Positions 1 through 64,000 of a stretch of DNA of 64,000 nucleotides are shown in pieces. The stretch covers positions 1 through 64,000 of the forward strand of contig CAMWQM010000003.1 of NCBI GenBank assembly GCA_947176375.1, written 5' to 3'. The notes beneath the pieces were generated by a model. The model did no database searches, was not told where the DNA came from, and was given only the letters and a program-made list of their open reading frames with translations. Made by a program: the position numbers and the translations under genes. The stretch's first letter is position 1. The number at the start of each line of letters is the position of its first letter. The DNA is from an uncultured Helicobacteraceae bacterium. Its GTDB lineage: Bacteria; Campylobacterota; Campylobacteria; Campylobacterales; Helicobacteraceae.

Positions 1-402
1 CCAATTTATAACTATCGAATAAATCCTAATTCCACAATGCATAGTAAAATAACTAAACCTAAACTAAAAAAAGCTACACATAGTAGATTTATTGTAGCTT
101 CTTGGTTTGAGAATATGAGGCAGAAATATAAAGATAATGATGTGTTAGAGCAGTATTTTGCTCATAATAGAGATATTTTTTTAGTAAGAATTATGAATAA
201 TTTGCAAACTATTGGTTATTCCAAAGATTTGGGTTTTAGCAAAAGTGAGCTTCAGAGATTTTTACCATATTTAATTCAAATTAGAAAAAGAAATAAATTC
301 TGCTTCCACTTTCCTAGAATCTATGGATTCCCAAAAAGAGTGAGGCTCTTTATCACTTCATTATTTAAGAGAGAAAAAATAGATATTATTCATCAAATAT
401 GA
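1..402 (+). CDS. Glycosyltransferase family 2-like protein, C-terminal part
   Basis: The reading frame is open from base 1, so the gene starts upstream and only about the last 133 codons are present. The first Met inside the window is at base 37. The opening residues YNYRINPNSTMHS resemble the YRxRxNSxMHS segment found after the catalytic domain of family 2 glycosyltransferases of Helicobacter and Campylobacter. The rest is basic and helical, ending in RVRLFITSLFKREK, which could lie against the inner membrane. If correct, the enzyme would add a sugar to lipopolysaccharide, capsule or glycoprotein. No DxD or other catalytic motif is visible because the N-terminal domain is outside the window. 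The assignment rests on this short resemblance, so the family is moderately supported and the substrate unknown. Confidence 0.5.
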   Translation, partial: PIYNYRINPNSTMHSKITKPKLKKATHSRFIVASWFENMRQKYKDNDVLEQYFAHNRDIFLVRIMNNLQTIGYSKDLGFSKSELQRFLPYLIQIRKRNKFCFHFPRIYGFPKRVRLFITSLFKREKIDIIHQI

Positions 403-570
403 ATAATATTTATAAGAATGAATAAGTGGCAAGTTTTATACAAAGTTAATCATAGTATTTAAAAATGATTAAAATTATGCCCATAATAAATAAATTTATC
501 AAAACTAAATAGCTTATTTTAATTTTCTATTATAAAATATGCTTTTTAAAATCTCAAACTAGGAAAATAA

Positions 571-966
571 ATGCTGCGATATTTTTTGATAATATCTATT
601 TTGCTATCTTTGCAATTGAGTGCAGAGGAGGGCAAATCCACTTTATTGAGTCAAAATGATAGCCCACCACAAAGGATAGAGTTTTTAACACAGAGGGAAT
701 ATGGCAAAGCATTATATAGCAATCCTCGTGGTATAGGCTGCATACAATGTCATGGGCAAGATGGCAATGGTGGAATTATAGGTTACACCAAACAAAAAGG
801 TAAGCAAAAGCCAATATTAGCGCCAAAAATCACTAATATAAAATTTATTCGCTTTGAAAATGCACTCAAAAATGGAAAAGGTTTTATGCCAAAGTATAAT
901 TTAAGCGCTTCAGAAATGGTGGCATTATATAGTTATTTAAATCCGAATCAAATCAAAAGCAAGTGA
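571..966 (+). CDS. Periplasmic c-type cytochrome (class I)
   Basis: A 131-residue protein with an N-terminal signal peptide (MLRYFLIISILLSLQLSAEE) and one haem-binding motif CIQCHG near residue 62. A methionine in GKGFMPKYNLS near residue 109 is the probable second axial iron ligand, followed by the helix ASEMVALYSYL typical of small class I cytochromes c. It should carry electrons in the periplasm. Such soluble monohaem cytochromes feed cytochrome c oxidase or a peroxidase in this group, but its partner cannot be read here. TAGGA lies just before the ATG. Its stop TGA overlaps the ATG of the downstream metallopeptidase gene in TGATG, so the two are translationally coupled. A TATAAAAT -10-like box lies at 529-536. 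Confidence 0.85.
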   Translation: MLRYFLIISILLSLQLSAEEGKSTLLSQNDSPPQRIEFLTQREYGKALYSNPRGIGCIQCHGQDGNGGIIGYTKQKGKQKPILAPKITNIKFIRFENALKNGKGFMPKYNLSASEMVALYSYLNPNQIKSK

Positions 967-1595
967 TGAATTATCAAATTATCCGCAAAAATATAAAATC
1001 AATAATAATTAGGGTTGATAAAAATGGTGTTGTCAAGGTCTCTGCGCCAAAATGGCAAAATATTGAAGTAATCGATAGCTTTGTTCATTCTCAAAGTGAG
1101 TGGATAGAATCTCGCCTTAAAAATATTTTAAAATTTTCCCACAATGCTATAATCCCATATTTTGAGCAAAATTACACACTTTTATTGTCAAAAAGTCCTC
1201 GCACTAAAATAATAGAGCAGGGAAATACACTGCAAATCTACCTGCCAAACGAGGAAAATGCCAAAAAAGTAGTTTCAAAATGGTATGAGAAAAAGTCAAA
1301 GGATTTGATAGATTCGATTGTAGAATCTTATAAATATATAATAAATAGGGAAGTTAAAAGTATAAGGTTTAGGGAAATGACTACGCGCTGGGGGAGTTGT
1401 AATTATAAAAGGGCTACAATCACACTAAATACGCAGCTTTTTTCTAAACCTAAAATTTGTCTTGAATATATTTTGCTACACGAATTAATACATTTACTTC
1501 ATCCAAATCATCAAAAAGAATTCTACGCTATGCAGGATTCCCTTATGCCAAATTGGCGTGAAGTTAAGAAAATTTTAGAGAGCTCTAGTATATAA
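966..1595 (+). CDS. YgjP/SprT-like zinc metallopeptidase domain protein (DUF45)
   Basis: The 209-residue product carries the zincin motif HELIHLLHPNHQKEF near residue 173: HExxH with a third histidine six residues on, as in the YgjP (DUF45, M48-related) family. Upstream, the segment REMTTRWGSC is also a family hallmark. The family is thought to be cytosolic; a physiological substrate is not established for this group. I chose ATG 966, which overlaps the cytochrome stop (TGATG). A GTG at 963 in the same frame would add one residue. The pairing with a cytochrome gene looks like operon economy rather than a shared function. Confidence 0.8.
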   Translation: MNYQIIRKNIKSIIIRVDKNGVVKVSAPKWQNIEVIDSFVHSQSEWIESRLKNILKFSHNAIIPYFEQNYTLLLSKSPRTKIIEQGNTLQIYLPNEENAKKVVSKWYEKKSKDLIDSIVESYKYIINREVKSIRFREMTTRWGSCNYKRATITLNTQLFSKPKICLEYILLHELIHLLHPNHQKEFYAMQDSLMPNWREVKKILESSSI

Positions 1596-1618
1596 TTTTA
1601 AAAAATTAAGGAGAGAAT

Positions 1619-2371
1619 ATGGTGGTTTTAGTTACAGGTGCTTCTGTCGGTTTTGGGAGAGCGATAGCAGAGAAATTTGTCAAAGAAAATCACAAAGTCA
1701 TAGCTCTTGCAAGGCGAGAAAATAAATTGCTAGAGCTTCAAAAGGAGCTAGGAGAGGAAAATTGCAAGATTGTAGCTACAGATATTTGCGATATAGAAGC
1801 TATAAAAACGCGTTTAAATAATCTAGATTCAACTTTTAAAAATATTGATGTTTTGGTTAATAATGCTGGACTTGCGCTTGGTTTGAATTCCGCGAATGAG
1901 GCTGATATTAGTGATTGGGAGCAAATGATTGAAGTAAATATCTTAAGCCTGGTTAGGCTAACTCACCTGCTTTTGCCCCAAATGGTGGCACAAAAGAAAG
2001 GACATATTATAAATATCGGCTCTATTGCCGGAAACTATCCATATCCTGGTAGCAATGTCTATGGTGCGACCAAAGCCTTTGTAAAGCAGTTTAGTCTAAA
2101 TCTTAGGGCAGATTTGTTTGATAAATGTATTAGAGTGAGCAATATTGAACCGGGGCTTAGCGGTGGGAGCGAGTTTTCATTAGTTAGGTTTAAAGGTGAT
2201 GGAAATTTAGCAAATAAAGTGTATGAAAACACCGAGCCACTTTTACCAGAAGATATAGCAGAGGCTACTTTTTGGGTGGCAAGCCAACCTAATAGAGTAA
2301 ATATTAATAGAATTGAGCTAATGCCGACAATTCAAGCCCCGAGTGCATTGAATGTGTTTAAAAATAAATAA
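1619..2371 (+). CDS. SDR-family NAD(P)-dependent oxidoreductase, YdfG-like
   Basis: A 250-residue classical short-chain dehydrogenase. It shows the Rossmann nucleotide motif TGASVGFG near residue 6, Ala-Arg-Arg after strand 2 (ALARRENK, favouring NADP), the NNAGLALG motif near residue 80, the catalytic Ser in IINIGSIAG, and YGATK supplying catalytic Tyr and Lys near residues 147-151. The length and overall pattern match E. coli YdfG, which oxidises L-allo-threonine, serine and related 3-hydroxy acids and reduces malonic semialdehyde. The cofactor family is certain; the substrate is inferred. AAGGAG sits seven bases before the ATG. It lies 23 bp after the metallopeptidase gene and is probably co-transcribed. 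Confidence 0.85.
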   Translation: MVVLVTGASVGFGRAIAEKFVKENHKVIALARRENKLLELQKELGEENCKIVATDICDIEAIKTRLNNLDSTFKNIDVLVNNAGLALGLNSANEADISDWEQMIEVNILSLVRLTHLLLPQMVAQKKGHIINIGSIAGNYPYPGSNVYGATKAFVKQFSLNLRADLFDKCIRVSNIEPGLSGGSEFSLVRFKGDGNLANKVYENTEPLLPEDIAEATFWVASQPNRVNINRIELMPTIQAPSALNVFKNK

Positions 2372-2961
2372 AATTATTTAAGAATATAAGTAATAAATTT
2401 AATAGGCAGTGCATTTGTGATGGATATTTTTCTAAAAATTAGCTAAATATATAATTAATAGTTTTTTGGTTTTAGTGTTTTAAATTTTTAATAAAGATAG
2501 GGTTTGATATGTATGTTTTATTATGGAAAAGTAAAAAGAGGAATAGGCTGTCAAATCTTGATAGCTAAGGATGTATATTTCCAATGTATTGGTTTTAAAA
2601 TAAAAAGATAGATGAAATGAAAGACAAAATAATAAAGATAATGACGAAATAATTAATTTATTAATGATACAGGTTGGTTTAGAGTAAGCAAATGGTATAA
2701 GCAGAGACTTAAATTAGTTGTAGGAATATAGGAAAGAACTTCTGATTTCGCTATTTATTAAAATAAATAGATTCTTCGTAAATGGGGTTATTTTATAATC
2801 TACCAATAAAAAAAGAGTTTAGTAACATTCAATGGGATTTGTCCATAGAAATTAGCAATAAGATATATATAACTATTGCAAAAAATACGCTCAACAAAGT
2901 TATCACTCAATCCACAAAAAAAGATTCCGCATTTTTTAATATATTTTGCCTATAAAATAAT
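2372..2961. other. Intergenic region with possible decayed coding sequence
   Basis: 590 bp without a convincing gene. Short frames exist but look degenerate. One begins at 2513 (MFYYGKVKRGIGCQ, about 32 codons). Another runs 2782-2955 (57 codons, starting MGLFYNLPIKKEF). A further stretch near 2673-2731 reads GWFRVSKWYKQRLKLVVGI. They are in different frames and broken by stops, consistent with a dead gene. I recognise no family. The two flanking genes converge here, yet no strong terminator hairpin is visible. Confidence 0.4.
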
Positions 2962-4257
2962 TTAGATAATTTTCAATCTTGTAAGCTTATATTTTAGCAC
3001 TTCGATGTTCATTCCTAGAGAATCTGCAGTGCTTTGCAAGTCATTATTATTTTGTTTAAATACCTCTAGCATATAATCTTTTTCTAATTCATCTAATTTT
3101 TTGCTTTTTTTCTCAATACGTGGCTCTAGAAATAAATCATCTTTAGTTATATTCTCGTTCTCGCTAAGAATAGTTGCCCTTTCGATTATCCCCAAAAGCT
3201 CCCTAATATTGCCATACCATTTGTATTTTAGTAGCATTTCTATTGCTTCAGGAGAGAGCTTTTTAGCACCACAATTATAGAGCTTTGTAATATTTTTTAA
3301 GTGTGTATTTGCAATCGCTATAATCTCATCTTTCCGTTCTCTTAAGGGAGGAATCCTAATTGGAATGGTTTGCAAGCGATAATATAAATCTTCTCTAAAG
3401 CTGTGATTTGCAATTTTTTCCTCTATATTTGCATTTGTTGCAGAGATAAATCTAACATCAATTTTTATGCTTTTTGTTCCACCTAACCTCGTGATTTCTT
3501 TTTCTTGTAATGCACGAAGTAACTTTGCTTGAAGCGAGAGTGGCATTTCGCCGATTTCATCTAAAAATACACTACCTTTATTTGCAGCTTCAAAAAGCCC
3601 AATTTTTGCTTGACTTGCATCTGTAAAAGCTCCCTTTTCATAGCCAAATAATTCAGATTCTAAAAGATTTTCTGGCAAAGCAGCCATATTGATCGCGATA
3701 AATGGATAATCTTTTCGCATAGAATTATTATGGATAAATTTTGCAAATACCTCTTTGCCAACTCCACTTTCGCCTAGAAGCAAGATATTTGCATTGCTTT
3801 TTGCACTTCTTAATGCAATATTTTTTATGGATTCTATATTTTTGCCCTCTAGCTTGATTTCACTTTCAACATCGCTTTTTTTGGCATTGATTTTGGATTT
3901 TATTATCTTTTCTTTTTGAGAACGTTTGATTGCTTGCACTAATAAATCAATATCAAGTTCTGTTTTTATAAAAAAATCTTTTACACCAAGCCTAAGTGCC
4001 TCGATAGCGACATTTAGTGAAGCATATCCCGTGATGATTATCGCCTCATATTTAAAATCTAGCTTTTTTAGAAACTCAATGCCATTAATATCTGGCATAT
4101 TTATATCAGTGATTATTAAATCACAGGTCTCATTTATATTTTTCAACGCATCTTTTGCGTTTTTATAACTTTTTATGTTAAATTCATTATAATTTTTTAG
4201 CGACAGCTCAAGACTTTTTCGCATATTTATATCATCATCGACAATAACTATATTCAT
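2962..4257 (-). CDS. flgR: Sigma-54-dependent response regulator FlgR
   Basis: A 431-residue NtrC-type activator. Residues 1-110 form a receiver domain with acidic residues Asp7-Asp9, phospho-acceptor Asp51 (IITDINMPD), Thr76 and Lys98. Residues 140-370 are the AAA+ sigma-54 interaction domain: Walker A GESGVGKE at 162-169, GAFTDA at 209-214 for contact with sigma-54, Walker B VFLDE at 230-234. The last 50 residues form a Fis/HTH_8-like segment (NNNDLQSTADSLG...). In this phylum FlgR is phosphorylated by FlgS and turns on RpoN-dependent hook and rod genes; two matching promoters lie in this window at 47291 and 52998. The position after gyrA and the HP0702-like gene matches H. pylori, whose FlgR, from memory, lacks the C-terminal domain. 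The start overlaps the upstream stop by 4 bp. Confidence 0.9.
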   Translation of the reverse strand: MNIVIVDDDINMRKSLELSLKNYNEFNIKSYKNAKDALKNINETCDLIITDINMPDINGIEFLKKLDFKYEAIIITGYASLNVAIEALRLGVKDFFIKTELDIDLLVQAIKRSQKEKIIKSKINAKKSDVESEIKLEGKNIESIKNIALRSAKSNANILLLGESGVGKEVFAKFIHNNSMRKDYPFIAINMAALPENLLESELFGYEKGAFTDASQAKIGLFEAANKGSVFLDEIGEMPLSLQAKLLRALQEKEITRLGGTKSIKIDVRFISATNANIEEKIANHSFREDLYYRLQTIPIRIPPLRERKDEIIAIANTHLKNITKLYNCGAKKLSPEAIEMLLKYKWYGNIRELLGIIERATILSENENITKDDLFLEPRIEKKSKKLDELEKDYMLEVFKQNNNDLQSTADSLGMNIEVLKYKLTRLKII

Positions 4258-4721
4258 TTTATTTGCTCTAAAAATCTAATATTTATTTTATTGTCATCAT
4301 ATTTAACTTTGATTCTTTGGGGTTTGTATTCAAAATTAGTTTTAGAGTTTAGTGCGTTATTGATTGATTTTATATCATCTCTTATATATGCGTCTATTTC
4401 CCTATGTAAGCACTCTAAGACATTATCTTTATTTGCCTCTAGAATCTTTTTTAATAAAGTGGCACTTGGTTTATCATTAAACAAATCACCTTGTTCTACA
4501 TCATTTTCATCTAAAATATTAGTATTGCTAGAATCTATAAATTCACACTCGCCAATAACCTGCCAACCATCGCTTTTTGACAAAGCTTTGGATATATAAT
4601 ACTGCTCATTAGTTAGAATCTGGTTTTTTACCACAGCTTTATAAGATACGAAAAATTCATCATTTGCACTTAAAATATTTGCACTAACTAATGTTAAAAG
4701 AAAAAGGATTTTATATTTCAT
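4254..4721 (-). CDS. Periplasmic hypothetical protein (HP0702-like)
   Basis: 155 residues with a clear signal peptide ([19 protein letters not shown]) and a soluble acidic remainder, so probably periplasmic. Two cysteines (GECEF and ECLHRE) could form a disulfide. No catalytic motif or named domain is recognised. It sits between gyrA and flgR with overlaps at both ends (11 bp with gyrA, 4 bp with flgR). H. pylori has a small uncharacterised gene, HP0702, in the same slot. The tight overlaps suggest co-translation with flgR; a link to flagella is only positional. Confidence 0.7.
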
Positions 4722-7188
4722 TATCTTGTGTTAAATCATCTAAATCTTTTTCTTCTTTGGTGCATTGCGATATATGAACGACTTTATCTTTTCTGTCAAG
4801 TGATATTATTTTTACACCGCTTGTATTTTTGCTAGTGATTCTAATTGCGTCAGTTTCAACTCTAATCATCTTGCCAGAGCTTGTAAGCACCATTAAATCT
4901 AAATTATCATTATTGAAATTTAGTATATTTACTAGATTACCAGTTTTTTCAGTTAGCTTCATTGTGATGATTCCTTTGCCACCACGTTTTTGTAATCTGT
5001 ATTCTTTTGCAAAGGTTTGCTTGCCTATTCCTAGTTCACTTACACTAAAGATTTTATCCTCATCATTTTCTATCATAATTGCACCAACGACAAAATCATC
5101 TTTTAGTTTGAATTTAATTCCTGTTACGCCTCTGCTAACCCTACCAATCTCTCTTATGTCACTAAGCGGGAATCTGATAGAAATGCCCTTGTATGTAGCT
5201 ATGAATACACTTTGAGTTTGCGGAGTAGCGATATGTGCCGTAACTAGCTCATCGTCATCATCAAGATTAATTGCCCGCACACCATTACTTCGAATATTTT
5301 TATATTCACTAAGTTTTGTTCGTTTGATTATTCCCTTTTTTGTAAAGAAAACTAGTGATTTATCATCATTAAAGTCTGTTGTAGTGATTGTTGCCATAAT
5401 TTTTTCATCTTGTGATTTATTTATTAGATTTACAACCGCTTTGCCTATCGCAGTTCTGCTTGCCTCTGGAATCTTATAGACTTTTAGCCAATATAGCTGT
5501 CCTTTATTCGTGATAAACATTATTGTGTCGTGCGTATTTGCGATGAAAAAGGATTCTATAAAATCATCATCGTGTGTATTTCCGCTAATCTTTCCTTTGC
5601 CACCACGATTTTGCTTTTCATAAACTTTTAGCTGCACTCGCTTTACATAGCCTCTATGGCTCATTGTAACGACTACACTTTCATTTGGAATCAAATCCTC
5701 TATATCAATTGCTTCATAATCATCTTCAATTTCTGTTTTTCGCTCTGTGCTAAACTTCGATTTTATTTCTTTTAGCTCCTCTTTGATAATCGAATTTAGC
5801 TTCTCTTGACTTTTTAAAATAGCACTTAATCGCTCAATTTCCTCTAGTAACATTTTGTATTCAGATTCAATTTTATCTCGTTCTAGCCCTGTTAGTCTTT
5901 GCAATCTCATCTCTAAAATTGCTTTTGCTTGTGTTTCGCTTAAAGAAAAGTTTTCAATTAGCCCTGTTTTTGCTACTTGTGCATCACTAGAACCTCTAAT
6001 TAGCTTAATTACTGCATCAATATTATCTAGTGCGATTTTTAGTCCCTCTAAAATATGCGCTCTAGCTTTAGCTTTTTCTAGTTCAAAAAGGCTTCGTCTA
6101 ATTACAATCGTTCGTCTATGATTTAAAAATAGATTTAATAGCTCAAGTAATGTAAAGATTTTTGGCTCTTTATTGTTGATTGCAAGTAAGATTATCCCAA
6201 AAGTAATTTCCATTGTTGTGGTTTTAAATAAATGATTTAGCATAATTTCGTGCATAGCATCTTTTTTAAGCTCAATTACTACTCTTATGCCGTCTCTATC
6301 GCTCTCATCTCTAACTTCATAGATTCCATCAATTACTTTTTCTTTCGCAAGGTCGCTAATCTGTTCCACCAGCTTTGCCTTATTCACTTGATATGGAAGT
6401 TCATCAATTACGATAATATCTCTTTGCTTAGTTTTTTCTATATGCGTTTTTGCTCGAATCTTAATCTTGCCTTTGCCAGTATTGTAAGCCTCTTTGATTC
6501 CATTTTTGCCAAAGATTATTCCACCTGTTGGGAAGTCCGGACCTACTATAAAATCCATTATAGATTCCAAAGTCGCATTTGGATAATCTATTAGATAAAG
6601 CAATGCATCAATTACCTCATCAATCCTGTGTGTTGGGATATTTGTAGCCATGCCTACTGCAATTCCACTTGAGCCATTTATTAAAAGATTTGGAATCCTA
6701 GTTGGCATAATATCTGGCTCTTTTAGACTATCATCGTAATTTGGGACAAAATCAACCGTATCTTTATCAATATCTCTTAAAATTTCTTCACTTGCCTTTG
6801 TCATTCTAGCTTCAGTGTAACGCATAGCTGCAGCACTATCACCATCAATTGAGCCAAAATTCCCTTGTCCATCAACTAGTTCTAAACGCATTGAAAAATC
6901 TTGAGCCATTCTAACAAGTGCATCATATACTGCTGTATCCCCGTGTGGATGGTATTTACCTATTACATCACCAACTATTCTTGCAGATTTTTTATAAGCG
7001 GAGTTTGAGGTTACACCAAGTTCGTGCATTGCAAAGAGGATTCTCCTGTGCACAGGTTTTAGTCCATCTTTTGCATCTGGCAAAGCTCTTCCTGCAATAA
7101 CGCTCATAGAATAATCAAGATAACTATTAGTTATAGAATCTTCAATTTTTACATCAATAATATCAGTATTGTTTAGCAAGTCTTCCAT
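4711..7188 (-). CDS. gyrA: DNA gyrase subunit A
   Basis: Cleavage and religation subunit of DNA gyrase, which introduces negative supercoils with GyrB. The start [11 protein letters not shown] gives 825 residues; an in-frame TTG 24 bp upstream would overlap the AAAGGG ribosome site, so the ATG is preferred although the spacing is long. The N-terminal breakage domain includes catalytic Tyr124 (MRYTEAR). The quinolone region reads [16 protein letters not shown], with Thr85 and Asp89 at the two main resistance positions. Thr is also the usual C. jejuni residue, so no resistance change is seen. The C-terminal pinwheel has a GyrA box QNRGGKG near residue 530 and a second perfect one, QKRGGKG, near residue 735. 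It is the first gene of gyrA / HP0702-like / flgR. Confidence 0.97.
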
Positions 7189-7212
7189 GTCTAAAAATAA
7201 AAACCCTTTCAA

Positions 7213-7824
7213 AAAGTGAAATTAAAATGGTGATTCTATATTAAAAATACTTAAAAATTCAAAGATATTTTGAAATATTAATTTTAATTTTACAATGGAA
7301 TTTAAGGGCTTGGAAACTAAAATTAATAGCGGATTCTAAAAGTTTGAATTCCACTATTTCTTCAGATTTATAAAATATTAAAACATTTTAAACTACAAAT
7401 TATTTAATTTAACTCTGTAAAACTAAAGATTAAAATCTACAAATATATAGAATCTAAAATAAAACTAGATTCCATCCTAACATCAATGTTTAAGGTTTAG
7501 ATTAAAATAGATTTTGTAAATTTAATTCCATTTAAACTATAAAGCTTTCACATTTTTAGATTCCAAATAATGCAGAATCTAAAAAAGCAGATAATTTAAA
7601 CTTAAATATAATTTAAGAAATTAAAGTATAACAAGTCCAAACAAAAAACTATCAATTCAAATTATTTGAAATGTTTTGAGATTTTATTGCATTTTCCAGC
7701 AATTTATCATTTTGGCTTGTTTTGGTTTTTTTAGATTTGAAGATATTTATAGTTTATGGTAATTAAGATTCTTTAGTTATTATCTGCTATACTTTTTGCT
7801 AGATTTGATTTTAGGTGTTAAAAT
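7213..7824. other. Long AT-rich intergenic region between divergent genes
   Basis: About 610 bp with no coding frame of note, between the divergent gyrA and ybgC. It contains several copies of the word TAGATTC(T/C)A and its complement. These form hairpins, for example 9-bp arms TTTAGATTC / GAATCTAAA at 7555-7583 and 7-bp arms at 7453-7472. No known RNA family was recognised. Confidence 0.5.
7786..7794 (+). promoter_or_regulatory. Extended -10 promoter element for ybgC
   Basis: TGC TATACT is a TGn-extended -10 box, the dominant housekeeping promoter form in Helicobacter and Campylobacter, where a -35 box is usually absent. It lies 31 bp before the ybgC ATG at 7825. Confidence 0.5.
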
Positions 7825-8214
7825 ATGCAAATACGAATATATTATGAAGATACTGATTGTGGCGGGATAGTATATCATACGAATTATATAAAATACTGCG
7901 AGAGGGCAAGAAGTGATATATTTTTTAGCTCTAATGTTATGCCAAATACAGAATCTATAGGGCTTGTGGTGCGTTCTATGGAAATTAACTTTTTAGATAG
8001 TGCAAAATTGGGAGATTTATTAGAAATAAAAACTAAGATTCTAAAGTTAGGAAGAAGTAGTGTTATATTAAAGCAAGAGATTTTTTTGAAAGAGAAACTT
8101 ATTTTTGATTGCATTGTGAAACTTGCTTCAATAGATATAAAAAGTAAGAAAATAGTAAAAATTCCAGATGAGATTCTAACCATATTAAAGGAGCATTATG
8201 ACAAAGAAAAATGA
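7825..8214 (+). CDS. ybgC: Acyl-CoA thioesterase YbgC (4-hydroxybenzoyl-CoA thioesterase family)
   Basis: A 129-residue hot-dog-fold thioesterase. The N-terminal signature YYEDTDCGGIVYHTNYIKYCERAR contains the catalytic Asp and His region of the YbgC family. These cytosolic enzymes hydrolyse acyl-CoA thioesters and associate with the Tol-Pal envelope system in many bacteria. The next gene, a DUF493 protein, overlaps its 3' end by 17 bp, the same pairing as HP0496/HP0495 in H. pylori. Bases 7893-8096, coding for residues about 23-91, are duplicated exactly and inverted at 9604-9807. The gene itself is intact and carries the active-site segment that the copy lacks. Confidence 0.9.
   Translation: MQIRIYYEDTDCGGIVYHTNYIKYCERARSDIFFSSNVMPNTESIGLVVRSMEINFLDSAKLGDLLEIKTKILKLGRSSVILKQEIFLKEKLIFDCIVKLASIDIKSKKIVKIPDEILTILKEHYDKEK
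7893..8096 (+). repeat. 204-bp perfect inverted repeat, arm 1 (inside ybgC)
   Basis: Read base by base, 7893-8096 is identical to the reverse complement of 9604-9807. It covers the central coding part of ybgC, from CERAR to LKEK. The 1507 bp between the arms holds the rest of ybgC, the DUF493 gene, tRNA-Leu and ribA. Confidence 0.95.
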
Positions 8215-8449
8215 GATTAAATATCCGCTTTTATGGGAATATTTAATAATTACTACAAATAAAGATAGCCTAGATTCTGAATTAAGAGATAAATTTGGCA
8301 CACTAGAGTATAAATTAGAAGATTCTAAGAAAAGTAAAAATAATAAATTTAGTAGCTATAATTTTACGATACGCGTCTTTAGCAAAGAGCAGAGAGATGA
8401 AATTTTTCAGTTTTTAAGTAAAATTGATGGAGTGAAATTTATTATATAA
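8198..8449 (+). CDS. DUF493 (YbeD-like) family protein
   Basis: A small cytosolic protein of 83 residues with the DUF493/YbeD pattern: an initial KYPLLWEYLIIT strand, a Ser/Lys-rich loop, then YNFTIRVFSKEQRDEIFQFLSKIDGVKFII, an ACT-like beta-alpha-beta fold. Its function is unknown; HP0495 of H. pylori is the equivalent beside ybgC. AAGGAG lies six bases before the ATG, which is inside the ybgC 3' end (17 bp overlap), so the two are one transcription unit. Confidence 0.85.
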   Translation: MTKKNEIKYPLLWEYLIITTNKDSLDSELRDKFGTLEYKLEDSKKSKNNKFSSYNFTIRVFSKEQRDEIFQFLSKIDGVKFII

Positions 8450-8514
8450 ATTTTTAAATTTTAGATTATTTTAATGTAATTTAAGTAGAATTGCGGTTTT
8501 TAAATAACTTTTTT

Positions 8515-8599
8515 GCGGGAATGGCGAAATTGGCAGACGCACCAGACTTAGGATCTGGCGCCGCAAGGCATGGAGGTTCAAGTCCTCTTTCCCGCACCA
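8515..8599 (+). tRNA. tRNA-Leu (anticodon UAG)
   Basis: Acceptor arms GCGGGAA (8515-8521) and TTCCCGC (8589-8595) pair; the anticodon stem CCAGA/TCTGG holds loop CTTAGGA with anticodon TAG. A long variable arm marks it as class II leucine tRNA. The T-loop TTCAAGT is standard and the CCA end is encoded (8597-8599). It reads CTA and related leucine codons. Confidence 0.95.
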
Positions 8600-8662
8600 C
8601 TCCATTAAACTTTTATTAATCAATTTTTTAAATTTTGAATACAAAATTAGGAATTATAAATT

Positions 8663-9319
8663 ATGGAAATATCAAATAGGGCGAATCTTCCTACAAAGTT
8701 TGGTAATTTTATCATTCAATCTTTTAGAGAAATAAAACAAAATACAGATTCTTTGCATTTAAATAATACTTATTCAAAAGCTGCCAACTTACAAGAATTT
8801 AATCTACAAAAATCTTTGCAAAATCATATTTGCTATTTAGAGCATTTGGTTATAATGACGCAGGATTTAGGTGAGATTCCATTAGTTAGGGTGCATTCAG
8901 AATGCTTAACAGGTGATGTTTTGGGAAGTATGAAATGTGATTGCGGCGATGAGCTAGAAATTGCGATGAAAAAGATTGCTAAAGAAAAAGGTATGATTAT
9001 TTATTTAAGGCAAGAGGGTAGGGGAATAGGGCTTTTTAACAAAGTAAATGCTTATAATTTGCAAGATAATGGTTATGATACGATAGAGGCTAATGAGGCA
9101 CTAGGCTTTGAAAATGACAATAGAGATTATGATATAGTTGGAGAGATTTTATCTTATTTTAATGTAAAAAAGATTCGGCTTCTAACAAATAATCCAAAGA
9201 AAGTTGAGTTAATCTCAAAATTCGTAGAAGTACAACGAGATAGTATTCTGGCTACCCCAAATGAGCATAATAAAGACTATTTAAGAGTTAAAAAGCAAAA
9301 ATTGGGACATCTTTTGTAA
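8663..9319 (+). CDS. ribA: GTP cyclohydrolase II (riboflavin biosynthesis)
   Basis: Opens the imidazole ring of GTP to give 2,5-diamino-6-ribosylamino-pyrimidinone phosphate, formate and pyrophosphate, the first step of riboflavin synthesis. The 218-residue protein shows [15 protein letters not shown], then [10 protein letters not shown], which together supply the three zinc-binding cysteines, and [11 protein letters not shown], the GTP-handling loop. The C-terminal [10 protein letters not shown] is also typical. It is the stand-alone RibA form without a fused RibB domain. About 60 residues at the N-terminus are less conserved and longer than usual. It lies inside the 1.5-kb segment between the two ybgC repeat arms, so any inversion would flip it. 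Confidence 0.93.
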
Positions 9320-9440
9320 ATTTGATAGAATTTATTAGTATCTAATTGCATCTTTATTGCAATAAGTGGCAAAAGTCTGTGATTTTTATTTTAAGATTGA
9401 TTGTGGTGGAAACTTAGAATCTTATTTAAAATTTTAATAT

Positions 9441-9827
9441 TTAGATTTTAATTATTTTGCAGAATCTTGCTTTAAAGAAATTAATGTTTAGAAAATTTAT
9501 AATATTTAAGGAATCTATTAGTTGCAAGATTGCTATTTTAGATAAATTGTAGGCATTTTGATTTATAGTATTTGCTAGATTTATAAAATTTATGTCTAGT
9601 GACTTCTCTTTCAAAAAAATCTCTTGCTTTAATATAACACTACTTCTTCCTAACTTTAGAATCTTAGTTTTTATTTCTAATAAATCTCCCAATTTTGCAC
9701 TATCTAAAAAGTTAATTTCCATAGAACGCACCACAAGCCCTATAGATTCTGTATTTGGCATAACATTAGAGCTAAAAAATATATCACTTCTTGCCCTCTC
9801 GCAGTATGACTTAGATTTATAAAACAA
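9441..9827 (-). pseudogene. Chimeric fragment carrying an inverted copy of the ybgC core
   Basis: A 128-codon frame on the minus strand. Residues 9-76 are identical, also at DNA level, to the middle of YbgC (CERARSDIFFSS... to ...EIFLKEK). The first eight residues (MFYKSKSY) and the last 52 (SLDINFINLANT...) are unrelated to YbgC. The catalytic EDTDCGGIVYH segment is missing, so it cannot be a working thioesterase. The reading frame is kept through the copied part and continues about 50 codons. The trinucleotide GTC borders both ends of the copied block, and TTTTATAAATCTA occurs on both sides, hinting at insertion by end joining or recombination. It may be non-functional, or it may be a silent partner for inversion with ybgC. 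Confidence 0.7.
9604..9807 (-). repeat. 204-bp perfect inverted repeat, arm 2
   Basis: Exact reverse complement of 7893-8096 with no mismatch seen. The lack of divergence, including third codon positions, means a very recent duplication, gene conversion between the arms, or an assembly artefact. Confidence 0.95.
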
Positions 9828-9886
9828 GTAAGTTTATTTTTTAGCAAGTTTTGTTTAAAATCTTAAATATAAATAGAGTGGCTTTG

Positions 9887-9895
9887 TGTTATAAT
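9887..9895 (+). promoter_or_regulatory. Extended -10 promoter of tRNA-Pro
   Basis: TGT TATAAT is a consensus extended -10 box, 49 bp before the 5' end of tRNA-Pro. Confidence 0.6.
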
Positions 9896-9943
9896 TTGCT
9901 CCTGCTTTTAAAGTTTAGATTTTTAAAAATCACTTTAAAAAGG

Positions 9944-10021
9944 CGGAGTATAGCGCAGCCTGATTAGCGCACACCCTTGGGGTGGGTGAGGTCGTGGGTT
10001 TGAATCCCGCTACTCCGACCA
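9944..10021 (+). tRNA. tRNA-Pro (anticodon GGG)
   Basis: Acceptor arms CGGAGTA (9944-9950) and TACTCCG (10011-10017) pair. Anticodon stem CACCC/GGGTG encloses TTGGGGT with anticodon GGG. The T-loop TTTGAAT and an encoded CCA (10019-10021) are present. The left arm of the island inverted repeat begins only 22 bp beyond its 3' end. Confidence 0.93.
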
Positions 10022-10043
10022 TTATAAAATCCTGCTTTTTTTA

Positions 10044-10099
10044 ATTTTCATTTACAATCATTTATAAAAACTAAAAAATCACACAAAATAAATTTTTAG
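10044..10099 (+). repeat. Island-bounding 56-bp inverted repeat, left arm
   Basis: Identical over 56 bp to the reverse complement of 23230-23285; weaker similarity continues to about 10120, with GGGATGAGA in common. It lies just after tRNA-Pro and outside trpA. A second short inverted match pairs 10199-10220 with 23357-23379 (one-base indel). The frame through this arm reads KITQNKFL on both sides of the island, so it may come from a coding sequence. Confidence 0.9.
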
Positions 10100-10249
10100 A
10101 GGGGCAGATTTGGGATGAGATAAAACTTAAAGCCTTATTTAAGGAGGTTGTGGGTGTAGATATAAAATCCCTCTCTCCCAGCCACACAAATTTAATCCAA
10201 ATCTTAACTTTCATTTATAATTCAATTAATTTAAAAATTATTTTTACCA

Positions 10250-11020
10250 TTAAATAATTGCAGATTTCATCTCTTTTACATATGATCCTATATGCTTTAC
10301 ACACTCATTGCCATATTTTTCACAAAGTTTTACAATAGCACTACCCACAATCACGCCATCAGCATAGTTAGATATTTGCTTTGCTTGATGTGGTGTTTTA
10401 ATTCCAAACCCTACTGCTATTGGAATTTTACTCACTACTTTAGCAGTATTTATCATTTCTACAATATCTGTGCTTATATTATCTCTCATTCCTGTTACAC
10501 CAAGAGATGAAATACAATATAAAAATCCACTTGCATTCTGTGCAATAGTATATATGCGACTTTTAGAAGTAGGAGCAATAAATGAGATAATATCCATATT
10601 GTATTTTTTACAAAATGGTTCAAATTCATTTTTCTCTTCATAAGGCACATCAGATAAAATGACGCCATCGATTAAGAGGTTATTTGCATTTTTCATAAAA
10701 CTTTCCTTACCATAAGAGAAAATAACATTTGCATAAGTCATAAATACTATTGGAATAGAAGTATGTTTTCTCACATTCTCAAGCATACAAAATATTTTAT
10801 CAATAGTTGTTCCATTATTCAATGCCCTCGCATTTGCACCTTGTATAATAATCCCCTCTGCAGTAGGGTCAGAAAATGGAATCCCTAACTCTATTAAATC
10901 TGCACCATTTTCTACCATTGTATAAATTATCTTTTCTGTTACTTCTAAAGCAGGATCTCCACAGGTTATAAATGGTATAAAAGCTTTACCATTATTAAAT
11001 GCTTTATATATATTACTCAT
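10250..11020 (-). CDS. trpA: Tryptophan synthase alpha subunit
   Basis: Cleaves indole-3-glycerol phosphate to indole and glyceraldehyde 3-phosphate; indole is channelled to TrpB. The 256-residue TIM barrel shows catalytic Glu in [11 protein letters not shown] and catalytic Asp in the same loop (SDPTAEG), with the phosphate-binding GFGIKTP and GVIVGSAIV loops near the C-terminus. It is the last gene of trpEGDCFBA. Its start overlaps trpB by 8 bp, which implies coupling and matches the physical alpha-beta complex. The frame is intact. Confidence 0.96.
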
Positions 11021-12200
11021 AAATATTTTCTCCCCTATATCTTGCTATTGCAGCACAATCCTTATCTCCCCTGCCTGAAAGATTGATAACTATAATCTTA
11101 TCCTTATGTAATTTTGGAGCTAAATTTATAGCATAAGCTATTGCATGAGCACTTTCAATAGCAGGGATTATACCTTCAATTTTTGATAAATATTCAAACG
11201 CATATACTGCTTCATTATCACAAATAGAAACATATCTTGCTCTTTTTATATCGTTTAAATATGCGTGTTCTGGACCAATTCCAGGATAATCAAGTCCTGC
11301 TGATATTGAATAAACAGGTGCTATTTGTCCATATTCATTTTGACAAAAATATGATTTCATTCCATGAAAAATACCTACCTTACCTGTTGTAATACTTGCT
11401 GCAGTATCTAGTGTATCAACACCTCTTCCGCCAGCCTCACAGCCTACTAGTTCAACTTCTTTATTTTCTATAAAATGATAAAAAGCACCAATTGCATTTG
11501 AGCCTCCACCAACGCATGCTATAACAAAATTTGGAAGTTTATTTTCAATATCTAAAATTTGCTGTTTAATTTCTCTTGAAATAACAGATTGAAAATCTCT
11601 AACAATCATAGGGAATGGATGAGGACCCATAACTGAACCTATAACATAGTGAGTATCATCAATCCTTGCACTCCATTCTCTTATTGTCTGTGATACAGCA
11701 TCTTTAAGTGTAGCTGTCCCACTATCTACACAATGCACTTTTGAACCTAATAATTTCATTTTATATACATTTAAAGCTTGTCTATCTATATCTTCTTTAC
11801 CCATAAATATTTCACATTCCATATTTAGAAGTGCTGATGCTGTTGCTGTAGCCACTCCATGTTGCCCAGCCCCCGTCTCTGCTATAATTCTAGTTTTACC
11901 CATTTTTTTAGCAAGCAAAACTTGTCCTAATACATTATTAATTTTATGTGAACCTGTATGATTTAAATCTTCCCTTTTAAGATAAATTTTAGCTCCTTTT
12001 AAATCATCACTCATACGAGAGGCAAAATAAAGTGGTGAGGGTCTGTTAGCATAATTATTCAATAAATTTTGCAATTCTTTATTAAAAATATCATCATTTT
12101 TATAATAATTAAATGCACTCTCTAGCTCTAATATTGCACTCATTAGAGTTTCTGATATAAACATACCACCATATTTTCCAAAATATCCTTTATTTATCAT
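11013..12200 (-). CDS. trpB: Tryptophan synthase beta subunit
   Basis: PLP enzyme joining indole and L-serine to make tryptophan. At 395 residues it is standard length. The PLP-lysine motif HTGSHKINN is near residue 85, the glycine-rich phosphate loop GGGSNAIG near residue 232, and [13 protein letters not shown] near residue 295 are all present. The start overlaps trpF by 11 bp, and trpA starts inside its 3' end. Its residues look sound, so loss of tryptophan synthesis, if any, would come from the upstream trpD and trpC lesions. Confidence 0.97.
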
Positions 12201-12807
12201 ATAATCCTCTTGCTTTGTGTATAAAAGACTTCATTTTATTAAAATCTTTTATTCCATTTGTCTCTAATCCACCAGATATATCAATGCCATAAGGCTTAAA
12301 TTCTAATGCCTCTTTAATATTATCTATATCTAATCCGCCTGCTAAAAAATAATCTCTTTTAAAACCACTTTTTTGTGCCTGTGATAAATAATCCCAATTA
12401 AAACTTTCTCCACTTCCACCTTTTAAATTATCAAATAATAAAAAATCTGCTAAAGAAGTGCTACTTTTAATAATAGATTCTACACTATCAACTTTTATAG
12501 CTTTAATAATTGTAATATTTCTTTTAGATTTTAAATTTTCTATAAAATTATCATCTTCATTGCCATGAAACTGAATTACATCAATAATATTAGAATCTAT
12601 TAGATGTAATATAAATTCCATATTGCTATTTAAAAAAACTCCAACAGCTTTGATAGAGGCTTTTAACCTTGATTTAAGAGTTTTAGCAAAATTTGGACTT
12701 ATTTCTCTTTTACTTTTAGCAAAAACAAAACCTACGAAATCTGGTTTAAGAATATTTACATATTCTATATCTTGCTCTCTAAATAATCCACATACTTTGA
12801 TTTTCAT
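12190..12807 (-). CDS. trpF: Phosphoribosylanthranilate isomerase
   Basis: Converts N-(5-phosphoribosyl)anthranilate to its ribulose form (CdRP), step three of tryptophan synthesis. The 205-residue barrel begins [13 protein letters not shown], with the catalytic Cys in KVCG. The catalytic Asp is in [16 protein letters not shown], and the phosphate loop LAGGLDIDN is followed by [13 protein letters not shown]. It is a stand-alone gene rather than a trpC fusion. The start overlaps the trpC stop in ATGA, so it depends on translation reaching the end of trpC, which is frameshifted. Confidence 0.95.
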
Positions 12808-13582
12808 AATACTTTAAGAATTTGCAATGCTTTTTGTTTATCTCTCTGTCTCATAAGCCACTCACCAATTAACACAGCATTTGTGTTAATTTTTTCTAGC
12901 TCTAGAATATCTTTTCTTGTTGTTATACCACTCTCAGATACAAAAAGTATGCTATTAGGTAATATTTTTTTAAGTTTTAGGCTTGTTTGTATATCTACTT
13001 TAAAAGTTTTTAAATCTCTATTATTTACACCTATAATATTAGCATTTGCAAAAAGTGCATTATCAATTTCAGCTTCATTATGAACTTCAACAAGCACACA
13101 AAGACCAAGATTATTAGCTAGAAAAAGATAATCTTTTAATTTATTTTTTCTAATATTGATGATATAAGTAAAATTGCATCTGAGCCAATAGCTTTTGCTT
13201 GATATATCATATATTCATCAATAATAAAATCTTTTCGTAAAATAGGAATATTAACACATTCTTTAATATCTCTTAAATATTCATCTTTCCCCATAAAATA
13301 GTCAGGCTCTGTTAGACAAGAAATTGCATCTGCTCCTGCTTTTTGATACTCTAATGCAATATTTTTTGGAGAGAATTCATCTACAATTACACCTTTGGAT
13401 GGAGAAGCCTTTTTTACCTCACAAATAAAATTTAATCCTTTTTTGCTTATGGCTTTTTGAAATAAAAAAGAAGAGTCTTTTTTAGATTCTGCAATTTCTC
13501 TTATTTGATTTAAACTAATATTTCTTTTATCTTTACTAATTCTTTGTCTTGTAGATTCTAGTATACTATCTAATAGATTCAT
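12804..13582 (-). pseudogene. trpC: Indole-3-glycerol phosphate synthase, one-base frameshift at an A6 run
   Basis: Ring-closing enzyme making indole-3-glycerol phosphate from CdRP. Frame one (13582 to 13136) gives 148 residues: MNLLDSILESTRQ, catalytic Lys in FICEVKKASPSKG, RKDFIID, then stops after SSILEKIN. The rest (CVLVEVHNEAEID, IGVNNRDL, FVSESGIT) continues in the next frame from about 13146. The switch lies at six A on the coding strand (plus-strand T6, 13144-13149). With seven, the junction reads SSILEKNKLKDYLFLANN and the whole gene gives 259 residues, normal for TrpC. It could be a real mutation, slippage-rescued expression, phase variation or a sequence error. The start overlaps the trpD stop (ATGA). 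Confidence 0.9.
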
Positions 13583-14591
13583 AATTTATTACTCTCTTTT
13601 ATAAAGGTTTCAAGCTTTTTAAAAGCTAATTTATCATCAATAATATTTTCAGCCATAATTACTCCAGATTTAATATCAGGGACTTTTCTTGCTATATATA
13701 AGGCTGCACCAGCATTTAAGCAAACTGCCTGTCTTTTTGCACCTCTTTCTTTTCCTAATAAAATATCTTTTATAATTTTTGCATTCTCTTTAGCACTGCC
13801 ACCTACTAAATTGCTTTTATCATAAATTTTATATCCAAAATCTTTAGGGGTTATGGTATAAGTTTTAAATGTATCATTAGAAATTTCACATATTTTTGTT
13901 TTACTACTTGTAGAAATTTCATCTAAGCCATCTAAACCATATACAACCATTCCATATTTTACGCCAAGATTACTTAGCACTTTTGCAAGAGGTTCAACTA
14001 AAGATTCTTCATATACACCCATTAATTGCATATTTGCTCCCGCAGGGTTTGATAAAGGTCCAAGAATATTAAAAATAGTCTTAATACCTAATTCTTTGCG
14101 AATAGGTGCAACATATTTCATAGCAGTATGATAGTTTTGTGCAAAAAGAAAACAAATATTAATTTGTTCTAAAAGTTTTTGGCTTTGCTCTTTAGATAAC
14201 ATAATATTTACTCCTAACTCCTCTAATACATCTGCTGCACCACATTTTGAAGAATATGCTCTATTTCCATGTTTTGCAATAGAAATACCTGCTGCTGAAA
14301 CCACAATAGAAGCAGTTGTAGAAATATTAAAAGAATTTGACCCATCTCCTCCTGTGCCAACTATCTCTAAAACATCTTTATTACAAACAAATCTTATGCA
14401 ATGGGAACGCAAACTAGAAGCACAAGCTGTAATTTCATCTATACTCTCACCCTTCATACTTAAGGCTGTAAGATATGATGCTATTTGTGCAATACTTACT
14501 TTCTGCTCCATAATCTTATCCATTATAAGTTTTGCCTCATTAAAACTAAGATTTTGTTTTTTACAAGCTTAGAAATTGCTTCTTTAATCAT
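13579..14591 (-). pseudogene. trpD: Anthranilate phosphoribosyltransferase, one-base frameshift at an A6 run
   Basis: Transfers phosphoribose from PRPP to anthranilate. The natural start at 14591 overlaps the trpG stop in ATGA and reads MIKEAISKLVK, but this frame ends after 22 codons. The next frame continues QNLSFNEAKLIMDKIMEQ and runs to the end with VGTGGDGSNSFNIST (PRPP loop) and HGNRAYSSKCGAADVLEELG. The switch is at six A (plus-strand T6, 14557-14562). With seven A the protein is 337 residues, the family norm. The site is A AAA AAC in register with frame zero, a textbook minus-one slippery heptamer, and a minus-one shift there restores exactly the right frame. An internal ATG at 14523 would give a protein lacking the N-terminal helices. 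Confidence 0.9.
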
Positions 14592-15160
14592 TTTATATCC
14601 TTTAAAATGTTTGCTAATATATCTTTTCCAAGAGGCGTCATTATAGATTCTGGATGAAATTGCACTCCATAAATTGGATATTGAGTATGCTCTAATGCCA
14701 TAATCTCTCCACTAGAACTCATTGCAGTTATTTTTAGACATTTTGGAAAATTATCTCTCAAAGCACAAAGTGAATGATAACGTGCTACTTGTATTTGCTT
14801 TGGAAAATTATAAAACATACAAGATGAAGTATCAACATCAATAATTGAAGTTTTACCATGCATTAGTTCTTTAGCATAAGTAACTTTAGCACCAAAGGCT
14901 TCACTTATAGCCTGATGTCCAAGACATACTCCAAAGATAGGGACTTTTGAAGCAAAATGTAAAATTGCCTCAATGCAGATTCCAGCATCCTTAGGTTTGC
15001 CAGGTCCAGGAGAGATAATAATAAGACTAGGGGAAAGAGATTCTAGTTTTGATAAAGTGTATTCATCATTACGAACAACTTTAATATCTTGCTTAAATGA
15101 ACCAACAAGCTGATATAGGTTATATGAAAAACTATCATAATTATCAATTAATACTATCAC
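14588..15160 (-). CDS. trpG: Anthranilate synthase component II (glutamine amidotransferase)
   Basis: Releases ammonia from glutamine and delivers it to TrpE. The 190-residue class I amidotransferase has the oxyanion segment ISPGPGKPKDAG near residue 50, nucleophilic Cys in FGVCLGHQAI near residue 79, and the His-Glu pair in YGVQFHPESIMT near residue 170. It overlaps trpE by 4 bp upstream and trpD by 4 bp downstream. It is separate from TrpD rather than fused as in E. coli. Intact. Confidence 0.95.
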   Translation of the reverse strand: MIVLIDNYDSFSYNLYQLVGSFKQDIKVVRNDEYTLSKLESLSPSLIIISPGPGKPKDAGICIEAILHFASKVPIFGVCLGHQAISEAFGAKVTYAKELMHGKTSIIDVDTSSCMFYNFPKQIQVARYHSLCALRDNFPKCLKITAMSSSGEIMALEHTQYPIYGVQFHPESIMTPLGKDILANILKDIK

Positions 15161-16620
15161 TCTAATCCACCTTGTGCTAAATTTAGTGCATCAAGCATAG
15201 CTTTTGCTTTATTGCTACATTCTAAAAACTCACTTTTTGGCTTACTATCATAGACAATCCCTGCTCCTGAACGCACACAAATATCCGCATCTTTTTTATA
15301 AACTAATCTTATAGCTATACACATATCCATATTCCCTGAAAAATCAAGATACCCAATCGAGCCTCCATATATTCCCCTAGAATTACCTTCTAATTCATTA
15401 ATAATCTCACAAGCCCTAATTTTTGGAGCACCACAGAGTGTTCCTGCAGGGAGAATTGCATCAAGTGCATCAAGTGCATCTTTATCCTCCATAATATCCC
15501 CACAAATTGTTGAACTAATGTGCATAATATGTGAATATAACTCTACATTCATATATTTTTCAACCTCAACACTACCGATTTTAGCAATCTTACCAATATC
15601 ATTTCTACCTAAATCTACTAGCATATTATGCTCTGAGAGCTCTTTTGTATCATTTAATAACTCTTGCTTCAATAATTCATCTTCTTTTGCATTTTGCCCT
15701 CTTTTACGACTTCCAGCTAGAGGATATGTATAAAGTTTTGAATCTTGAAGTCTAACAAGCGTTTCAGGAGAGGCTCCAGCAATCTCAATATTATTACTTG
15801 AGAAATAAAACATATATGGAGAAGGATTAATCGTCCTTAACACCCTATACACATCAAAAAGACTCCCTCTAGCCTTACCTCTCATAGCATTAGATAATAC
15901 AACTTGAAAAATATCGCCTTCATAAATATATTGTTTTGCTTTTTGAACCATTTGACAATATTCACTTTCAGAAAAATCTGCTTTGAGGGTAGAATCTAAA
16001 TAAAAAGATTCTATGTTTTTATCACAAGGTTTTTTTAATAATATCTCTATACTCTCAAGCTTATTTTTTGCACTTTTGTATGAATTCTCTAAATCTTCAA
16101 GCATTATTCCTGTAATAAGTATTATTTTTTGCTTAAAGTTATCAAATACAATTAAATCATTAAATAACATTAAATCAACATCTAAAAAATCTTTATCATA
16201 TAAATCAAAATCAAGCCTAGATTCATTATATCTAATATAATCATAAGCAAAAAAGCCAACCAATCCACCTGTAAAAATTGGTAAGTCTTCTGTTTTTGGG
16301 GTTTTATATTTAGATAAAATTTCTCTTATAGACTTTTTAATATCACTGCTTTCTTTTATATTATCACTTTCTTGTATGCTTACTTTACCCCTTAGGGCAG
16401 TAATTTGGAGTGTTGGATTAAAGCCTAAAAAAGTATATCTCCCCCAATGTTTTTTTTGCTCCACACTCTCAAGTAAAAAGCAATGAGTGCTATTTGCTTT
16501 TAATACTCTCATAGCCTCAATTGGAGTAATAAAATCTGCATATATTTCCTTTATTAGAGGAAATCGTTTATAATCTTTAAGATTCATATTTTTTATCATT
16601 TCAATATTAGGATACATCAT
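15157..16620 (-). CDS. trpE: Anthranilate synthase component I
   Basis: Makes anthranilate from chorismate with ammonia from TrpG; normally feedback-inhibited by tryptophan. Length 487 residues. The N-terminal regulatory half contains CFLLESVEQKKHWGRYTFLG, including the LLES motif involved in tryptophan binding. The catalytic half has IFQVVLSNAMRG, PSPYMFYF, PETLVRLQ, DLGRNDIGKI, GTLCGAPKIRA and IRAGAGIVYDS-like VRSGAGIVYDS. It is the first gene of the operon, with AAGGG before ATGATG and a strong promoter 155 bp upstream. Intact. Confidence 0.96.
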   Translation of the reverse strand: MMYPNIEMIKNMNLKDYKRFPLIKEIYADFITPIEAMRVLKANSTHCFLLESVEQKKHWGRYTFLGFNPTLQITALRGKVSIQESDNIKESSDIKKSIREILSKYKTPKTEDLPIFTGGLVGFFAYDYIRYNESRLDFDLYDKDFLDVDLMLFNDLIVFDNFKQKIILITGIMLEDLENSYKSAKNKLESIEILLKKPCDKNIESFYLDSTLKADFSESEYCQMVQKAKQYIYEGDIFQVVLSNAMRGKARGSLFDVYRVLRTINPSPYMFYFSSNNIEIAGASPETLVRLQDSKLYTYPLAGSRKRGQNAKEDELLKQELLNDTKELSEHNMLVDLGRNDIGKIAKIGSVEVEKYMNVELYSHIMHISSTICGDIMEDKDALDALDAILPAGTLCGAPKIRACEIINELEGNSRGIYGGSIGYLDFSGNMDMCIAIRLVYKKDADICVRSGAGIVYDSKPKSEFLECSNKAKAMLDALNLAQGGLE

Positions 16621-16659
16621 TTTTCCCTTATAATTAATATATTTTGTATTTGTTTAAGT

Positions 16660-16693
16660 GGTTTATAGGCGGTTTATAGGCGTTAGAAACGCC
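16660..16693 (-). promoter_or_regulatory. trp leader: tandem 11-bp repeat and hairpin
   Basis: Between the trp promoter and trpE the plus strand carries GGTTTATAGGC twice in tandem (16660-16670 and 16671-16681). A 6-bp-arm hairpin GGCGTT-AGA-AACGCC (16679-16693) overlaps the second unit. It lies in the transcribed leader. It could be a protein or RNA control site; there is no tandem Trp-codon leader peptide for classical attenuation. Confidence 0.45.
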
Positions 16694-16775
16694 AAGATAG
16701 AGAGTCTAAAATAAAAAAGTAAGATATAATATGAGACAATGTATAAGATAAAGTAATTTTAGTTTCCATAAGCAA

Positions 16776-16805
16776 ATCATACCAATAAAGATATTTTATT
16801 GTCAA
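16776..16805 (-). promoter_or_regulatory. Sigma-70-type promoter of the trp operon
   Basis: On the minus strand TTGACA (16805-16800), an 18-bp spacer and TATGAT (16781-16776) make a near-consensus promoter. A full -35 box is unusual for this group, where extended -10 promoters dominate. Transcription would start near 16768, giving a leader of about 150 nt before trpE. Confidence 0.65.
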
Positions 16806-16887
16806 GTTTTAAATTAAAGTAAAAAATTACAAAATTAGAAGCATTTATTTAAACAAAATATGATTTTTAAAAATTAAATATTCTTAA

Positions 16888-19800
16888 TTAAGCTTTTATA
16901 AAATCATCAATTTTAAAGTCTCTAAATCTCTCAAAAAGATTTTTGAGCTTATAAATAATATTTTGTCTTTTCTTTTCATTTGCTACTTGCTCCTCTCCTG
17001 TAGAAAAAAGTGGGATATGTGTAATTATATTATCTATATCTTTTCCTACCTCTTGAAATCTATTATTCTTAAAAGAAGTTTGCATAAATTCATTAACAAC
17101 CTCTCTATCAAGTTTCTCTTCTTCTGTAATTTTATTAAACTCATTGATATATTTTTCTTGTATGAAATCTTTAAATAATTTATCAAAATTCTTATTATTT
17201 TTTGTAGCCTCTATTAACTCTAAAAATCCCCTTAATAAATCAATTTTATTGCGCAAACTTATGCTTGATTCTATACTTTTTAGAACCTTAGTTTTATATT
17301 CTTGGTTTTGTTTATTTTGATATTGTTTTAATAAAAATAAAATATGCTCTACATTAACTTCTACTTGCTTAATAAGCTCTATTTCAAAGATTAAATCATC
17401 ATTTATTGGAGTTTTTTCATTATCTGGACGAAACTTATTATAAAGCGTGATATATTGACCTTGATAATCCTGCTTAAGGGCTTCATCTAAACTATTATTT
17501 GTATCAAACTCATCAAATGCACTTAATATATTTTGTAATTTCATAATCTCATTAAATAACCTAATAAATTCCTTCTCCTTCTCATCTGTATTAAGTGGAA
17601 AATTTGATAAATCAAATTTTTCTTTTAGCTCTTCTACTAACTCATTATAGCCTCTATTATACTTTCCATCTTTATCTTTGTAACCCTCTAAATACTCTCT
17701 AAAAGTCCTAAGCAAAATGATATTTTTTGCCTCTTTATCACCAAATAGTTTCAAACTCTCATTTGTGGCTTCTTCTAAATCTCTAAAACATACGATATTC
17801 CCAAATTTTTTTACATCATTTAAGATTCTATTTGTCCTTGAAAAGCTCTGTAAAAGTCCGTGATATTCTAGATTCTTATCAACCCAAAGCGTGTTAATAT
17901 ATTTAGAATCAAAACCAGTAAGAAACATATTTACCACAATTAATATATCAATCTCTTGTTCTTTTAGCTTGTTTGAAACATCCTTATAATATGCATCAAA
18001 ATTTGATAAACTAAAATTTGTCTTAAACATTGCATTATAATCTTTTAGAGCATTTTCTAAAAACTCTTTAGAAACTAAACTATTATCCCCATAATCTACC
18101 TCATCATCTTCATTAATGGCATAATCTTCATTAGCAACATGGCTATAAATAATGCCAACCTTTAATGGATTAGCCACTTTTTCAAGCTGTTTTTTAAACT
18201 CTTTATAATATAGTTTTGCAGCCTCTTTACTATCTGTTGCAAAGATAGAATTAAATCCCTTATTAGAACTATTTCGCTTTGTTTTTTGATTAAAATGTTC
18301 CAAAACATAACTAACTATTTTTGAAATGCGTTTATTATCCATTAAGGCATTTTTTCTATCTATATCACTTATTGCTTCATCCTGTATATTTTCTTTTTCT
18401 TTCATTGTAGAGCAATACTCAAGCTTAAAAGGCAAAACATTTTTATCTTTTATAGCATTTAAGATAGTATAAGAGTGCAATTCTTTACCAAAAATATTCT
18501 CTGTTGTTACCCGCACAGCTCTTTTTTCGTCATTTCCTAGACTATTTTTAGTATTTATAGCAGTAATTTTATTTGGGGCATTTTCATTAAAAATAGGCGT
18601 GCCAGTAAAACCAAAAATATAATATTTTTTAAAATTTTTAATTATGCTTTTGTGCATATCTCCAAATTGACTTCTATGACATTCATCAAATATAATTACT
18701 ACTTCTTCATTATATATGCTTAATTGAGGATTTTTAGATATGAGATTATTTAGCTTTTGAATTGTTGTGATAATGATCTTATTCTCACTATCTTTTAGAG
18801 CTTTTTTAAGCTCATCTGTATTCTTTGTTGAGTTTGCTGCACCTTTTTGAAACTTATCATATTCATTCATTGTTTGACAATCTAAATCTTTTCTATCCAC
18901 GACAAAAAGCACTTTTGCAATAAATGGAAGTTTTGTAGCAAGGAGGGCTGTTTTAAAGCTAGTTAGAGTCTTGCCACTACCTGTGGAATGCCAGATATAC
19001 CCACCAGAATCTCTACTTCCATAGAGTTTATGATTATGTGATAAAGTGATTTTATTAATTATCCTCTCAGTCGCTGCGATTTGATAAGGGCGCATTACAA
19101 GGAGTTGTTTGTCTGCATTAAACACACAATATCTACATAAAATATTAAGCAAAGTTCGCTTTGCAAAAAAAGTCTGAGTAAAATCCTCCAAATCCAATAT
19201 AGCCTTATTATTTGCATCACTAAAGCCTATACAAAAAGTAAAATGATTATTTGATTTATATAATTTATCAAGTGAGGTATTACTATAATATTTTGTATGT
19301 GTGCCATTACTAATAACAAAAATTTGCACAAATTCAAAAAGCCCATCTCCCGCCCAAAAGCTATCTTTCTTATATCTTGCTATTTGGTTAAATGCTTCTT
19401 TTAAATCAACTCCTCTTTTTTTAAGCTCTATATGCACTAGCGGCAATCCATTAACTAAAATACTAACATCATAGCGATTCTTATAACACCCATCTTCATT
19501 TCTAAGCTGTGAGATAACTTGCAAAAAATTATTATGGATATTTATTTTATCAATAAGCTTTATATTTATATAGCTCCCATCATCTCTCTTTAAAAGCTCT
19601 GTGTGGAGGTCTTCTTGTATCATTGCTATTTTATCAATCTTACTTTTATACTTAAGAAGCTCATAGAATCTAATCCATTCATCCTTGCTAAAAGTGATAG
19701 AATTTAGCTTTTGTAGATTTTCTTTGAAATTAGATTCTAATTCACTTGTAGAAGTGATTTTAAGATGCTCATATCCCATATTACATAAATCTTTTATAAA

Positions 19801-19914
19801 CTTAGATTCTAGCTCTGTTTCACTCTGATAGCCTCTATATTCTCTCTTACTTGGGATAAAATTAGCAATAATAGTGCTATTTTCATTTAAAGCAATTAAA
19901 TCATTTTCTTTCAT
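16888..19914 (-). CDS. hsdR: Type I restriction enzyme, R subunit
   Basis: The 1008-residue motor and nuclease subunit of a type I restriction-modification enzyme, which translocates and cuts DNA lacking the HsdM/HsdS methyl mark. The N-terminal nuclease core has the PD-ExK pattern in DVSILVNGLPLVHIELKKRG near residue 150. The helicase part shows Walker A IWHSTGSGKTLTS near residue 308, FVVDRKDLD, the DEAD-like FDECHRSQFGD, TGTPI, then FLTGFDSK and QSFSRTNR of helicase domain 2. The C-terminal region is helical. It starts 23 bp after the restored hsdS end with AAGGA before the ATG. The frame is intact even though hsdM and hsdS are shifted, so restriction is probably silent when hsdM is off. 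Confidence 0.94.
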   Translation of the reverse strand: MKENDLIALNENSTIIANFIPSKREYRGYQSETELESKFIKDLCNMGYEHLKITSTSELESNFKENLQKLNSITFSKDEWIRFYELLKYKSKIDKIAMIQEDLHTELLKRDDGSYINIKLIDKINIHNNFLQVISQLRNEDGCYKNRYDVSILVNGLPLVHIELKKRGVDLKEAFNQIARYKKDSFWAGDGLFEFVQIFVISNGTHTKYYSNTSLDKLYKSNNHFTFCIGFSDANNKAILDLEDFTQTFFAKRTLLNILCRYCVFNADKQLLVMRPYQIAATERIINKITLSHNHKLYGSRDSGGYIWHSTGSGKTLTSFKTALLATKLPFIAKVLFVVDRKDLDCQTMNEYDKFQKGAANSTKNTDELKKALKDSENKIIITTIQKLNNLISKNPQLSIYNEEVVIIFDECHRSQFGDMHKSIIKNFKKYYIFGFTGTPIFNENAPNKITAINTKNSLGNDEKRAVRVTTENIFGKELHSYTILNAIKDKNVLPFKLEYCSTMKEKENIQDEAISDIDRKNALMDNKRISKIVSYVLEHFNQKTKRNSSNKGFNSIFATDSKEAAKLYYKEFKKQLEKVANPLKVGIIYSHVANEDYAINEDDEVDYGDNSLVSKEFLENALKDYNAMFKTNFSLSNFDAYYKDVSNKLKEQEIDILIVVNMFLTGFDSKYINTLWVDKNLEYHGLLQSFSRTNRILNDVKKFGNIVCFRDLEEATNESLKLFGDKEAKNIILLRTFREYLEGYKDKDGKYNRGYNELVEELKEKFDLSNFPLNTDEKEKEFIRLFNEIMKLQNILSAFDEFDTNNSLDEALKQDYQGQYITLYNKFRPDNEKTPINDDLIFEIELIKQVEVNVEHILFLLKQYQNKQNQEYKTKVLKSIESSISLRNKIDLLRGFLELIEATKNNKNFDKLFKDFIQEKYINEFNKITEEEKLDREVVNEFMQTSFKNNRFQEVGKDIDNIITHIPLFSTGEEQVANEKKRQNIIYKLKNLFERFRDFKIDDFIKA

Positions 19915-19937
19915 ATTATTCCTTATTAGTAATCTAG

Positions 19938-21403
19938 TTATTTTTGTGCTGCTTTAAAGTCTAGCAATCTATTTCTATAATATTCATATTGCTTATCTCT
20001 TGCCTTTATTTCTGCTGGTATGCCTTTGCTTAAATCATTTACAAGTGTATCAAATTTATCTAATATGCTTACTATTTCTTCTTGCACTTCTAAAGGTGGG
20101 AGGGAGATTTGGAAATCTTGTAAATTCTTTATATTAAGGCGAGTAACCTTTGTGCCATAAGCATACTTTTTTTGTATTTGCTAAAAGCATCAGTTTGCAA
20201 AGCATAACCGATAAATTTAGGATTTTGAGAGTGAGAAAAAGCAAAGCTATCGCCACTAATGCAAACATCATCATCACCCAAATAAACAATGCCTTTACAA
20301 ACATCTTCTTTATTCTCACTTACACCAACAATAATTAAATCGCCTTTTTTTGCTTTTTTAAGTTTTTTAGCAGTTTCCTCACTTACAAAGCTTTTTGTTG
20401 TATATGTGAAATTATGATAAAAGGTATGAATCTGCCCATAATGAATAGCTGGTATTCCACAATCTTTTAAGTCTGCTTTTGTTAAGCCATTGCCACGTGT
20501 AAATATGCCAATTTCTTCTAATTTAACCATTTTTACAAGGGTTTGAGATTCTTTTTTAGAATCTTTAGCATTATTTAGAGATTCTTCATCATCTAAAGAG
20601 TGTTCAGAATAGTTGGCTTTATCACATTGGGTATTTAAAGAATATGAAATGTCTTTATTATTGGATTCTTCTATTAAAGCAGATTTACAATTATAATTTG
20701 AATGTGAAGTTTTTGTTTTGTTAGATTCTTTATTTTGCTCTAAAGCAAATAGCTTTCTTGCTCTCTTCTCTAATTCTTCTTTACTTAAAAGCTTATTTCT
20801 ATAATATTCATATTGTTTTTTGCGTTTTTCTAATTCTTTTTCTAATTCTGTGAATTTGTCAAGAATCTCTACAATTTTGTTTTTAATCTCTAAAGGTGGT
20901 AGGGGGATTGGGATTTTATTAAATTTCTTTTTTGAAATATTAAACCTTGTAACACCACTAGCCGTTTTTATAATTTGTTTTCTTAAAAACTCACTTCTAA
21001 ATAAATATTTACTAAAATCTGGGATAAATAAGTCTTTATTATTAAAACGGAATCCAAAACAAAAACTATTAAGATAAGTATCACTTAGCGGTTGTGTAGT
21101 AACCACGCAAGACATTCCTACTTCTTTATGAGTCTCGCTTGAATTTGTAAATAATATATCTCCAACTTTTATAATATTTTGCTTTTCATTTGATTCTATT
21201 CTTACAAAATCATTGGCTTCTAGGTTAGCTTTTATATTGGTAAAAACATTCATATAAGAAATAAATCTAGCATTACCATTTGTAAAATCGCTTTTATTTT
21301 TACCATTTAAACCATTGTAGAAACTTCCTAATTCCCCCAAAGGCTTATACTCTACACCATTTGGGCAAAGTTCTTTTAATAGTTTCTCGATTTTATTCAT
21401 CAT
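19938..21403 (-). pseudogene. hsdS: Type I specificity subunit HsdS, frameshifted at an A7 run
   Basis: DNA-recognition subunit. Frame one gives 424 residues (21403 to 20129). TRD1 follows LKELCPNGVEYKPLGELG; central helices contain PLPPLEIKNKIVEILDKF and KKQYEYYRNKLLS; a linker of about 80 residues is rich in Asn, Ser and Lys; TRD2 follows. It then terminates as SMLMAQRLLALI. The neighbouring frame supplies the missing end: KYAYGTKVTRLNIKNLQDF, SLPPLEVQEEIVSILDKF, RDKQYEYYRNRLLDF. The break is at seven A on the coding strand (plus-strand T7, 20167-20173); eight would give 488 residues. A 21-bp direct repeat (19971-19991 and 20795-20815) encodes the two YEYYRN helices and could allow domain exchange. 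The start overlaps hsdM. Confidence 0.88.
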
Positions 21404-22949
21404 ATATCTCCTAGCTCTGCTATGATAGAATCTATTTGCTCTCTTAAATTTGCCTCTCTTTTTACTATCTCTTTTAGTTCATTATTTAGTGCTTTAATAT
21501 CTAGTTTATCGCTTGTATCTTCTGGCTCTACATAGCTATTTACACTTAGATTATAATCATTTGCTTTTACTTGCTCTAAAGTAGCTAGAGTGCTAAGATG
21601 TGGGATATTAGTGCGTTTAGAGTAGAGCTCTAATATTTTAGTAATATTTTCATTGCTTAATTTATTTTTATTTTTAGCTTTTACAAACTCTCTACTTGCA
21701 TTTATAAAGAGGATAGAAGTATCGCTTTTATTTTTCTTTAAAGTCATTATACAAACAGAAATAGTTGGACCAAAAAATAGATTATCACTTAAAGAAATAA
21801 TACAATCAATATTGTTATTATCTACTAGATATTCTCGAATCTTAGCCTCTGCCCCGCTTCGATATAAGATTCCAGGGAAGATTACTATCGCAGCACAGCC
21901 ACTCTCACTTAGATATGAAAGAGAGTGCATTATAAAGGCAAAATCAGCTTTTGACTTTGGAGCTAGGACTCCTGCTGGTGAAAATCTATAATCATTAATT
22001 AAAAGTGGATTGCTACTACCCTCCCAACTCTTAGAATAAGGTGGATTAGATACGATAGCATCAAATGGTATTTCATCTTTATGAGCTTCATTAGGTGCAA
22101 TCAAAGTATCACCAAGTGAAATATCAAATCTTTCATATCCTACATCGTGTAAAAACATATTCATTCGTGCTAGATTATAGGTAGTAATATTAATCTCTTG
22201 TCCAAAATAGCCTAATCTTGGGTCTTGCGTCGTGCAAGCTTTATATTGTAAAAGGAGGCTGCCAGAGCCACAAGCAGGGTCATAGACTTTATTTGGATTA
22301 GGATTATTAAGAAGAATTAGCTTTACAAGAAGCTTGCTTACTTCTTGAGGGGTGAAAAACTCTCCTCCGCTTTTCCCCGCATTACTTGCATACATAGTCA
22401 TTAGGAATTCATATGCATCACCAAAGGCATCGATAGAATTATTTGCATAGTTAAGCTTTAACTCGCTAATTGTTTGCATAATCTTATAAAGCTTTTTATT
22501 TCGCTCTATTGTGCTGGCTCCAAGCTTAGAAGAATTAACTTCGATTATCTTAAAAAGCCCTTCAAATCTCTTGTAACTTTCTCTTCCTTTGGTGGAATCT
22601 TCTATATTATTAAAAATTTCTATTAATTTAATATTTAAATTTTGAAGATATGATTCATTATTTTTAGCATTTAATAAAACATTTTCAAAAAGCTCACTAG
22701 GAAGGATAAAAAATCCCTTAACATCTAAAATACGATTTTTACCACTAAGGGCTAAAGAATCTTTTAATTTAGCGTAATCCCCCCCCCATTTGCTTTTACA
22801 TACTCTTTTAAATTCTCACAAATGAAGCGATAAAATAAAAATCCTAAAACATAGGATTTAAAATCCCAGCCATCTACACTTCCACGCAATTCATCAGCAA
22901 TTTTCCAAATCTTATTGTGTAATTCTTCCCTTTCTTTACTTGAAACCAT
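21400..22949 (-). pseudogene. hsdM: Type I DNA methyltransferase HsdM, phase-variable, OFF at G9
   Basis: Adenine methyltransferase subunit. The true start at 22949 (AAGGA upstream) gives MVSSKEREELHNKIWKIADELRG, then KEYVKANGGG, and stops after 61 residues. The coding strand has nine G there (plus-strand C9, 22779-22787). Ten G would join ANGGGDYAKLKDSLALSG and continue through DPACGSGSLLLQ (SAM motif) and SNPPYSKSW (catalytic NPPY) to a normal 516 residues. The 359-codon frame from 22479 is this remainder. Poly-G tracts in hsdM are a recognised on/off switch in Helicobacter and Campylobacter, so I read this as a reversible OFF state rather than decay. First gene of hsdM-hsdS-hsdR. Confidence 0.92.
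22779..22787 (-). repeat. Homopolymer G9 tract (phase-variation switch in hsdM)
   Basis: Nine C on the plus strand, G9 in the hsdM coding strand. It is the only G/C homopolymer of this length in the window. G7 or G10 puts hsdM in frame; G8 and G9 do not. Confidence 0.9.
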
Positions 22950-23392
22950 AATTAATCCTTATTTATGTATAAAAACGATTATTTTAATATTTTAAATATT
23001 AGGCATTTATTAAAATTACTTTTTAAAGGATGGTAAATTAAGAGGCTAGAAATTGCTTTGTAAGGTTTAAAATACTTGTTTTATTAGTCCATCGCATAAT
23101 AGGCAACATCTCCATTGTTTAGCTCTTTACTTCTCATACCCTCATATTTTTTGCTTGTTTTATTTATACCAATTTTTAACCTCTTAATAATATATTCTTT
23201 TTTAGATTCTCATCCCCAATCTGTTCCCGCTAAAAATTTATTTTGTGTGATTTTTTAGTTTTTATAAATGATTGTAAATGAAAATCTATCTATTTATAAA
23301 AGTAGCCAATAATACCATAAATAGATTATTTAAAGCTTATTTGTGATTTGAAATTATTATAAATGAAAGTTTAAGATTTGTAGTAATTTATA
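22950..23392. other. Region upstream of hsdM with a gene remnant and island boundary
   Basis: 443 bp. It holds the right arm of the 56-bp inverted repeat and a short open stretch on the minus strand, 23209 to 23084, reading ESKKEYIIKRLKIG then KYEGMRSKELNNGDVAYYAMD. This looks like the end of a real protein but has no start and no family I can name. The remaining bases appear non-coding; the hsdM promoter must lie here. Confidence 0.45.
23230..23285 (-). repeat. Island-bounding 56-bp inverted repeat, right arm
   Basis: Exact reverse complement of 10044-10099, with weaker similarity reaching about 23208. It lies 280 bp upstream of hsdM and 107 bp from tRNA-Ser. The 13.2 kb between the arms holds only trp and hsd genes, all on the minus strand. 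Confidence 0.9.
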
Positions 23393-23480
23393 TGGCAGAG
23401 AGGAAGGGATTCGAACCCTCGAAAGCTTTCACTTTACACGCGTTCCAGGCGTGCTCCTTCAACCACTCGGACACCTCTCT
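23393..23480 (-). tRNA. tRNA-Ser (anticodon GGA)
   Basis: On the minus strand the acceptor AGAGAGG pairs with CCTCTCT followed by G-CCA. The anticodon stem CACGC/GCGTG holds CTGGAAC, anticodon GGA. The long variable arm (GTAAAGTGAAAGCTTTCG region) is typical of serine tRNA, and the T-loop is GGTTCGAATCC. Confidence 0.93.
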
Positions 23481-23538
23481 AAAAATGCATTTATTTTAAT
23501 TTTAAAAAACTGCAATAATAGCAAAAATTTTTAAAATT

Positions 23539-23922
23539 TTAATTTAAATGTTTATTAAAAATCACTCCATCAATGCCAAGTATTGCTGCATTTTCAATGC
23601 TTCCTTCATCATTTATTATATACAAAATCTTACTATCAAAAAAATATTCATTTGCAATCTTTTGGCTCTGTTCTGCTAGGTATTTTTCACTAATTAAAAT
23701 ATATTTTGCACAAAGATTAGAATATATCACGAGATCCTTAATATTTATGATTTTAACAGCATAAGGTATACTATTTTCCTTGCAGTGTAGGGCAAATTTT
23801 GTAGAATATTCTTTACTTTCAAACCACACGATTTCATTTGGATTTGTGTTTTTAATATCTTCTAAATTTTGTATTTTTACAAATTTTTCGCAAGGTAAGT
23901 CTTTGTAGCCAATTATTATCAT
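23539..23922 (-). CDS. Conserved hypothetical cytosolic protein
   Basis: 127 residues, no signal peptide or membrane segment. It alternates short strands and helices: MIIIGYKDLP, EIVWFESKEYSTKFALHCKENSIPYAVKI, KYILISEKYLAEQSQKIANEYFFDSKILYII, and IENAAILGIDGVIF at the end. The shape suggests a small alpha/beta sensor-like fold, but I recognise no family. Codon use matches its neighbours. It is divergent from the exonuclease gene at 24020, with 97 bp between them. It lies just outside the trp/hsd island, after tRNA-Ser. Confidence 0.6.
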   Translation of the reverse strand: MIIIGYKDLPCEKFVKIQNLEDIKNTNPNEIVWFESKEYSTKFALHCKENSIPYAVKIINIKDLVIYSNLCAKYILISEKYLAEQSQKIANEYFFDSKILYIINDEGSIENAAILGIDGVIFNKHLN

Positions 23923-24019
23923 ATTTAATCCTAAAATATTTTTATTAAGTTAATCAAATTTTACAATATAATTTTAAAATTTTTTAAAAAATCTAGTATT
24001 AAAAATTAAAGGATTTGTT

Positions 24020-24871
24020 TTGCTTTGTGTGTTTGATTGCGAGAGTGTGCCAGATATTTGGCTGCTCAATGAGATTTATGGATATAGAGATGAAATTGAT
24101 AGTGAAATTAAAGCAAATGGTGGAAATGATATTAATATAGATATTGAAGTTTGTGAGAGAGCATTTCAGGCTCAAGAAGCATTAAATGGAAGTAGTTTTC
24201 TTCCATTAACATTTCACAAAATCATATCTATTTCAGCGTTAATTTGTGATGATTTTGGGAATTTTATAAAGATAGGAAATTATGCACAAAGTGTAGAATC
24301 TAGAGGTGAGAGAGAGATTCTAAGTGAATTTATAAACTATTTGAATAAAAATAATCCAAAGTTAGTTAGTTTTAATGGCAGGGCATTTGATTTGCCTTTG
24401 ATTATGCTTCGGGCAATGAAATATAATATTAGTGCGGAATCTTACTTTGAGAGCGATAATCCAAAGTTTAATAAAAATAAATGGGACAATTATCGCTCAA
24501 GATATAGTGAGAATTTTCATATCGATTTATTAGAATCTTTAGGTTCATTTGGAATGGCTAGAAATACGAGGCTTGATGTGGTCGCTAAAATGCTAGGATT
24601 CCCCGGGAAGTTTGATACAAAAGGTGATGAGGTGTATAAAATCTTTTATGAGGAAAAAAATCTCTCTAAAATTGATAGCTATTGCCAAAGCGATGTATTA
24701 AATACATATTTGGTATTTTTAAAATATCAAATATTGCAGGGCAAAATCAATACTAGTGATTATATTTCTTTGTTAGAAGTTTTTTTAGATAAGATTCCAA
24801 AGAATAAAGATTATAGTGAAGTTTTTACTACTGCGATTAAAGATGAGTTGCAGAAACTAAAAAATTCTTAA
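24020..24871 (+). CDS. PolB-like 3'-5' exonuclease
   Basis: 283 residues resembling the predicted 3'-5' exonuclease family related to the proofreading domain of DNA polymerase B (RNase H-like fold). Exo I is CVFDCESVPD at the start, Exo II is VSFNGRAFDLPLI near residue 118, and Exo III is in SYCQSDVLNTYLVF near residue 230; the acidic residues coordinate two metal ions. It is expected to trim single-stranded DNA or RNA in the cytosol. The start is TTG, supported by AAAGGA six bases upstream. No ATG gives the Exo I motif, so TTG is required. Confidence 0.8.
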   Translation: MLCVFDCESVPDIWLLNEIYGYRDEIDSEIKANGGNDINIDIEVCERAFQAQEALNGSSFLPLTFHKIISISALICDDFGNFIKIGNYAQSVESRGEREILSEFINYLNKNNPKLVSFNGRAFDLPLIMLRAMKYNISAESYFESDNPKFNKNKWDNYRSRYSENFHIDLLESLGSFGMARNTRLDVVAKMLGFPGKFDTKGDEVYKIFYEEKNLSKIDSYCQSDVLNTYLVFLKYQILQGKINTSDYISLLEVFLDKIPKNKDYSEVFTTAIKDELQKLKNS

Positions 24872-24917
24872 GAATACAATTTATATTAATTTAAAAAATA
24901 GAAACTAAGGAATATAA

Positions 24918-25841
24918 ATGTTAGGTAGAGATATAGATAGATACTCAAAGCTTAGATATGAGATAAGAGCTTATATGTGCTTTATCCTTGAGCAAAATAT
25001 TAAAAATTATATGCCAAATATTTCACTTGATATTGTAAAAAATAGCTTGCAAAGAATCTCAAATGAGATAAAGACTTTTAATGCACTTTATATTTTGGAT
25101 AAAAATGGGATTCTGCTAGGAGATATTATTGGCTCTAAGGTTGTGGAGACTTTTTATGAAGATAAAGATTTTTCAAATAGGAGCTATTATTATGAAACTT
25201 TAAGGGAAAAAAAGTGTATTCTAACCGATCCTTACCCCTCTAAAATTGGTGGAAAACTTGTCGTAACCGCAACTTATCCTTGCTATAATGAAGATAATGA
25301 GATTATTTGTATAGCTTGTATTGATATATTGCTTGAAGATGCGCTAAATTTAGTCTCTCCTGCTTCGCTATATGGCTATTTTTCGGTAGCAAATACTATA
25401 ATTTATAGTGTGCTTTCAATTGCATTATCTTTGATAGCAACTTTGCTTTTGATAAAAGGTTTAAGCAGTCTAATAACGGCTACTTGGAATTTCAAAAGCC
25501 TAGATATTAAAGAAATATTTGAATCCACGATACTCTTAACACTATCTCTTGCTATTTTTGACCTTGTGAAAGCAATTTTTGAAGAGGAGGTTTTAGGTAA
25601 AAACTCAAATGATAATAAAACAATACACAAGACTATGATGAGATTCCTGGGCTCAATAATTATTGCAATAGCCATTGAAGCCTTGATGCTTGTGTTTAAA
25701 TTCACAATCACACAGCCTGATAAATTGATCTATGCGGTTTATTTAATGGGCGGCGTATTCTTGCTACTGCTTGGGCTCTCCGTCTATGTGAAATTTGCCT
25801 ATGGCGCATTAAATCTACAAAAGAAAGCACGAAGAAAGTGA
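24918..25841 (+). CDS. PDC/Cache sensor-domain membrane protein
   Basis: 307 residues. The first 160 look like a PDC (Cache) small-molecule-binding domain: ALYILDKNGILLGDI, then DFSNRSYYYETLREKKCILTDPYPS and VVTATYPCYNEDNEIICIACIDI. Three or four hydrophobic segments follow (around residues 160-180, 205-220, 240-260 and 270-293), so it is an inner-membrane protein. No histidine kinase, methyl-accepting or GGDEF domain is attached, which leaves its output unknown. There is no N-terminal membrane anchor before the PDC part, an unusual topology for an external sensor. The stop overlaps the hisH start in GTGA, so the two are translated together. Confidence 0.65.
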   Translation: MLGRDIDRYSKLRYEIRAYMCFILEQNIKNYMPNISLDIVKNSLQRISNEIKTFNALYILDKNGILLGDIIGSKVVETFYEDKDFSNRSYYYETLREKKCILTDPYPSKIGGKLVVTATYPCYNEDNEIICIACIDILLEDALNLVSPASLYGYFSVANTIIYSVLSIALSLIATLLLIKGLSSLITATWNFKSLDIKEIFESTILLTLSLAIFDLVKAIFEEEVLGKNSNDNKTIHKTMMRFLGSIIIAIAIEALMLVFKFTITQPDKLIYAVYLMGGVFLLLLGLSVYVKFAYGALNLQKKARRK

Positions 25842-26446
25842 AAATAGCTATTTTAAACTATAATATTGGGAATCTCTCAAGTGTGCAAAATGCCCTTTTA
25901 AAGCTTGGGATAAAGAGTGAAGTCATATCTAATGCAAATTTGATAAAAAATTTTGATAAGGTGATTTTGCCGGGGGTTGGAGCATTTGGCGATGCGATAG
26001 AGTATTTAAAAGAGAGTGGAATGAATGAAGCGATCATCGAGTTTGCAAAAAGTGGAAAATATATATTTGGAATCTGCCTTGGAATGCAGCTTTTATTTGA
26101 CAAAAGCTATGAATTCGGTGAGCACAATGGGCTTGGGCTCATTGGTGGAGAGGTTGTGAAATTTGAAGATTCCACTATTAAGATTCCGCATATGGGGTGG
26201 AATAAAATAAAAATTATCAAAGAGAATCCACTTTTGCAAAATATAAAAAATAATGATTTTTTATATTTTGTGCATAGTTTTTATGTTAAAAATAAAGATA
26301 TGAGAGATGTTTTGGCATTATGTGAATATGATATTAATTTTAGTGCAATTGTTGCAAAAGACAATATTTTAGGAATCCAGCCACATCCAGAAAAAAGCTC
26401 TCTTTCTGGACTAAAAATTTTAGAAAATTTTGCTTTATTAAAATAA
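25838..26446 (+). CDS. hisH: Imidazole glycerol phosphate synthase glutaminase subunit HisH
   Basis: A 202-residue class I glutamine amidotransferase. It shows NYNIGNLSSVQNAL at the start, LPGVGAFGDA, nucleophilic Cys in FGICLGMQLLF near residue 80, and the His-Glu pair in ILGIQPHPEKSS near residue 182. It supplies ammonia to HisF in histidine synthesis. No hisF or other his gene is next to it. In Campylobacterota, HisH/HisF paralogues also serve surface-sugar amidation, so its pathway is not certain. The GTG start overlaps the upstream stop by 4 bp. Confidence 0.88.
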   Translation: MKIAILNYNIGNLSSVQNALLKLGIKSEVISNANLIKNFDKVILPGVGAFGDAIEYLKESGMNEAIIEFAKSGKYIFGICLGMQLLFDKSYEFGEHNGLGLIGGEVVKFEDSTIKIPHMGWNKIKIIKENPLLQNIKNNDFLYFVHSFYVKNKDMRDVLALCEYDINFSAIVAKDNILGIQPHPEKSSLSGLKILENFALLK

Positions 26447-26528
26447 ATATTGTTTAAAATATTTTTGCAGTAGATAAGCACTAAAATATATTTTGAAATT
26501 GCAATTTTAATAATATTTCAAAAGCTAG

Positions 26529-26562
26529 ATTCTAATGAAATTTTTAAAAGTTTCATTAGAAT
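26529..26562. terminator. Bidirectional hairpin between hisH and the DUF305 gene
   Basis: Perfect 12-bp arms ATTCTAATGAAA (26529-26540) and TTTCATTAGAAT (26551-26562) with a 10-nt T/A-rich loop. The site lies between two convergent stop codons, which suits a shared terminator. Confidence 0.65.
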
Positions 26563-26574
26563 TATTAGGAATCT

Positions 26575-27222
26575 TTATTTTGATGATATTATCTTATTCA
26601 TCGCAGCAATTTCTTGTTCTTGTGTTTTTATGATATTGTTTGCTATTTCTTGTATTTGTGGATTTTGAGTAAATTTAAGAATGCTTTTAGAGCTATCTAT
26701 TGCACCTTGATGATGTGCTATCATTGCTTTTGCAAAGTCTAAATCTATATTATCACTTATTTGCACTGCGTGCATTGTGCTCATCATTTTATCCATATCT
26801 TCTTTTACTTGCATTTGGTAATTTTGATAAGATAAATCTTCACAATTTATTTTCTCTTCTTGCGAAATAATTTCTAGCAATTCATTAAAATATTCTATTT
26901 CTTGCTCTTGAGACTTTATAATATCATTTGCTATCTTCTTTAGGTCTTTGTCTTTGCCAACTTGCAAATATAGTTTTGATGAATTTATTGCACCTTGATG
27001 ATGTGGAATCATATCGCTCAAAAAGTCATTATTTATATTACAGCTCATTGAAGTTCCTTGCATAGGTGCGTTCATCGCATCTAATATTTGTTGATTTATG
27101 CTAATTTCCTCTGGCATTGTCATTTGTTCATTTTCATTAAAATATAAATTATTTTTTTGACTATTGTGTGGATTTGCTTGCAAGGTTAGTGCTAAAATTG
27201 GTATTAAAAATATGTATTTCAT
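26575..27222 (-). CDS. DUF305 family periplasmic protein
   Basis: 215 residues with a signal peptide (MKYIFLIPILALTLQA). Two DUF305 repeats follow, each with the histidine pair motif: MIPHHQGAINSSKLYL near residue 70 and MIAHHQGAIDSSKSIL near residue 167. Each repeat ends in I(I/T)K(S/T)QEQEI. The ferritin-like four-helix fold and the His, Met and Glu residues suggest binding of copper or another metal in the periplasm; a catalytic role is not established. AAGGA precedes the ATG. It is a single gene convergent with hisH. Confidence 0.85.
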   Translation of the reverse strand: MKYIFLIPILALTLQANPHNSQKNNLYFNENEQMTMPEEISINQQILDAMNAPMQGTSMSCNINNDFLSDMIPHHQGAINSSKLYLQVGKDKDLKKIANDIIKSQEQEIEYFNELLEIISQEEKINCEDLSYQNYQMQVKEDMDKMMSTMHAVQISDNIDLDFAKAMIAHHQGAIDSSKSILKFTQNPQIQEIANNIIKTQEQEIAAMNKIISSK

Positions 27223-27477
27223 TTGAATCCTTTTTGTGAGAGTATTAAAATTTGTAATTATTTCTTAAAAAAGTTATTTTTATGTTAAAAATTGTTAAGC
27301 AATGTTCATAAATTTGATATGTGAAATATAGATTTTATCATTTAAATGATAAAAATAGTAAAAGAGGGAGGGGCTAGAATTTTAAGATTGAAATACCCAA
27401 TAAATATATTTAATGAAGTATGTATTTTATAAAAATAAAAATTCGATAAGCTTATAATTAAGCTTTAACTGCTAGCT

Positions 27478-29853
27478 TTATTGACAATTAAAGCACTCAA
27501 TGCTTCTATCTATAACATCATTTGTTTGTTTTTCGGCATCTGGACTTTGACTTCTTAAATAATAAGTTGATTTTAGCCCTAGTTTCCACGCTAGCATATA
27601 AATATCATTTAGATATTTTCCAGAGGCTTTAGCTAAATCTACAAAGATATTTACACTCTGTCCTTGGTCTATCCATTTCTGACGAATTGCCGCAGCCTTG
27701 ATTATATCTAATTGTTCTATTTCGTAAGCATTTTTGTAGAAATTAAATGTATCAAGGGTTAGGTTTGGCACGACATTTGGAATCATTCCGCTTAGATTCT
27801 CCTCAAACCATTTCTTACGATATATAGGCTCAATAGTTTGTGTTGTGCCAACTAAAATAGAAATTGAGCTAGTAGGAGCTATCGCCATTAGATAACCATT
27901 TCTCATACCATTTTTCTTAACTTTTTCTTTCAATTTTTCCCAATTGCACACATCAAGTAAAGTTCGCTCTGTTAGCTTTAAAGCTTCATTATTTGCTAAA
28001 TCTATTGGAAAGATTCCCTTACTCCAATTTGAGCCTTCAAACTCTTCATAAGAGCCTTTTTCAACCGCTAAATTACAGCTAGATTCTATTGCACTAAAAC
28101 TTATTAATTCTAAGATTTTATCAATCTTTTCAAAATGCTCTTTACTGCCCCATTCTATCTGGTTGGTTGCAAGCATTTCCGCTTCACCCATTACACCAAG
28201 CCCTATTGCACGATTTTTTAGATTTGTTGCACGCACCTTTCTATTTGGATAGAAGTTTAAATCAATTACATTATCAAGCATTCTAATTGCTATGGGCACA
28301 ACTCTAGCAATATCTTCTTTTGTGTTAATTTTACTTAAATTGATACTAGCAAGGTTACACACTGCAGTCTCGCCTCCCTCACCGATTCTCTCTGTTATAA
28401 AAATGGGCTTTGAATTTAGATTATCAAGTGAGGTTAATTTATTTGCTTTTTTTATCACATTAGAATCTAGTTTCACTTCATCACTTTCCCTAAAATACTC
28501 AATGCTTCCATCTTCAAACTCAACTTTTATTTTATAATGTGTTGGATTTGTGTTTTGAAAAATTTCTGTGCAAAGATTGCTACTTCTAATAAGTCCTTTA
28601 TGTGCGTTTGGATTCGTCTTATTTGCATTATCTTTAAAGCATAAAAACGGCAATCCGCTCTCAAAATAGTTAGTTAGAATCTTTTTCCATAAATCCTTTG
28701 CATTTACTATTTCTTTTGTGATTCCATCTTTTTTTTCTAACTCAATATATTTTGCTTCAAAATCACCTCCATAGCATTCTGTTAGCTCACTACATTCATA
28801 AGGGTCAAAGAGCGTCCAAAGCTCATTATTCTCAACTCGTTTCATAAATAAATCACAAATCCAAAGTGCAGGGAACAAATCGTGTGTTCTTCTCCTCTCT
28901 TCACCGCTATTTTTACGTAAATCTATAAAATCATGTACATCTATATGCCATACTTCTAGATATGTAGCAATCGCCCCTTTCCTAGTGCCTAGTTGATCTA
29001 CTGCTATTGCTACATCATTTGCTATTTTTAAGAATGGCACGACACCACCTGCTGCATTTTTATGTCCATCAATATAGCTTCCAAGTCCTCGAATCTTGCT
29101 AAAATCCCAGCCTATACCACCGCCATATTTGCTTAAAAGCGCCATTTCTTTATAGGAATCAAAGATACCCTCTATATTATCAGGCATACTTCCTACATAA
29201 CAAGAGCTTAATTGATGTCTTGTGCTTCTAGCATTTGCTAAAGTTGGTGTTGCACTCATCACCTCAAACTTTGATAAAATATCATAAAACTTTACAGCCC
29301 ACTCATTTGGTTCTTTTTCTCTATGTGCTAAAAACATTGCGATTGCCATAAACATATGCTGTGGCAATTCTATAGGTTTATTTTGTCTATCTTTAATTAA
29401 ATATCTATCATATAGTGTTTTTATTCCTAGATAATTAAATTGTAAATCTCTCTCTGGCATAATCTTGCTATTTAGAAAATCAATATCAAATTTCTCACTA
29501 AAACCTTTTAGAATCTTGCCTTCGTTTTGTCCTTTTTGCAAATATTCTCTTAAATGTTTATAGCCTGTGAATCCACTAACTTTATGATATAAGTCATACA
29601 AAAACAGCCTTGCTGCAACATAAGTCCAATTTGGAGTATCCATATCAATCTTATCTACCGCTGTTTTTATTAAAGTGATTTGGATTTCCTCTGTGGTAAT
29701 TTTGTCTCTAAAGTGAATCTTAGCATCAACTTCTAATTCACTTTGACTAACACCACTTAAGCCCTCAACTGCGGAGCTAGTGTATTTTTGAATCTTTGTA
29801 ATATCTAAAATCTCAATTCTGCCATTTCTCTTAATAACTGTTAAATTACCCAT
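27478..29853 (-). CDS. nrdA: Ribonucleoside-diphosphate reductase, alpha chain (class Ia)
   Basis: Reduces ribonucleoside diphosphates to deoxy forms using a radical from NrdB. The 791 residues begin with an ATP-cone (VIKRNGRIEILDITKIQKYT) for allosteric control. The catalytic barrel has MSATPTLANA, QLSSCYVG (first active-site Cys), SSNLCTEIF (radical Cys and Glu) and ETAVCNLASINLS (second redox Cys). Later come MAIAPTSSIS and YYLRSQ. The C-terminus ends in ECFNCQ, the CxxC pair that regenerates the site with thioredoxin or glutaredoxin. No nrdB is nearby, as in H. pylori. Upstream AGGG is a weak ribosome site. Confidence 0.95.
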   Translation of the reverse strand: MGNLTVIKRNGRIEILDITKIQKYTSSAVEGLSGVSQSELEVDAKIHFRDKITTEEIQITLIKTAVDKIDMDTPNWTYVAARLFLYDLYHKVSGFTGYKHLREYLQKGQNEGKILKGFSEKFDIDFLNSKIMPERDLQFNYLGIKTLYDRYLIKDRQNKPIELPQHMFMAIAMFLAHREKEPNEWAVKFYDILSKFEVMSATPTLANARSTRHQLSSCYVGSMPDNIEGIFDSYKEMALLSKYGGGIGWDFSKIRGLGSYIDGHKNAAGGVVPFLKIANDVAIAVDQLGTRKGAIATYLEVWHIDVHDFIDLRKNSGEERRRTHDLFPALWICDLFMKRVENNELWTLFDPYECSELTECYGGDFEAKYIELEKKDGITKEIVNAKDLWKKILTNYFESGLPFLCFKDNANKTNPNAHKGLIRSSNLCTEIFQNTNPTHYKIKVEFEDGSIEYFRESDEVKLDSNVIKKANKLTSLDNLNSKPIFITERIGEGGETAVCNLASINLSKINTKEDIARVVPIAIRMLDNVIDLNFYPNRKVRATNLKNRAIGLGVMGEAEMLATNQIEWGSKEHFEKIDKILELISFSAIESSCNLAVEKGSYEEFEGSNWSKGIFPIDLANNEALKLTERTLLDVCNWEKLKEKVKKNGMRNGYLMAIAPTSSISILVGTTQTIEPIYRKKWFEENLSGMIPNVVPNLTLDTFNFYKNAYEIEQLDIIKAAAIRQKWIDQGQSVNIFVDLAKASGKYLNDIYMLAWKLGLKSTYYLRSQSPDAEKQTNDVIDRSIECFNCQ

Positions 29854-29923
29854 AAATAAACCCTATAATTAAATTAAAATTAGTATTTTATTATTTTAAT
29901 AAATATGAATTAAACTTAAGATC

Positions 29924-30547
29924 TTATCTATATTCCACTAATTCGTCTAAACTAAGTCTGTATCGTTTTTGTTGCTCTTTTATTCGGTAGCCAAAGCATA
30001 GAATTATACTAACACACTCTTTAAATGTATCAATTTGTAGAATCTCATCCACTTGTTTAGCCTCAAAACCCTCAATCGGACAAGAATCTATGCCAATAAA
30101 AGCCGCATAATTCATCATAGAACTAGCCGCTATATAGGCTTGCTTTTCAACCCAATTTCTAACGCTAATACCTCTTGCCTCATTACTTTTTAAAAATTTA
30201 TTATAGTATCCAACCCATTTTTTTTGTTCCCCATCATTTTTTCCTCTTCTAAGTGATACTCTATCCATATAGCTTGATGGTGGAGTAACAGGCTGAATTA
30301 GCGACTTTAGCACTACTAGATGTGAGCAACTTGTAATTTGTATTTGATTCCAACAAGCCTCTCTTAATCTCTCTTTTAAGCCTTTATCTTGTATCACTAG
30401 GAATCTTGTAGGTTCTACTCCCATTGAGCTAGGTGACATCCTCCCACTTTCTAAAATCTCTAAAAATTGCTCATTGCTAATCTTTTTATTTTCATCAAAA
30501 ATCTTACAAGCATGTCTAAAATGCATAGCTTTTAAAAAATCATTCAT
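29924..30547 (-). CDS. NAD(P)H-dependent nitroreductase (RdxA/NfsB-like)
   Basis: A 207-residue FMN nitroreductase-family protein: RHACKIFDENKKIS near residue 12, RMSPSSMGVEPTRFLV (FMN-binding Ser/Arg segment) and AYIAASSMMNYAAFIGIDSCPIEGF, the region that covers the FMN. It resembles the RdxA-type enzymes of Helicobacter and Campylobacter, which are oxygen-insensitive and activate metronidazole. Which subgroup (rdxA, frxA or a third paralogue) it belongs to cannot be settled by eye. AAGGA lies seven bases before the ATG. It follows typA by 21 bp on the same strand and is probably co-transcribed with it. Confidence 0.85.
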   Translation of the reverse strand: MNDFLKAMHFRHACKIFDENKKISNEQFLEILESGRMSPSSMGVEPTRFLVIQDKGLKERLREACWNQIQITSCSHLVVLKSLIQPVTPPSSYMDRVSLRRGKNDGEQKKWVGYYNKFLKSNEARGISVRNWVEKQAYIAASSMMNYAAFIGIDSCPIEGFEAKQVDEILQIDTFKECVSIILCFGYRIKEQQKRYRLSLDELVEYR

Positions 30548-30568
30548 ATTATATTCCTTAATAAATTT

Positions 30569-32371
30569 CTATTTTTTTGTGCTTCGTTTTCGCTGTGTTG
30601 GATCCAGGACTTTTTTTCTAATGCGGATTGAAAGTGGTGTAATCTCTAAAATTTCATCATCCTCTATCCACTCTAATGCCCTCTCTAAGCTTAATTCACG
30701 CGGCGGAGTAAGCTTTATAGCATCATCACTTCCGCTTGCTCGCATATTTGTTAAATGTTTAGATTTTATTGGATTGACATCTAAATCATTATCCCTGCTA
30801 TGCTCACCTATAACCATTCCTATATATACTTTTGTCTGTGGTGGGATAAATAGCACACCTCTATCTTGCAAATTAAAGAGTGAAAAAGCTGTAGTCTCAC
30901 CATTTTCCATACTAATTAAAGCACCATTTGCTCTACGCTCAATATTTCCACTAAATTCTCTAAATTCTAAAAATGAATGATTCATAATGCCTTCACCTTT
31001 AGTATCTGTTAAAAACTCACTTCTATATCCTATAAGCCCACGAGCTGGAATCTCAAATTCAAGTCTAGTATATCCATCACTCATAGGATTCATAGCTTTT
31101 AATTCAGCTTTTTTCTTCCCCAGTTTTTCTATTATAACACCGCTAAAATCCTGTGGGCTATCAATTACTAAATGTTCAAATGGCTCTAAATGCTTATCAT
31201 TTTCATTTTTTACAATGACTTCAGGGCGAGATATGGAAAACTCAAATCCCTCTCTACGCAGATTTTCAGCTAAAATTGTAATTTGAAGCTCACCGCGTCC
31301 AGATATTTTGAATTTTCCCTCACCTACTTCTTCCATTTTCATAGCGATATTTGTCTGCATTTCTTTTAAAAGCCTATCTTTTAATTTATTTGCAGTTACA
31401 TGTTTGCCCTCTAGTCCAGCAAGAGGAGAGTTGTTTACCGCGAAATAAACACTCATTGTAGGCTCTTCGAGGTGCATTGGGTCAAGTGGCATAGGCTTAT
31501 TTATATCAACTATGCTATCACCCACATCAATAGCATTAAACCCAGCAATCGCTACAATATCGCCAACTTTTGCACTCTCTATCTCTGTCCTTGCAAGTCC
31601 TAGAAATCCTATTAGCTTTGTTATGCGTCCATTTTCTTTCTCACCATTGCTTTTTGCAAGCATTACATTCTGTCCTTTGGAGATTACTCCATTAAAGATT
31701 CTAGCAATCCCGATTTTTCCTACATAATTATCGTAATCAAGGGTAAAAACTTGTGCTTGCAATGGAGATTCCTCATTTCCACTAGGGCTTGGAACATTTT
31801 GCAAAATCGCCTCAAATAATGGCTCTAGATTCTTCTTTTCATCATTTAGATTCTTAATTGCATAGCCTTCCCTTGCGGCAGCATAAATCACAGGAAAATC
31901 AAGTTGATTATCATTTGCTCCCATACTTACAAATAAATCAAAGACTTCATCTACAACCTTGTCTGGAGTAGCAGCTGGTTTATCAATCTTATTTACTACT
32001 ACAATAGGACAGATTCCAAAACTTAGTGCCTTTTTTACTACAAATTTAGTCTGTGGCATAACGCCTTCTTGTGCATCAACAAGGAGCAAAACACCATCTA
32101 CCATTTTTAGCACTCTTTCTACTTCTCCGCCAAAGTCTGCGTGTCCAGGTGTGTCAATGATGTTTATTTTTGTATTTTTATAATTGATTGCTGTATTTTT
32201 AGAGAGTATTGTAATGCCTCTCTCTCTTTCTAAATCATTACTATCCATAACTCTTTCATCTATTACTTCGTGTTCACAAAATGTGCCACTTTGCCTTAAA
32301 AGTCCATCTACTAAAGTAGTTTTTCCATGATCGACATGTGCGATTACTGCGATATTTCGTATATTTTGCAT
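30569..32371 (-). CDS. typA: Ribosome-associated GTPase TypA/BipA
   Basis: A translational GTPase of 600 residues that binds the ribosome at the EF-G site and aids 50S assembly and stress responses. G1 is [15 protein letters not shown] near residue 10; G2 is in [12 protein letters not shown]3 is [11 protein letters not shown]4 is NKIDKP. Beta-barrel and EF-G-like domains follow, and the BipA-specific C-terminal domain includes [17 protein letters not shown] and [20 protein letters not shown]. Length and motifs are complete. The ribosome site (AAGAGAA) is weak. Confidence 0.96.
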
Positions 32372-32784
32372 ATTTCTCTTTTATTTAAAATTATTTTTTG
32401 GATTTTTTGTGAAATTGGAATTATATAACTTAGAATCTTTTAAAATTCTTTAGAAAATAAAATATATAAATTTAATGGAATCTTATTTAAAAATATTTTT
32501 AGATTCCAATAAATAAAGTAGGTTATTTGCAAGCTTAACAAAGCTTTTTGCTTTTATAAATTTAAATAATTTGGATGGTATAAAATAATAATATTTTTTT
32601 AAATTTATATTTTTATGGAAAGTTAAGATAGTTATGAAGTATAAGATATTTAAAATAATTTAGTAGCTTTTATTTTTATAGATTCCACTAAAATTTTTAT
32701 TTGAAAAATTTAGTATTAGAAGATTTAAAATATTTAGATCCCAATAAATTGTGGAATCTAAATTATTCTTTATCTTTTTGGATT
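32372..32784. other. AT-rich intergenic region
   Basis: 413 bp with no gene. It carries several TAGATTCCA-type words. One inverted pair has 10-bp arms, TAGATTCCAC at 32679-32688 and GTGGAATCTA at 32751-32760. It separates the start of typA from the end of the symporter gene on the same strand, so it probably contains the typA promoter. Confidence 0.45.
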
Positions 32785-34218
32785 TTATTTCCAACACTCT
32801 GTATTATAGATTCCAACATCTGCTGCTTTGAAAGTTGGGTTTTTACCCTCTTTAATTTGTTTGTCATAGTCTTTTAGCACTTTTAGGGCAATTTTTCCTA
32901 GCAATAAAATAGAAATTATATTAATTGTTGCCATAATTCCCATAATAACATCGGCAGTATCCCACGCTAATCCCATACTTATTTGTGCTCCAAGAAATAC
33001 AATAAAAACAGCAGTTGCCCTAAAAATCTGTAAGGCAAGTTTATTTTTTGTGATGAATTTAAAATTTGCTTCTGCATAGAAATGATTTCCAATTAATGAA
33101 GTAAAGGCAAATAACACAACAGATATGCTTATAAAATACAATCCAAAATTTCCAAAATATCCTTCCATTACTTTTTGCATTAGTGGCATTCCTTGCATTC
33201 CATCTAGTCCTTCTGCATTTGAGCAAATAACCATTAATGCGCTAGCAGAGCAAATTATCAATGTATCTATGAAAACCGATAGAGTTTGCACCATTCCTTG
33301 TTTTGCAGGGTGGCTTGTGTGAGCTGCAGCAGCTGCATTCGGAGCAGAACCCATACCTGCTTCATTTGAAAACAATCCTCTCTTAATTCCAATAACCATA
33401 GCACTTCCGGCAAATCCTCCAAAGATTGCTTCGAAATCAAATGCTTTTGCAAAAATATCAGCAAAGGCATTTGGCAGGGCAGAGAAATTCATAATAATCA
33501 CAATTATTGCAACAATCAAATAAGCAATAGCCATTATAGGCACTAAAATTGTGGCGATGATGGCACTTGCTTTATCACTACCAAAGAAGAATCCAGCGGT
33601 TAGTAAGCTTAAAATCAGCCCAATAAAAATTTTAATATGTCCATTATTAAAGACTTCGCTCCCCACATAATATTCAAAAGTAGAAGTTAGTGTAAAAGAC
33701 TGCAATCCATTAAACCCATAGCTAAAACAAGCAATGAGCGAAATTGCAAAAACTATCCCAAGCGTCCTACTCCCTAGCGCACTCTGTATGTAATAGGCTG
33801 GACCACCTTTGTAGTTATGCTCACCATCTCTTATTTTATAAACTTGTGCTAGAGTGGATTCAATAAATGCACTTGCTCCTCCAACAATGGCTATAATCCA
33901 CATCCAAAATAATGCACCAACGCCACCACTACTAATTGCAACTGCAACACCTACAATATTGCCAATACCAACTCTTGAGGCAGTAGAAATCATCAATGCT
34001 CCAAATGGCGAGATATGCTCTTTTTGGCTTTTTTCTTTGAGTATTTTATATACTTGTGGTAAAAATCGTATTTGAATAAAACTTGTGCGAAATGTAAAAT
34101 AAAGCCCACAAATAATTAACAAAAATACCAAAAAATATGTGTATAAAAAATTGCTAGACATTGATATGAAATTGCTAAAATGCGTTATGAAATTATCAAA
34201 GATTGAATATCGTTCCAT
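32785..34218 (-). CDS. Sodium:alanine/glycine symporter, AGCS family
   Basis: 477 residues with about 11 hydrophobic segments. It matches the AGCS family: TSFIQIRFLPQVYKILKE early, then ISTASRVGIGNIVGVAVAISSGGVGALFWMW, the family signature carrying the Na+/substrate-binding Asn and Gly residues. GGPAYYIQSALG, KRGLFSNEAGMGSAPNAAAAAHTSHP and VIMGIMATINIISILLLG are also typical. It imports alanine, glycine or D-alanine with Na+ across the inner membrane (AlsT/DagA type). AAGGA is eight bases before the ATG. No neighbour shares an obvious pathway. Confidence 0.93.
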   Translation of the reverse strand: MERYSIFDNFITHFSNFISMSSNFLYTYFLVFLLIICGLYFTFRTSFIQIRFLPQVYKILKEKSQKEHISPFGALMISTASRVGIGNIVGVAVAISSGGVGALFWMWIIAIVGGASAFIESTLAQVYKIRDGEHNYKGGPAYYIQSALGSRTLGIVFAISLIACFSYGFNGLQSFTLTSTFEYYVGSEVFNNGHIKIFIGLILSLLTAGFFFGSDKASAIIATILVPIMAIAYLIVAIIVIIMNFSALPNAFADIFAKAFDFEAIFGGFAGSAMVIGIKRGLFSNEAGMGSAPNAAAAAHTSHPAKQGMVQTLSVFIDTLIICSASALMVICSNAEGLDGMQGMPLMQKVMEGYFGNFGLYFISISVVLFAFTSLIGNHFYAEANFKFITKNKLALQIFRATAVFIVFLGAQISMGLAWDTADVIMGIMATINIISILLLGKIALKVLKDYDKQIKEGKNPTFKAADVGIYNTECWK

Positions 34219-34784
34219 AATAAATCCTTGTGAAGTAAAGTTACTTTTTATTATACAATTTTTTATTTTTTAGAATCTAGTTTGAGCGATTTAAATGGCA
34301 TTTTAGATTCTAATTTTGAGTAATTTAATGATAAATTAATTTTATAATTTTTAAAGATATGCAAAATATTTCAAAAATATTGCTTAAAAATTGCTATTTT
34401 TAAAAGATTAATCTAAAAAAATTAAATAATTATAGAAATTTAAGTAATGGCACATTATTTAAAATAATATAAGGGGCTAGAAGCTGGCGATATTAGAAAT
34501 ATTTATTTTATAAAATCTATAAAGACAGAATCTAGTGAAATCTAAAATTAGATTCCATAATGCTTAAAAAAAGATAAATTTATATAGGGTAAAAAAATAA
34601 TAAATATGATGGGTTGTTAGCTTGTGAAATTGCTTAAATGTTTAGGATTAATTTATTACCAACTTTTATGACTTGACTAAATTTGATTTAAAAGTGGTTT
34701 TAAGGAGACCAAAAGCAAGATTTATGGAATGAATTTGGAAACTAAATCTTATAATCAGTAAAGTTACAAAAGCTCTAAAATTGA
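34219..34784. other. AT-rich intergenic region
   Basis: 566 bp without a gene. The word TTAGAATCTA (34270-34279) pairs with TAGATTCTAA (34304-34313), and further AGATTC words occur near 34522-34557. No tRNA or known RNA family is recognisable. Confidence 0.4.
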
Positions 34785-35405
34785 TTATTTATGTTTATTG
34801 ACTAAATCTAGCACATTATTAGTGATTAGATTATGTCCTTCTTTGTTTGGGTGAATTTGGTCTAGTTTTAAGCTTATATCTTTTAAAATTTTTGGCATTG
34901 AGCGAGATTCTACTAATATATTGTATTTTTTTGCTACTTCATTATAAATTGAAGAGATGCCTCCCGTAAGACCACCCAAGATTCCGCTAGGCACGCTAAT
35001 AATTACTATGCAATTAGTGTGCTTTTTTGCCTTTGAAATGATAGCATCTAAATTTCTTTTTGTGGAATCTTCTGGTAACTTCCTTAAAAAATCATTTCCG
35101 CCTATCGAAATAATTATCATAGCAATGCTATTAATTTTATTTAGCTCATTATCTATTCTTGCTAAAAGTCCATTAGTTGTCTCACCATCAATGCCTAACT
35201 TTATAGGATTCTTACCTAAAGATTGTGGAATTTGTATAGCAAAGCTATCCTTTTCATTCACACCAAAACCATTTGCAATACTATCTCCAAGTGTAACTAT
35301 ATTTTCATTATTTAGCGGGCAGATATGTGAAACTTTTGGAGTTTTATTGTGTAGTAAATAAAATGCAATAGCCATAATAATGGCTAGTGGTAGAAAATAT
35401 TTCAA
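34785..35405 (-). CDS. SGNH/GDSL-family hydrolase (TesA-like esterase)
   Basis: 206 residues with an N-terminal hydrophobic anchor or signal (KYFLPLAIIMAIAFYLLH). The SGNH blocks are complete: nucleophilic Ser in IVTLGDSIANGFGV, Gly in GETTNG, Asn in IISIGGNDFLRKLP, and the Asp-His pair in LDQIHPNKEGHNLI. It should be an envelope lipase, esterase or lysophospholipase like TesA. The start appears to be TTG three bases after the ftsZ stop, implying coupling. The alternative ATG 14 codons further in would remove most of the anchor. It lies downstream of ftsA-ftsZ, though a division role is not known for the family. Confidence 0.85.
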   Translation of the reverse strand: MKYFLPLAIIMAIAFYLLHNKTPKVSHICPLNNENIVTLGDSIANGFGVNEKDSFAIQIPQSLGKNPIKLGIDGETTNGLLARIDNELNKINSIAMIIISIGGNDFLRKLPEDSTKRNLDAIISKAKKHTNCIVIISVPSGILGGLTGGISSIYNEVAKKYNILVESRSMPKILKDISLKLDQIHPNKEGHNLITNNVLDLVNKHK

Positions 35406-35408
35406 GTA

Positions 35409-36563
35409 TTAGTCTTGTTGATTTCTTAAAAATGTTGGGAGGTCGAGATTTAGGCTGTCATAGTAATTATCTTCAATTCCACTTACTTTTTTAAGTTTGA
35501 TTTTTTGGATAGTTTTCACACTCTTTTCTAAATCTGTTATTTCATCTTGTTGGCTAGATTCATTTGTGATTTTATCTTTTTGCATGACTTCTTTTTCAAA
35601 ACCTGTAACTACCAAAGTAACACGGACTTGTGTAGGAGCAAGATTATTGTTATAACTCCATCCTTGCTTTAGAGTTGCTGTTTTCTCTAGCTGTGGCTCA
35701 ACTAGAGAGGCTGCCTCTGTGATTCTAAGTAATGGATAATTTTCATTTACTTCAAAATGCACTAATGCACCCATTGCCCCCTTTATGCTTACATTGTCAA
35801 AAAGTGGAGATTCTATTGCCTCTTTTACAGCCTCTATTGCAGAATCTTCACCTTCCTTATCACCAATACCAATTAGTCCAAGCCCTCTAAATGCCATTAC
35901 AGCATTTAAATCTGCATAGTCAAGATTTAGTCCGCCATTGCTATCATTTAAAATAAATGAAGCAATACCTGTTACTGCTTGTGCAAGGACATTATCAACA
36001 ATTTTCAAGCTATCTTTCATACCTAAATTTTTATCGATTATTGAGAGTAATTTTTCATTTGGGATGACGATGATAGTATCAACTTCATTTTTGAGTTCTT
36101 TTAAGCCTTCTTCTGCAACTTTTTCTCTATGGCTTCCTTCATATCTAAATGGTTTTGTAACAACTGCTACAACTAAAGCCCCGACTTCTTTAGCAGCTTT
36201 TGCGACTATAGGAGATGCGCCTGTTCCTGTTCCACCGCCAAGTCCTGTTGCAATGAATACAATTTTAGAATCCTCTAATTCTTGCTTTATGGTATCATAA
36301 CTCTCTTCTGCACTTCTTTTGCCTATTTCTGGATTCATACCAGCCCCAAGCCCACAAGTAGTTTTTTCCCCTACTTGAATCTTGCTATGTGCTTCTATTG
36401 TTTTTAAGTGCTGAGAATCTGTATTAAGTGCGATTAGTTTAATGCTTTCTTCTACCCCATGTTTTATTATGTGATTAATTGTATTGCTGCCACCGCCACC
36501 AACACCAACTACACTAATTTTAATTTCATTTGTAGGTTGCAATTCTTCAATATTTATATCCAT
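35409..36563 (-). CDS. ftsZ: Cell-division GTPase FtsZ
   Basis: Tubulin-like GTPase forming the Z ring at mid-cell. The 384-residue protein has VVGVGGGGSNTINHI, the GTP signature GLGGGTGTGASP near residue 110, PFRYEGSHR, and the T7 catalytic loop NLDYADLNAVM. The C-terminal tail ends DLPTFLRNQQD, the short conserved peptide that binds FtsA and other partners. AAGGAG precedes the ATG. It lies 24 bp after ftsA, the conserved ftsA-ftsZ pair. Confidence 0.97.
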   Translation of the reverse strand: MDINIEELQPTNEIKISVVGVGGGGSNTINHIIKHGVEESIKLIALNTDSQHLKTIEAHSKIQVGEKTTCGLGAGMNPEIGKRSAEESYDTIKQELEDSKIVFIATGLGGGTGTGASPIVAKAAKEVGALVVAVVTKPFRYEGSHREKVAEEGLKELKNEVDTIIVIPNEKLLSIIDKNLGMKDSLKIVDNVLAQAVTGIASFILNDSNGGLNLDYADLNAVMAFRGLGLIGIGDKEGEDSAIEAVKEAIESPLFDNVSIKGAMGALVHFEVNENYPLLRITEAASLVEPQLEKTATLKQGWSYNNNLAPTQVRVTLVVTGFEKEVMQKDKITNESSQQDEITDLEKSVKTIQKIKLKKVSGIEDNYYDSLNLDLPTFLRNQQD

Positions 36564-36587
36564 TTACTCTCCTTTAAAATATGTTTG

Positions 36588-37952
36588 TTAAAACAAGCTC
36601 TTAAAAAAATTGACAATTTTATCAACAACACCATTTTCATTTTTATCATTTTTTCTGCCTAATTTAATTGCATCTTCAGCATTTTTAGCCATTTGAAGGT
36701 CGGATAAATCATTTTCCTTGACTTCTATATCGGACAAACTCGTATTTGTAAGAATATTATTATTCTGTGTATGTTTTAATTTCTTTGTAGAATCTATTTC
36801 ATAGTTCGTCCATTTGCCAGCACCATATAGTATTAATCCTGCAACTGTTGCATAAATAGGGTCTTTTAACATACTAAAAGAATCATTTATTTCTCTTGGT
36901 GTGGCGATTCTTATAGGAAGGTTTGGGAAAATTCCTTTTGCTAATTCTTTTAATCCATTCATATGAGCCATTCCACCGGTTATAACGATACCTGCACCAA
37001 GATTATTTTTTAGCCCACTTTTTTCTAGTGAATGTTCGATTATCTGCATAGTTTCTAAAGCTCTGGAAAATACTACACTATGCAAAACTTCAAGCTCTAC
37101 TTTTCTAGCTTCTGTTGGGGAAGTATTTGATGGAATTTCAAGGTAAGAGCCTCTTTCTTCTTGTGTAAGCTCATTTAATGTAGCATATTTAATCTTTATT
37201 GTATCAGCTACTAGAGGTGGTATGGTGAGTGCCATAACAATATCATTTGTAATATGCCCAGAGCCAACCCCTAGAAAATCATCATATCGCATAGAATTTC
37301 CATAGTGAATCATAATATCACAGCTACTTGCACCCATATCAATACAGGCTGCCCCAAGCTCTTTTTCATCATTATTCAAAACTGCGATAGACGAGGCATA
37401 AGCACTTAATACTATGCCACTAATTTCAATGCCAGCATTTTTGACTGCTTTTTTTAGATTCTCTAATCCACTTTTTTGTGCTATAACTATATGCACAGAT
37501 ACTTCAATCCTAGTGCCACTCATACCAAATGGGTCATCTATATAATCTCTATCATCTACTTTGAATAGATATGGAAGCACATGGACTACTTCATAATTTT
37601 TAGGAATATTTGCATTATAAAGTGCTGCTTGCATAACTCTATTAATTTCTTGAATCCCTATATCATCGCGAGGATTGTTAATCACGCCAATACTATCAAT
37701 ACTCTTTGTATAAACGCCAGATAGGGAAATATATGCTTGAGAAATATCTACCCCAGCTATTCTTTTTGCTTGATTTACAGATTCACGAATGGCTCTGCTT
37801 GCTTGCTCTATATTTGTGATTGCACCTTTTCTAATGCCTTTAGAAGTCTGCATCCCGGTGCCTATTATATATGGAGAGCCGGATTTTATCTCAGCAATTA
37901 TTGAACATGTCTTTGAAGAACCTATATCAATACCAAGAATTACTTGCTCCAT
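36588..37952 (-). CDS. ftsA: Cell-division protein FtsA
   Basis: An actin-like ATPase that tethers FtsZ to the membrane. The 454 residues include ILGIDIGSSKTCSIIAEI (phosphate loop 1), the SHS2 1C region with YISLSGVYTKS, AACIDMGASSCDIMI (phosphate loop 2) and IVITGGMAHMNGL (adenosine loop). The C-terminus DKIVNFFKSLF is the amphipathic membrane-targeting helix. A variable Asn/Asp-rich linker precedes that helix. The start is only 1 bp after the ppiD-like stop. Order ppiD / ftsA / ftsZ matches H. pylori HP0977-HP0979. Confidence 0.95.
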   Translation of the reverse strand: MEQVILGIDIGSSKTCSIIAEIKSGSPYIIGTGMQTSKGIRKGAITNIEQASRAIRESVNQAKRIAGVDISQAYISLSGVYTKSIDSIGVINNPRDDIGIQEINRVMQAALYNANIPKNYEVVHVLPYLFKVDDRDYIDDPFGMSGTRIEVSVHIVIAQKSGLENLKKAVKNAGIEISGIVLSAYASSIAVLNNDEKELGAACIDMGASSCDIMIHYGNSMRYDDFLGVGSGHITNDIVMALTIPPLVADTIKIKYATLNELTQEERGSYLEIPSNTSPTEARKVELEVLHSVVFSRALETMQIIEHSLEKSGLKNNLGAGIVITGGMAHMNGLKELAKGIFPNLPIRIATPREINDSFSMLKDPIYATVAGLILYGAGKWTNYEIDSTKKLKHTQNNNILTNTSLSDIEVKENDLSDLQMAKNAEDAIKLGRKNDKNENGVVDKIVNFFKSLF

Positions 37953-37953
37953 T

Positions 37954-39408
37954 TTATGAATCCTTTTTTAGATTATTTATAATTTTATATTCTTTGGATA
38001 AGAAATCAAATAAACTCTGCTCCAAAATTATAGATTTAAAATCACGGAAAATATCTAAATTACTTGATTGGTTTGTTAGCACTTTTTGTTCCATAATATT
38101 ATATAAGACTGCTTTATTGCCCAATATTGCGTAGCCAACTTTATCGTTGTTTTCAAAAATTTGTCTTAAGACTTCTCTGCTTTCTAGTGGAGAAAGTGAT
38201 GGAATCTGTTTTACATCATTTAGGCTAAAATATCCTATATCTTTGCCATTAAATACATTTATTCTAGCTTTGGCTTCTTCTTGTAATGCCTCTCTTAAAG
38301 CTTGTGGGTAATAATTATTTTTAACCTTATCTTTTACTTCATCAAAGGTTCTTATAGTTTGTGGAATTCTTTTTATGAGCTTTAATGCTACAAATTCATC
38401 ATCCACTTCTAATGGCTGGATAGTCTCTCCTTCATTGGCATTTTGCAGTGCTTCTACAATTTTTTTATTATCTCCCTCTAAAATTATTTTTCTCTCTCTA
38501 TTATTTTGGTTTTTATTTTGTTTCATTTCTACATAGGCTTCTAGGGCATTTCGATTTGCTCGCCAAATTTTAAAATCATTTTCAACCTTATCTTTTATTT
38601 TTGTATAGTCTTGCAAGATTCCATTTTCTGTGTAGTTTTGTTTATTTTCATTGTAGTAGGTTTGCACATCGTTTTCATTTGGCTTTATATCTTTTGGATT
38701 AAAGTTTAGCATTTCTACTTCAAATTGCTTTGGGCTTTTATAAGATTCTTTATTTTTATTATAAAATTCCATCAATTTAGAATCTTCAATATTAACTTTC
38801 ACTTGATTTGCATTGATAATCTGCACTGAAAGTTTATCTTGTAAATTTAAAGATAAATTTAGCACATCCCCTTCACTTGGTGTTACAATTGATGGAAACA
38901 TTGATAGAATCTTTTTAATTAATAATTCTTTTCTTATCATTCTTTCATATTCAAGTGGTCGGATTCTATTTTGTGCTAATATTTCTTTATAAGTTTTTGG
39001 ACTAAAGATACCATTTTGTCTAAATATTTCATCATTTTGAATTTCTTTTGTAACCTCTTCATCGCTAATTCTAATGCCAGAATCTATTGCAAAATTTTCC
39101 AACAATGCTTTATTTATAGCTCTTGTCATAGCGACATTTTCTAACCCTAGAGTCTTTGCTTGTTCATTATCAAGAGGCCTTCCTGTTAGCTCTTCAAGCT
39201 GTTTGCTATACTCTCTGAAAATATTGTTATATTCCATATTGAAATCTTCTACACTAATATCAATATTCCCTACGCTTGCAACTGAATTAGTAGAATGTGA
39301 GAAATTATAAGCACCCCAACCCACCATACCAGCGGCGATAAATGCTATCGTGCTTATCCAAATAGTTATTATTAGGTATTTTTTATGTTGCTGCATCCAA
39401 GTTATCAT
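37954..39408 (-). CDS. Membrane-anchored periplasmic PPIase, PpiD/SurA-like
   Basis: 484 residues. A single N-terminal membrane helix (YLIITIWISTIAFIAAGMVGWGAY) anchors a large periplasmic chaperone domain. A SurA-N-type helical segment follows, with VEDFNMEYNNIFREYSKQLEEL and MTRAINKALLENFAIDSGIRISDEEV. A degenerate parvulin-like part covers residues about 230-380 (EVEMLNFNPKDIKPNENDVQTYYNEN). The layout is that of PpiD, which helps newly secreted proteins fold. The prolyl isomerase core looks poorly conserved, so it may act only as a chaperone. It leads the ppiD-ftsA-ftsZ cluster and is divergent from bioA. Confidence 0.8.
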   Translation of the reverse strand: MITWMQQHKKYLIITIWISTIAFIAAGMVGWGAYNFSHSTNSVASVGNIDISVEDFNMEYNNIFREYSKQLEELTGRPLDNEQAKTLGLENVAMTRAINKALLENFAIDSGIRISDEEVTKEIQNDEIFRQNGIFSPKTYKEILAQNRIRPLEYERMIRKELLIKKILSMFPSIVTPSEGDVLNLSLNLQDKLSVQIINANQVKVNIEDSKLMEFYNKNKESYKSPKQFEVEMLNFNPKDIKPNENDVQTYYNENKQNYTENGILQDYTKIKDKVENDFKIWRANRNALEAYVEMKQNKNQNNRERKIILEGDNKKIVEALQNANEGETIQPLEVDDEFVALKLIKRIPQTIRTFDEVKDKVKNNYYPQALREALQEEAKARINVFNGKDIGYFSLNDVKQIPSLSPLESREVLRQIFENNDKVGYAILGNKAVLYNIMEQKVLTNQSSNLDIFRDFKSIILEQSLFDFLSKEYKIINNLKKDS

Positions 39409-39535
39409 TATTAAAAAATAATCCTTTCAACATTGTGTTATAAGCCTAATTTGGCTTAATCTCTTAAAATTTTGGTTAAAAATAAGTATAATTGCGAATT
39501 ATAACAAACAATTATTAAAATGTGGGAATTTTACA

Positions 39536-40837
39536 ATGAATTTAGAAAATAAAATCAAACAATTAATATCTAAAGATTCTAAATATATTTGGCATCCTTG
39601 CACACAAATGAAAGATATGGAGAGCTTTAATATTATGCCTATTGCAAGGGGTGAAGGCGTGTATTTGTATGATTTTTATGGAAATAAATATATTGATTGC
39701 ATTAGCTCGTGGTGGGTGAATTTATTTGGTCATAATAATGAATATATTAGTGCAAAACTAAAAGAGCAGATTGATAGATTAGAGCATGTGATTTTTGCAG
39801 GATATACGCACGAGGGCATTGTGAATCTATCAGAGAGATTAATTTCACTTCTTCCGCAATCTCTTTCAAAGTGCTTCTATGCGGATAATGGAAGCTCTGC
39901 AATCGAGATTGCTATAAAAATGAGCCATCATTTAAATATCCTAAAAAATCACAATAAAAATATTTTTTTATCGCTTCAAAACTCCTATCACGGCGAGACT
40001 ATCGGGGCATTGAGTTTAGGTAGTGTTGGAATCTATAAAGATGTTTATAAAAATATTTTGATACAAAATATCCAAACTCCACTGCCAAAGGATTTTAGTG
40101 AGGAATCTATAAATCAAACATTGCAAGAGCTAAAAAATGTAATTTCTAAAAATAAAAATCAAATTTGTGCTTTTGTGCTAGAGCCGTTGGTGCAGTGTGC
40201 AGGTGGAATGAATATCTATCCAAAGGAATTTGTAAAAAAAGCTTGTGAGATTTGCAAAGAGAATGAAATTTATGTGATTTTTGATGAAATTGCAGTCGGC
40301 TTTGGGCGAAGTGGAGAAATGTTTGCATTAGAAGAATGTGAGATTGAGCCAGATTTTTTGTGTTTATCAAAAGGTATTACGGGAGGCTATTTGCCACTAT
40401 CTGCGGTAATTACAAATGATAATATTTACAATGCTTTTTATGGTGATTATGAGAGGGCATTTTTGCATTCACATAGTTACACAGGGAATCCTTTAGCAGT
40501 TGCTTGTGCAAACGCTACACTTGATATTTTTCAAACCCAAAATATAATATCAAAAAATAAGGTTTTAAGTGAATTTATTTTTGATAAATTTTTGGAATTG
40601 AATGAGTTTAAAAATGTTATGAATTTGCGCAAAAAAGGTATGATTTTTGCCTTTGATTTGGTAGGAGATTATGAGAGGACAATTAGCCTAGAGTTTAGCT
40701 CTCTTGCCCTCAAAAATGGGCTTATCATTCGTCCACTTGGGAATGTTGTGTATTTTATGCCACCTTATATAATCTCAAAAGAGCAAGTTTGCTTTGTTGT
40801 AGATGGAATAAAAAATATATTAAAAGTGCTAAATTAA
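39536..40837 (+). CDS. bioA: Adenosylmethionine-8-amino-7-oxononanoate aminotransferase
   Basis: A PLP enzyme of biotin synthesis that makes 7,8-diaminopelargonate (DAPA) using SAM as amino donor. 433 residues, with IWHPCTQMKDME (BioA-specific start), SSWWVNLFGH, YADNGSSAIEIAIKM, NSYHGETIGALSLG, IFDEIAVGFGRSG and the PLP lysine in LCLSKGITGGYLPLSA near residue 280. These features separate it from GabT or ArgD types. No other bio gene is adjacent. Divergent from the ppiD-ftsA-ftsZ cluster, as in H. pylori (HP0976). Confidence 0.95.
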   Translation: MNLENKIKQLISKDSKYIWHPCTQMKDMESFNIMPIARGEGVYLYDFYGNKYIDCISSWWVNLFGHNNEYISAKLKEQIDRLEHVIFAGYTHEGIVNLSERLISLLPQSLSKCFYADNGSSAIEIAIKMSHHLNILKNHNKNIFLSLQNSYHGETIGALSLGSVGIYKDVYKNILIQNIQTPLPKDFSEESINQTLQELKNVISKNKNQICAFVLEPLVQCAGGMNIYPKEFVKKACEICKENEIYVIFDEIAVGFGRSGEMFALEECEIEPDFLCLSKGITGGYLPLSAVITNDNIYNAFYGDYERAFLHSHSYTGNPLAVACANATLDIFQTQNIISKNKVLSEFIFDKFLELNEFKNVMNLRKKGMIFAFDLVGDYERTISLEFSSLALKNGLIIRPLGNVVYFMPPYIISKEQVCFVVDGIKNILKVLN

Positions 40838-41343
40838 ATAAAATAATTTTGCTAATTTTAAAAAATTAATGGAGATTAAGTTAGAGATAAGCTTTGAGTG
40901 TAAAATTAAATGATTGCATATCTTTAATAAAAGACTAAAACTATAACTTTTGAGATATTAAACTATACTTTATAATTTAAGCAATGGAATCTAAAAATAT
41001 AGAATCTAGCTTTATTAATTTTTTATATTGCTTATTTTAATTTTTTGCTAGATTTAGCTTTTCTATGCATCCCCTCCTCAAAAAATCTTTATTAACAAGA
41101 TAGACAAATGAGACATATATTTGTTAGGCTGGTTTCCTTACCTGTAAATATTTCCTTATTGCCTTTTATAAAAAGATTTATTGGTTATGCAAATATTCTT
41201 ATTAATTTTTTAATTATAGCTATACATAGGGCAAAGACTGCTACTAAAAATATTAATTTGATAGTATTAATTTTTTATTTTGCTTTAAAGTATATAATTT
41301 CAAATATTTAAATTATTTTTAAGCTCAATGAAAGGTAAATTGA
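40838..41343. other. AT-rich intergenic region
   Basis: 506 bp with no supported gene. A 67-codon frame (41108-41311, MRHIFVRLVSL...) has no ribosome site and a composition like random AT-rich DNA. No terminator hairpin for bioA stands out. Confidence 0.4.
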
Positions 41344-42492
41344 ATGTTGAAAGATTGTTCTACAAAAATATTTTATTTTTCACTTTTTAGCGTATCTGCG
41401 ATGACGGTGCTAGGAAGCACAGCTATTGCACCATCTTTGCCAAATTTAGAAAAACATTTTGAGGATATTAAAAATATTGAGCTACTAAGCAGATTAGTTT
41501 TGACTTTGCCAGCAATGTTTGTTGTGGTTTTTTCACCACTTAGTGGATATTTATTTGATAAATTTAAGCGATTAAAGCTACTCTATCCATTTATGATTAT
41601 TTGGAGTGTTAGCGGATTTAGCGCATTTTGTTTGGATAATATTTACTTAATTTTATTCTCAAGGGCAGTTTTTGGAATCGCCACTGCTTTTGTAATGACA
41701 GGGGCTTCCGCACTATTGGCTGATTATTATCAAGGGCTAAAGAGAGAGAAAGCGCTTAGCATTCAGGGTTTTTATACTGCATTTGGCGGAGCATTATTTT
41801 TAACAATAGGTGGATTCTTGTCAAATATAAATTGGAGACTCCCATTTTTAGTCTATCTCCTTGGATTTATAATTTTTATTTTTGCTTTTAAAAATCTCTT
41901 TGAGCCGCAAAAAAATAAAAATATAAATACGCAAACTGCCACAAAATTCAATTTCTTTACATTTTTGCCTATTTATATTCTTGGATTCTTTAGTATGGCT
42001 ATGTTTTATATAGTTCCAACACAAATACCATTTTTTATAATCAAAGTGCTTGATAAAGGCGGAGAGCTGGTTGGAATCTCACTTGCAATTTCATCAATTT
42101 TTACAGCATTTAGCTCACTAATTTATTCAAAACTTAGAATCTATTTTAGCTTGAATAAAATGTATTTTATAGGCTTTTTTTTGCTTGGGTTTGGATATTT
42201 GCTAATTTATATTTTTCATAGTTATATTATTTTGCTTATTGCATTAATTTTTACAGGTTGTGGGCTTGGAATTTTACTTGTTACAAATAGTTCGTGGTTG
42301 TTTTTGCTAACAAATGATAACATTAGAGCGAAAGCCTATGGATTTTTAGCTAGCTTTATTTTTATGGGTCAGTTTCTCTCACCATTCATCACACAACCCA
42401 TTATTAATACTTTTGGGCTTGTGAAAATGTTTTTAGTTTTTGGCTTAATTCTATGTGCGCTTGGAATCTTATTTTTATTCAAAAAACTCTAG
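41344..42492 (+). CDS. Major facilitator superfamily efflux transporter
   Basis: 382 residues with 12 predicted membrane helices. It shows the MFS loop 2-3 signature FSPLSGYLFDKFKRLKLLYP, then SRAVFGIATAFVMTGASALLADYYQG (helices 4-5, like drug:H+ antiporters of the DHA1 group) and INWRLPFLVYLLGF. It is likely to export drugs or metabolites with proton exchange; the substrate cannot be told. AAAGG precedes the ATG. It is convergent with trmL, with a 4-bp overlap of the 3' ends. Confidence 0.85.
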   Translation: MLKDCSTKIFYFSLFSVSAMTVLGSTAIAPSLPNLEKHFEDIKNIELLSRLVLTLPAMFVVVFSPLSGYLFDKFKRLKLLYPFMIIWSVSGFSAFCLDNIYLILFSRAVFGIATAFVMTGASALLADYYQGLKREKALSIQGFYTAFGGALFLTIGGFLSNINWRLPFLVYLLGFIIFIFAFKNLFEPQKNKNINTQTATKFNFFTFLPIYILGFFSMAMFYIVPTQIPFFIIKVLDKGGELVGISLAISSIFTAFSSLIYSKLRIYFSLNKMYFIGFFLLGFGYLLIYIFHSYIILLIALIFTGCGLGILLVTNSSWLFLLTNDNIRAKAYGFLASFIFMGQFLSPFITQPIINTFGLVKMFLVFGLILCALGILFLFKKL

Positions 42493-42962
42493 TTATTAAT
42501 TTGTCTAATTGCCTCATAAACTACGATGCTAACAGCATTTGCAAGATTCAGACTTCTTGCTTCATTAAGTATTGGAATCTTAAAGCATTGATTATAATTT
42601 GCCTTTAATAGCTCCTTATCTAGCCCTTTATCCTCCCTGCCAAAAATTAAAAAACATTCATTGCTAAATTTAGCACTAAAATGTGATTTGGAAGCTTTTG
42701 TGCTTAAGAAAAAATGATTATTTGATACTGGATTTACACTCAAAAAATCACTTAAACAATCCCATTCAACTAAATCTATTTTGTCAAAATAATCCATTCC
42801 TGAGCGCTTTATCTCCTTGCTATCTAGCACGAATCCTAGCGGATGAACTAGATGAAGCCTTGCGTTACTAGCAAGTGCAAGTCTTCCGATATTTCCAGTA
42901 TTTTGCGGAATCCTAGGCTCAACTAAAACTATATTAATAATTGAATTTTTTAAAGTTATCAT
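42489..42962 (-). CDS. trmL: tRNA (cytidine/uridine-34-2'-O)-methyltransferase TrmL
   Basis: A SPOUT-fold enzyme that methylates the ribose of the wobble base in leucine tRNAs. At 157 residues it is the short TrmL form without an extra RNA-binding domain. Motif 1 is VEPRIPQNTGNIGRLALAS, motif 2 is CFLIFGREDKGLDKELL, and motif 3 is IPILNEARSLNLANAVSIVVYEA. The C-terminal knot binds SAM. The window also holds a tRNA-Leu(UAG), although TrmL in E. coli targets other leucine isoacceptors. Single gene, convergent with the MFS gene. Confidence 0.92.
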   Translation of the reverse strand: MITLKNSIINIVLVEPRIPQNTGNIGRLALASNARLHLVHPLGFVLDSKEIKRSGMDYFDKIDLVEWDCLSDFLSVNPVSNNHFFLSTKASKSHFSAKFSNECFLIFGREDKGLDKELLKANYNQCFKIPILNEARSLNLANAVSIVVYEAIRQINN

Positions 42963-43269
42963 TTTTTACCATTTTAAAATTTTATTTAACTAAGATTCTT
43001 GTTTTTTCTAGTTGCATAGATTCTAGCTTAAATAATAAATTTATGAGAACATTATTTTATTGTTATTTTTCTTAAATTCACTCTTTTGGCTACTATCATA
43101 ATAAAAAATATGTAATTTAATTTTTTTGTTTTTAAATTTGATTTAGGATTTAAAAATGTGGAATCTAAAAATCATAGAAATTGCAGTTAGATTCCGCTTT
43201 TTTATCAAAGAAAAAGCAGAATCTAAAATAAAATTTATTTCCTAGTTTGTAATGCCTACAAAGCAAATT
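42963..43269. other. Intergenic region with a strong hairpin
   Basis: 307 bp between trmL and the outer-membrane protein gene, both on the minus strand. The only structure noted is the hairpin at 43188-43226. The trmL promoter must lie in the part near 42963-43100. Confidence 0.4.
43188..43226 (-). terminator. Hairpin terminator of the outer-membrane protein gene
   Basis: Arms of 16 bp with one mismatch: TTAGATTC-C-GCTTTTT and AAAAAGC-A-GAATCTAA, with a 7-nt loop, 44 bp beyond the 43270 stop. The outer part is the genome's TAGATTC word in inverted pair. Confidence 0.55.
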
Positions 43270-43869
43270 TTAAAATCTATATCCAAGTAGGATTAAAAAT
43301 TTTTCATAATTTGTTTTGTATTTTGGGAACATTCCTTCTCCAGGGTCTTGCACATTATTATTCATTGAACCACGAAGATAGCGAACCCCTATCGTCATAT
43401 TAAAATCAAAGTTATATCCAAGTCCCGCACCATAGATGTATCCGTGTGTTATTGTCTTTGTTTGTGAGTTTTTTATAGCACCAATTTGAGCACCAGAGGG
43501 AGCTTTTTTAATCGCATCACTAAGCCAGTTTAGATTGTATCCACCCATTATTTGGATATAAAACCCCCCAATATCTAGCCCAGCTACAAGTGGCACTTCT
43601 AATCCCACGCCAAAGCCTGTCCCTTTTGCTTCAAAATTAGGCTGGTTTGTTCCATTTTGGTCAAAAAATAGTGGGACTGAAATCTCTGCTCCTGTGTATG
43701 GACGCACAATACCTTTCTTTGTAATTGCCACAACTGAAGTCCCTATTTCAATGGCTTGATAGGAAGCACTATCTAATCTTGTGTAAGAATATCCTATTGT
43801 GGTCTTTGTTTGTGAAGCACCAAAAGTAAAGCTAAAGGCACAAATAATAACTAATAAAATCCTTTTCAT
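43270..43869 (-). CDS. Outer-membrane beta-barrel protein
   Basis: 199 residues with a signal peptide (MKRILLVIICAFSFTFGA). Alternating polar and hydrophobic strands rich in Gly and Tyr follow: TTIGYSYTRLD, GAGLGYNFDFNMTIGVRYLRG, and a final FLILLGYRF ending in Phe, the usual sorting signal for barrel insertion. The size fits an eight-stranded barrel of the OmpA/OmpW-like type. The loops are not similar to any adhesin I recognise. GGAGG lies eight bases before the ATG. It stands alone, divergent from yebC. Confidence 0.75.
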   Translation of the reverse strand: MKRILLVIICAFSFTFGASQTKTTIGYSYTRLDSASYQAIEIGTSVVAITKKGIVRPYTGAEISVPLFFDQNGTNQPNFEAKGTGFGVGLEVPLVAGLDIGGFYIQIMGGYNLNWLSDAIKKAPSGAQIGAIKNSQTKTITHGYIYGAGLGYNFDFNMTIGVRYLRGSMNNNVQDPGEGMFPKYKTNYEKFLILLGYRF

Positions 43870-43973
43870 TAAAAAACCTCCAAAACTTTCAAAGCAAAAT
43901 CGCCTAACAAAAATTAAAATTTAATTATATAATTTCAAAATTATTTTATCAACTTTATCAACAAGGATTAAAA

Positions 43974-44687
43974 ATGGGACGAGCATTTGAATATAGGCGA
44001 GCTAGCAAGGAAAAAAGATGGGATAAAATGAGCAAGCTCTTTCCAAAGCTCGCAAAAGCGATCACTCTAGCGGCAAAAGATGGAGGGAGTGACCCAGATA
44101 TGAATGCAAAGCTTAGAGTGGCGATACTTAATGCAAAGGCGCAGAATCTTCCAAAGGATAATATTGAAGCAGCAATTAAGCGGGCTAGTGGTAAAGATTC
44201 TGCCTTGAGTGAGATTGTTTATGAAGCAAAAGCACAATTTGGTGTGATGATGATTATAGAATGCGCTACTGATAATCCTACCAGAACGATTGCGAATCTT
44301 AAGAGTTATTGCAATAAGCATAATGCTCAAATTATTCCAAATGGTTCGTTAGAATTTATGTTTAGCAAAAAGGCGGTGTTTTCACTAGATAAGACTAATC
44401 TTAATGGCATTAGCACAGATGATTTGGAATTAGAATTGATAGATTTTGGGCTAGAAAGTATGCAAATAGAGGATGAAATAATTTATTTATATGCAAATTA
44501 CAAGGAATTTGGAAATCTAATGGATGGCTTAAAAAAGCTAAATTTAAATGTCTCTAGCTCGAATCTTCAATATATCCCAACTTCACCTATAGAATTAAAT
44601 GATGAACAAATAATTGAGCTAGATAAGTTGCTAGATAAAATCGATGATGATGATGATGTACAAAATATTTATACAAATCTTGTCTAA
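43974..44687 (+). CDS. yebC: YebC/PmpR family protein
   Basis: A 237-residue protein with the full family pattern: [30 protein letters not shown] at the start (with Arg rather than the usual GHSKW form), [34 protein letters not shown], and the C-terminal [15 protein letters not shown] segment. Members act as DNA-binding regulators or, for the YebC2 type, help the ribosome pass polyproline stretches. Which applies here is unknown. The C-terminus is very acidic ([11 protein letters not shown]). AAGGA is seven bases before the ATG. Confidence 0.93.
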
Positions 44688-44917
44688 ATATTTTAAATAT
44701 TGCAGAATTTAGCATCAAAATTTATAATTTTCAATAGTGGGATTTTTATATTTGCAATAAATTTTTGAGTGCAAAAACATAAAAAATATTATATTTTGTA
44801 AAAATAAGGAATTTTATTTGCTTTTATAAAATTTAAGTAACTTATAATCTTAATAGTTAAAATTATGATATAATTTATAGTTTATTTTTTTCATAGAACA
44901 TTTATTTAGGTTTATGT

Positions 44918-45733
44918 ATGAATCCCTTTAGTAAAGCAAAAAATATATTTTTAGAAAAAGTCAATAATATGGACTATATTGATTTGGATATTAATATTTC
45001 TGCTAGACATAGAATAGAGCAGCTAATTTCACAAGTCCCATTTCAGATTGTAATTCTCACAGGGCGACCAGGTGTTGGCAAAAGCTATTTGATAAAACAG
45101 CTTGAAAATAGTATTCCAAAAGAAACGCTCCATATTCAACTATTTCCTTTTTTATCCTTAAATGGCTTTTTAGCACAGCTTCATTTGAAGTTTCTCCCGC
45201 ATATTCCTATTAATAAAAATATGACTAGAGATGAGTTTTTTAAAAGCTTTTCAGACAATCTCCCAAGAAATGAGCTTAGCCCGACAATAATAATTGATGA
45301 GGTGCAATTATATGGAGATAAAGAGCTTGAAGTAATAAGAATGCTTTCAGATTGTAGAGTATTTAGATTTATTCTTGTTACGCACGCATTAAAACAAAAA
45401 GAGGTTTTAAACGAGAGCTATTTTACTTCTCGAATCTGGGATAAGATAATAATAAATCAACTTGATTTAAAAAATGTGCGACTTTTTATTATACAAAAGC
45501 TAGATAAAGCGGGGTTAGCTTCTATCCCACGACTTATAAAAGATAGTGGATATAAGTTTATCTATAAACAAACAGAAGGAAATCTTAGATTGTTAACTAG
45601 AATGTGTTTCTTACTCTTTGATATTTGCGAGTACTACTATAATATAGAACCTACGATTTTTAGCAAAGGAGAGATTCCAAAGAAATATATTCAAATGGCT
45701 GCTATTGAGCTAGGGAGCTTGGATGCGCGGTAA
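44918..45733 (+). CDS. P-loop ATPase (AAA/ExeA-like), unknown role
   Basis: 271 residues with Walker A GRPGVGKSYLIKQL near residue 50, Walker B TIIIDEVQLYGD near residue 125 and a sensor-like ILVTHALKQK. The C-terminal part is helical (LRLLTRMCFLLFDICEYY), as in ExeA/GspA-type and transposition-helper ATPases. There is no membrane segment. It overlaps the SH3-domain membrane protein downstream by 11 bp and is followed by aroE. ExeA works with a membrane-bound peptidoglycan-binding partner, and the adjoining SH3 protein has the right topology, so an envelope-assembly pair is possible. That is inference from layout only. Confidence 0.7.
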   Translation: MNPFSKAKNIFLEKVNNMDYIDLDINISARHRIEQLISQVPFQIVILTGRPGVGKSYLIKQLENSIPKETLHIQLFPFLSLNGFLAQLHLKFLPHIPINKNMTRDEFFKSFSDNLPRNELSPTIIIDEVQLYGDKELEVIRMLSDCRVFRFILVTHALKQKEVLNESYFTSRIWDKIIINQLDLKNVRLFIIQKLDKAGLASIPRLIKDSGYKFIYKQTEGNLRLLTRMCFLLFDICEYYYNIEPTIFSKGEIPKKYIQMAAIELGSLDAR

Positions 45734-46364
45734 ATTGCGTATTTGTGTTGCTTATTTAAGTATTGTTATGTTTGGTATTATTTCTTTTTTGTTAATTATT
45801 CTTTTACTTGATGTTAATAATGGCAAATATACTAGCAAATGGGGGCAAATTAACAGCTTTTTTAAGCAACTAGATTTGCAGCAAGATAACACGACTAAAG
45901 TTATATTCTCTATTGCTAAGCCATCTTATTCAAATCAAAATAATAATATTGGTGAGGCTAGTAAGAATCATACAGATTTTAACTTGGCAGATTCTAAGGA
46001 TTTGGATAATTTAGATAGCACACAAAGCCAAGATATGCTAAATTCAGAGCTTAAAGAGCCGCTTGATATGATAAGTGATATTGATAGCATAGATTCTATA
46101 AGCCAAATAAATACAGATATTACAAATAATAGTGATATTAAAACAATAGATTCAAATCAAGACTTAACACAGCAAAACTATTCCAAAGACTATATCGTGA
46201 AAGTGGATTATTTAAATATCCGTTATGAACCAAATACCAAGGCTAGAATCTTAAAAAAGTTTAAAAAAGGTGCAATTATTAGCATTTCTAGTGTAGAGAA
46301 TGGCTGGGGTAAGCTAGAAAATGGTGGGTATGTTCTCCTTTACTTTTTAGAAGAAATTAAATAA
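45723..46364 (+). CDS. Membrane-anchored bacterial SH3-domain protein
   Basis: 213 residues. A short basic N-terminus and one membrane helix (ICVAYLSIVMFGIISFLLIILLL) put the rest in the periplasm. Residues about 45-150 are a disordered linker rich in Asp, Ser and Asn, with many DS pairs. The C-terminal 55 residues are an SH3b domain (VKVDYLNIRYEPNTKARIL, GWGKLENGGYVLLYFL) that normally binds peptidoglycan. It overlaps the ATPase gene upstream and ends directly before aroE. From memory H. pylori has an SH3-domain gene (HP1250) beside aroE (HP1249). Confidence 0.75.
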   Translation: MRGKLRICVAYLSIVMFGIISFLLIILLLDVNNGKYTSKWGQINSFFKQLDLQQDNTTKVIFSIAKPSYSNQNNNIGEASKNHTDFNLADSKDLDNLDSTQSQDMLNSELKEPLDMISDIDSIDSISQINTDITNNSDIKTIDSNQDLTQQNYSKDYIVKVDYLNIRYEPNTKARILKKFKKGAIISISSVENGWGKLENGGYVLLYFLEEIK

Positions 46365-47162
46365 ATGGCTAATTTAAGATTATATGCTGTATTTGGCAAT
46401 CCTATTGCACACTCAAAATCCCCACTTCTGCATAATTATGTATTTTATAAGCTAGGAATTGATGCTAGATATATCCGCTATCATTTAGAAACTAGCGATA
46501 ATTTTAGAGATTTGTTTTTTAATCTTAATTTAAGTGGTGCAAATATCACACTGCCATTTAAAGAATCTCTAATAGAATCTTGTGATGAAATAAGAGGTAT
46601 TGCAAAAGAAATTAATGCTATAAACACGATTGTCAGGGAAGATTCCAAGCTCATTGGATACAATACTGACGCAACTGGTTTCTATCAAAATATCTTTAAA
46701 TTTAATATCAAAAATGCTCTTATTATAGGCGCAGGTGGCAGTGCAAAGGCTATCGCATATATTCTAAAAGAAAATAATATCAAAGTTAGTATTATTAATA
46801 GAAGTGAGCCAAATTTAAAAGATTTTAGAATAAGGGGTTTTGAGTGTCACTTATCTAGCGAATTTAAATACCAAGATTATCAATTTGATTTGGTTGTAAA
46901 TGCGACTTCATCATCAATAAATAATGTCCTCCCGCTTTCTCCATCTATGCTAGAATCTATATTTAGAGATTCTAAAATTGCATTTGATTTAATGTATGGC
47001 AAAGAATGTAAATTTTTAGAACTTGCAAAAAAATCTAATTTAAGAGTGATAGATGGCTCTAAAATGCTACTTTATCAAGCTATTTTTGCTTCAAGTTTAT
47101 TTTTAAATATTAATAATGAGAAAATTTCTAAAGCTATGAGTGAGATTTATAATACAGATTAA
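46365..47162 (+). CDS. aroE: Shikimate dehydrogenase (NADP)
   Basis: Reduces 3-dehydroshikimate to shikimate, the fourth step towards chorismate and so upstream of TrpE. The 265 residues show the substrate site FGNPIAHSKSPLLHN, catalytic Lys and Asp in NITLPFKESL and YNTDATGF, and the NADP loop LIIGAGGSAKAIAYIL. NRSEP is the usual 2'-phosphate-binding turn and LVVNATSS the nucleotide lid. The start follows the SH3 gene's stop with no gap. Third gene of an ATPase / SH3 / aroE operon. Confidence 0.94.
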   Translation: MANLRLYAVFGNPIAHSKSPLLHNYVFYKLGIDARYIRYHLETSDNFRDLFFNLNLSGANITLPFKESLIESCDEIRGIAKEINAINTIVREDSKLIGYNTDATGFYQNIFKFNIKNALIIGAGGSAKAIAYILKENNIKVSIINRSEPNLKDFRIRGFECHLSSEFKYQDYQFDLVVNATSSSINNVLPLSPSMLESIFRDSKIAFDLMYGKECKFLELAKKSNLRVIDGSKMLLYQAIFASSLFLNINNEKISKAMSEIYNTD

Positions 47163-47288
47163 TCATTAAATTAATTTTTTATGGAATTTAACTTAGATTC
47201 TTTTTTTTGTTTTGAGTTTATATTTGGCATAAAACTAGCAAAATTCGCACTTTGAATATATTGCAAATAATATAAATAGAATCTAGTA

Positions 47289-47306
47289 ATGGAATAATAT
47301 TTGCTT
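47289..47306 (+). promoter_or_regulatory. Sigma-54 promoter upstream of fliK
   Basis: GG at 47291-47292 and GC at 47303-47304 are separated by exactly 10 bases within ATGGAATAATATTTGCTT, matching the -24/-12 form used for hook genes in this phylum. It ends 37 bp before the fliK start. Confidence 0.75.
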
Positions 47307-47342
47307 AATTTTACCCAATAAATTTTAGTTTTTAAGGTAATT

Positions 47343-49355
47343 ATGCAAGCAATAAAAGAAGCCCCAAACACTACTAATAGTATTGCTACAAATCCAAAGA
47401 AAAAGCCTAATGGGAATTTTATGAATTTCTTTAATGATTTAGGTAAAACCACAACAGCTTCTAAAACTCAAGAATTAGAGCAAAAGCAGGCACAAAAACA
47501 GATTTTGGACAAGAATAAAGATTCTGTTTTGAATAATATTCTAAAGGCTAAAAATGAGGAACAAACCACAGATTTTATTAGTCCAAAGCGAATAATTCCT
47601 AAAGAAAAAGATTCGCCAAATATTAAAAATCCATTATTGCAGCAGCTTCCTTTTAGTGTGGATAATAAAGCTTCTAGTAAAGATACACCATTAAATACTA
47701 TCTTAAAGGGTGAGATTCCAAAACCGACAAAAATAATCGATAATCCTAATTTAGCACAAAATGAAACAACTACAAATGAGAGTAAAACTGCAGAATCTTC
47801 AAAAAATGCAGAAATTAAAGAAAATAAACAAAATATAAAAGAAGTTAAAAATACAAATAAAAATTTACCAAATACATTGCAAAATGAAAAAACACCATCA
47901 AAACAAAATACAGCTAGAGAAATTACTAAGAATAATGAAGCTAAATCTAGCATAAAATCTAGCGAAACTAATAAGACTAATGTGGAGACTGAAAATACTA
48001 CGAATCAAATAAATGCGCCACTAAACACAGCTTTAAATCCTACTATAGATTCTACTCCTAATGCTTTGGAGCAAAATGTAGCTAACAATCCCAATCCAAA
48101 AGAGCAAAATAATTCAAATGACACAATTAAGCCTAAAGTGTTAAAAAAAGCGACACTAAATATACAAGATACTTTGAAATATGGAGCTTTTAAGGCTTTT
48201 GATTCTCTTTCTTTGCTAAAGCCAAGTGATGGCAAAAAACTTAGCGATTTGATAAAAAAAGCAGACGAATTGTCATTAAATTTGGAAAAAATTAAGCTCC
48301 AAACTAATAAGCCGAATATTGCAGAAAATACTTTAGAGCCAAAAAAAGCTACAAATAGCACGACAAATTTACCTAATCAAAAAGTAAATCAAAATCAATT
48401 AAATCAGCCAAATATCACTCCAAGTATTCCAAAAAATACGGAATCTAGCACAGAAAAAATATCTAATTTACAAAACCAAATACAAAATGAAAGCACTACA
48501 AAGGAGGATTCAAAAGATTTAGCTAAAGATTCTAAATCAAATGATAGTCAAAAAGATTCTACTAAAGATTCCATCAAAGAAGCCCCTAAAGAGCCCCTAA
48601 AGGATATTTTAAATAAAAATGAAAATGCAAAAGAAATACAATCTTCTAGAGAAAATCAAAAAGACAATTTAAAAGAAGTTCAAAAAGATTCTACAATCAA
48701 TGAAAACTTAGCTAAAAAAGAGCTGCAGATAGATAAAAATATTCAAGCCCAAGAGCAAAAAAAAGAGCCACTAGAAAATGAAAATATGCAAAATAAAGAT
48801 ATAAAGCCAGCAAGTTTTAAAGAGCAAAAAAAAGAGATAAAAAATGAAGATTCGCAGAAAGCCCAAAAATTAGATTCAAACAATAATAACAACAATATTG
48901 AAGCGCAAAATAATTCTAAAGTCGAGCAAACTCAAAAGATATTTGACGCAAAAGAGACTATGAGGAATTTTATAGGGCAGTTAAGGCAAGAGATTATTAA
49001 TTACAAACCTCCACTCTCTAAAATTACTTTAGAGTTAAATCCTGCAAGTCTAGGAAGTGTGGAAGTTAGTATAACCCATCAAGGTAAAAATATTCAAATA
49101 GCACTAAATGCAAACCAAAACACACTAAATTTATTTATCCAAAATCAAAGTGAGTTGCGTTCTGCGCTTAGTCAAATAGGATATGAAAATATTGCTATTA
49201 GTTTCTCAAATGGCACACAAATGGGCTTTAGCGATAGTAGTGGTAAATGGAATTATCAAAGTGCAAATAATAATAATAAATTTGGGAATGAAAATAGCTT
49301 AGAAAATGATGAAATGGCTAATTTTGAAATTACAATAATTAATAATTACGCATAA
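47343..49355 (+). CDS. fliK: Flagellar hook-length control protein FliK
   Basis: The secreted ruler that sets hook length and switches the export gate to filament proteins. 670 residues. The first 530 are low-complexity, rich in Lys, Asn, Glu and Ser (many KDS and NE runs), as expected of the flexible ruler part. The C-terminal globular domain (about 540-640) is the conserved Flg_hook fold: LRQEIINYKPPLSKITLELNPASLGSVEVSI and LSQIGYENIAISFSNG. It heads fliK-flgD-flgE. AAGG lies before the ATG and a sigma-54 promoter upstream. A7 and A8 runs inside this gene (for example at 48756) keep their frame. Confidence 0.92.
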   Translation: MQAIKEAPNTTNSIATNPKKKPNGNFMNFFNDLGKTTTASKTQELEQKQAQKQILDKNKDSVLNNILKAKNEEQTTDFISPKRIIPKEKDSPNIKNPLLQQLPFSVDNKASSKDTPLNTILKGEIPKPTKIIDNPNLAQNETTTNESKTAESSKNAEIKENKQNIKEVKNTNKNLPNTLQNEKTPSKQNTAREITKNNEAKSSIKSSETNKTNVETENTTNQINAPLNTALNPTIDSTPNALEQNVANNPNPKEQNNSNDTIKPKVLKKATLNIQDTLKYGAFKAFDSLSLLKPSDGKKLSDLIKKADELSLNLEKIKLQTNKPNIAENTLEPKKATNSTTNLPNQKVNQNQLNQPNITPSIPKNTESSTEKISNLQNQIQNESTTKEDSKDLAKDSKSNDSQKDSTKDSIKEAPKEPLKDILNKNENAKEIQSSRENQKDNLKEVQKDSTINENLAKKELQIDKNIQAQEQKKEPLENENMQNKDIKPASFKEQKKEIKNEDSQKAQKLDSNNNNNNIEAQNNSKVEQTQKIFDAKETMRNFIGQLRQEIINYKPPLSKITLELNPASLGSVEVSITHQGKNIQIALNANQNTLNLFIQNQSELRSALSQIGYENIAISFSNGTQMGFSDSSGKWNYQSANNNNKFGNENSLENDEMANFEITIINNYA

Positions 49356-49368
49356 AAAGGATTTTAAA

Positions 49369-50217
49369 ATGAATGAAATAGGGACAAATCAAACAAGAGA
49401 ACCGCTGAATTTAAATGAAGTAACAGGCTATAATAAAGCACAAAAAAATAAGCCAAAGCCTGACCCGCATAAACTTGATAACACTGCTTTTATGAAGCTA
49501 TTTTTAGAGCAATTAAAAAATCAAGACCCGACAGCTCCTATGGAAACAGATAAGATTATCACTCAAACAGCGCAATTAACGCAGGTTGAAATGCAAGAGC
49601 AAACTAAACAAACTATGATAGAAGTAGCAGAAGCTATGAAAAGCACCAAAGCCACAAATGAAGAGCTAAAGAATTTTCAAGCAGATATGAAAAGCACGCT
49701 AGAGAGACTTCTTGCGATATTAAGTAAGGATAGTGAGGCGATAAATGCGACTAACTCAGGAGACTCTTCATATAATAGTATAAATGTGATAGGGAAAATC
49801 GCAGAAACAGCAATCAATGGGCTAAATATCGCAGATAATATTGCACCTAAAGACTTTGAACTATATTTTGATGAGCCTATTGACATTAATAAAGGAATTC
49901 CAAAAATTTTAGTTTTTAATGAAAATAAAGAGATAGTAAGAGAGATTGATATTAGCTCTTATGCTGGAAAAAGTGGCTATTTGAGTTTTGCTTTTGATGG
50001 AATGGATAATGCTAATAATGAGCTTCCAGATGGTGCTTATAGTGTGATTGCAAATTATAATTTTAATCCTGATGGTAGTTATAATATCGCACGAATTGGC
50101 AGAGGGGAGGTGCAAAGTATAATCTTTAATGATGGAATTGCTCATTTAAGAATGGGCGAGCTAATTGTGCCTTTTAGCGAAGCAGTCGAATTTTATGCAA
50201 AAAATAGAGGAGAATAG
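49369..50217 (+). CDS. flgD: Flagellar hook capping protein FlgD
   Basis: Forms the cap under which FlgE subunits assemble into the hook. 282 residues. The N-terminal signature LDNTAFMKLFLEQLKNQDPTAPMETDKIITQTAQLTQVE is diagnostic. The C-terminal half has the Fn3/tudor-like FlgD_ig segment with YAGKSGYLSFAFDGMDNANNELPDGAYSVIANY. It sits 13 bp after fliK and 3 bp before flgE, the usual order, and AAGGA precedes the ATG. Confidence 0.95.
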   Translation: MNEIGTNQTREPLNLNEVTGYNKAQKNKPKPDPHKLDNTAFMKLFLEQLKNQDPTAPMETDKIITQTAQLTQVEMQEQTKQTMIEVAEAMKSTKATNEELKNFQADMKSTLERLLAILSKDSEAINATNSGDSSYNSINVIGKIAETAINGLNIADNIAPKDFELYFDEPIDINKGIPKILVFNENKEIVREIDISSYAGKSGYLSFAFDGMDNANNELPDGAYSVIANYNFNPDGSYNIARIGRGEVQSIIFNDGIAHLRMGELIVPFSEAVEFYAKNRGE

Positions 50218-50220
50218 AGT

Positions 50221-52401
50221 ATGAATTCTACTTTATATAATGGATATAGCGGGATTAAAACTCATCAATTTGGGTTAGATTCTGTATCAAATAATATTGC
50301 AAATATTAATACTACTGGTTATCGTGCGAATCTGCCTGAATTTAAAAGCATATTTAGTAATGCACTAAATTCTACGAACCCAAATTCTCCTGTTTCAAGT
50401 GATATGAATTATGGTTCTACTATCGCTTCAAATGCTATTTCAAATGTCGATGGAAGCTATAAAGAAAGTGATGAGGAGTTAAGCATAGCATATGCAGGTA
50501 AGGGCTGGTTTGTTGTCGGTGATAATGAAAATAATGCCTTTAATGCAGAGGAACCTAGTAATGGAGTGTATTTTACTCGTGATGGTTCTTTTTCAAGGGA
50601 TGCAGAGGGTTATATAGTCAATTCCGCTGGTTATTATATGCTAGGAGTTGATTTGGGCAAAATTCAAAATGGAGTTTTCATTAGCAATCCGCAAAATGAC
50701 GAGGAGAATCTAGCAGTTAGTGAGGTAAAACCCTTGAGGATTCCACAAGATTTATATTATGGACCAACTGAGAGCACAAAAGTAGATATTAGTGTGAATC
50801 TAAATAACAATCAAGGTGATATAGGGACTTTTAACTTTTTTTTGGATAATAATGCAATAATTGAGGAAAAAATCCTAAATCAAGATATAAATTCTTTAGT
50901 AGTAAATAATGAAAATATCAATGCGAAAGCTTATAATGACGCAATAATTACTATCAACAATGGCAAAGAAAACAAAACTTACAATTTTAAATATGGAGAT
51001 TTTAGAACCATAGGCGAATTGAAAGATTTGATAAAAGAGCAGACAGGCTTAACCTTGGATTTTGTGCGTGATAGTAATGGAGCTATTAATAAAAGTTTGA
51101 TATTAGAGCTAAAAAACGATTCTCCTAGTGATGTTGAAGTTAGTCTTGAGGGGAAATTATTTTCACAGCTTGGCTTAAGCGGGACAAAAGAGCTAGGTTT
51201 ACTAAAAGTGCAGGATTTTAACCAGAATAAAAATTACAATCCAAATGACTTAGTCAAACTAAATGGGGTGATTTTTAAGAGACTTGAAACTAGTGGAAGC
51301 ACCTCCCCACTAGAGGATATCAACTTTTGGCAAATGCTAGACTCCTCATCTGTGCCTACTTTTAACGAGGAAGGGGTTTATAATATAAATGATTTGGTTA
51401 ATTTTGAGGGCAGAATCTATCAAAAAGTAAGTAATGAGAGTGAGAATCCAAATGCTGAAAACTCATCTTGGAGGTTGCTTGGTGATAATATCACTATGCA
51501 AATAGAACAATTTAATAGCAATAATTCCTATCCTAGAAATGCTTTGGTGTATTTTAATAACCATATTTATCAAAAGATTGGTGATTTGAATGGAGGGAAT
51601 CCTGATATTGATTCTATGAATTGGAAGATTTTAGATAGTGATAAATTTTCTAGTAATAAGCTTGTAGTTGCAAATTACAAAACTACTACCGAAATTTTCA
51701 ATGATAGTGGCGATAAAATGGTGGTGATTTCTGAATATGTGTTGAGTGATAATTCTGGTGATACACAAACTTGGAATGTAAAAAGCCAAATCTTTGATAA
51801 AGATGGGCTAAATCCGCTTGGCGAAGCAGTGGAACACACAATAACCTTTGATAGTAATGGTAATGTTCTTAATGGTGAGCCTATAACTTTAGACTATGGC
51901 TCAAAAAATATATCTTATAGCGTTGCAGGTGGTGCAACAAAGAAAAGCACAAATCATTCTTATATAGATTCTGCAATATTGGAGATTAGCAAAGATGGGA
52001 CACAAAAAGGTGAGTTAGTGAATATTGGTGTGGATAATAATGGGCTTATAAATCTATCATTTTCAAATGGAATTACCGAGACAATGGGGCGTGTGGGTGT
52101 GGTCGCATTTGTGAACGATAAAGGCTTACAAAAGGTAGGTGGAAATCTCTTTGAAATGAGTGCGATTAGTAGAGATGGAGATGATGCAGTTATCGCAAGT
52201 GGGAATCCTCTAATTGGCTGGGATAATAAAGGGGATTTGCGATTTGGGCAAGTTTTACATAAATATTTAGAGACTAGCAATGTCAATCCAGCTGATGCAA
52301 TGACTGACTTAATAGTGTTTCAAAGGGGATATTCAATGAATGCAAAGGCTTTCACAACAGGCGATGATTTAATCAAAGAGGCAATTAATTTAAAGAGATG
52401 A
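50221..52401 (+). CDS. flgE: Flagellar hook protein FlgE, first copy
   Basis: A 726-residue hook-family protein. The N-terminal D0 helix and rod motif are MNSTLYNGYSGIKTHQFGLDSVSNNIANINTTGYRAN. A central region of about 500 residues carries three repeated carbohydrate-binding-like segments (NPNDLVKLNGVIFKRLE, NINDLVNFEGRIYQKV, PRNALVYFNNHIYQKIG, each ending in a WxxL pattern). The C-terminal D0 helix is VNPADAMTDLIVFQRGYSMNAKAFTTGDDLIKEAINLKR. It is in the operon with fliK and flgD, like HP0908 of H. pylori. With a second FlgE at 53057, this copy may be an accessory or specialised hook subunit. AGGAG lies before the ATG. Confidence 0.88.
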   Translation: MNSTLYNGYSGIKTHQFGLDSVSNNIANINTTGYRANLPEFKSIFSNALNSTNPNSPVSSDMNYGSTIASNAISNVDGSYKESDEELSIAYAGKGWFVVGDNENNAFNAEEPSNGVYFTRDGSFSRDAEGYIVNSAGYYMLGVDLGKIQNGVFISNPQNDEENLAVSEVKPLRIPQDLYYGPTESTKVDISVNLNNNQGDIGTFNFFLDNNAIIEEKILNQDINSLVVNNENINAKAYNDAIITINNGKENKTYNFKYGDFRTIGELKDLIKEQTGLTLDFVRDSNGAINKSLILELKNDSPSDVEVSLEGKLFSQLGLSGTKELGLLKVQDFNQNKNYNPNDLVKLNGVIFKRLETSGSTSPLEDINFWQMLDSSSVPTFNEEGVYNINDLVNFEGRIYQKVSNESENPNAENSSWRLLGDNITMQIEQFNSNNSYPRNALVYFNNHIYQKIGDLNGGNPDIDSMNWKILDSDKFSSNKLVVANYKTTTEIFNDSGDKMVVISEYVLSDNSGDTQTWNVKSQIFDKDGLNPLGEAVEHTITFDSNGNVLNGEPITLDYGSKNISYSVAGGATKKSTNHSYIDSAILEISKDGTQKGELVNIGVDNNGLINLSFSNGITETMGRVGVVAFVNDKGLQKVGGNLFEMSAISRDGDDAVIASGNPLIGWDNKGDLRFGQVLHKYLETSNVNPADAMTDLIVFQRGYSMNAKAFTTGDDLIKEAINLKR

Positions 52402-52462
52402 ATTTATCTTTATCTCTAAATAAAATCAAATTAATTACTTAAAAAAATCTCTTACCTCTTTG

Positions 52463-52580
52463 TTTAGCTACAAAATCCACATTATCTCTTTTTTTATTGC
52501 AAGATTGTTTGTATTAGCAAAATTGTGGTAATCTAGAATCTTATAAGTTAAATCTTTTTTGTAATTAGAAACTATTTTAT
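52463..52580 (+). repeat. Dispersed intergenic repeat, copy 1
   Basis: About 118 bp shared with 57561-57679 (inverted) and 59945-60040 (direct). A 47-bp core, from ATTAGCAAAATTGTGG to GTTAAATCTTTTT, is identical in all three. It contains small inverted pairs such as TTTGC/GCAAA (in copies 2 and 3) and the palindrome CTTATAAG. Confidence 0.9.
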
Positions 52581-52995
52581 CTTACTTATTTGTTAAATTC
52601 TTCACCTAAATGTTTGTAATGACAAAGAGAATAGCAGATGATAAGAGAGTGTTTGTCACCATTTTGGAAATTTCGTAAGAAACCGAAGAATCCATTTTCC
52701 ACCATATTGTTTCTCTTTCATTATGCTTTAAAGTTGCAATGATAAATATAGTTACTAGATTTTCCATTTTGCTATATTTAAGGTTGCAAATACAACCAAA
52801 CTTTTTATAAAATTAGAATCCAAATCTAGTTTTTTAGATTCTATATCTCAAAAATATTTAATTTAAATTTCATTATGAAAAATTTAATATCTAATGAAAA
52901 TTGAAAGACCAAATAAATTTAGATTAAATAATAATTCAAATTTTAAAGTTTAGATTTAAAATAAATATTTTTAGATTCTAATAATTTTATATATT

Positions 52996-53013
52996 TTGGA
53001 ATATTTTTTGCTT
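52996..53013 (+). promoter_or_regulatory. Sigma-54 promoter upstream of the second flgE
   Basis: TTGGAATATTTTTTGCTT has GG (52998-52999) and GC (53010-53011) exactly 10 bases apart, close to the TTGGAAC-N-TTGCTT form of this phylum. It lies 44 bp before the ATG at 53057. Confidence 0.8.
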
Positions 53014-53056
53014 TAAACTGAAAATTAAAAAATATTAATAGCAAGAAAGGATTTGA

Positions 53057-55207
53057 ATGTTAAGGTCGTTATGGTCTGGTGTGAGCGGAATGCAAGCTCA
53101 TCAAATAGCTCTAGATGTAGAGAGTAATAATATCTCAAATGTCAATACAGTAGGATTTAAATACTCAAGGGCTTCATTTGTAGATATGTTAAGTCAAATT
53201 AAGCAAATTGCAGCCTCTCCCTATAAAAATGGACTTGGAGGGCAAAATGATTATTCAATAGGACTTGGTGTAGGTGTGGAAGCGACAACAAAAGTTTTTT
53301 CACAAGGAAACACACAAAATACTGATATAAAAACGGATTTAGCAATAGAGGGTGATGGATTCTTCATAGTTAGCCCAGATAGAGGAATAACTCATAATTA
53401 CACAAGAAATGGAGAGTTTCTATTTGATGCAAATGGGAATCTCGTAAATACAGGTGGATACATCGTGCAAGGGTGGATTCGTGGTGAGTTAGAGAATGTC
53501 GAGTATATGACTGAAGATGAGTTTTTTAAAGTCGATCACACAGGACCGATTAGAAATATTCAAATTGACCCTGCTATGGTTATGCCTGCTAAATCCACTA
53601 GCTCTATTTCACTTCGTGCAAATCTTAATGCAGGTAGAAAAGCTGACCAAATGGTTTCGATATCCGCACTAGATTCCTCTACAAAAACAGAAGTAAATCC
53701 AGAGATTCCATTATATGATTCTACAAATGATTTAAGGCAAATACCCTATGATATGGGAGTACTTTTTAATGCTGATGGAGATGCTTTGGCATTAAAGGAA
53801 AATCAAGGCATTTGGATTAGCTACCAAATAGCGCAAATGAGACAAGCAGTTGTGCCAACAGCTGATACTAGCACTATCGGGATTAATGGCGTTGATATTT
53901 CTTTTGTAAATGACTCTAATGTAACAGGTATTAGTTCTCTAATAGCAGCTCAAAATGCAATCAATGCTCAAAGCGAGATAACAGGCGTAAATGCCTATGT
54001 AGATAATGGTATGCTTAGAATTGAAAATCAAAACAATAGAGATGGTGATGGCAAAAATAAAAATATACTAATTACAAAAGGTGGAACAGGGGCACTAAAA
54101 AACTTCAAAGAGGGCGATAGCGTTATTACTGCATTTTCATATCAATATACAAAAGCAGAAGATGCAGATTCTACAAGTGGGCAATTTAGGACAACAGAGG
54201 ATTTGAGAGCATTAATACAGCAAGATGCAAATTTAGTAAAAAATCCACAAATTACCTATGCAGATAGCACCGCTAGTGTGCTTGTGCGTGTCAATGACTA
54301 TGGAATGTTTGAGCTAGAGAACAAGAATGATGGCAATGATGTGCAAAATAATATGCGCATTAGCGTTAGCAGCTTTTATTCTGAAAATGTTACAAATAAT
54401 GTGCTTTTTAAAGAGGCTATGAATGGGCTTGCCACAACTGCATTAGTAGAGGGTGGGAATCCTACTAGCACAGGAGTATTTGGAATAGCAACACACGCTA
54501 CAAGTGTCGATGTAGTCGATAGTCTAGGCTCACAGCATACAATAAGATTCGAGTTTTATAAAACAGGTGATAGTGAGTGGAGTTTTAGAGCAATACTTCC
54601 AGAACCAGCACAATTCATCGGTGGCTCACCAACAAGACCAAATATTTTTGAGGGTGGTAGAGCGGCATTTAACTCTGATGGTAGTTTATCGGGTATGAAT
54701 CCTCCAGTATTACAATTTGACCCTAAAAATGGCTCAAGTGCACCACAAAGACTTGAGCTTTCATTTGGTGATAATGGAACTTTTGGCGGACTAACAAGCG
54801 TAGATAGAATCTCTGAAACTTATACAATTTCTCAAAATGGATATAGAGCAGGAGATTTAGTAGATATTAGATTTGATGCAAATGGAACGCTTCTCGGAGC
54901 ATTTAGTAATGGAAAGTCTCTTGCACTTGCACAAGTGGCACTTGCTAATTTTTCAAATAATGCAGGACTTCAAGCGGAAGGCGGAAATATATTTAGCCAA
55001 AGTGGAAACTCGGGTGACCCTATCGTTGGAGCACCAAATACAGGACGAAGAGGTGGAGTAAGTGGCTCAAAGCTAGAAATGAGTAATGTTGATTTAAGTA
55101 GAGCGCTAACACAGCTAATCGTGGTGCAAAGAGGCTTTCAAGCAAACTCAAAGGCAGTTACCACATCTGACCAGATTCTAAATACTTTATTAGGATTAAA
55201 GCAGTAA
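53057..55207 (+). CDS. flgE: Flagellar hook protein FlgE, second copy (probable major hook subunit)
   Basis: A 716-residue hook protein, near the 718 residues of H. pylori FlgE (HP0870). The D0 motif is MLRSLWSGVSGMQAHQIALDVESNNISNVNTVGFKYSRASF. Domain D1/D2 segments include DGFFIVSPDRGITHNYTRNGEFLFDANGNLVNTGGY and VDVVDSLGSQHTIRFEFYK. The C-terminal helix is LSRALTQLIVVQRGFQANSKAVTTSDQILNTLLGLKQ. It has its own sigma-54 promoter, so FlgR should control it. It is followed 3 bp later by a Maf glycosyltransferase gene. AAAGGA is seven bases before the ATG. Confidence 0.94.
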   Translation: MLRSLWSGVSGMQAHQIALDVESNNISNVNTVGFKYSRASFVDMLSQIKQIAASPYKNGLGGQNDYSIGLGVGVEATTKVFSQGNTQNTDIKTDLAIEGDGFFIVSPDRGITHNYTRNGEFLFDANGNLVNTGGYIVQGWIRGELENVEYMTEDEFFKVDHTGPIRNIQIDPAMVMPAKSTSSISLRANLNAGRKADQMVSISALDSSTKTEVNPEIPLYDSTNDLRQIPYDMGVLFNADGDALALKENQGIWISYQIAQMRQAVVPTADTSTIGINGVDISFVNDSNVTGISSLIAAQNAINAQSEITGVNAYVDNGMLRIENQNNRDGDGKNKNILITKGGTGALKNFKEGDSVITAFSYQYTKAEDADSTSGQFRTTEDLRALIQQDANLVKNPQITYADSTASVLVRVNDYGMFELENKNDGNDVQNNMRISVSSFYSENVTNNVLFKEAMNGLATTALVEGGNPTSTGVFGIATHATSVDVVDSLGSQHTIRFEFYKTGDSEWSFRAILPEPAQFIGGSPTRPNIFEGGRAAFNSDGSLSGMNPPVLQFDPKNGSSAPQRLELSFGDNGTFGGLTSVDRISETYTISQNGYRAGDLVDIRFDANGTLLGAFSNGKSLALAQVALANFSNNAGLQAEGGNIFSQSGNSGDPIVGAPNTGRRGGVSGSKLEMSNVDLSRALTQLIVVQRGFQANSKAVTTSDQILNTLLGLKQ

Positions 55208-55210
55208 TTT

Positions 55211-57463
55211 GTGGGTATATTAAAATCTTTACAAAAATGCGATGAGAGTGCTATAACCAAAAGAATGCTAGAAAATATAGCATTCTTTAGCACACAAAAT
55301 AAAAAAATTGTAAATGCCCTAAAGCTAGCACTAGAGGGCAAAAATCAAAGATATAAGCTACTTTTTAGCCCACAAGATATAAATATCATTGATTTAGTTA
55401 ATAAAAAATATCTCTATCCAAAAAACACCTTTTTAAATATTTCATATAATCTTGCTTTAAATCCACTAAATAACGATAAATGGAGTATTTATGCGAATAA
55501 TTTAAAACTAGCAAAAATAGAAGGTGATAGACTAAAAATCACTACAAATGCGATAAATCAAATGGTGGATTATACTTATAAGCAGAATTTAGCACAAAAT
55601 CTAGCCTTGATAGAATCTTCATCAATAAACTTTGATAAATCTAATGCTAATCAATCAAATACACTAAATTTACAAAACCCTAAAACTCTAAATTTAGATT
55701 TCACACTGCTAGATTTAAAAATATCTTTAGCAAATAATGTAGAATCTAGCAAAAAAGTAGAATCTAAAAATAATATAGCAGATTCTACTTTTAGTCATAC
55801 AGATTCTAATGTGCCAAAAAAGCTAGAATCTGGAGAGTTTGAAAATCTTGCTTCTTTAAAACATACAAAACAAAAGCAAGAACAGCCCAAATTAGAGGAA
55901 ACAGAGCAGGTATGGCAAGTAGAGCAAGATCTATTAGGGCAAGCAGCGCAGGCAAAATCTTTAGGACAATTTCATTTGCCTTATCTTTTCTTACCACAGG
56001 TAAATATTTTTGGGCTTTTTGGTGGGCTATTTTTGGAGCTTTTGGTGGAAAGCGGATATAAATTTCACTCGCTTTTAATTTATGAGGAAGATTTGGAGCT
56101 ATTTGCCATCTCTTGCTATTTTATAGATTTTAGGAAGCTTTTTTTAGCCACGAAAGAAAAATCTTGTTATATTTTTATAGAAAATATGCTTGATAAGGCA
56201 CTTTTAAATCACTATTTTTATAGTAAAAAAGTTACAAATAATTTCTTGCGTCTCACTTTGAATATATTTCAGTCTCCAAAAATAGAGCAAATGAAAAATC
56301 TTGTTAGTGAAGCTTACAAAGTGAATTCAAGGGGTTGGGGAAGCTTTGAAGATGAAATTATCGGTTTGAAAAATACTCTAAAAAATATTAAAGAAAGTAA
56401 GATTTTACAATTTAAAAATAAACTAGATATTCCTATTTGCGTAGTTGGGAGTGGTCCTAGCTTGGAATTTAATTTGGAATTTATTTCTAAAAATCAAAAT
56501 AAAATGCTAATTTTTAGTTGTGGCACTGCGCTAAAGATTTTAAAAAAGCATAATATTAAAATTGATTTTCAAATAGAAATAGAGCGGACAGACTATCTTT
56601 CCTCAGTATTAGAGGAATCTAATCTAGGCGACACACCGCTTTTGTGCGCTTCGCTGGTCGATAATAAAATTATTAAACTTGCCAAAACCTCCGTTTTATT
56701 CCTGCGTGGAGGAAGTGCTAGTTCTTATATTTTTGATAGCAAGGTTATTGAGTTTTGCTCACCATTCGTGGGAAATGCGGGATTTAGCCTAGCTTGTAAT
56801 TTAAGTGATACTATCATTTTGTGTGGAATGGACTGCGGATATATCAAAGGTAAGTCAAAGCACTCAAGCGGCTCTTACTATGGAGATGAGGTGATTGAGA
56901 TTCCAAATGATTGCTTCAAAGTAGCTAGTAATTGCACTTTTGAAGTTTATAGTAACTCTATTTTCTCTTTAAGTAGGGAATCTTTTGAATTAGCCCTAAA
57001 ATTTTATAAGCCAAAAAATGTATATAATTTAAGTTTTGGTGCTAGAATTGAGGGTGCTAAATTTATTCAGTCTCTAGAGATTTCAAATTTTAATAAAGAT
57101 GATTTTCAAAATAAATTATTTAAAAATGCTCTAAGTTTAGCTCCAAGAGCCAATTTAATAAATGGTATCAAAAAATATATTAATAATTTAGCTCTAATGT
57201 TAGAGTGCGATATTAAAAGCAAACAGGAGCTTTTTAGCTTTATTGATAAAATTAGTGCGTTTCTTGCTCAAAATAGCTTTAAGATTCCACATATAGCAAT
57301 CCTATTTGAAGGTTCCCTATCACATTTGCTTCAAAATATGCTAATTTGTGCCATTTGCATAAATAGTAATGATATACAAATGCACTGCAAAGCTTACTTA
57401 GATATTATACAAAAAGCTTTGAGGGATTTTGAAAAGGAATGTGAGGAATTAAATATAATTTAG
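55211..57463 (+). CDS. Motility accessory factor (Maf) flagellin glycosyltransferase
   Basis: 750 residues of the Maf/DUF115 family, which transfer nonulosonic acids such as pseudaminic acid to flagellin. The central domain (about 395-570) has ICVVGSGPSLEFNLEFI, the nucleotide-sugar-binding pattern, IEIERTDYLSSVLEE, and FVGNAGFSLACNLSDTIILCGMDCGYIKGKSKHSSGSYYGDEV. Residues about 130-250 are a disordered insert with many ES and DS pairs coded by GAATCT and GATTCT. The start is GTG, 3 bp after the flgE stop and without a clear ribosome site, so coupling is likely. Linkage to flgE rather than flagellin genes is unusual. The pair is bounded by inverted copies of the dispersed repeat. Confidence 0.9.
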   Translation: MGILKSLQKCDESAITKRMLENIAFFSTQNKKIVNALKLALEGKNQRYKLLFSPQDINIIDLVNKKYLYPKNTFLNISYNLALNPLNNDKWSIYANNLKLAKIEGDRLKITTNAINQMVDYTYKQNLAQNLALIESSSINFDKSNANQSNTLNLQNPKTLNLDFTLLDLKISLANNVESSKKVESKNNIADSTFSHTDSNVPKKLESGEFENLASLKHTKQKQEQPKLEETEQVWQVEQDLLGQAAQAKSLGQFHLPYLFLPQVNIFGLFGGLFLELLVESGYKFHSLLIYEEDLELFAISCYFIDFRKLFLATKEKSCYIFIENMLDKALLNHYFYSKKVTNNFLRLTLNIFQSPKIEQMKNLVSEAYKVNSRGWGSFEDEIIGLKNTLKNIKESKILQFKNKLDIPICVVGSGPSLEFNLEFISKNQNKMLIFSCGTALKILKKHNIKIDFQIEIERTDYLSSVLEESNLGDTPLLCASLVDNKIIKLAKTSVLFLRGGSASSYIFDSKVIEFCSPFVGNAGFSLACNLSDTIILCGMDCGYIKGKSKHSSGSYYGDEVIEIPNDCFKVASNCTFEVYSNSIFSLSRESFELALKFYKPKNVYNLSFGARIEGAKFIQSLEISNFNKDDFQNKLFKNALSLAPRANLINGIKKYINNLALMLECDIKSKQELFSFIDKISAFLAQNSFKIPHIAILFEGSLSHLLQNMLICAICINSNDIQMHCKAYLDIIQKALRDFEKECEELNII

Positions 57464-57802
57464 CTTCTTAAATTTTATAAAAGAATAAGTAGGCTTTTCT
57501 CTCATTTTGTTTAATTTTTTATTAATCATTATAGGAACTAAAAAGATAAACAATCTAGTAATAAAATAGTTTTTAATTACAAAAAAAAGATTTAACTTAT
57601 AAGATTCTAGATTACCACAATTTTGCTAATGCAAACAATCTTGCAATAAAAAAGAGATGATATGGATTTTGCAGCTAAAGCTTCATATTATATTTAGGTT
57701 TCTGCTTTAAAGCAATCCACCCAAATATATTTATTTTAGATATTGAGAAAAGTTTATTTCACTAATATTTTATTATTACAAGATTTACAAAAGCATACAA
57801 AC
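57464..57802. other. Intergenic region with repeat copy 2
   Basis: 339 bp between the convergent maf and sodC genes. It is largely occupied by the inverted dispersed repeat (57561-57679). No gene is seen. Confidence 0.5.
57561..57679 (-). repeat. Dispersed intergenic repeat, copy 2 (inverted)
   Basis: Reverse complement of copy 1 with a few differences (longer A-run at 57581, single-base changes in the outer part). It faces copy 1 across flgE-maf and copy 3 across sodC-porin. Confidence 0.9.
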
Positions 57803-58360
57803 TTATTTTATCACACCACAAGCCATTCTCGCACCACCACCGCCAAGTGCAGCTGGTTTATCGTGGTGATTATCTCCGCCTATATGTATCATTAGAGCTT
57901 TGTTTTTTATCTCATCTAGTTTGTTGAGTTTTGGAGCAAGGATAGGATAGTTTGCATTACCATCTTTATCTACATAGATTGCAGGTAGGTCGCCTTTATG
58001 TCCACTATTATTCCATGGGAAAGAGTGATTATTAGTATTTTGTGGATCCCAGTGTCCTCCTGCTTTCATTCCTAGCCCTTTATCTGTCGCTCCACAATCT
58101 GCATTTTGATGAATATGAAAGCCGTGAATCCCGCTGTCTAACCCACTAAGATTTGGATAAAATACTATTCCATAGTCGCTCTCCACTGCTATTATCTCGC
58201 CTATTTGTTTATTTCCACTATTAGTAAGTAAATCCATTTTAATTACTACTTTATTATCCTCTAGCAAAGGATTGTAAATATCGCTATTTATATCACTCTT
58301 TGCCATATTTGCAAATGCAAAACTAGCTAAAACTATACTTATTCCTAGTATTTTTTTCAT
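57803..58360 (-). CDS. sodC: Periplasmic Cu/Zn superoxide dismutase
   Basis: Converts superoxide to oxygen and hydrogen peroxide outside the inner membrane. 185 residues with signal peptide MKKILGISIVLASFAFANMA. The copper and zinc ligands are visible: GFHIHQNADCG (first His pair), GGHWDPQNTNNH, GHKGDLPAIYVDKDG (Zn His and Asp), and IHIGGDNHHDKPAALGGGGARMACGVI (last Cu His region and disulfide Cys). All are in the expected order of the bacterial SodC fold. AAGGAG precedes the ATG. It is divergent from the porin gene. Confidence 0.95.
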   Translation of the reverse strand: MKKILGISIVLASFAFANMAKSDINSDIYNPLLEDNKVVIKMDLLTNSGNKQIGEIIAVESDYGIVFYPNLSGLDSGIHGFHIHQNADCGATDKGLGMKAGGHWDPQNTNNHSFPWNNSGHKGDLPAIYVDKDGNANYPILAPKLNKLDEIKNKALMIHIGGDNHHDKPAALGGGGARMACGVIK

Positions 58361-58531
58361 TTTATTCTCCTTAAATTTGGTTTGTGAAAATATATTATAT
58401 TGTAAAAGTGTATATTTTTTTGTAAAATATTAAAATAAATTATTGATTAAATCTCATTTTTATGCTTTAATTCTATAATTTCTTAAAATGGCTTAAGAAA
58501 TTAAAATTCCATAAAATTAAGGAGAAGCAAA

Positions 58532-59692
58532 ATGAGGAAAGTTTTAGTAAGTATTGTTGCAGCTAGTGCATTAGCTAGTTCATTATCTGCAATAGAAGTT
58601 TATAAAGAGGGTAACAATTTTGTTGATATTTATGGTGATGCAAGAGCAATAGCTGGCTATGGGCATACAATGACTTTTGGTAAAGTAGGTGGTGTTTCAA
58701 GTGATGCTACAATAAATAGTAATATTTTATTTGGTGTGCAAGGAAACTCAAGACTAGGAGTAAAGTTTAGATATAATAATTTCATAGGTGATGTGCAACT
58801 AGGTGCAAATGAGCAGACACTATATAATAGTGGTGCTAATAATATGGGATTTAGATATCTATATGCTGGATATGATTTTGGCGATGCTGGAGTATTTGTA
58901 GTAGGTAAAATGGATACTCCAATGGTAAATAACTTCTCAAGCAGCGTATTTGATACTGATGGAGGGATGAATGGTTTTGGTGGATATGCTACTGGAAGCA
59001 GAAGAATCCAAGTGCAATATAAACTACCAATAGGCTTAACTCTAGCAATAATAGAAAATGATGTAGCAAATAATATGTATTCAGTGGCAATAAAAGATGG
59101 ACAACCAAATTTTACGAACTTTACTACAATTCCTAGAGTTGCACTTAGCTATGAGTATAAGAGTAAGGGAACTAGAGCTAGAATAGCTGCTACTTATGCA
59201 CGAGCGGAAAGTTTTAGCACTACACGAGCAAAAGATGCTGCTGCAGTGAATCTAGGAATTAAGCAAGATATTAGTGAGGCATTCTATGTATCTGGATTAC
59301 TTTCTTATGGATTTAATGGACATCTAACAGGTGAGCAAAGCATTGCAAATCCAAATGTAGGAAATGGTATAGGCTCTGCTATGAATGCAGGCTCTACTAG
59401 TTATGCTGATATGGGCGCTACATCACATATTTATGCTGGATTTATAGAGCTAGGTGGAAAATTAACAGAAGACTTTGGAATAGCTGTTAGTGGTGGCTAT
59501 CAATTAGCTGCTTTCAAAGGTGATAATCATCATTCTTATGGTGCATTTATTCAGCTACCTTATAAATTTAATAATAACTTCTCTATAGTTCCACATATAG
59601 GATATTATGGAGTTTCTACATATACAAATAGTGATAGTAACACTAATATTGGTGGAATCTTTGCAATGGCTCAGCTAAAAGTTAACTTCTAA
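58532..59692 (+). CDS. Outer-membrane porin
   Basis: 386 residues with signal peptide MRKVLVSIVAASALASSLSA. The mature part begins IEVYKEGNNFVDIYGDARAIAGYG and has repeated amphipathic strands (FRYLYAGYDFGDAGVFVVGKMDTPM, VQYKLPIGLTLAIIEND, ISEAFYVSGLLSYGFNG). It ends in FAMAQLKVNF with a terminal Phe. The layout is that of a 16-18-strand general porin, as in the Helicobacter and Campylobacter major outer-membrane proteins. AAGGAG is eight bases before the ATG, and a strong terminator follows, which fits high expression. The specificity is unknown. Confidence 0.88.
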   Translation: MRKVLVSIVAASALASSLSAIEVYKEGNNFVDIYGDARAIAGYGHTMTFGKVGGVSSDATINSNILFGVQGNSRLGVKFRYNNFIGDVQLGANEQTLYNSGANNMGFRYLYAGYDFGDAGVFVVGKMDTPMVNNFSSSVFDTDGGMNGFGGYATGSRRIQVQYKLPIGLTLAIIENDVANNMYSVAIKDGQPNFTNFTTIPRVALSYEYKSKGTRARIAATYARAESFSTTRAKDAAAVNLGIKQDISEAFYVSGLLSYGFNGHLTGEQSIANPNVGNGIGSAMNAGSTSYADMGATSHIYAGFIELGGKLTEDFGIAVSGGYQLAAFKGDNHHSYGAFIQLPYKFNNNFSIVPHIGYYGVSTYTNSDSNTNIGGIFAMAQLKVNF

Positions 59693-59705
59693 TTAAGATT
59701 CCATA

Positions 59706-59737
59706 AATTCTCTTTTTTAAAAAGGGAATTATTTTTT
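59706..59737 (+). terminator. Rho-independent terminator of the porin gene
   Basis: A stem from AATTCTCTTTTT and AAAAAGGGAATT (59706-59730), with one G-T pair, is followed by ATTTTTT. It is 13 bp after the stop codon. Confidence 0.75.
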
Positions 59738-59740
59738 AAG

Positions 59741-59762
59741 ATAAAGCTTTTAAAAGCTTTAT
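59741..59762. repeat. Perfect 22-bp palindrome
   Basis: 11-bp arms (ATAAAGCTTTT and its complement) with no spacer, directly after the porin terminator. It could extend the termination structure or serve as a protein-binding site. Confidence 0.7.
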
Positions 59763-59944
59763 CAACCTCTACAAATAAATAAATTCTTTTAATCAATAAT
59801 CTACATATTAAGCATCAATCATTATTAGCCAAGTAATTTGTGTTTTGTAAAATCATTATCTTTTTAAGTAATCTATTAAATTTATAAATTCTAGAATCTT
59901 AATAATCAGTTTTATAAAAGTTAGAATCTAAAATCCTACAAACT

Positions 59945-60040
59945 AATCTCTCTTTTCATTGCAAGATTTTGCATTAGCAAAATTGTGGTAATCTAGAATC
60001 TTATAAGTTAAATCTTTTTGTAATTAAGAAACTATTTTAT
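59945..60040 (+). repeat. Dispersed intergenic repeat, copy 3
   Basis: Same orientation as copy 1. It lacks about 20 bp at the left end but shares the 47-bp core and the ACTATTTTAT end. A weaker match to copy 1 continues to about 60080. Confidence 0.9.
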
Positions 60041-60206
60041 TTTAGATTCTTTATCTAAAGGTTTAAAATAACAAAATAGAAGTTGTTTTTTTAATTATGC
60101 TGTGGATTGTAAATTATTATGATAAATTCTTTATACTTGGTCTTAAAATATTGTTCTTTAATATTGGTTTAGTTAATTAATATTTTTATGTTAATGATTT
60201 AGATTT

Positions 60207-60809
60207 CTAACCATTTATATTTTTAGATTCTATTAGATTACAAAGTGTATCAATAACTTCAATTATCTCTTGTCTTGGGTATTTATCATATAGTATTTTG
60301 TGAAAAATAGTATAGGAAATCACTGTATCCATCATATAGCCCATTAGTATGCTTGCTTCTTTATTTATCTTTATGCCATTAAGTTTGATGATTTTTAGGA
60401 TTAAATTCTTTCTTTGCTTTCTGCCTTTTAAGAATAGCTTTCTTAATATTTTACTTTTCTTAATATTTTCTTCGAAAAATAGATATTTATAATTATTTTC
60501 TATATATATTAATTCAGATTCCAAAGTAGAATCTATAGCGGGGAAGAAAAAATGGCACAGCTGCTCTTTGAGACTTTGAGACTTGATGATTGATTTTTGC
60601 ACTTTTAAGTATAATTCTTCAAACCTAGGATTTATGGCTTGATATATTAAATCATCCTTGCTTTTAAAGTAGTAGTAAAAGCTTCCTTTTGAAATATCAA
60701 GCTCTTCTAAAATAGCATTTAGGTTTAGATACATAAATTTCGGGTTTTTAGCAATGCATTGATTACATTTTTTAATAATTTTTTCTTTTGTATGTTTTTG
60801 TATAGCCAA
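60207..60809 (-). CDS. TetR-family transcriptional regulator
   Basis: 200 residues. The N-terminal helix-turn-helix is standard for TetR: HTKEKIIKKCNQCIAKNPKFMYLNLNAILEELDISKGSFYYYFKSKDDLIYQAI. The C-terminal ligand domain is helical and unlike any characterised member I know. The start is TTG at 60809, with AAGGA ten bases upstream. The gene is divergent from the Cj0069-like ATP-grasp gene, sharing a 97-bp region with a candidate operator, so it probably controls that gene and itself. Such regulators usually repress until a small ligand binds. Confidence 0.88.
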   Translation of the reverse strand: MAIQKHTKEKIIKKCNQCIAKNPKFMYLNLNAILEELDISKGSFYYYFKSKDDLIYQAINPRFEELYLKVQKSIIKSQSLKEQLCHFFFPAIDSTLESELIYIENNYKYLFFEENIKKSKILRKLFLKGRKQRKNLILKIIKLNGIKINKEASILMGYMMDTVISYTIFHKILYDKYPRQEIIEVIDTLCNLIESKNING

Positions 60810-60811
60810 AG

Positions 60812-60845
60812 ATTAATATCCTTATATAAAATTAAGGTTAATATG
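60812..60845. promoter_or_regulatory. Candidate TetR operator
   Basis: An imperfect palindrome centred near 60828, with inner arms CCTTA (60820-60824) and TAAGG (60833-60837) flanked by ATTAATAT and TTAATATG. It lies directly before the tetR start and overlaps its ribosome site. Confidence 0.4.
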
Positions 60846-60906
60846 TATTTTAGCAAAATTTTACTACACTTTAGATCTGCTTACAATTAAAATTAGGAGA
60901 AATAAA

Positions 60907-61944
60907 ATGAAAGATAAAAATATAGTGTTCTTTGAAGTTAAAGGTGGAAGTGATAAGGGTGAAGATGGGTATAGAAAAGACACTATGCCTATGGTAAATG
61001 AGCTGAAAAAAAGAGGCTGGGATGCAGAGGTAATATTTTTCGAAGTAGCTAAAAAAGATGAGATTTATGAATATGTTAAAAATAATGCAGTGGGTTATGT
61101 ATCACGTATAAATCCGGGGAATCTAAAAGAGGAAAATGAATATTTTGAAGTTTTAAGAAAGCTTTGCAAAGATGGGCTAGTGGGTATGCCACACCCTGAT
61201 GCTATGATTGGCTATGGTGCAAAAGACGCATTAACAAAGCTAAATGATACCCCGCTTGTGCCAACTGATACTTATGCTTATTATGATATTGAGACTTTTA
61301 AAAAGACTTTTCCAAAAACTTTAGCAAAAGGACAGAGAGTTTTAAAGCAAAATAGAGGCTCCACAGGCGAAGGAATCTGGAGAGTGCAGCTTTTAGATTC
61401 AAACTATAACGGAGACGAACTTCCCCTAAATACTAAGATAAAATGCACAGAAGCTAAAGATAATCACACAGAGGAGCGAGAGCTAGGGGAATTTATGGAT
61501 TTCTGTGAGCAATATATTATAGGCGATAATGGAATGCTTGTAGATATGACTTTCTTGCCTCGTATTGTGGAGGGTGAGATTCGACTTTTAATGCTATATG
61601 ATAAACCTGTAAATGTTGTGCATAAAAAACCAGCCCAAGGAGGAGATAACTTCTCTGCTACATTATTTAGTGGTGCAAAATATCGCTATGACGATCCGAG
61701 TGAGTGGAGGGAGCTAGTAGATTCATTCCTTTCACAACTTCCACAAGTGCGAAGTAAGCTAGGAAATTATGATTTACCTTTAATTTGGACAGCGGATTTT
61801 ATCCTAGATACAGATGAAAATGGAAATGATAAATATGTTCTAGGTGAAATAAACTGCTCTTGCGTGGGCTTTACTTCACAGCTTGAGCTTGCTAGTAATG
61901 TAGCTGATAGCATTATTAAAATAGTAAATCTAAATAAAAAATAA
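60907..61944 (+). CDS. Cj0069-family protein with ATP-grasp fold
   Basis: 345 residues resembling the uncharacterised Cj0069 family. The sequence suggests an ATP-grasp ligase: an N-terminal alpha/beta domain (VFFEVKGGSDKGEDGYRKDT, WDAEVIFFEV), the ATP-binding loop VLKQNRGSTGEGIWRV near residue 155, MLVDMTFLPRIVEGEIRLLML, and the metal-binding end VLGEINCSCVGFTSQLEL. ATP-grasp enzymes join a carboxylate to an amine or thiol through an acyl phosphate; no substrate is known here. AGGAG precedes the ATG. It is divergent from tetR, which may regulate it, and followed by a 13-bp-stem hairpin. Confidence 0.8.
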   Translation: MKDKNIVFFEVKGGSDKGEDGYRKDTMPMVNELKKRGWDAEVIFFEVAKKDEIYEYVKNNAVGYVSRINPGNLKEENEYFEVLRKLCKDGLVGMPHPDAMIGYGAKDALTKLNDTPLVPTDTYAYYDIETFKKTFPKTLAKGQRVLKQNRGSTGEGIWRVQLLDSNYNGDELPLNTKIKCTEAKDNHTEERELGEFMDFCEQYIIGDNGMLVDMTFLPRIVEGEIRLLMLYDKPVNVVHKKPAQGGDNFSATLFSGAKYRYDDPSEWRELVDSFLSQLPQVRSKLGNYDLPLIWTADFILDTDENGNDKYVLGEINCSCVGFTSQLELASNVADSIIKIVNLNKK

Positions 61945-61946
61945 TC

Positions 61947-61975
61947 TTTATGGAATCTTAAAAAGATTCCATAAA
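61947..61975 (+). terminator. Hairpin after the Cj0069-like gene
   Basis: Perfect 13-bp arms TTTATGGAATCTT and AAGATTCCATAAA with a 3-nt loop, beginning 2 bp after the stop codon. No T-run follows, so termination may be Rho-assisted or partial. The arms contain the TGGAATCT word in inverted pair. Confidence 0.6.
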
Positions 61976-62181
61976 CTTAAGAATCCTTTATTTTAAATAC
62001 TTTTTCTCTTCCCCAATTTATACTTCTTTAAAAAACTAAATCAAAGAATATCAAAATTTAACAACCTTATATTTATATATTTAGTAGATTCAGTCAAAAT
62101 AGCAAAGCAAATATCTCTTTAAATAATAGAGTTTTTAAATATTAACTGCTAAAATCTACTTTTTTAAATCAAGGAGGCAAA

Positions 62182-63396
62182 ATGGCAAATAAAAATATTA
62201 AAAAAGTAGTTTTAGCTTATAGCGGTGGGCTTGATACAAGCGTGATTTTAAAGTGGCTTGGGGATAATTATAATTGTGAAGTTGTTACATTTACTGCTGA
62301 TATTGGGCAGGGAGAGGAGGTAGAACCAGCAAGACTAAAGGCTCAAAAGCTAGGCATTAAAAATGAAAATATTTTTATTAAAGATTTAAGAGAGGAGTTT
62401 ATCAAAGACTTTGTTTTCCCTATGTTTCGTGCAAATGCAATCTATGAGGGCGAATATTTGCTTGGCACAAGCATTGCAAGACCATTGATTGCAAAGTATT
62501 TAGTTAAGATTGCTAATGAAGTGGGAGCAGACGCTATTTCTCACGGAGCCACAGGTAAGGGAAATGATCAAGTTAGATTCGAGATTGGAGCGTATGCATT
62601 AAATCCGAATATCAATGTAATTGCGCCGTGGAGAGAGTGGGATTTGAATAGTAGAGAGAAGTTGCTCTCTTATGCAGAATCTGCGGGGATTGATATAGAA
62701 AAAAGGCAAAATAAATCGCCTTATTCAATGGATGCAAATTTATTACATATTAGCTATGAGGGACAGATTTTAGAAGATCCAAATGTTGCTCCAAATGAAG
62801 ATATGTGGCGATGGAGTGTAAGTCCTAAAAATGCACCAGATAAAAGTGAGATTATTACCATAGAGTTTAAAAATGGCGATGGAGTGGCTATAAATGGAGA
62901 GAAATTAAGTCCAGCTAATTTTTGGAATAAGCTAAATGAAATCGGCGGTAGAAATGGTATTGGGCGACTTGATTTGGTGGAAAATCGCTATGTAGGTATG
63001 AAATCTCGTGGTTGCTATGAGACACCAGGTGGGACAATTTACCTAAAAGCCCACAGAGCAATAGAATCTCTTTGCCTTGATAGAGAGGAAGCACATTTAA
63101 AAGATGAGATTATGCCAAAATATGCAAGTTTGATTTATAATGGATATTGGTTTAGCCCAGAGAGAGAGGCTCTACAAGCTTTGATTGATAAAACACAAGA
63201 AAAGGTTGAAGGAATTGTAAGATTAGAACTGTATAAGGGAAATGTGATAGTGTTAGGCAGAGAATCTAAAAATTCGCTCTTTAGCGCTGCTTATAGCACA
63301 TTTGAGGAAGATTATGTTTATAATCAAGCAGATGCAGAGGGCTTTATCAAGCTAAATGCACTTCGTTTTATAATTTCTGGTAAGGCAAAGAAATAA
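62182..63396 (+). CDS. argG: Argininosuccinate synthase
   Basis: Joins citrulline and aspartate using ATP to make argininosuccinate in arginine synthesis. 404 residues with the ATP pyrophosphatase loop [18 protein letters not shown] near residue 10, [14 protein letters not shown], and the citrulline/aspartate segment [16 protein letters not shown] near residue 115. [16 protein letters not shown] and [14 protein letters not shown] are also family marks. AAGGAGG is five bases before the ATG, the strongest ribosome site in the window. No other arg gene is adjacent. Confidence 0.97.
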
Positions 63397-64000
63397 AATA
63401 AACAAGAAAGCTAAAATAGGGCAAAGTGAGATAAAGGAAAGTAAATATATTTGGCTTATCAGAATAAAAGTAGAATTTTTTATAAATTTTTAAATAAATT
63501 ATTTATTAAAGCCTTAAATTTAAAAAAAATATTAAAAATTTTTAAAGAGATTATAATAGGTAAAAAATAGGAGAAGTGAAGCTTTTAAGAAATGTTAAGA
63601 TTAAAGAATCTTGTAATTTTTGGTATTATTTTTATCTAATGCTTGTGGTGTAAATAGTGTTAATATAGCACTAGTGATTTGATAGATATTAATGGTTATT
63701 AGGTAGCAAGAGTGATTATGAGAAAAATAAAAATATAATCATTTGCTAGAAACTATGGCGCCTTGTATTATGTAGTTTGATTGTGATGGTTTAATAGAAT
63801 TATTTAGCTCTTATGATAGAGAAGATTCCTTTATTTATTTGGTATAAGGAATGAAATATTTGAAGGGAATAGAATCAATAAAGATATATCAAAGCAATGA
63901 AACTATTTAATAAATCCTGTATATAGGTAATCCCTGTGTTTGTTTAACTTTACTATAAAAAAGAGATGATATTTTAGGTGTGCAAAAAGTGGCAAATGAG
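63397..64000. pseudogene. Intergenic region with decayed lipoprotein-like gene
   Basis: 604 bp with no intact gene. From 63593 the plus strand reads MLRLKNLVIFGIIF, stops, and in the next frame continues LSNACGVNSVNIALVI. Together these resemble a lipoprotein signal peptide with a lipobox (L-S-N-A-C). Further on, about 63778 onward, a frame reads FDCDGLIELFSSYDREDSFIYLV, followed by GMKYLKGIESIKIYQSNETI after a stop. Several stops and a frame change point to a dead gene. The family is not recognised. Confidence 0.4.

Follow-up and report, generated by a model that had tools for sequence, protein, structure and literature searches.

An intergenic three-copy repeat in a Helicobacteraceae genome as a probable local triplicate built on a worn REP-like palindrome

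Short bacterial palindromes carrying a CGTC or TGTC tag are the described repeats that lie closest to the locus considered here. As presented in the main text of Di Nocera et al. 2013 (PMC3733652), these CGTC REPs consist of the tag, a stem of 8-9 bp that opens with A-T pairs, a loop of 4-5 nt and a tail close to CCA; Rickettsia RPE-4/RPE-6 and Neisseria dRS3 belong to them, and they are found in five phyla, Sulfurovum among their hosts. According to the same text they lie near the 3' ends of genes and are sometimes intragenic (Rickettsia RPE-4/6), and no dedicated transposase is assigned to them, their spread without one being stated there as an open question. Helicobacter is not named in that main text. 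Our literature search for REPs in Helicobacter, with most subscription papers outside it, found no description, and a search with the letters of the motif returned primers or unrelated sequence only. A different route to local repeats in these bacteria is duplication associated with inversion (DDAI), which is described in PMC8963470 and cited for Helicobacter in PMC4671568.

The window, a stretch of 64,000 nucleotides from an uncultured Helicobacteraceae bacterium, holds an intergenic repeat in three copies (Table 1). Direct and inverted repeat searches and alignment found a 47-bp block, ATTAGCAAAATTGTGGTAATCTAGAATCTTATAAGTTAAATCTTTTT, that is identical in copies 1, 2 and 3, and a 38-base probe from this core gave three exact matches with none expected in shuffles. 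The sequence-only reading had described three copies in the orientations +, - and + with a mismatch-free core and no open frame, and this stands with slightly different edges; no ORF of at least 60 aa covers any of the copies. Copies 1 and 2 can be aligned over 132 bp; they have 32 bp of left flank in common, and copies 1 and 3 share a further ~48 bp on the right (0/500 shuffles as good in either case). The homology of copy 1 with copy 3 extends to about 52640, and that of copy 3, with copy 1 only, runs an extra ~40 bp to about 60084. Outside the core, copies 2 and 3 have little in common and share neither of the flank homologies of copy 1. The 132-bp and ~109-bp homologies between copies stand at about 90%.

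Table 1. Positions of the repeat copies, their hairpins and the exact core within the window
Feature	Position	Strand	Remark
Copy 1	52463..52594	+	62 bp past the stop of the flgD-linked flgE paralogue
Copy 1, REP-like hairpin	52496..52532	+	2-nt insertion breaks inner stem
Copy 1, 47-bp exact core	52513..52559	+	
Copy 2	57548..57679	-	between convergent maf and sodC; same orientation as sodC
Copy 2, REP-like hairpin	57611..57647	-	
Copy 2, 47-bp exact core	57584..57630	-	
Copy 3	about 59936..60044	+	between convergent porin and tetR-like genes
Copy 3, REP-like hairpin	59958..59992	+	inner stem intact, 8/8 pairs; nearest to family consensus
Copy 3, 47-bp exact core	59973..60019	+	

Within each copy lies a hairpin, ATTGCAAG...GCATTAGC...TTGTGGTAAT. 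When 121 genomes of the family were searched, matches in other genera fell mainly within the hairpin of the query (about its bases 27-79); these places read TTGTCATTGCGAGATTTTGCATTAGCAAAATCGTGGCAATCCATAGAATC. The window copies read ATTGCAAGAT(TG)TTTG[CT]ATTAGCAAAATTGTGGTAATCTAGAATC and differ from this family hairpin by G-to-A and C-to-T changes; their hairpin is a C-to-T-decayed form of a dispersed palindrome, TGTC-ATTGCGAG-(stem)-CGTGGCAAT-C[C/T]A. A search pattern for the family, ATTGCRAGN{5,30}GYGGYAAT, occurs in 57 of the 121 genomes and reaches 289 copies at most (the richest include G057 with 289, G078 with 150 and G054 with 137), single matches, above all in genus g2, being partly due to chance; the same pattern read backwards gave zero to three matches. 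The inner arms also covary. In 59 chosen copies, 279 of 291 cells are paired as against 58% with the arms dealt anew, and in 104 distinct hits taken without selection the figures are 87% and 55%. Together, the pattern counts and the arm covariation show a real dispersed palindrome family, of which the window copies are worn relatives.

In the genome of the bacterium itself the pattern has four matches, namely the three window copies and one on contig C1. The latter belongs to a facing pair, CGTCATTGCGAGG...CGAAGCAATCC and TGTCATTGCGAG-AGGC-GTTA-GCCT-CGTGGCAATCT, which is undecayed, carries CGTC/TGTC tags and lies inside a mod gene. This pair (L171, 2545-2647) is in frame within an uninterrupted 932-aa N6/N4 DNA-methylase (mod-like) ORF, and similar repeats occur inside or adjoining restriction-modification genes of G055 (L031) and G062 (L034, L037). 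Dozens to hundreds of ATTGCGAG...CGTGGCAAT palindromes were seen in each of G053, G054, G057, G078, G079, G116 and G118, most of which have no match to the transposase family PF01797.

The hairpin accounts for only part of what was copied. No relative is known for the 3' half of the unit (GAATCTTATAAGTTAAATC...ACTATTTTA), which makes what was copied more than a REP. The earlier suggestion of a small non-autonomous element is correct in part: the unit contains a decayed hairpin whose family is common among related genomes, but as a 118-bp unit it has no copies elsewhere. Imperfect inverted ends visible in the fold of copy 1, TTTAGCTACAAAA and TTTTGTAATTAGA, were rejected as transposon ends, being absent from copy 3 and lying in AT-rich DNA.

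Further copies of the full repeat were sought widely. The genome is a draft of 1,799,172 bases in 37 contigs, rated 99.99% complete, and blastn found the three window copies as its only strong matches, although collapsed copies at contig ends could stay hidden in such an assembly. The next-best match, 24 bp on contig C34, is of low complexity and was dismissed as a fourth copy. Contig C34 itself (L004, 8.6 kb) encodes an MFS-like transporter and an Rgg-like regulator, along with numerous tiny ORFs that are preceded by strong AGGAGG sites; by eye it is Firmicute-like and may be assembly contamination. In the four congeners, G001 (Helicobacter sp. 16-1353), G002, G003 (RGIG5532) and G004 (BRZ_QM bin61), no copy was found at E<=0.001, and the phage, plasmid and viral collections contained none. 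A search for relics in congener intergenic regions and at the donor ends, on the aspC and response-regulator sides, gave AT-rich noise only. Following the core through the draft and the congeners, as had been proposed, thus added no copy to the three in the window.

How the three copies arose can be approached through their common derived bases. Every copy has the same three transitions in its hairpin (CGAG to CAAG, CGTGG to TGTGG and GGCAAT to GGTAAT), and this shared decay points to one decayed element that was multiplied, not to three insertions; all three copies accordingly descend from a single decayed one. The inner stem of copies 1 and 2 carries a common 2-nt insertion and that of copy 3 is intact, so that either the source did not yet have the insertion or copy 3 has lost it. 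The flank homologies center on copy 1, which is therefore the copy that best represents the source. The simplest history would involve two copying events that differed in their ends, their order being read from three sequences only. The copying itself, as judged from the aligned bases, is established by the shared derived positions and the flank pattern.

We therefore favor, with a probability of roughly 0.7, the explanation that a REP-like palindrome decayed and that a stretch of ~180 bp containing it was then copied locally twice, the copies now being inert. Comparison shows that a palindrome of the TGTC/CGTC-ATTGCGAG-stem-CGTGGCAAT-C[C/T]A family lay in this intergenic DNA and was worn by transitions. 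The ~180-bp stretch that includes the worn hairpin, for which copy 1 is the best representative, would then have given rise to two more copies within a few kb, an inverted one (copy 2) and a direct one (copy 3), presumably by short-range template switching or by duplication at a rearrangement, to which the hairpin may have contributed. The present-day copies are most likely inert DNA flanking the 3' ends of genes; any contribution to the transcripts would be no more than a weak hairpin in the 3' UTRs of flgE, sodC and the porin gene. One observation does not sit easily with simple neutral decay of the copies. The core is more conserved than the flanks (mismatches 2/116 versus 25/173, p about 1e-4), a hint of selection or gene conversion. 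Such a difference could result either from weak selection or from gene conversion confined to the stretch of highest similarity.

The surroundings of the copies bear on how the copying may have happened. In G002, G003 and G004 the flgE2-maf pair has aspC on one side and a response-regulator gene on the other, bearing out the idea that it is a newcomer at its present site; the two flanking genes are found on contigs C8 and C4, respectively, in the genome under study. In all four congeners the gene after the flgD-linked flgE is a convergent one of the Gly_transporter family. In G001, sodC follows aroE, and a pair of ATP-grasp-like and tetR-like genes lies about 4 kb from flgE. The porin-like gene beside copy 3 (58532-59692) has no match in the four congeners; it also has no Pfam match at E<=0.001. 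The flgD-linked FlgE paralogue (50221-52401) has, within its variable middle part, a match to the CBM_5_12 carbohydrate-binding module above the Pfam cut-off, as does the G001 orthologue, the matches in the other congeners being only weak.

Duplication of the DDAI type known from H. pylori, in which staggered breaks at the ends of an inversion leave inverted copies of the breakpoint at both ends, is a possible but less probable mechanism for the copying, and one compatible with the REP content. A pair of such inversions would account for the alternating layout. The flgE2-maf block lies between the inverted copies 1 and 2 and is displaced relative to G002-G004; the genes that flank it there are on two other contigs in the genome under study, and the adjacency of sodC and aroE in G001 fits as well. 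As in H. pylori, inverted duplicate DNA flanks a moved block. However, the donor ends on the aspC and response-regulator sides carry no repeat copy, there are three copies instead of two, and most non-operonic boundaries are broken without any such repeat.

This last point could be quantified by placing the window genes from 10 to 63 kb in G001, G002 and G004, which showed the genome to be shuffled at most operon boundaries. Among the non-operonic boundaries without a repeat between 39.5 and 63.4 kb, 6 of 8 are broken relative to G001 (39536/41344, 41344/42489, 42489/43270, 43974/44918, 46365/47343 and 60907/62182) and two are kept (43270/43974 and 60207/60907). Both testable repeat-bearing boundaries are broken, and the third involves the porin gene absent from the congeners. 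Because repeat-free boundaries are broken equally often, the repeat does not explain gene order, and neither the notion of a rearrangement hot spot, for which there is no enrichment, nor the earlier proposal that the repeat accounts for the placement of flgE was retained. The sequence-only reading had held that the absence of further copies together with a fixed order in all relatives would reduce the repeat to a local duplication; no further copies were found in the draft or the four congeners, but the order around the copies differs from that in the four congeners.

The same layout, inverted, inverted and direct, would in principle permit flgE2-maf or sodC-porin to invert or both to be deleted, as had been pointed out, and homologies of this length and identity could recombine. 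That the copies act as recombination sites of a switch resembling phase variation is nevertheless very improbable, and no evidence for it was found. No recombinase gene was found among the neighbors, the cassette genes each keep their own upstream region so that inversion would switch no promoter, the assembly has a single gene order, and the differences from the congeners are translocations and not flipped cassettes. The repeat is most likely neither an invertible switch nor an active mobile element.

A role in RNA deserves consideration given that every copy is downstream of a gene (flgE, sodC or the porin gene) and on that gene's coding strand, that the core is conserved above its flanks, and that the + strand forms a hairpin with G-U pairs. 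The copies might then be three siblings of a small RNA family or 3'-UTR hairpins, acting in trans or stabilizing the upstream mRNA, with the core as the functional part. We regard this as improbable. The location 3' of genes on the coding strand is the usual position of REPs too, according to the main text of PMC3733652. Fold z-scores on the repeat strand are 0.1, 0.3 and -1.7 for copies 1, 2 and 3, those of copies 1 and 2 being no better than shuffles, and the repeat has no Rfam match at the gathering score, where the window yields three tRNAs only. Promoter-like sites are not above shuffles, the one terminator-like site lies outside the repeats and does not fit the hairpin, and the repeat is not conserved in congeners; the structured RNA suggested earlier thus finds no support in matches, folds or terminators. 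It is even less likely that selection maintains the core as a common 3'-end element (the hairpin and the tract that follows it) co-opted from a dead repeat. If so, it would tie the flgE, sodC and porin messages to one RNA-binding factor or RNase in a small local regulon.

Taken as a whole, the locus is a real but ordinary local triplicate on a worn palindromic repeat, and neither a switch nor a regulatory RNA is supported. The triplet is minor, and the wider palindrome family is the more useful result. About half of the species genomes searched contain this Helicobacteraceae palindrome with its covarying inner stem, in one to nearly 300 copies; most of the repeat-rich genomes have no matching Y1 transposase, and some palindromes lie in frame within DNA-methylase genes. 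Ranging from near-empty to very rich, these genomes are a good set for testing how CGTC palindromes spread.

Compared with GTAG REPs and REPINs, the Helicobacteraceae palindromes are likewise short, imperfect, dispersed, often paired and near 3' gene ends, but their tag is another one. No Y1/RAYT transposase (PF01797) match was found in the genome under study or the listed congeners, which sets it apart from REPIN/RAYT systems and agrees with CGTC REPs; within the family, Y1 genes occur mostly in a genus poor in the palindrome, unlike in GTAG REP/RAYT systems. The family resembles CGTC REPs in its CGTC/TGTC tag, stem start AT and CCA/CTA tail, its intergenic and in-frame intragenic sites and its facing pairs. 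It differs in having a variable inner stem and hairpins of 23-41 nt with internal mismatches in place of a clean stem of 8-9 bp. In the window copies, the position of the unpaired CGTC/TGTC/CCTC tag reads TTTT, TTTT and TTTC, whereas other family members, including the mod pair, carry CGTC/TGTC. All three keep A-T pairs at stem positions 1 and 2 (ATTGC...G[CT]AAT), ends that in the wider family are required by the search pattern itself, and all have a short unpaired tail, CTA, with CCA or CTA in relatives. Their hairpins of 35-37 nt with an internal mismatch depart from the 8-9 bp stem and 4-5 nt loop, their number is low (three copies besides the one mod pair), and about 70 bp of unrelated extra sequence was copied along. 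The window copies are therefore best filed as decayed relatives of a CGTC REP variant rather than as members of it.
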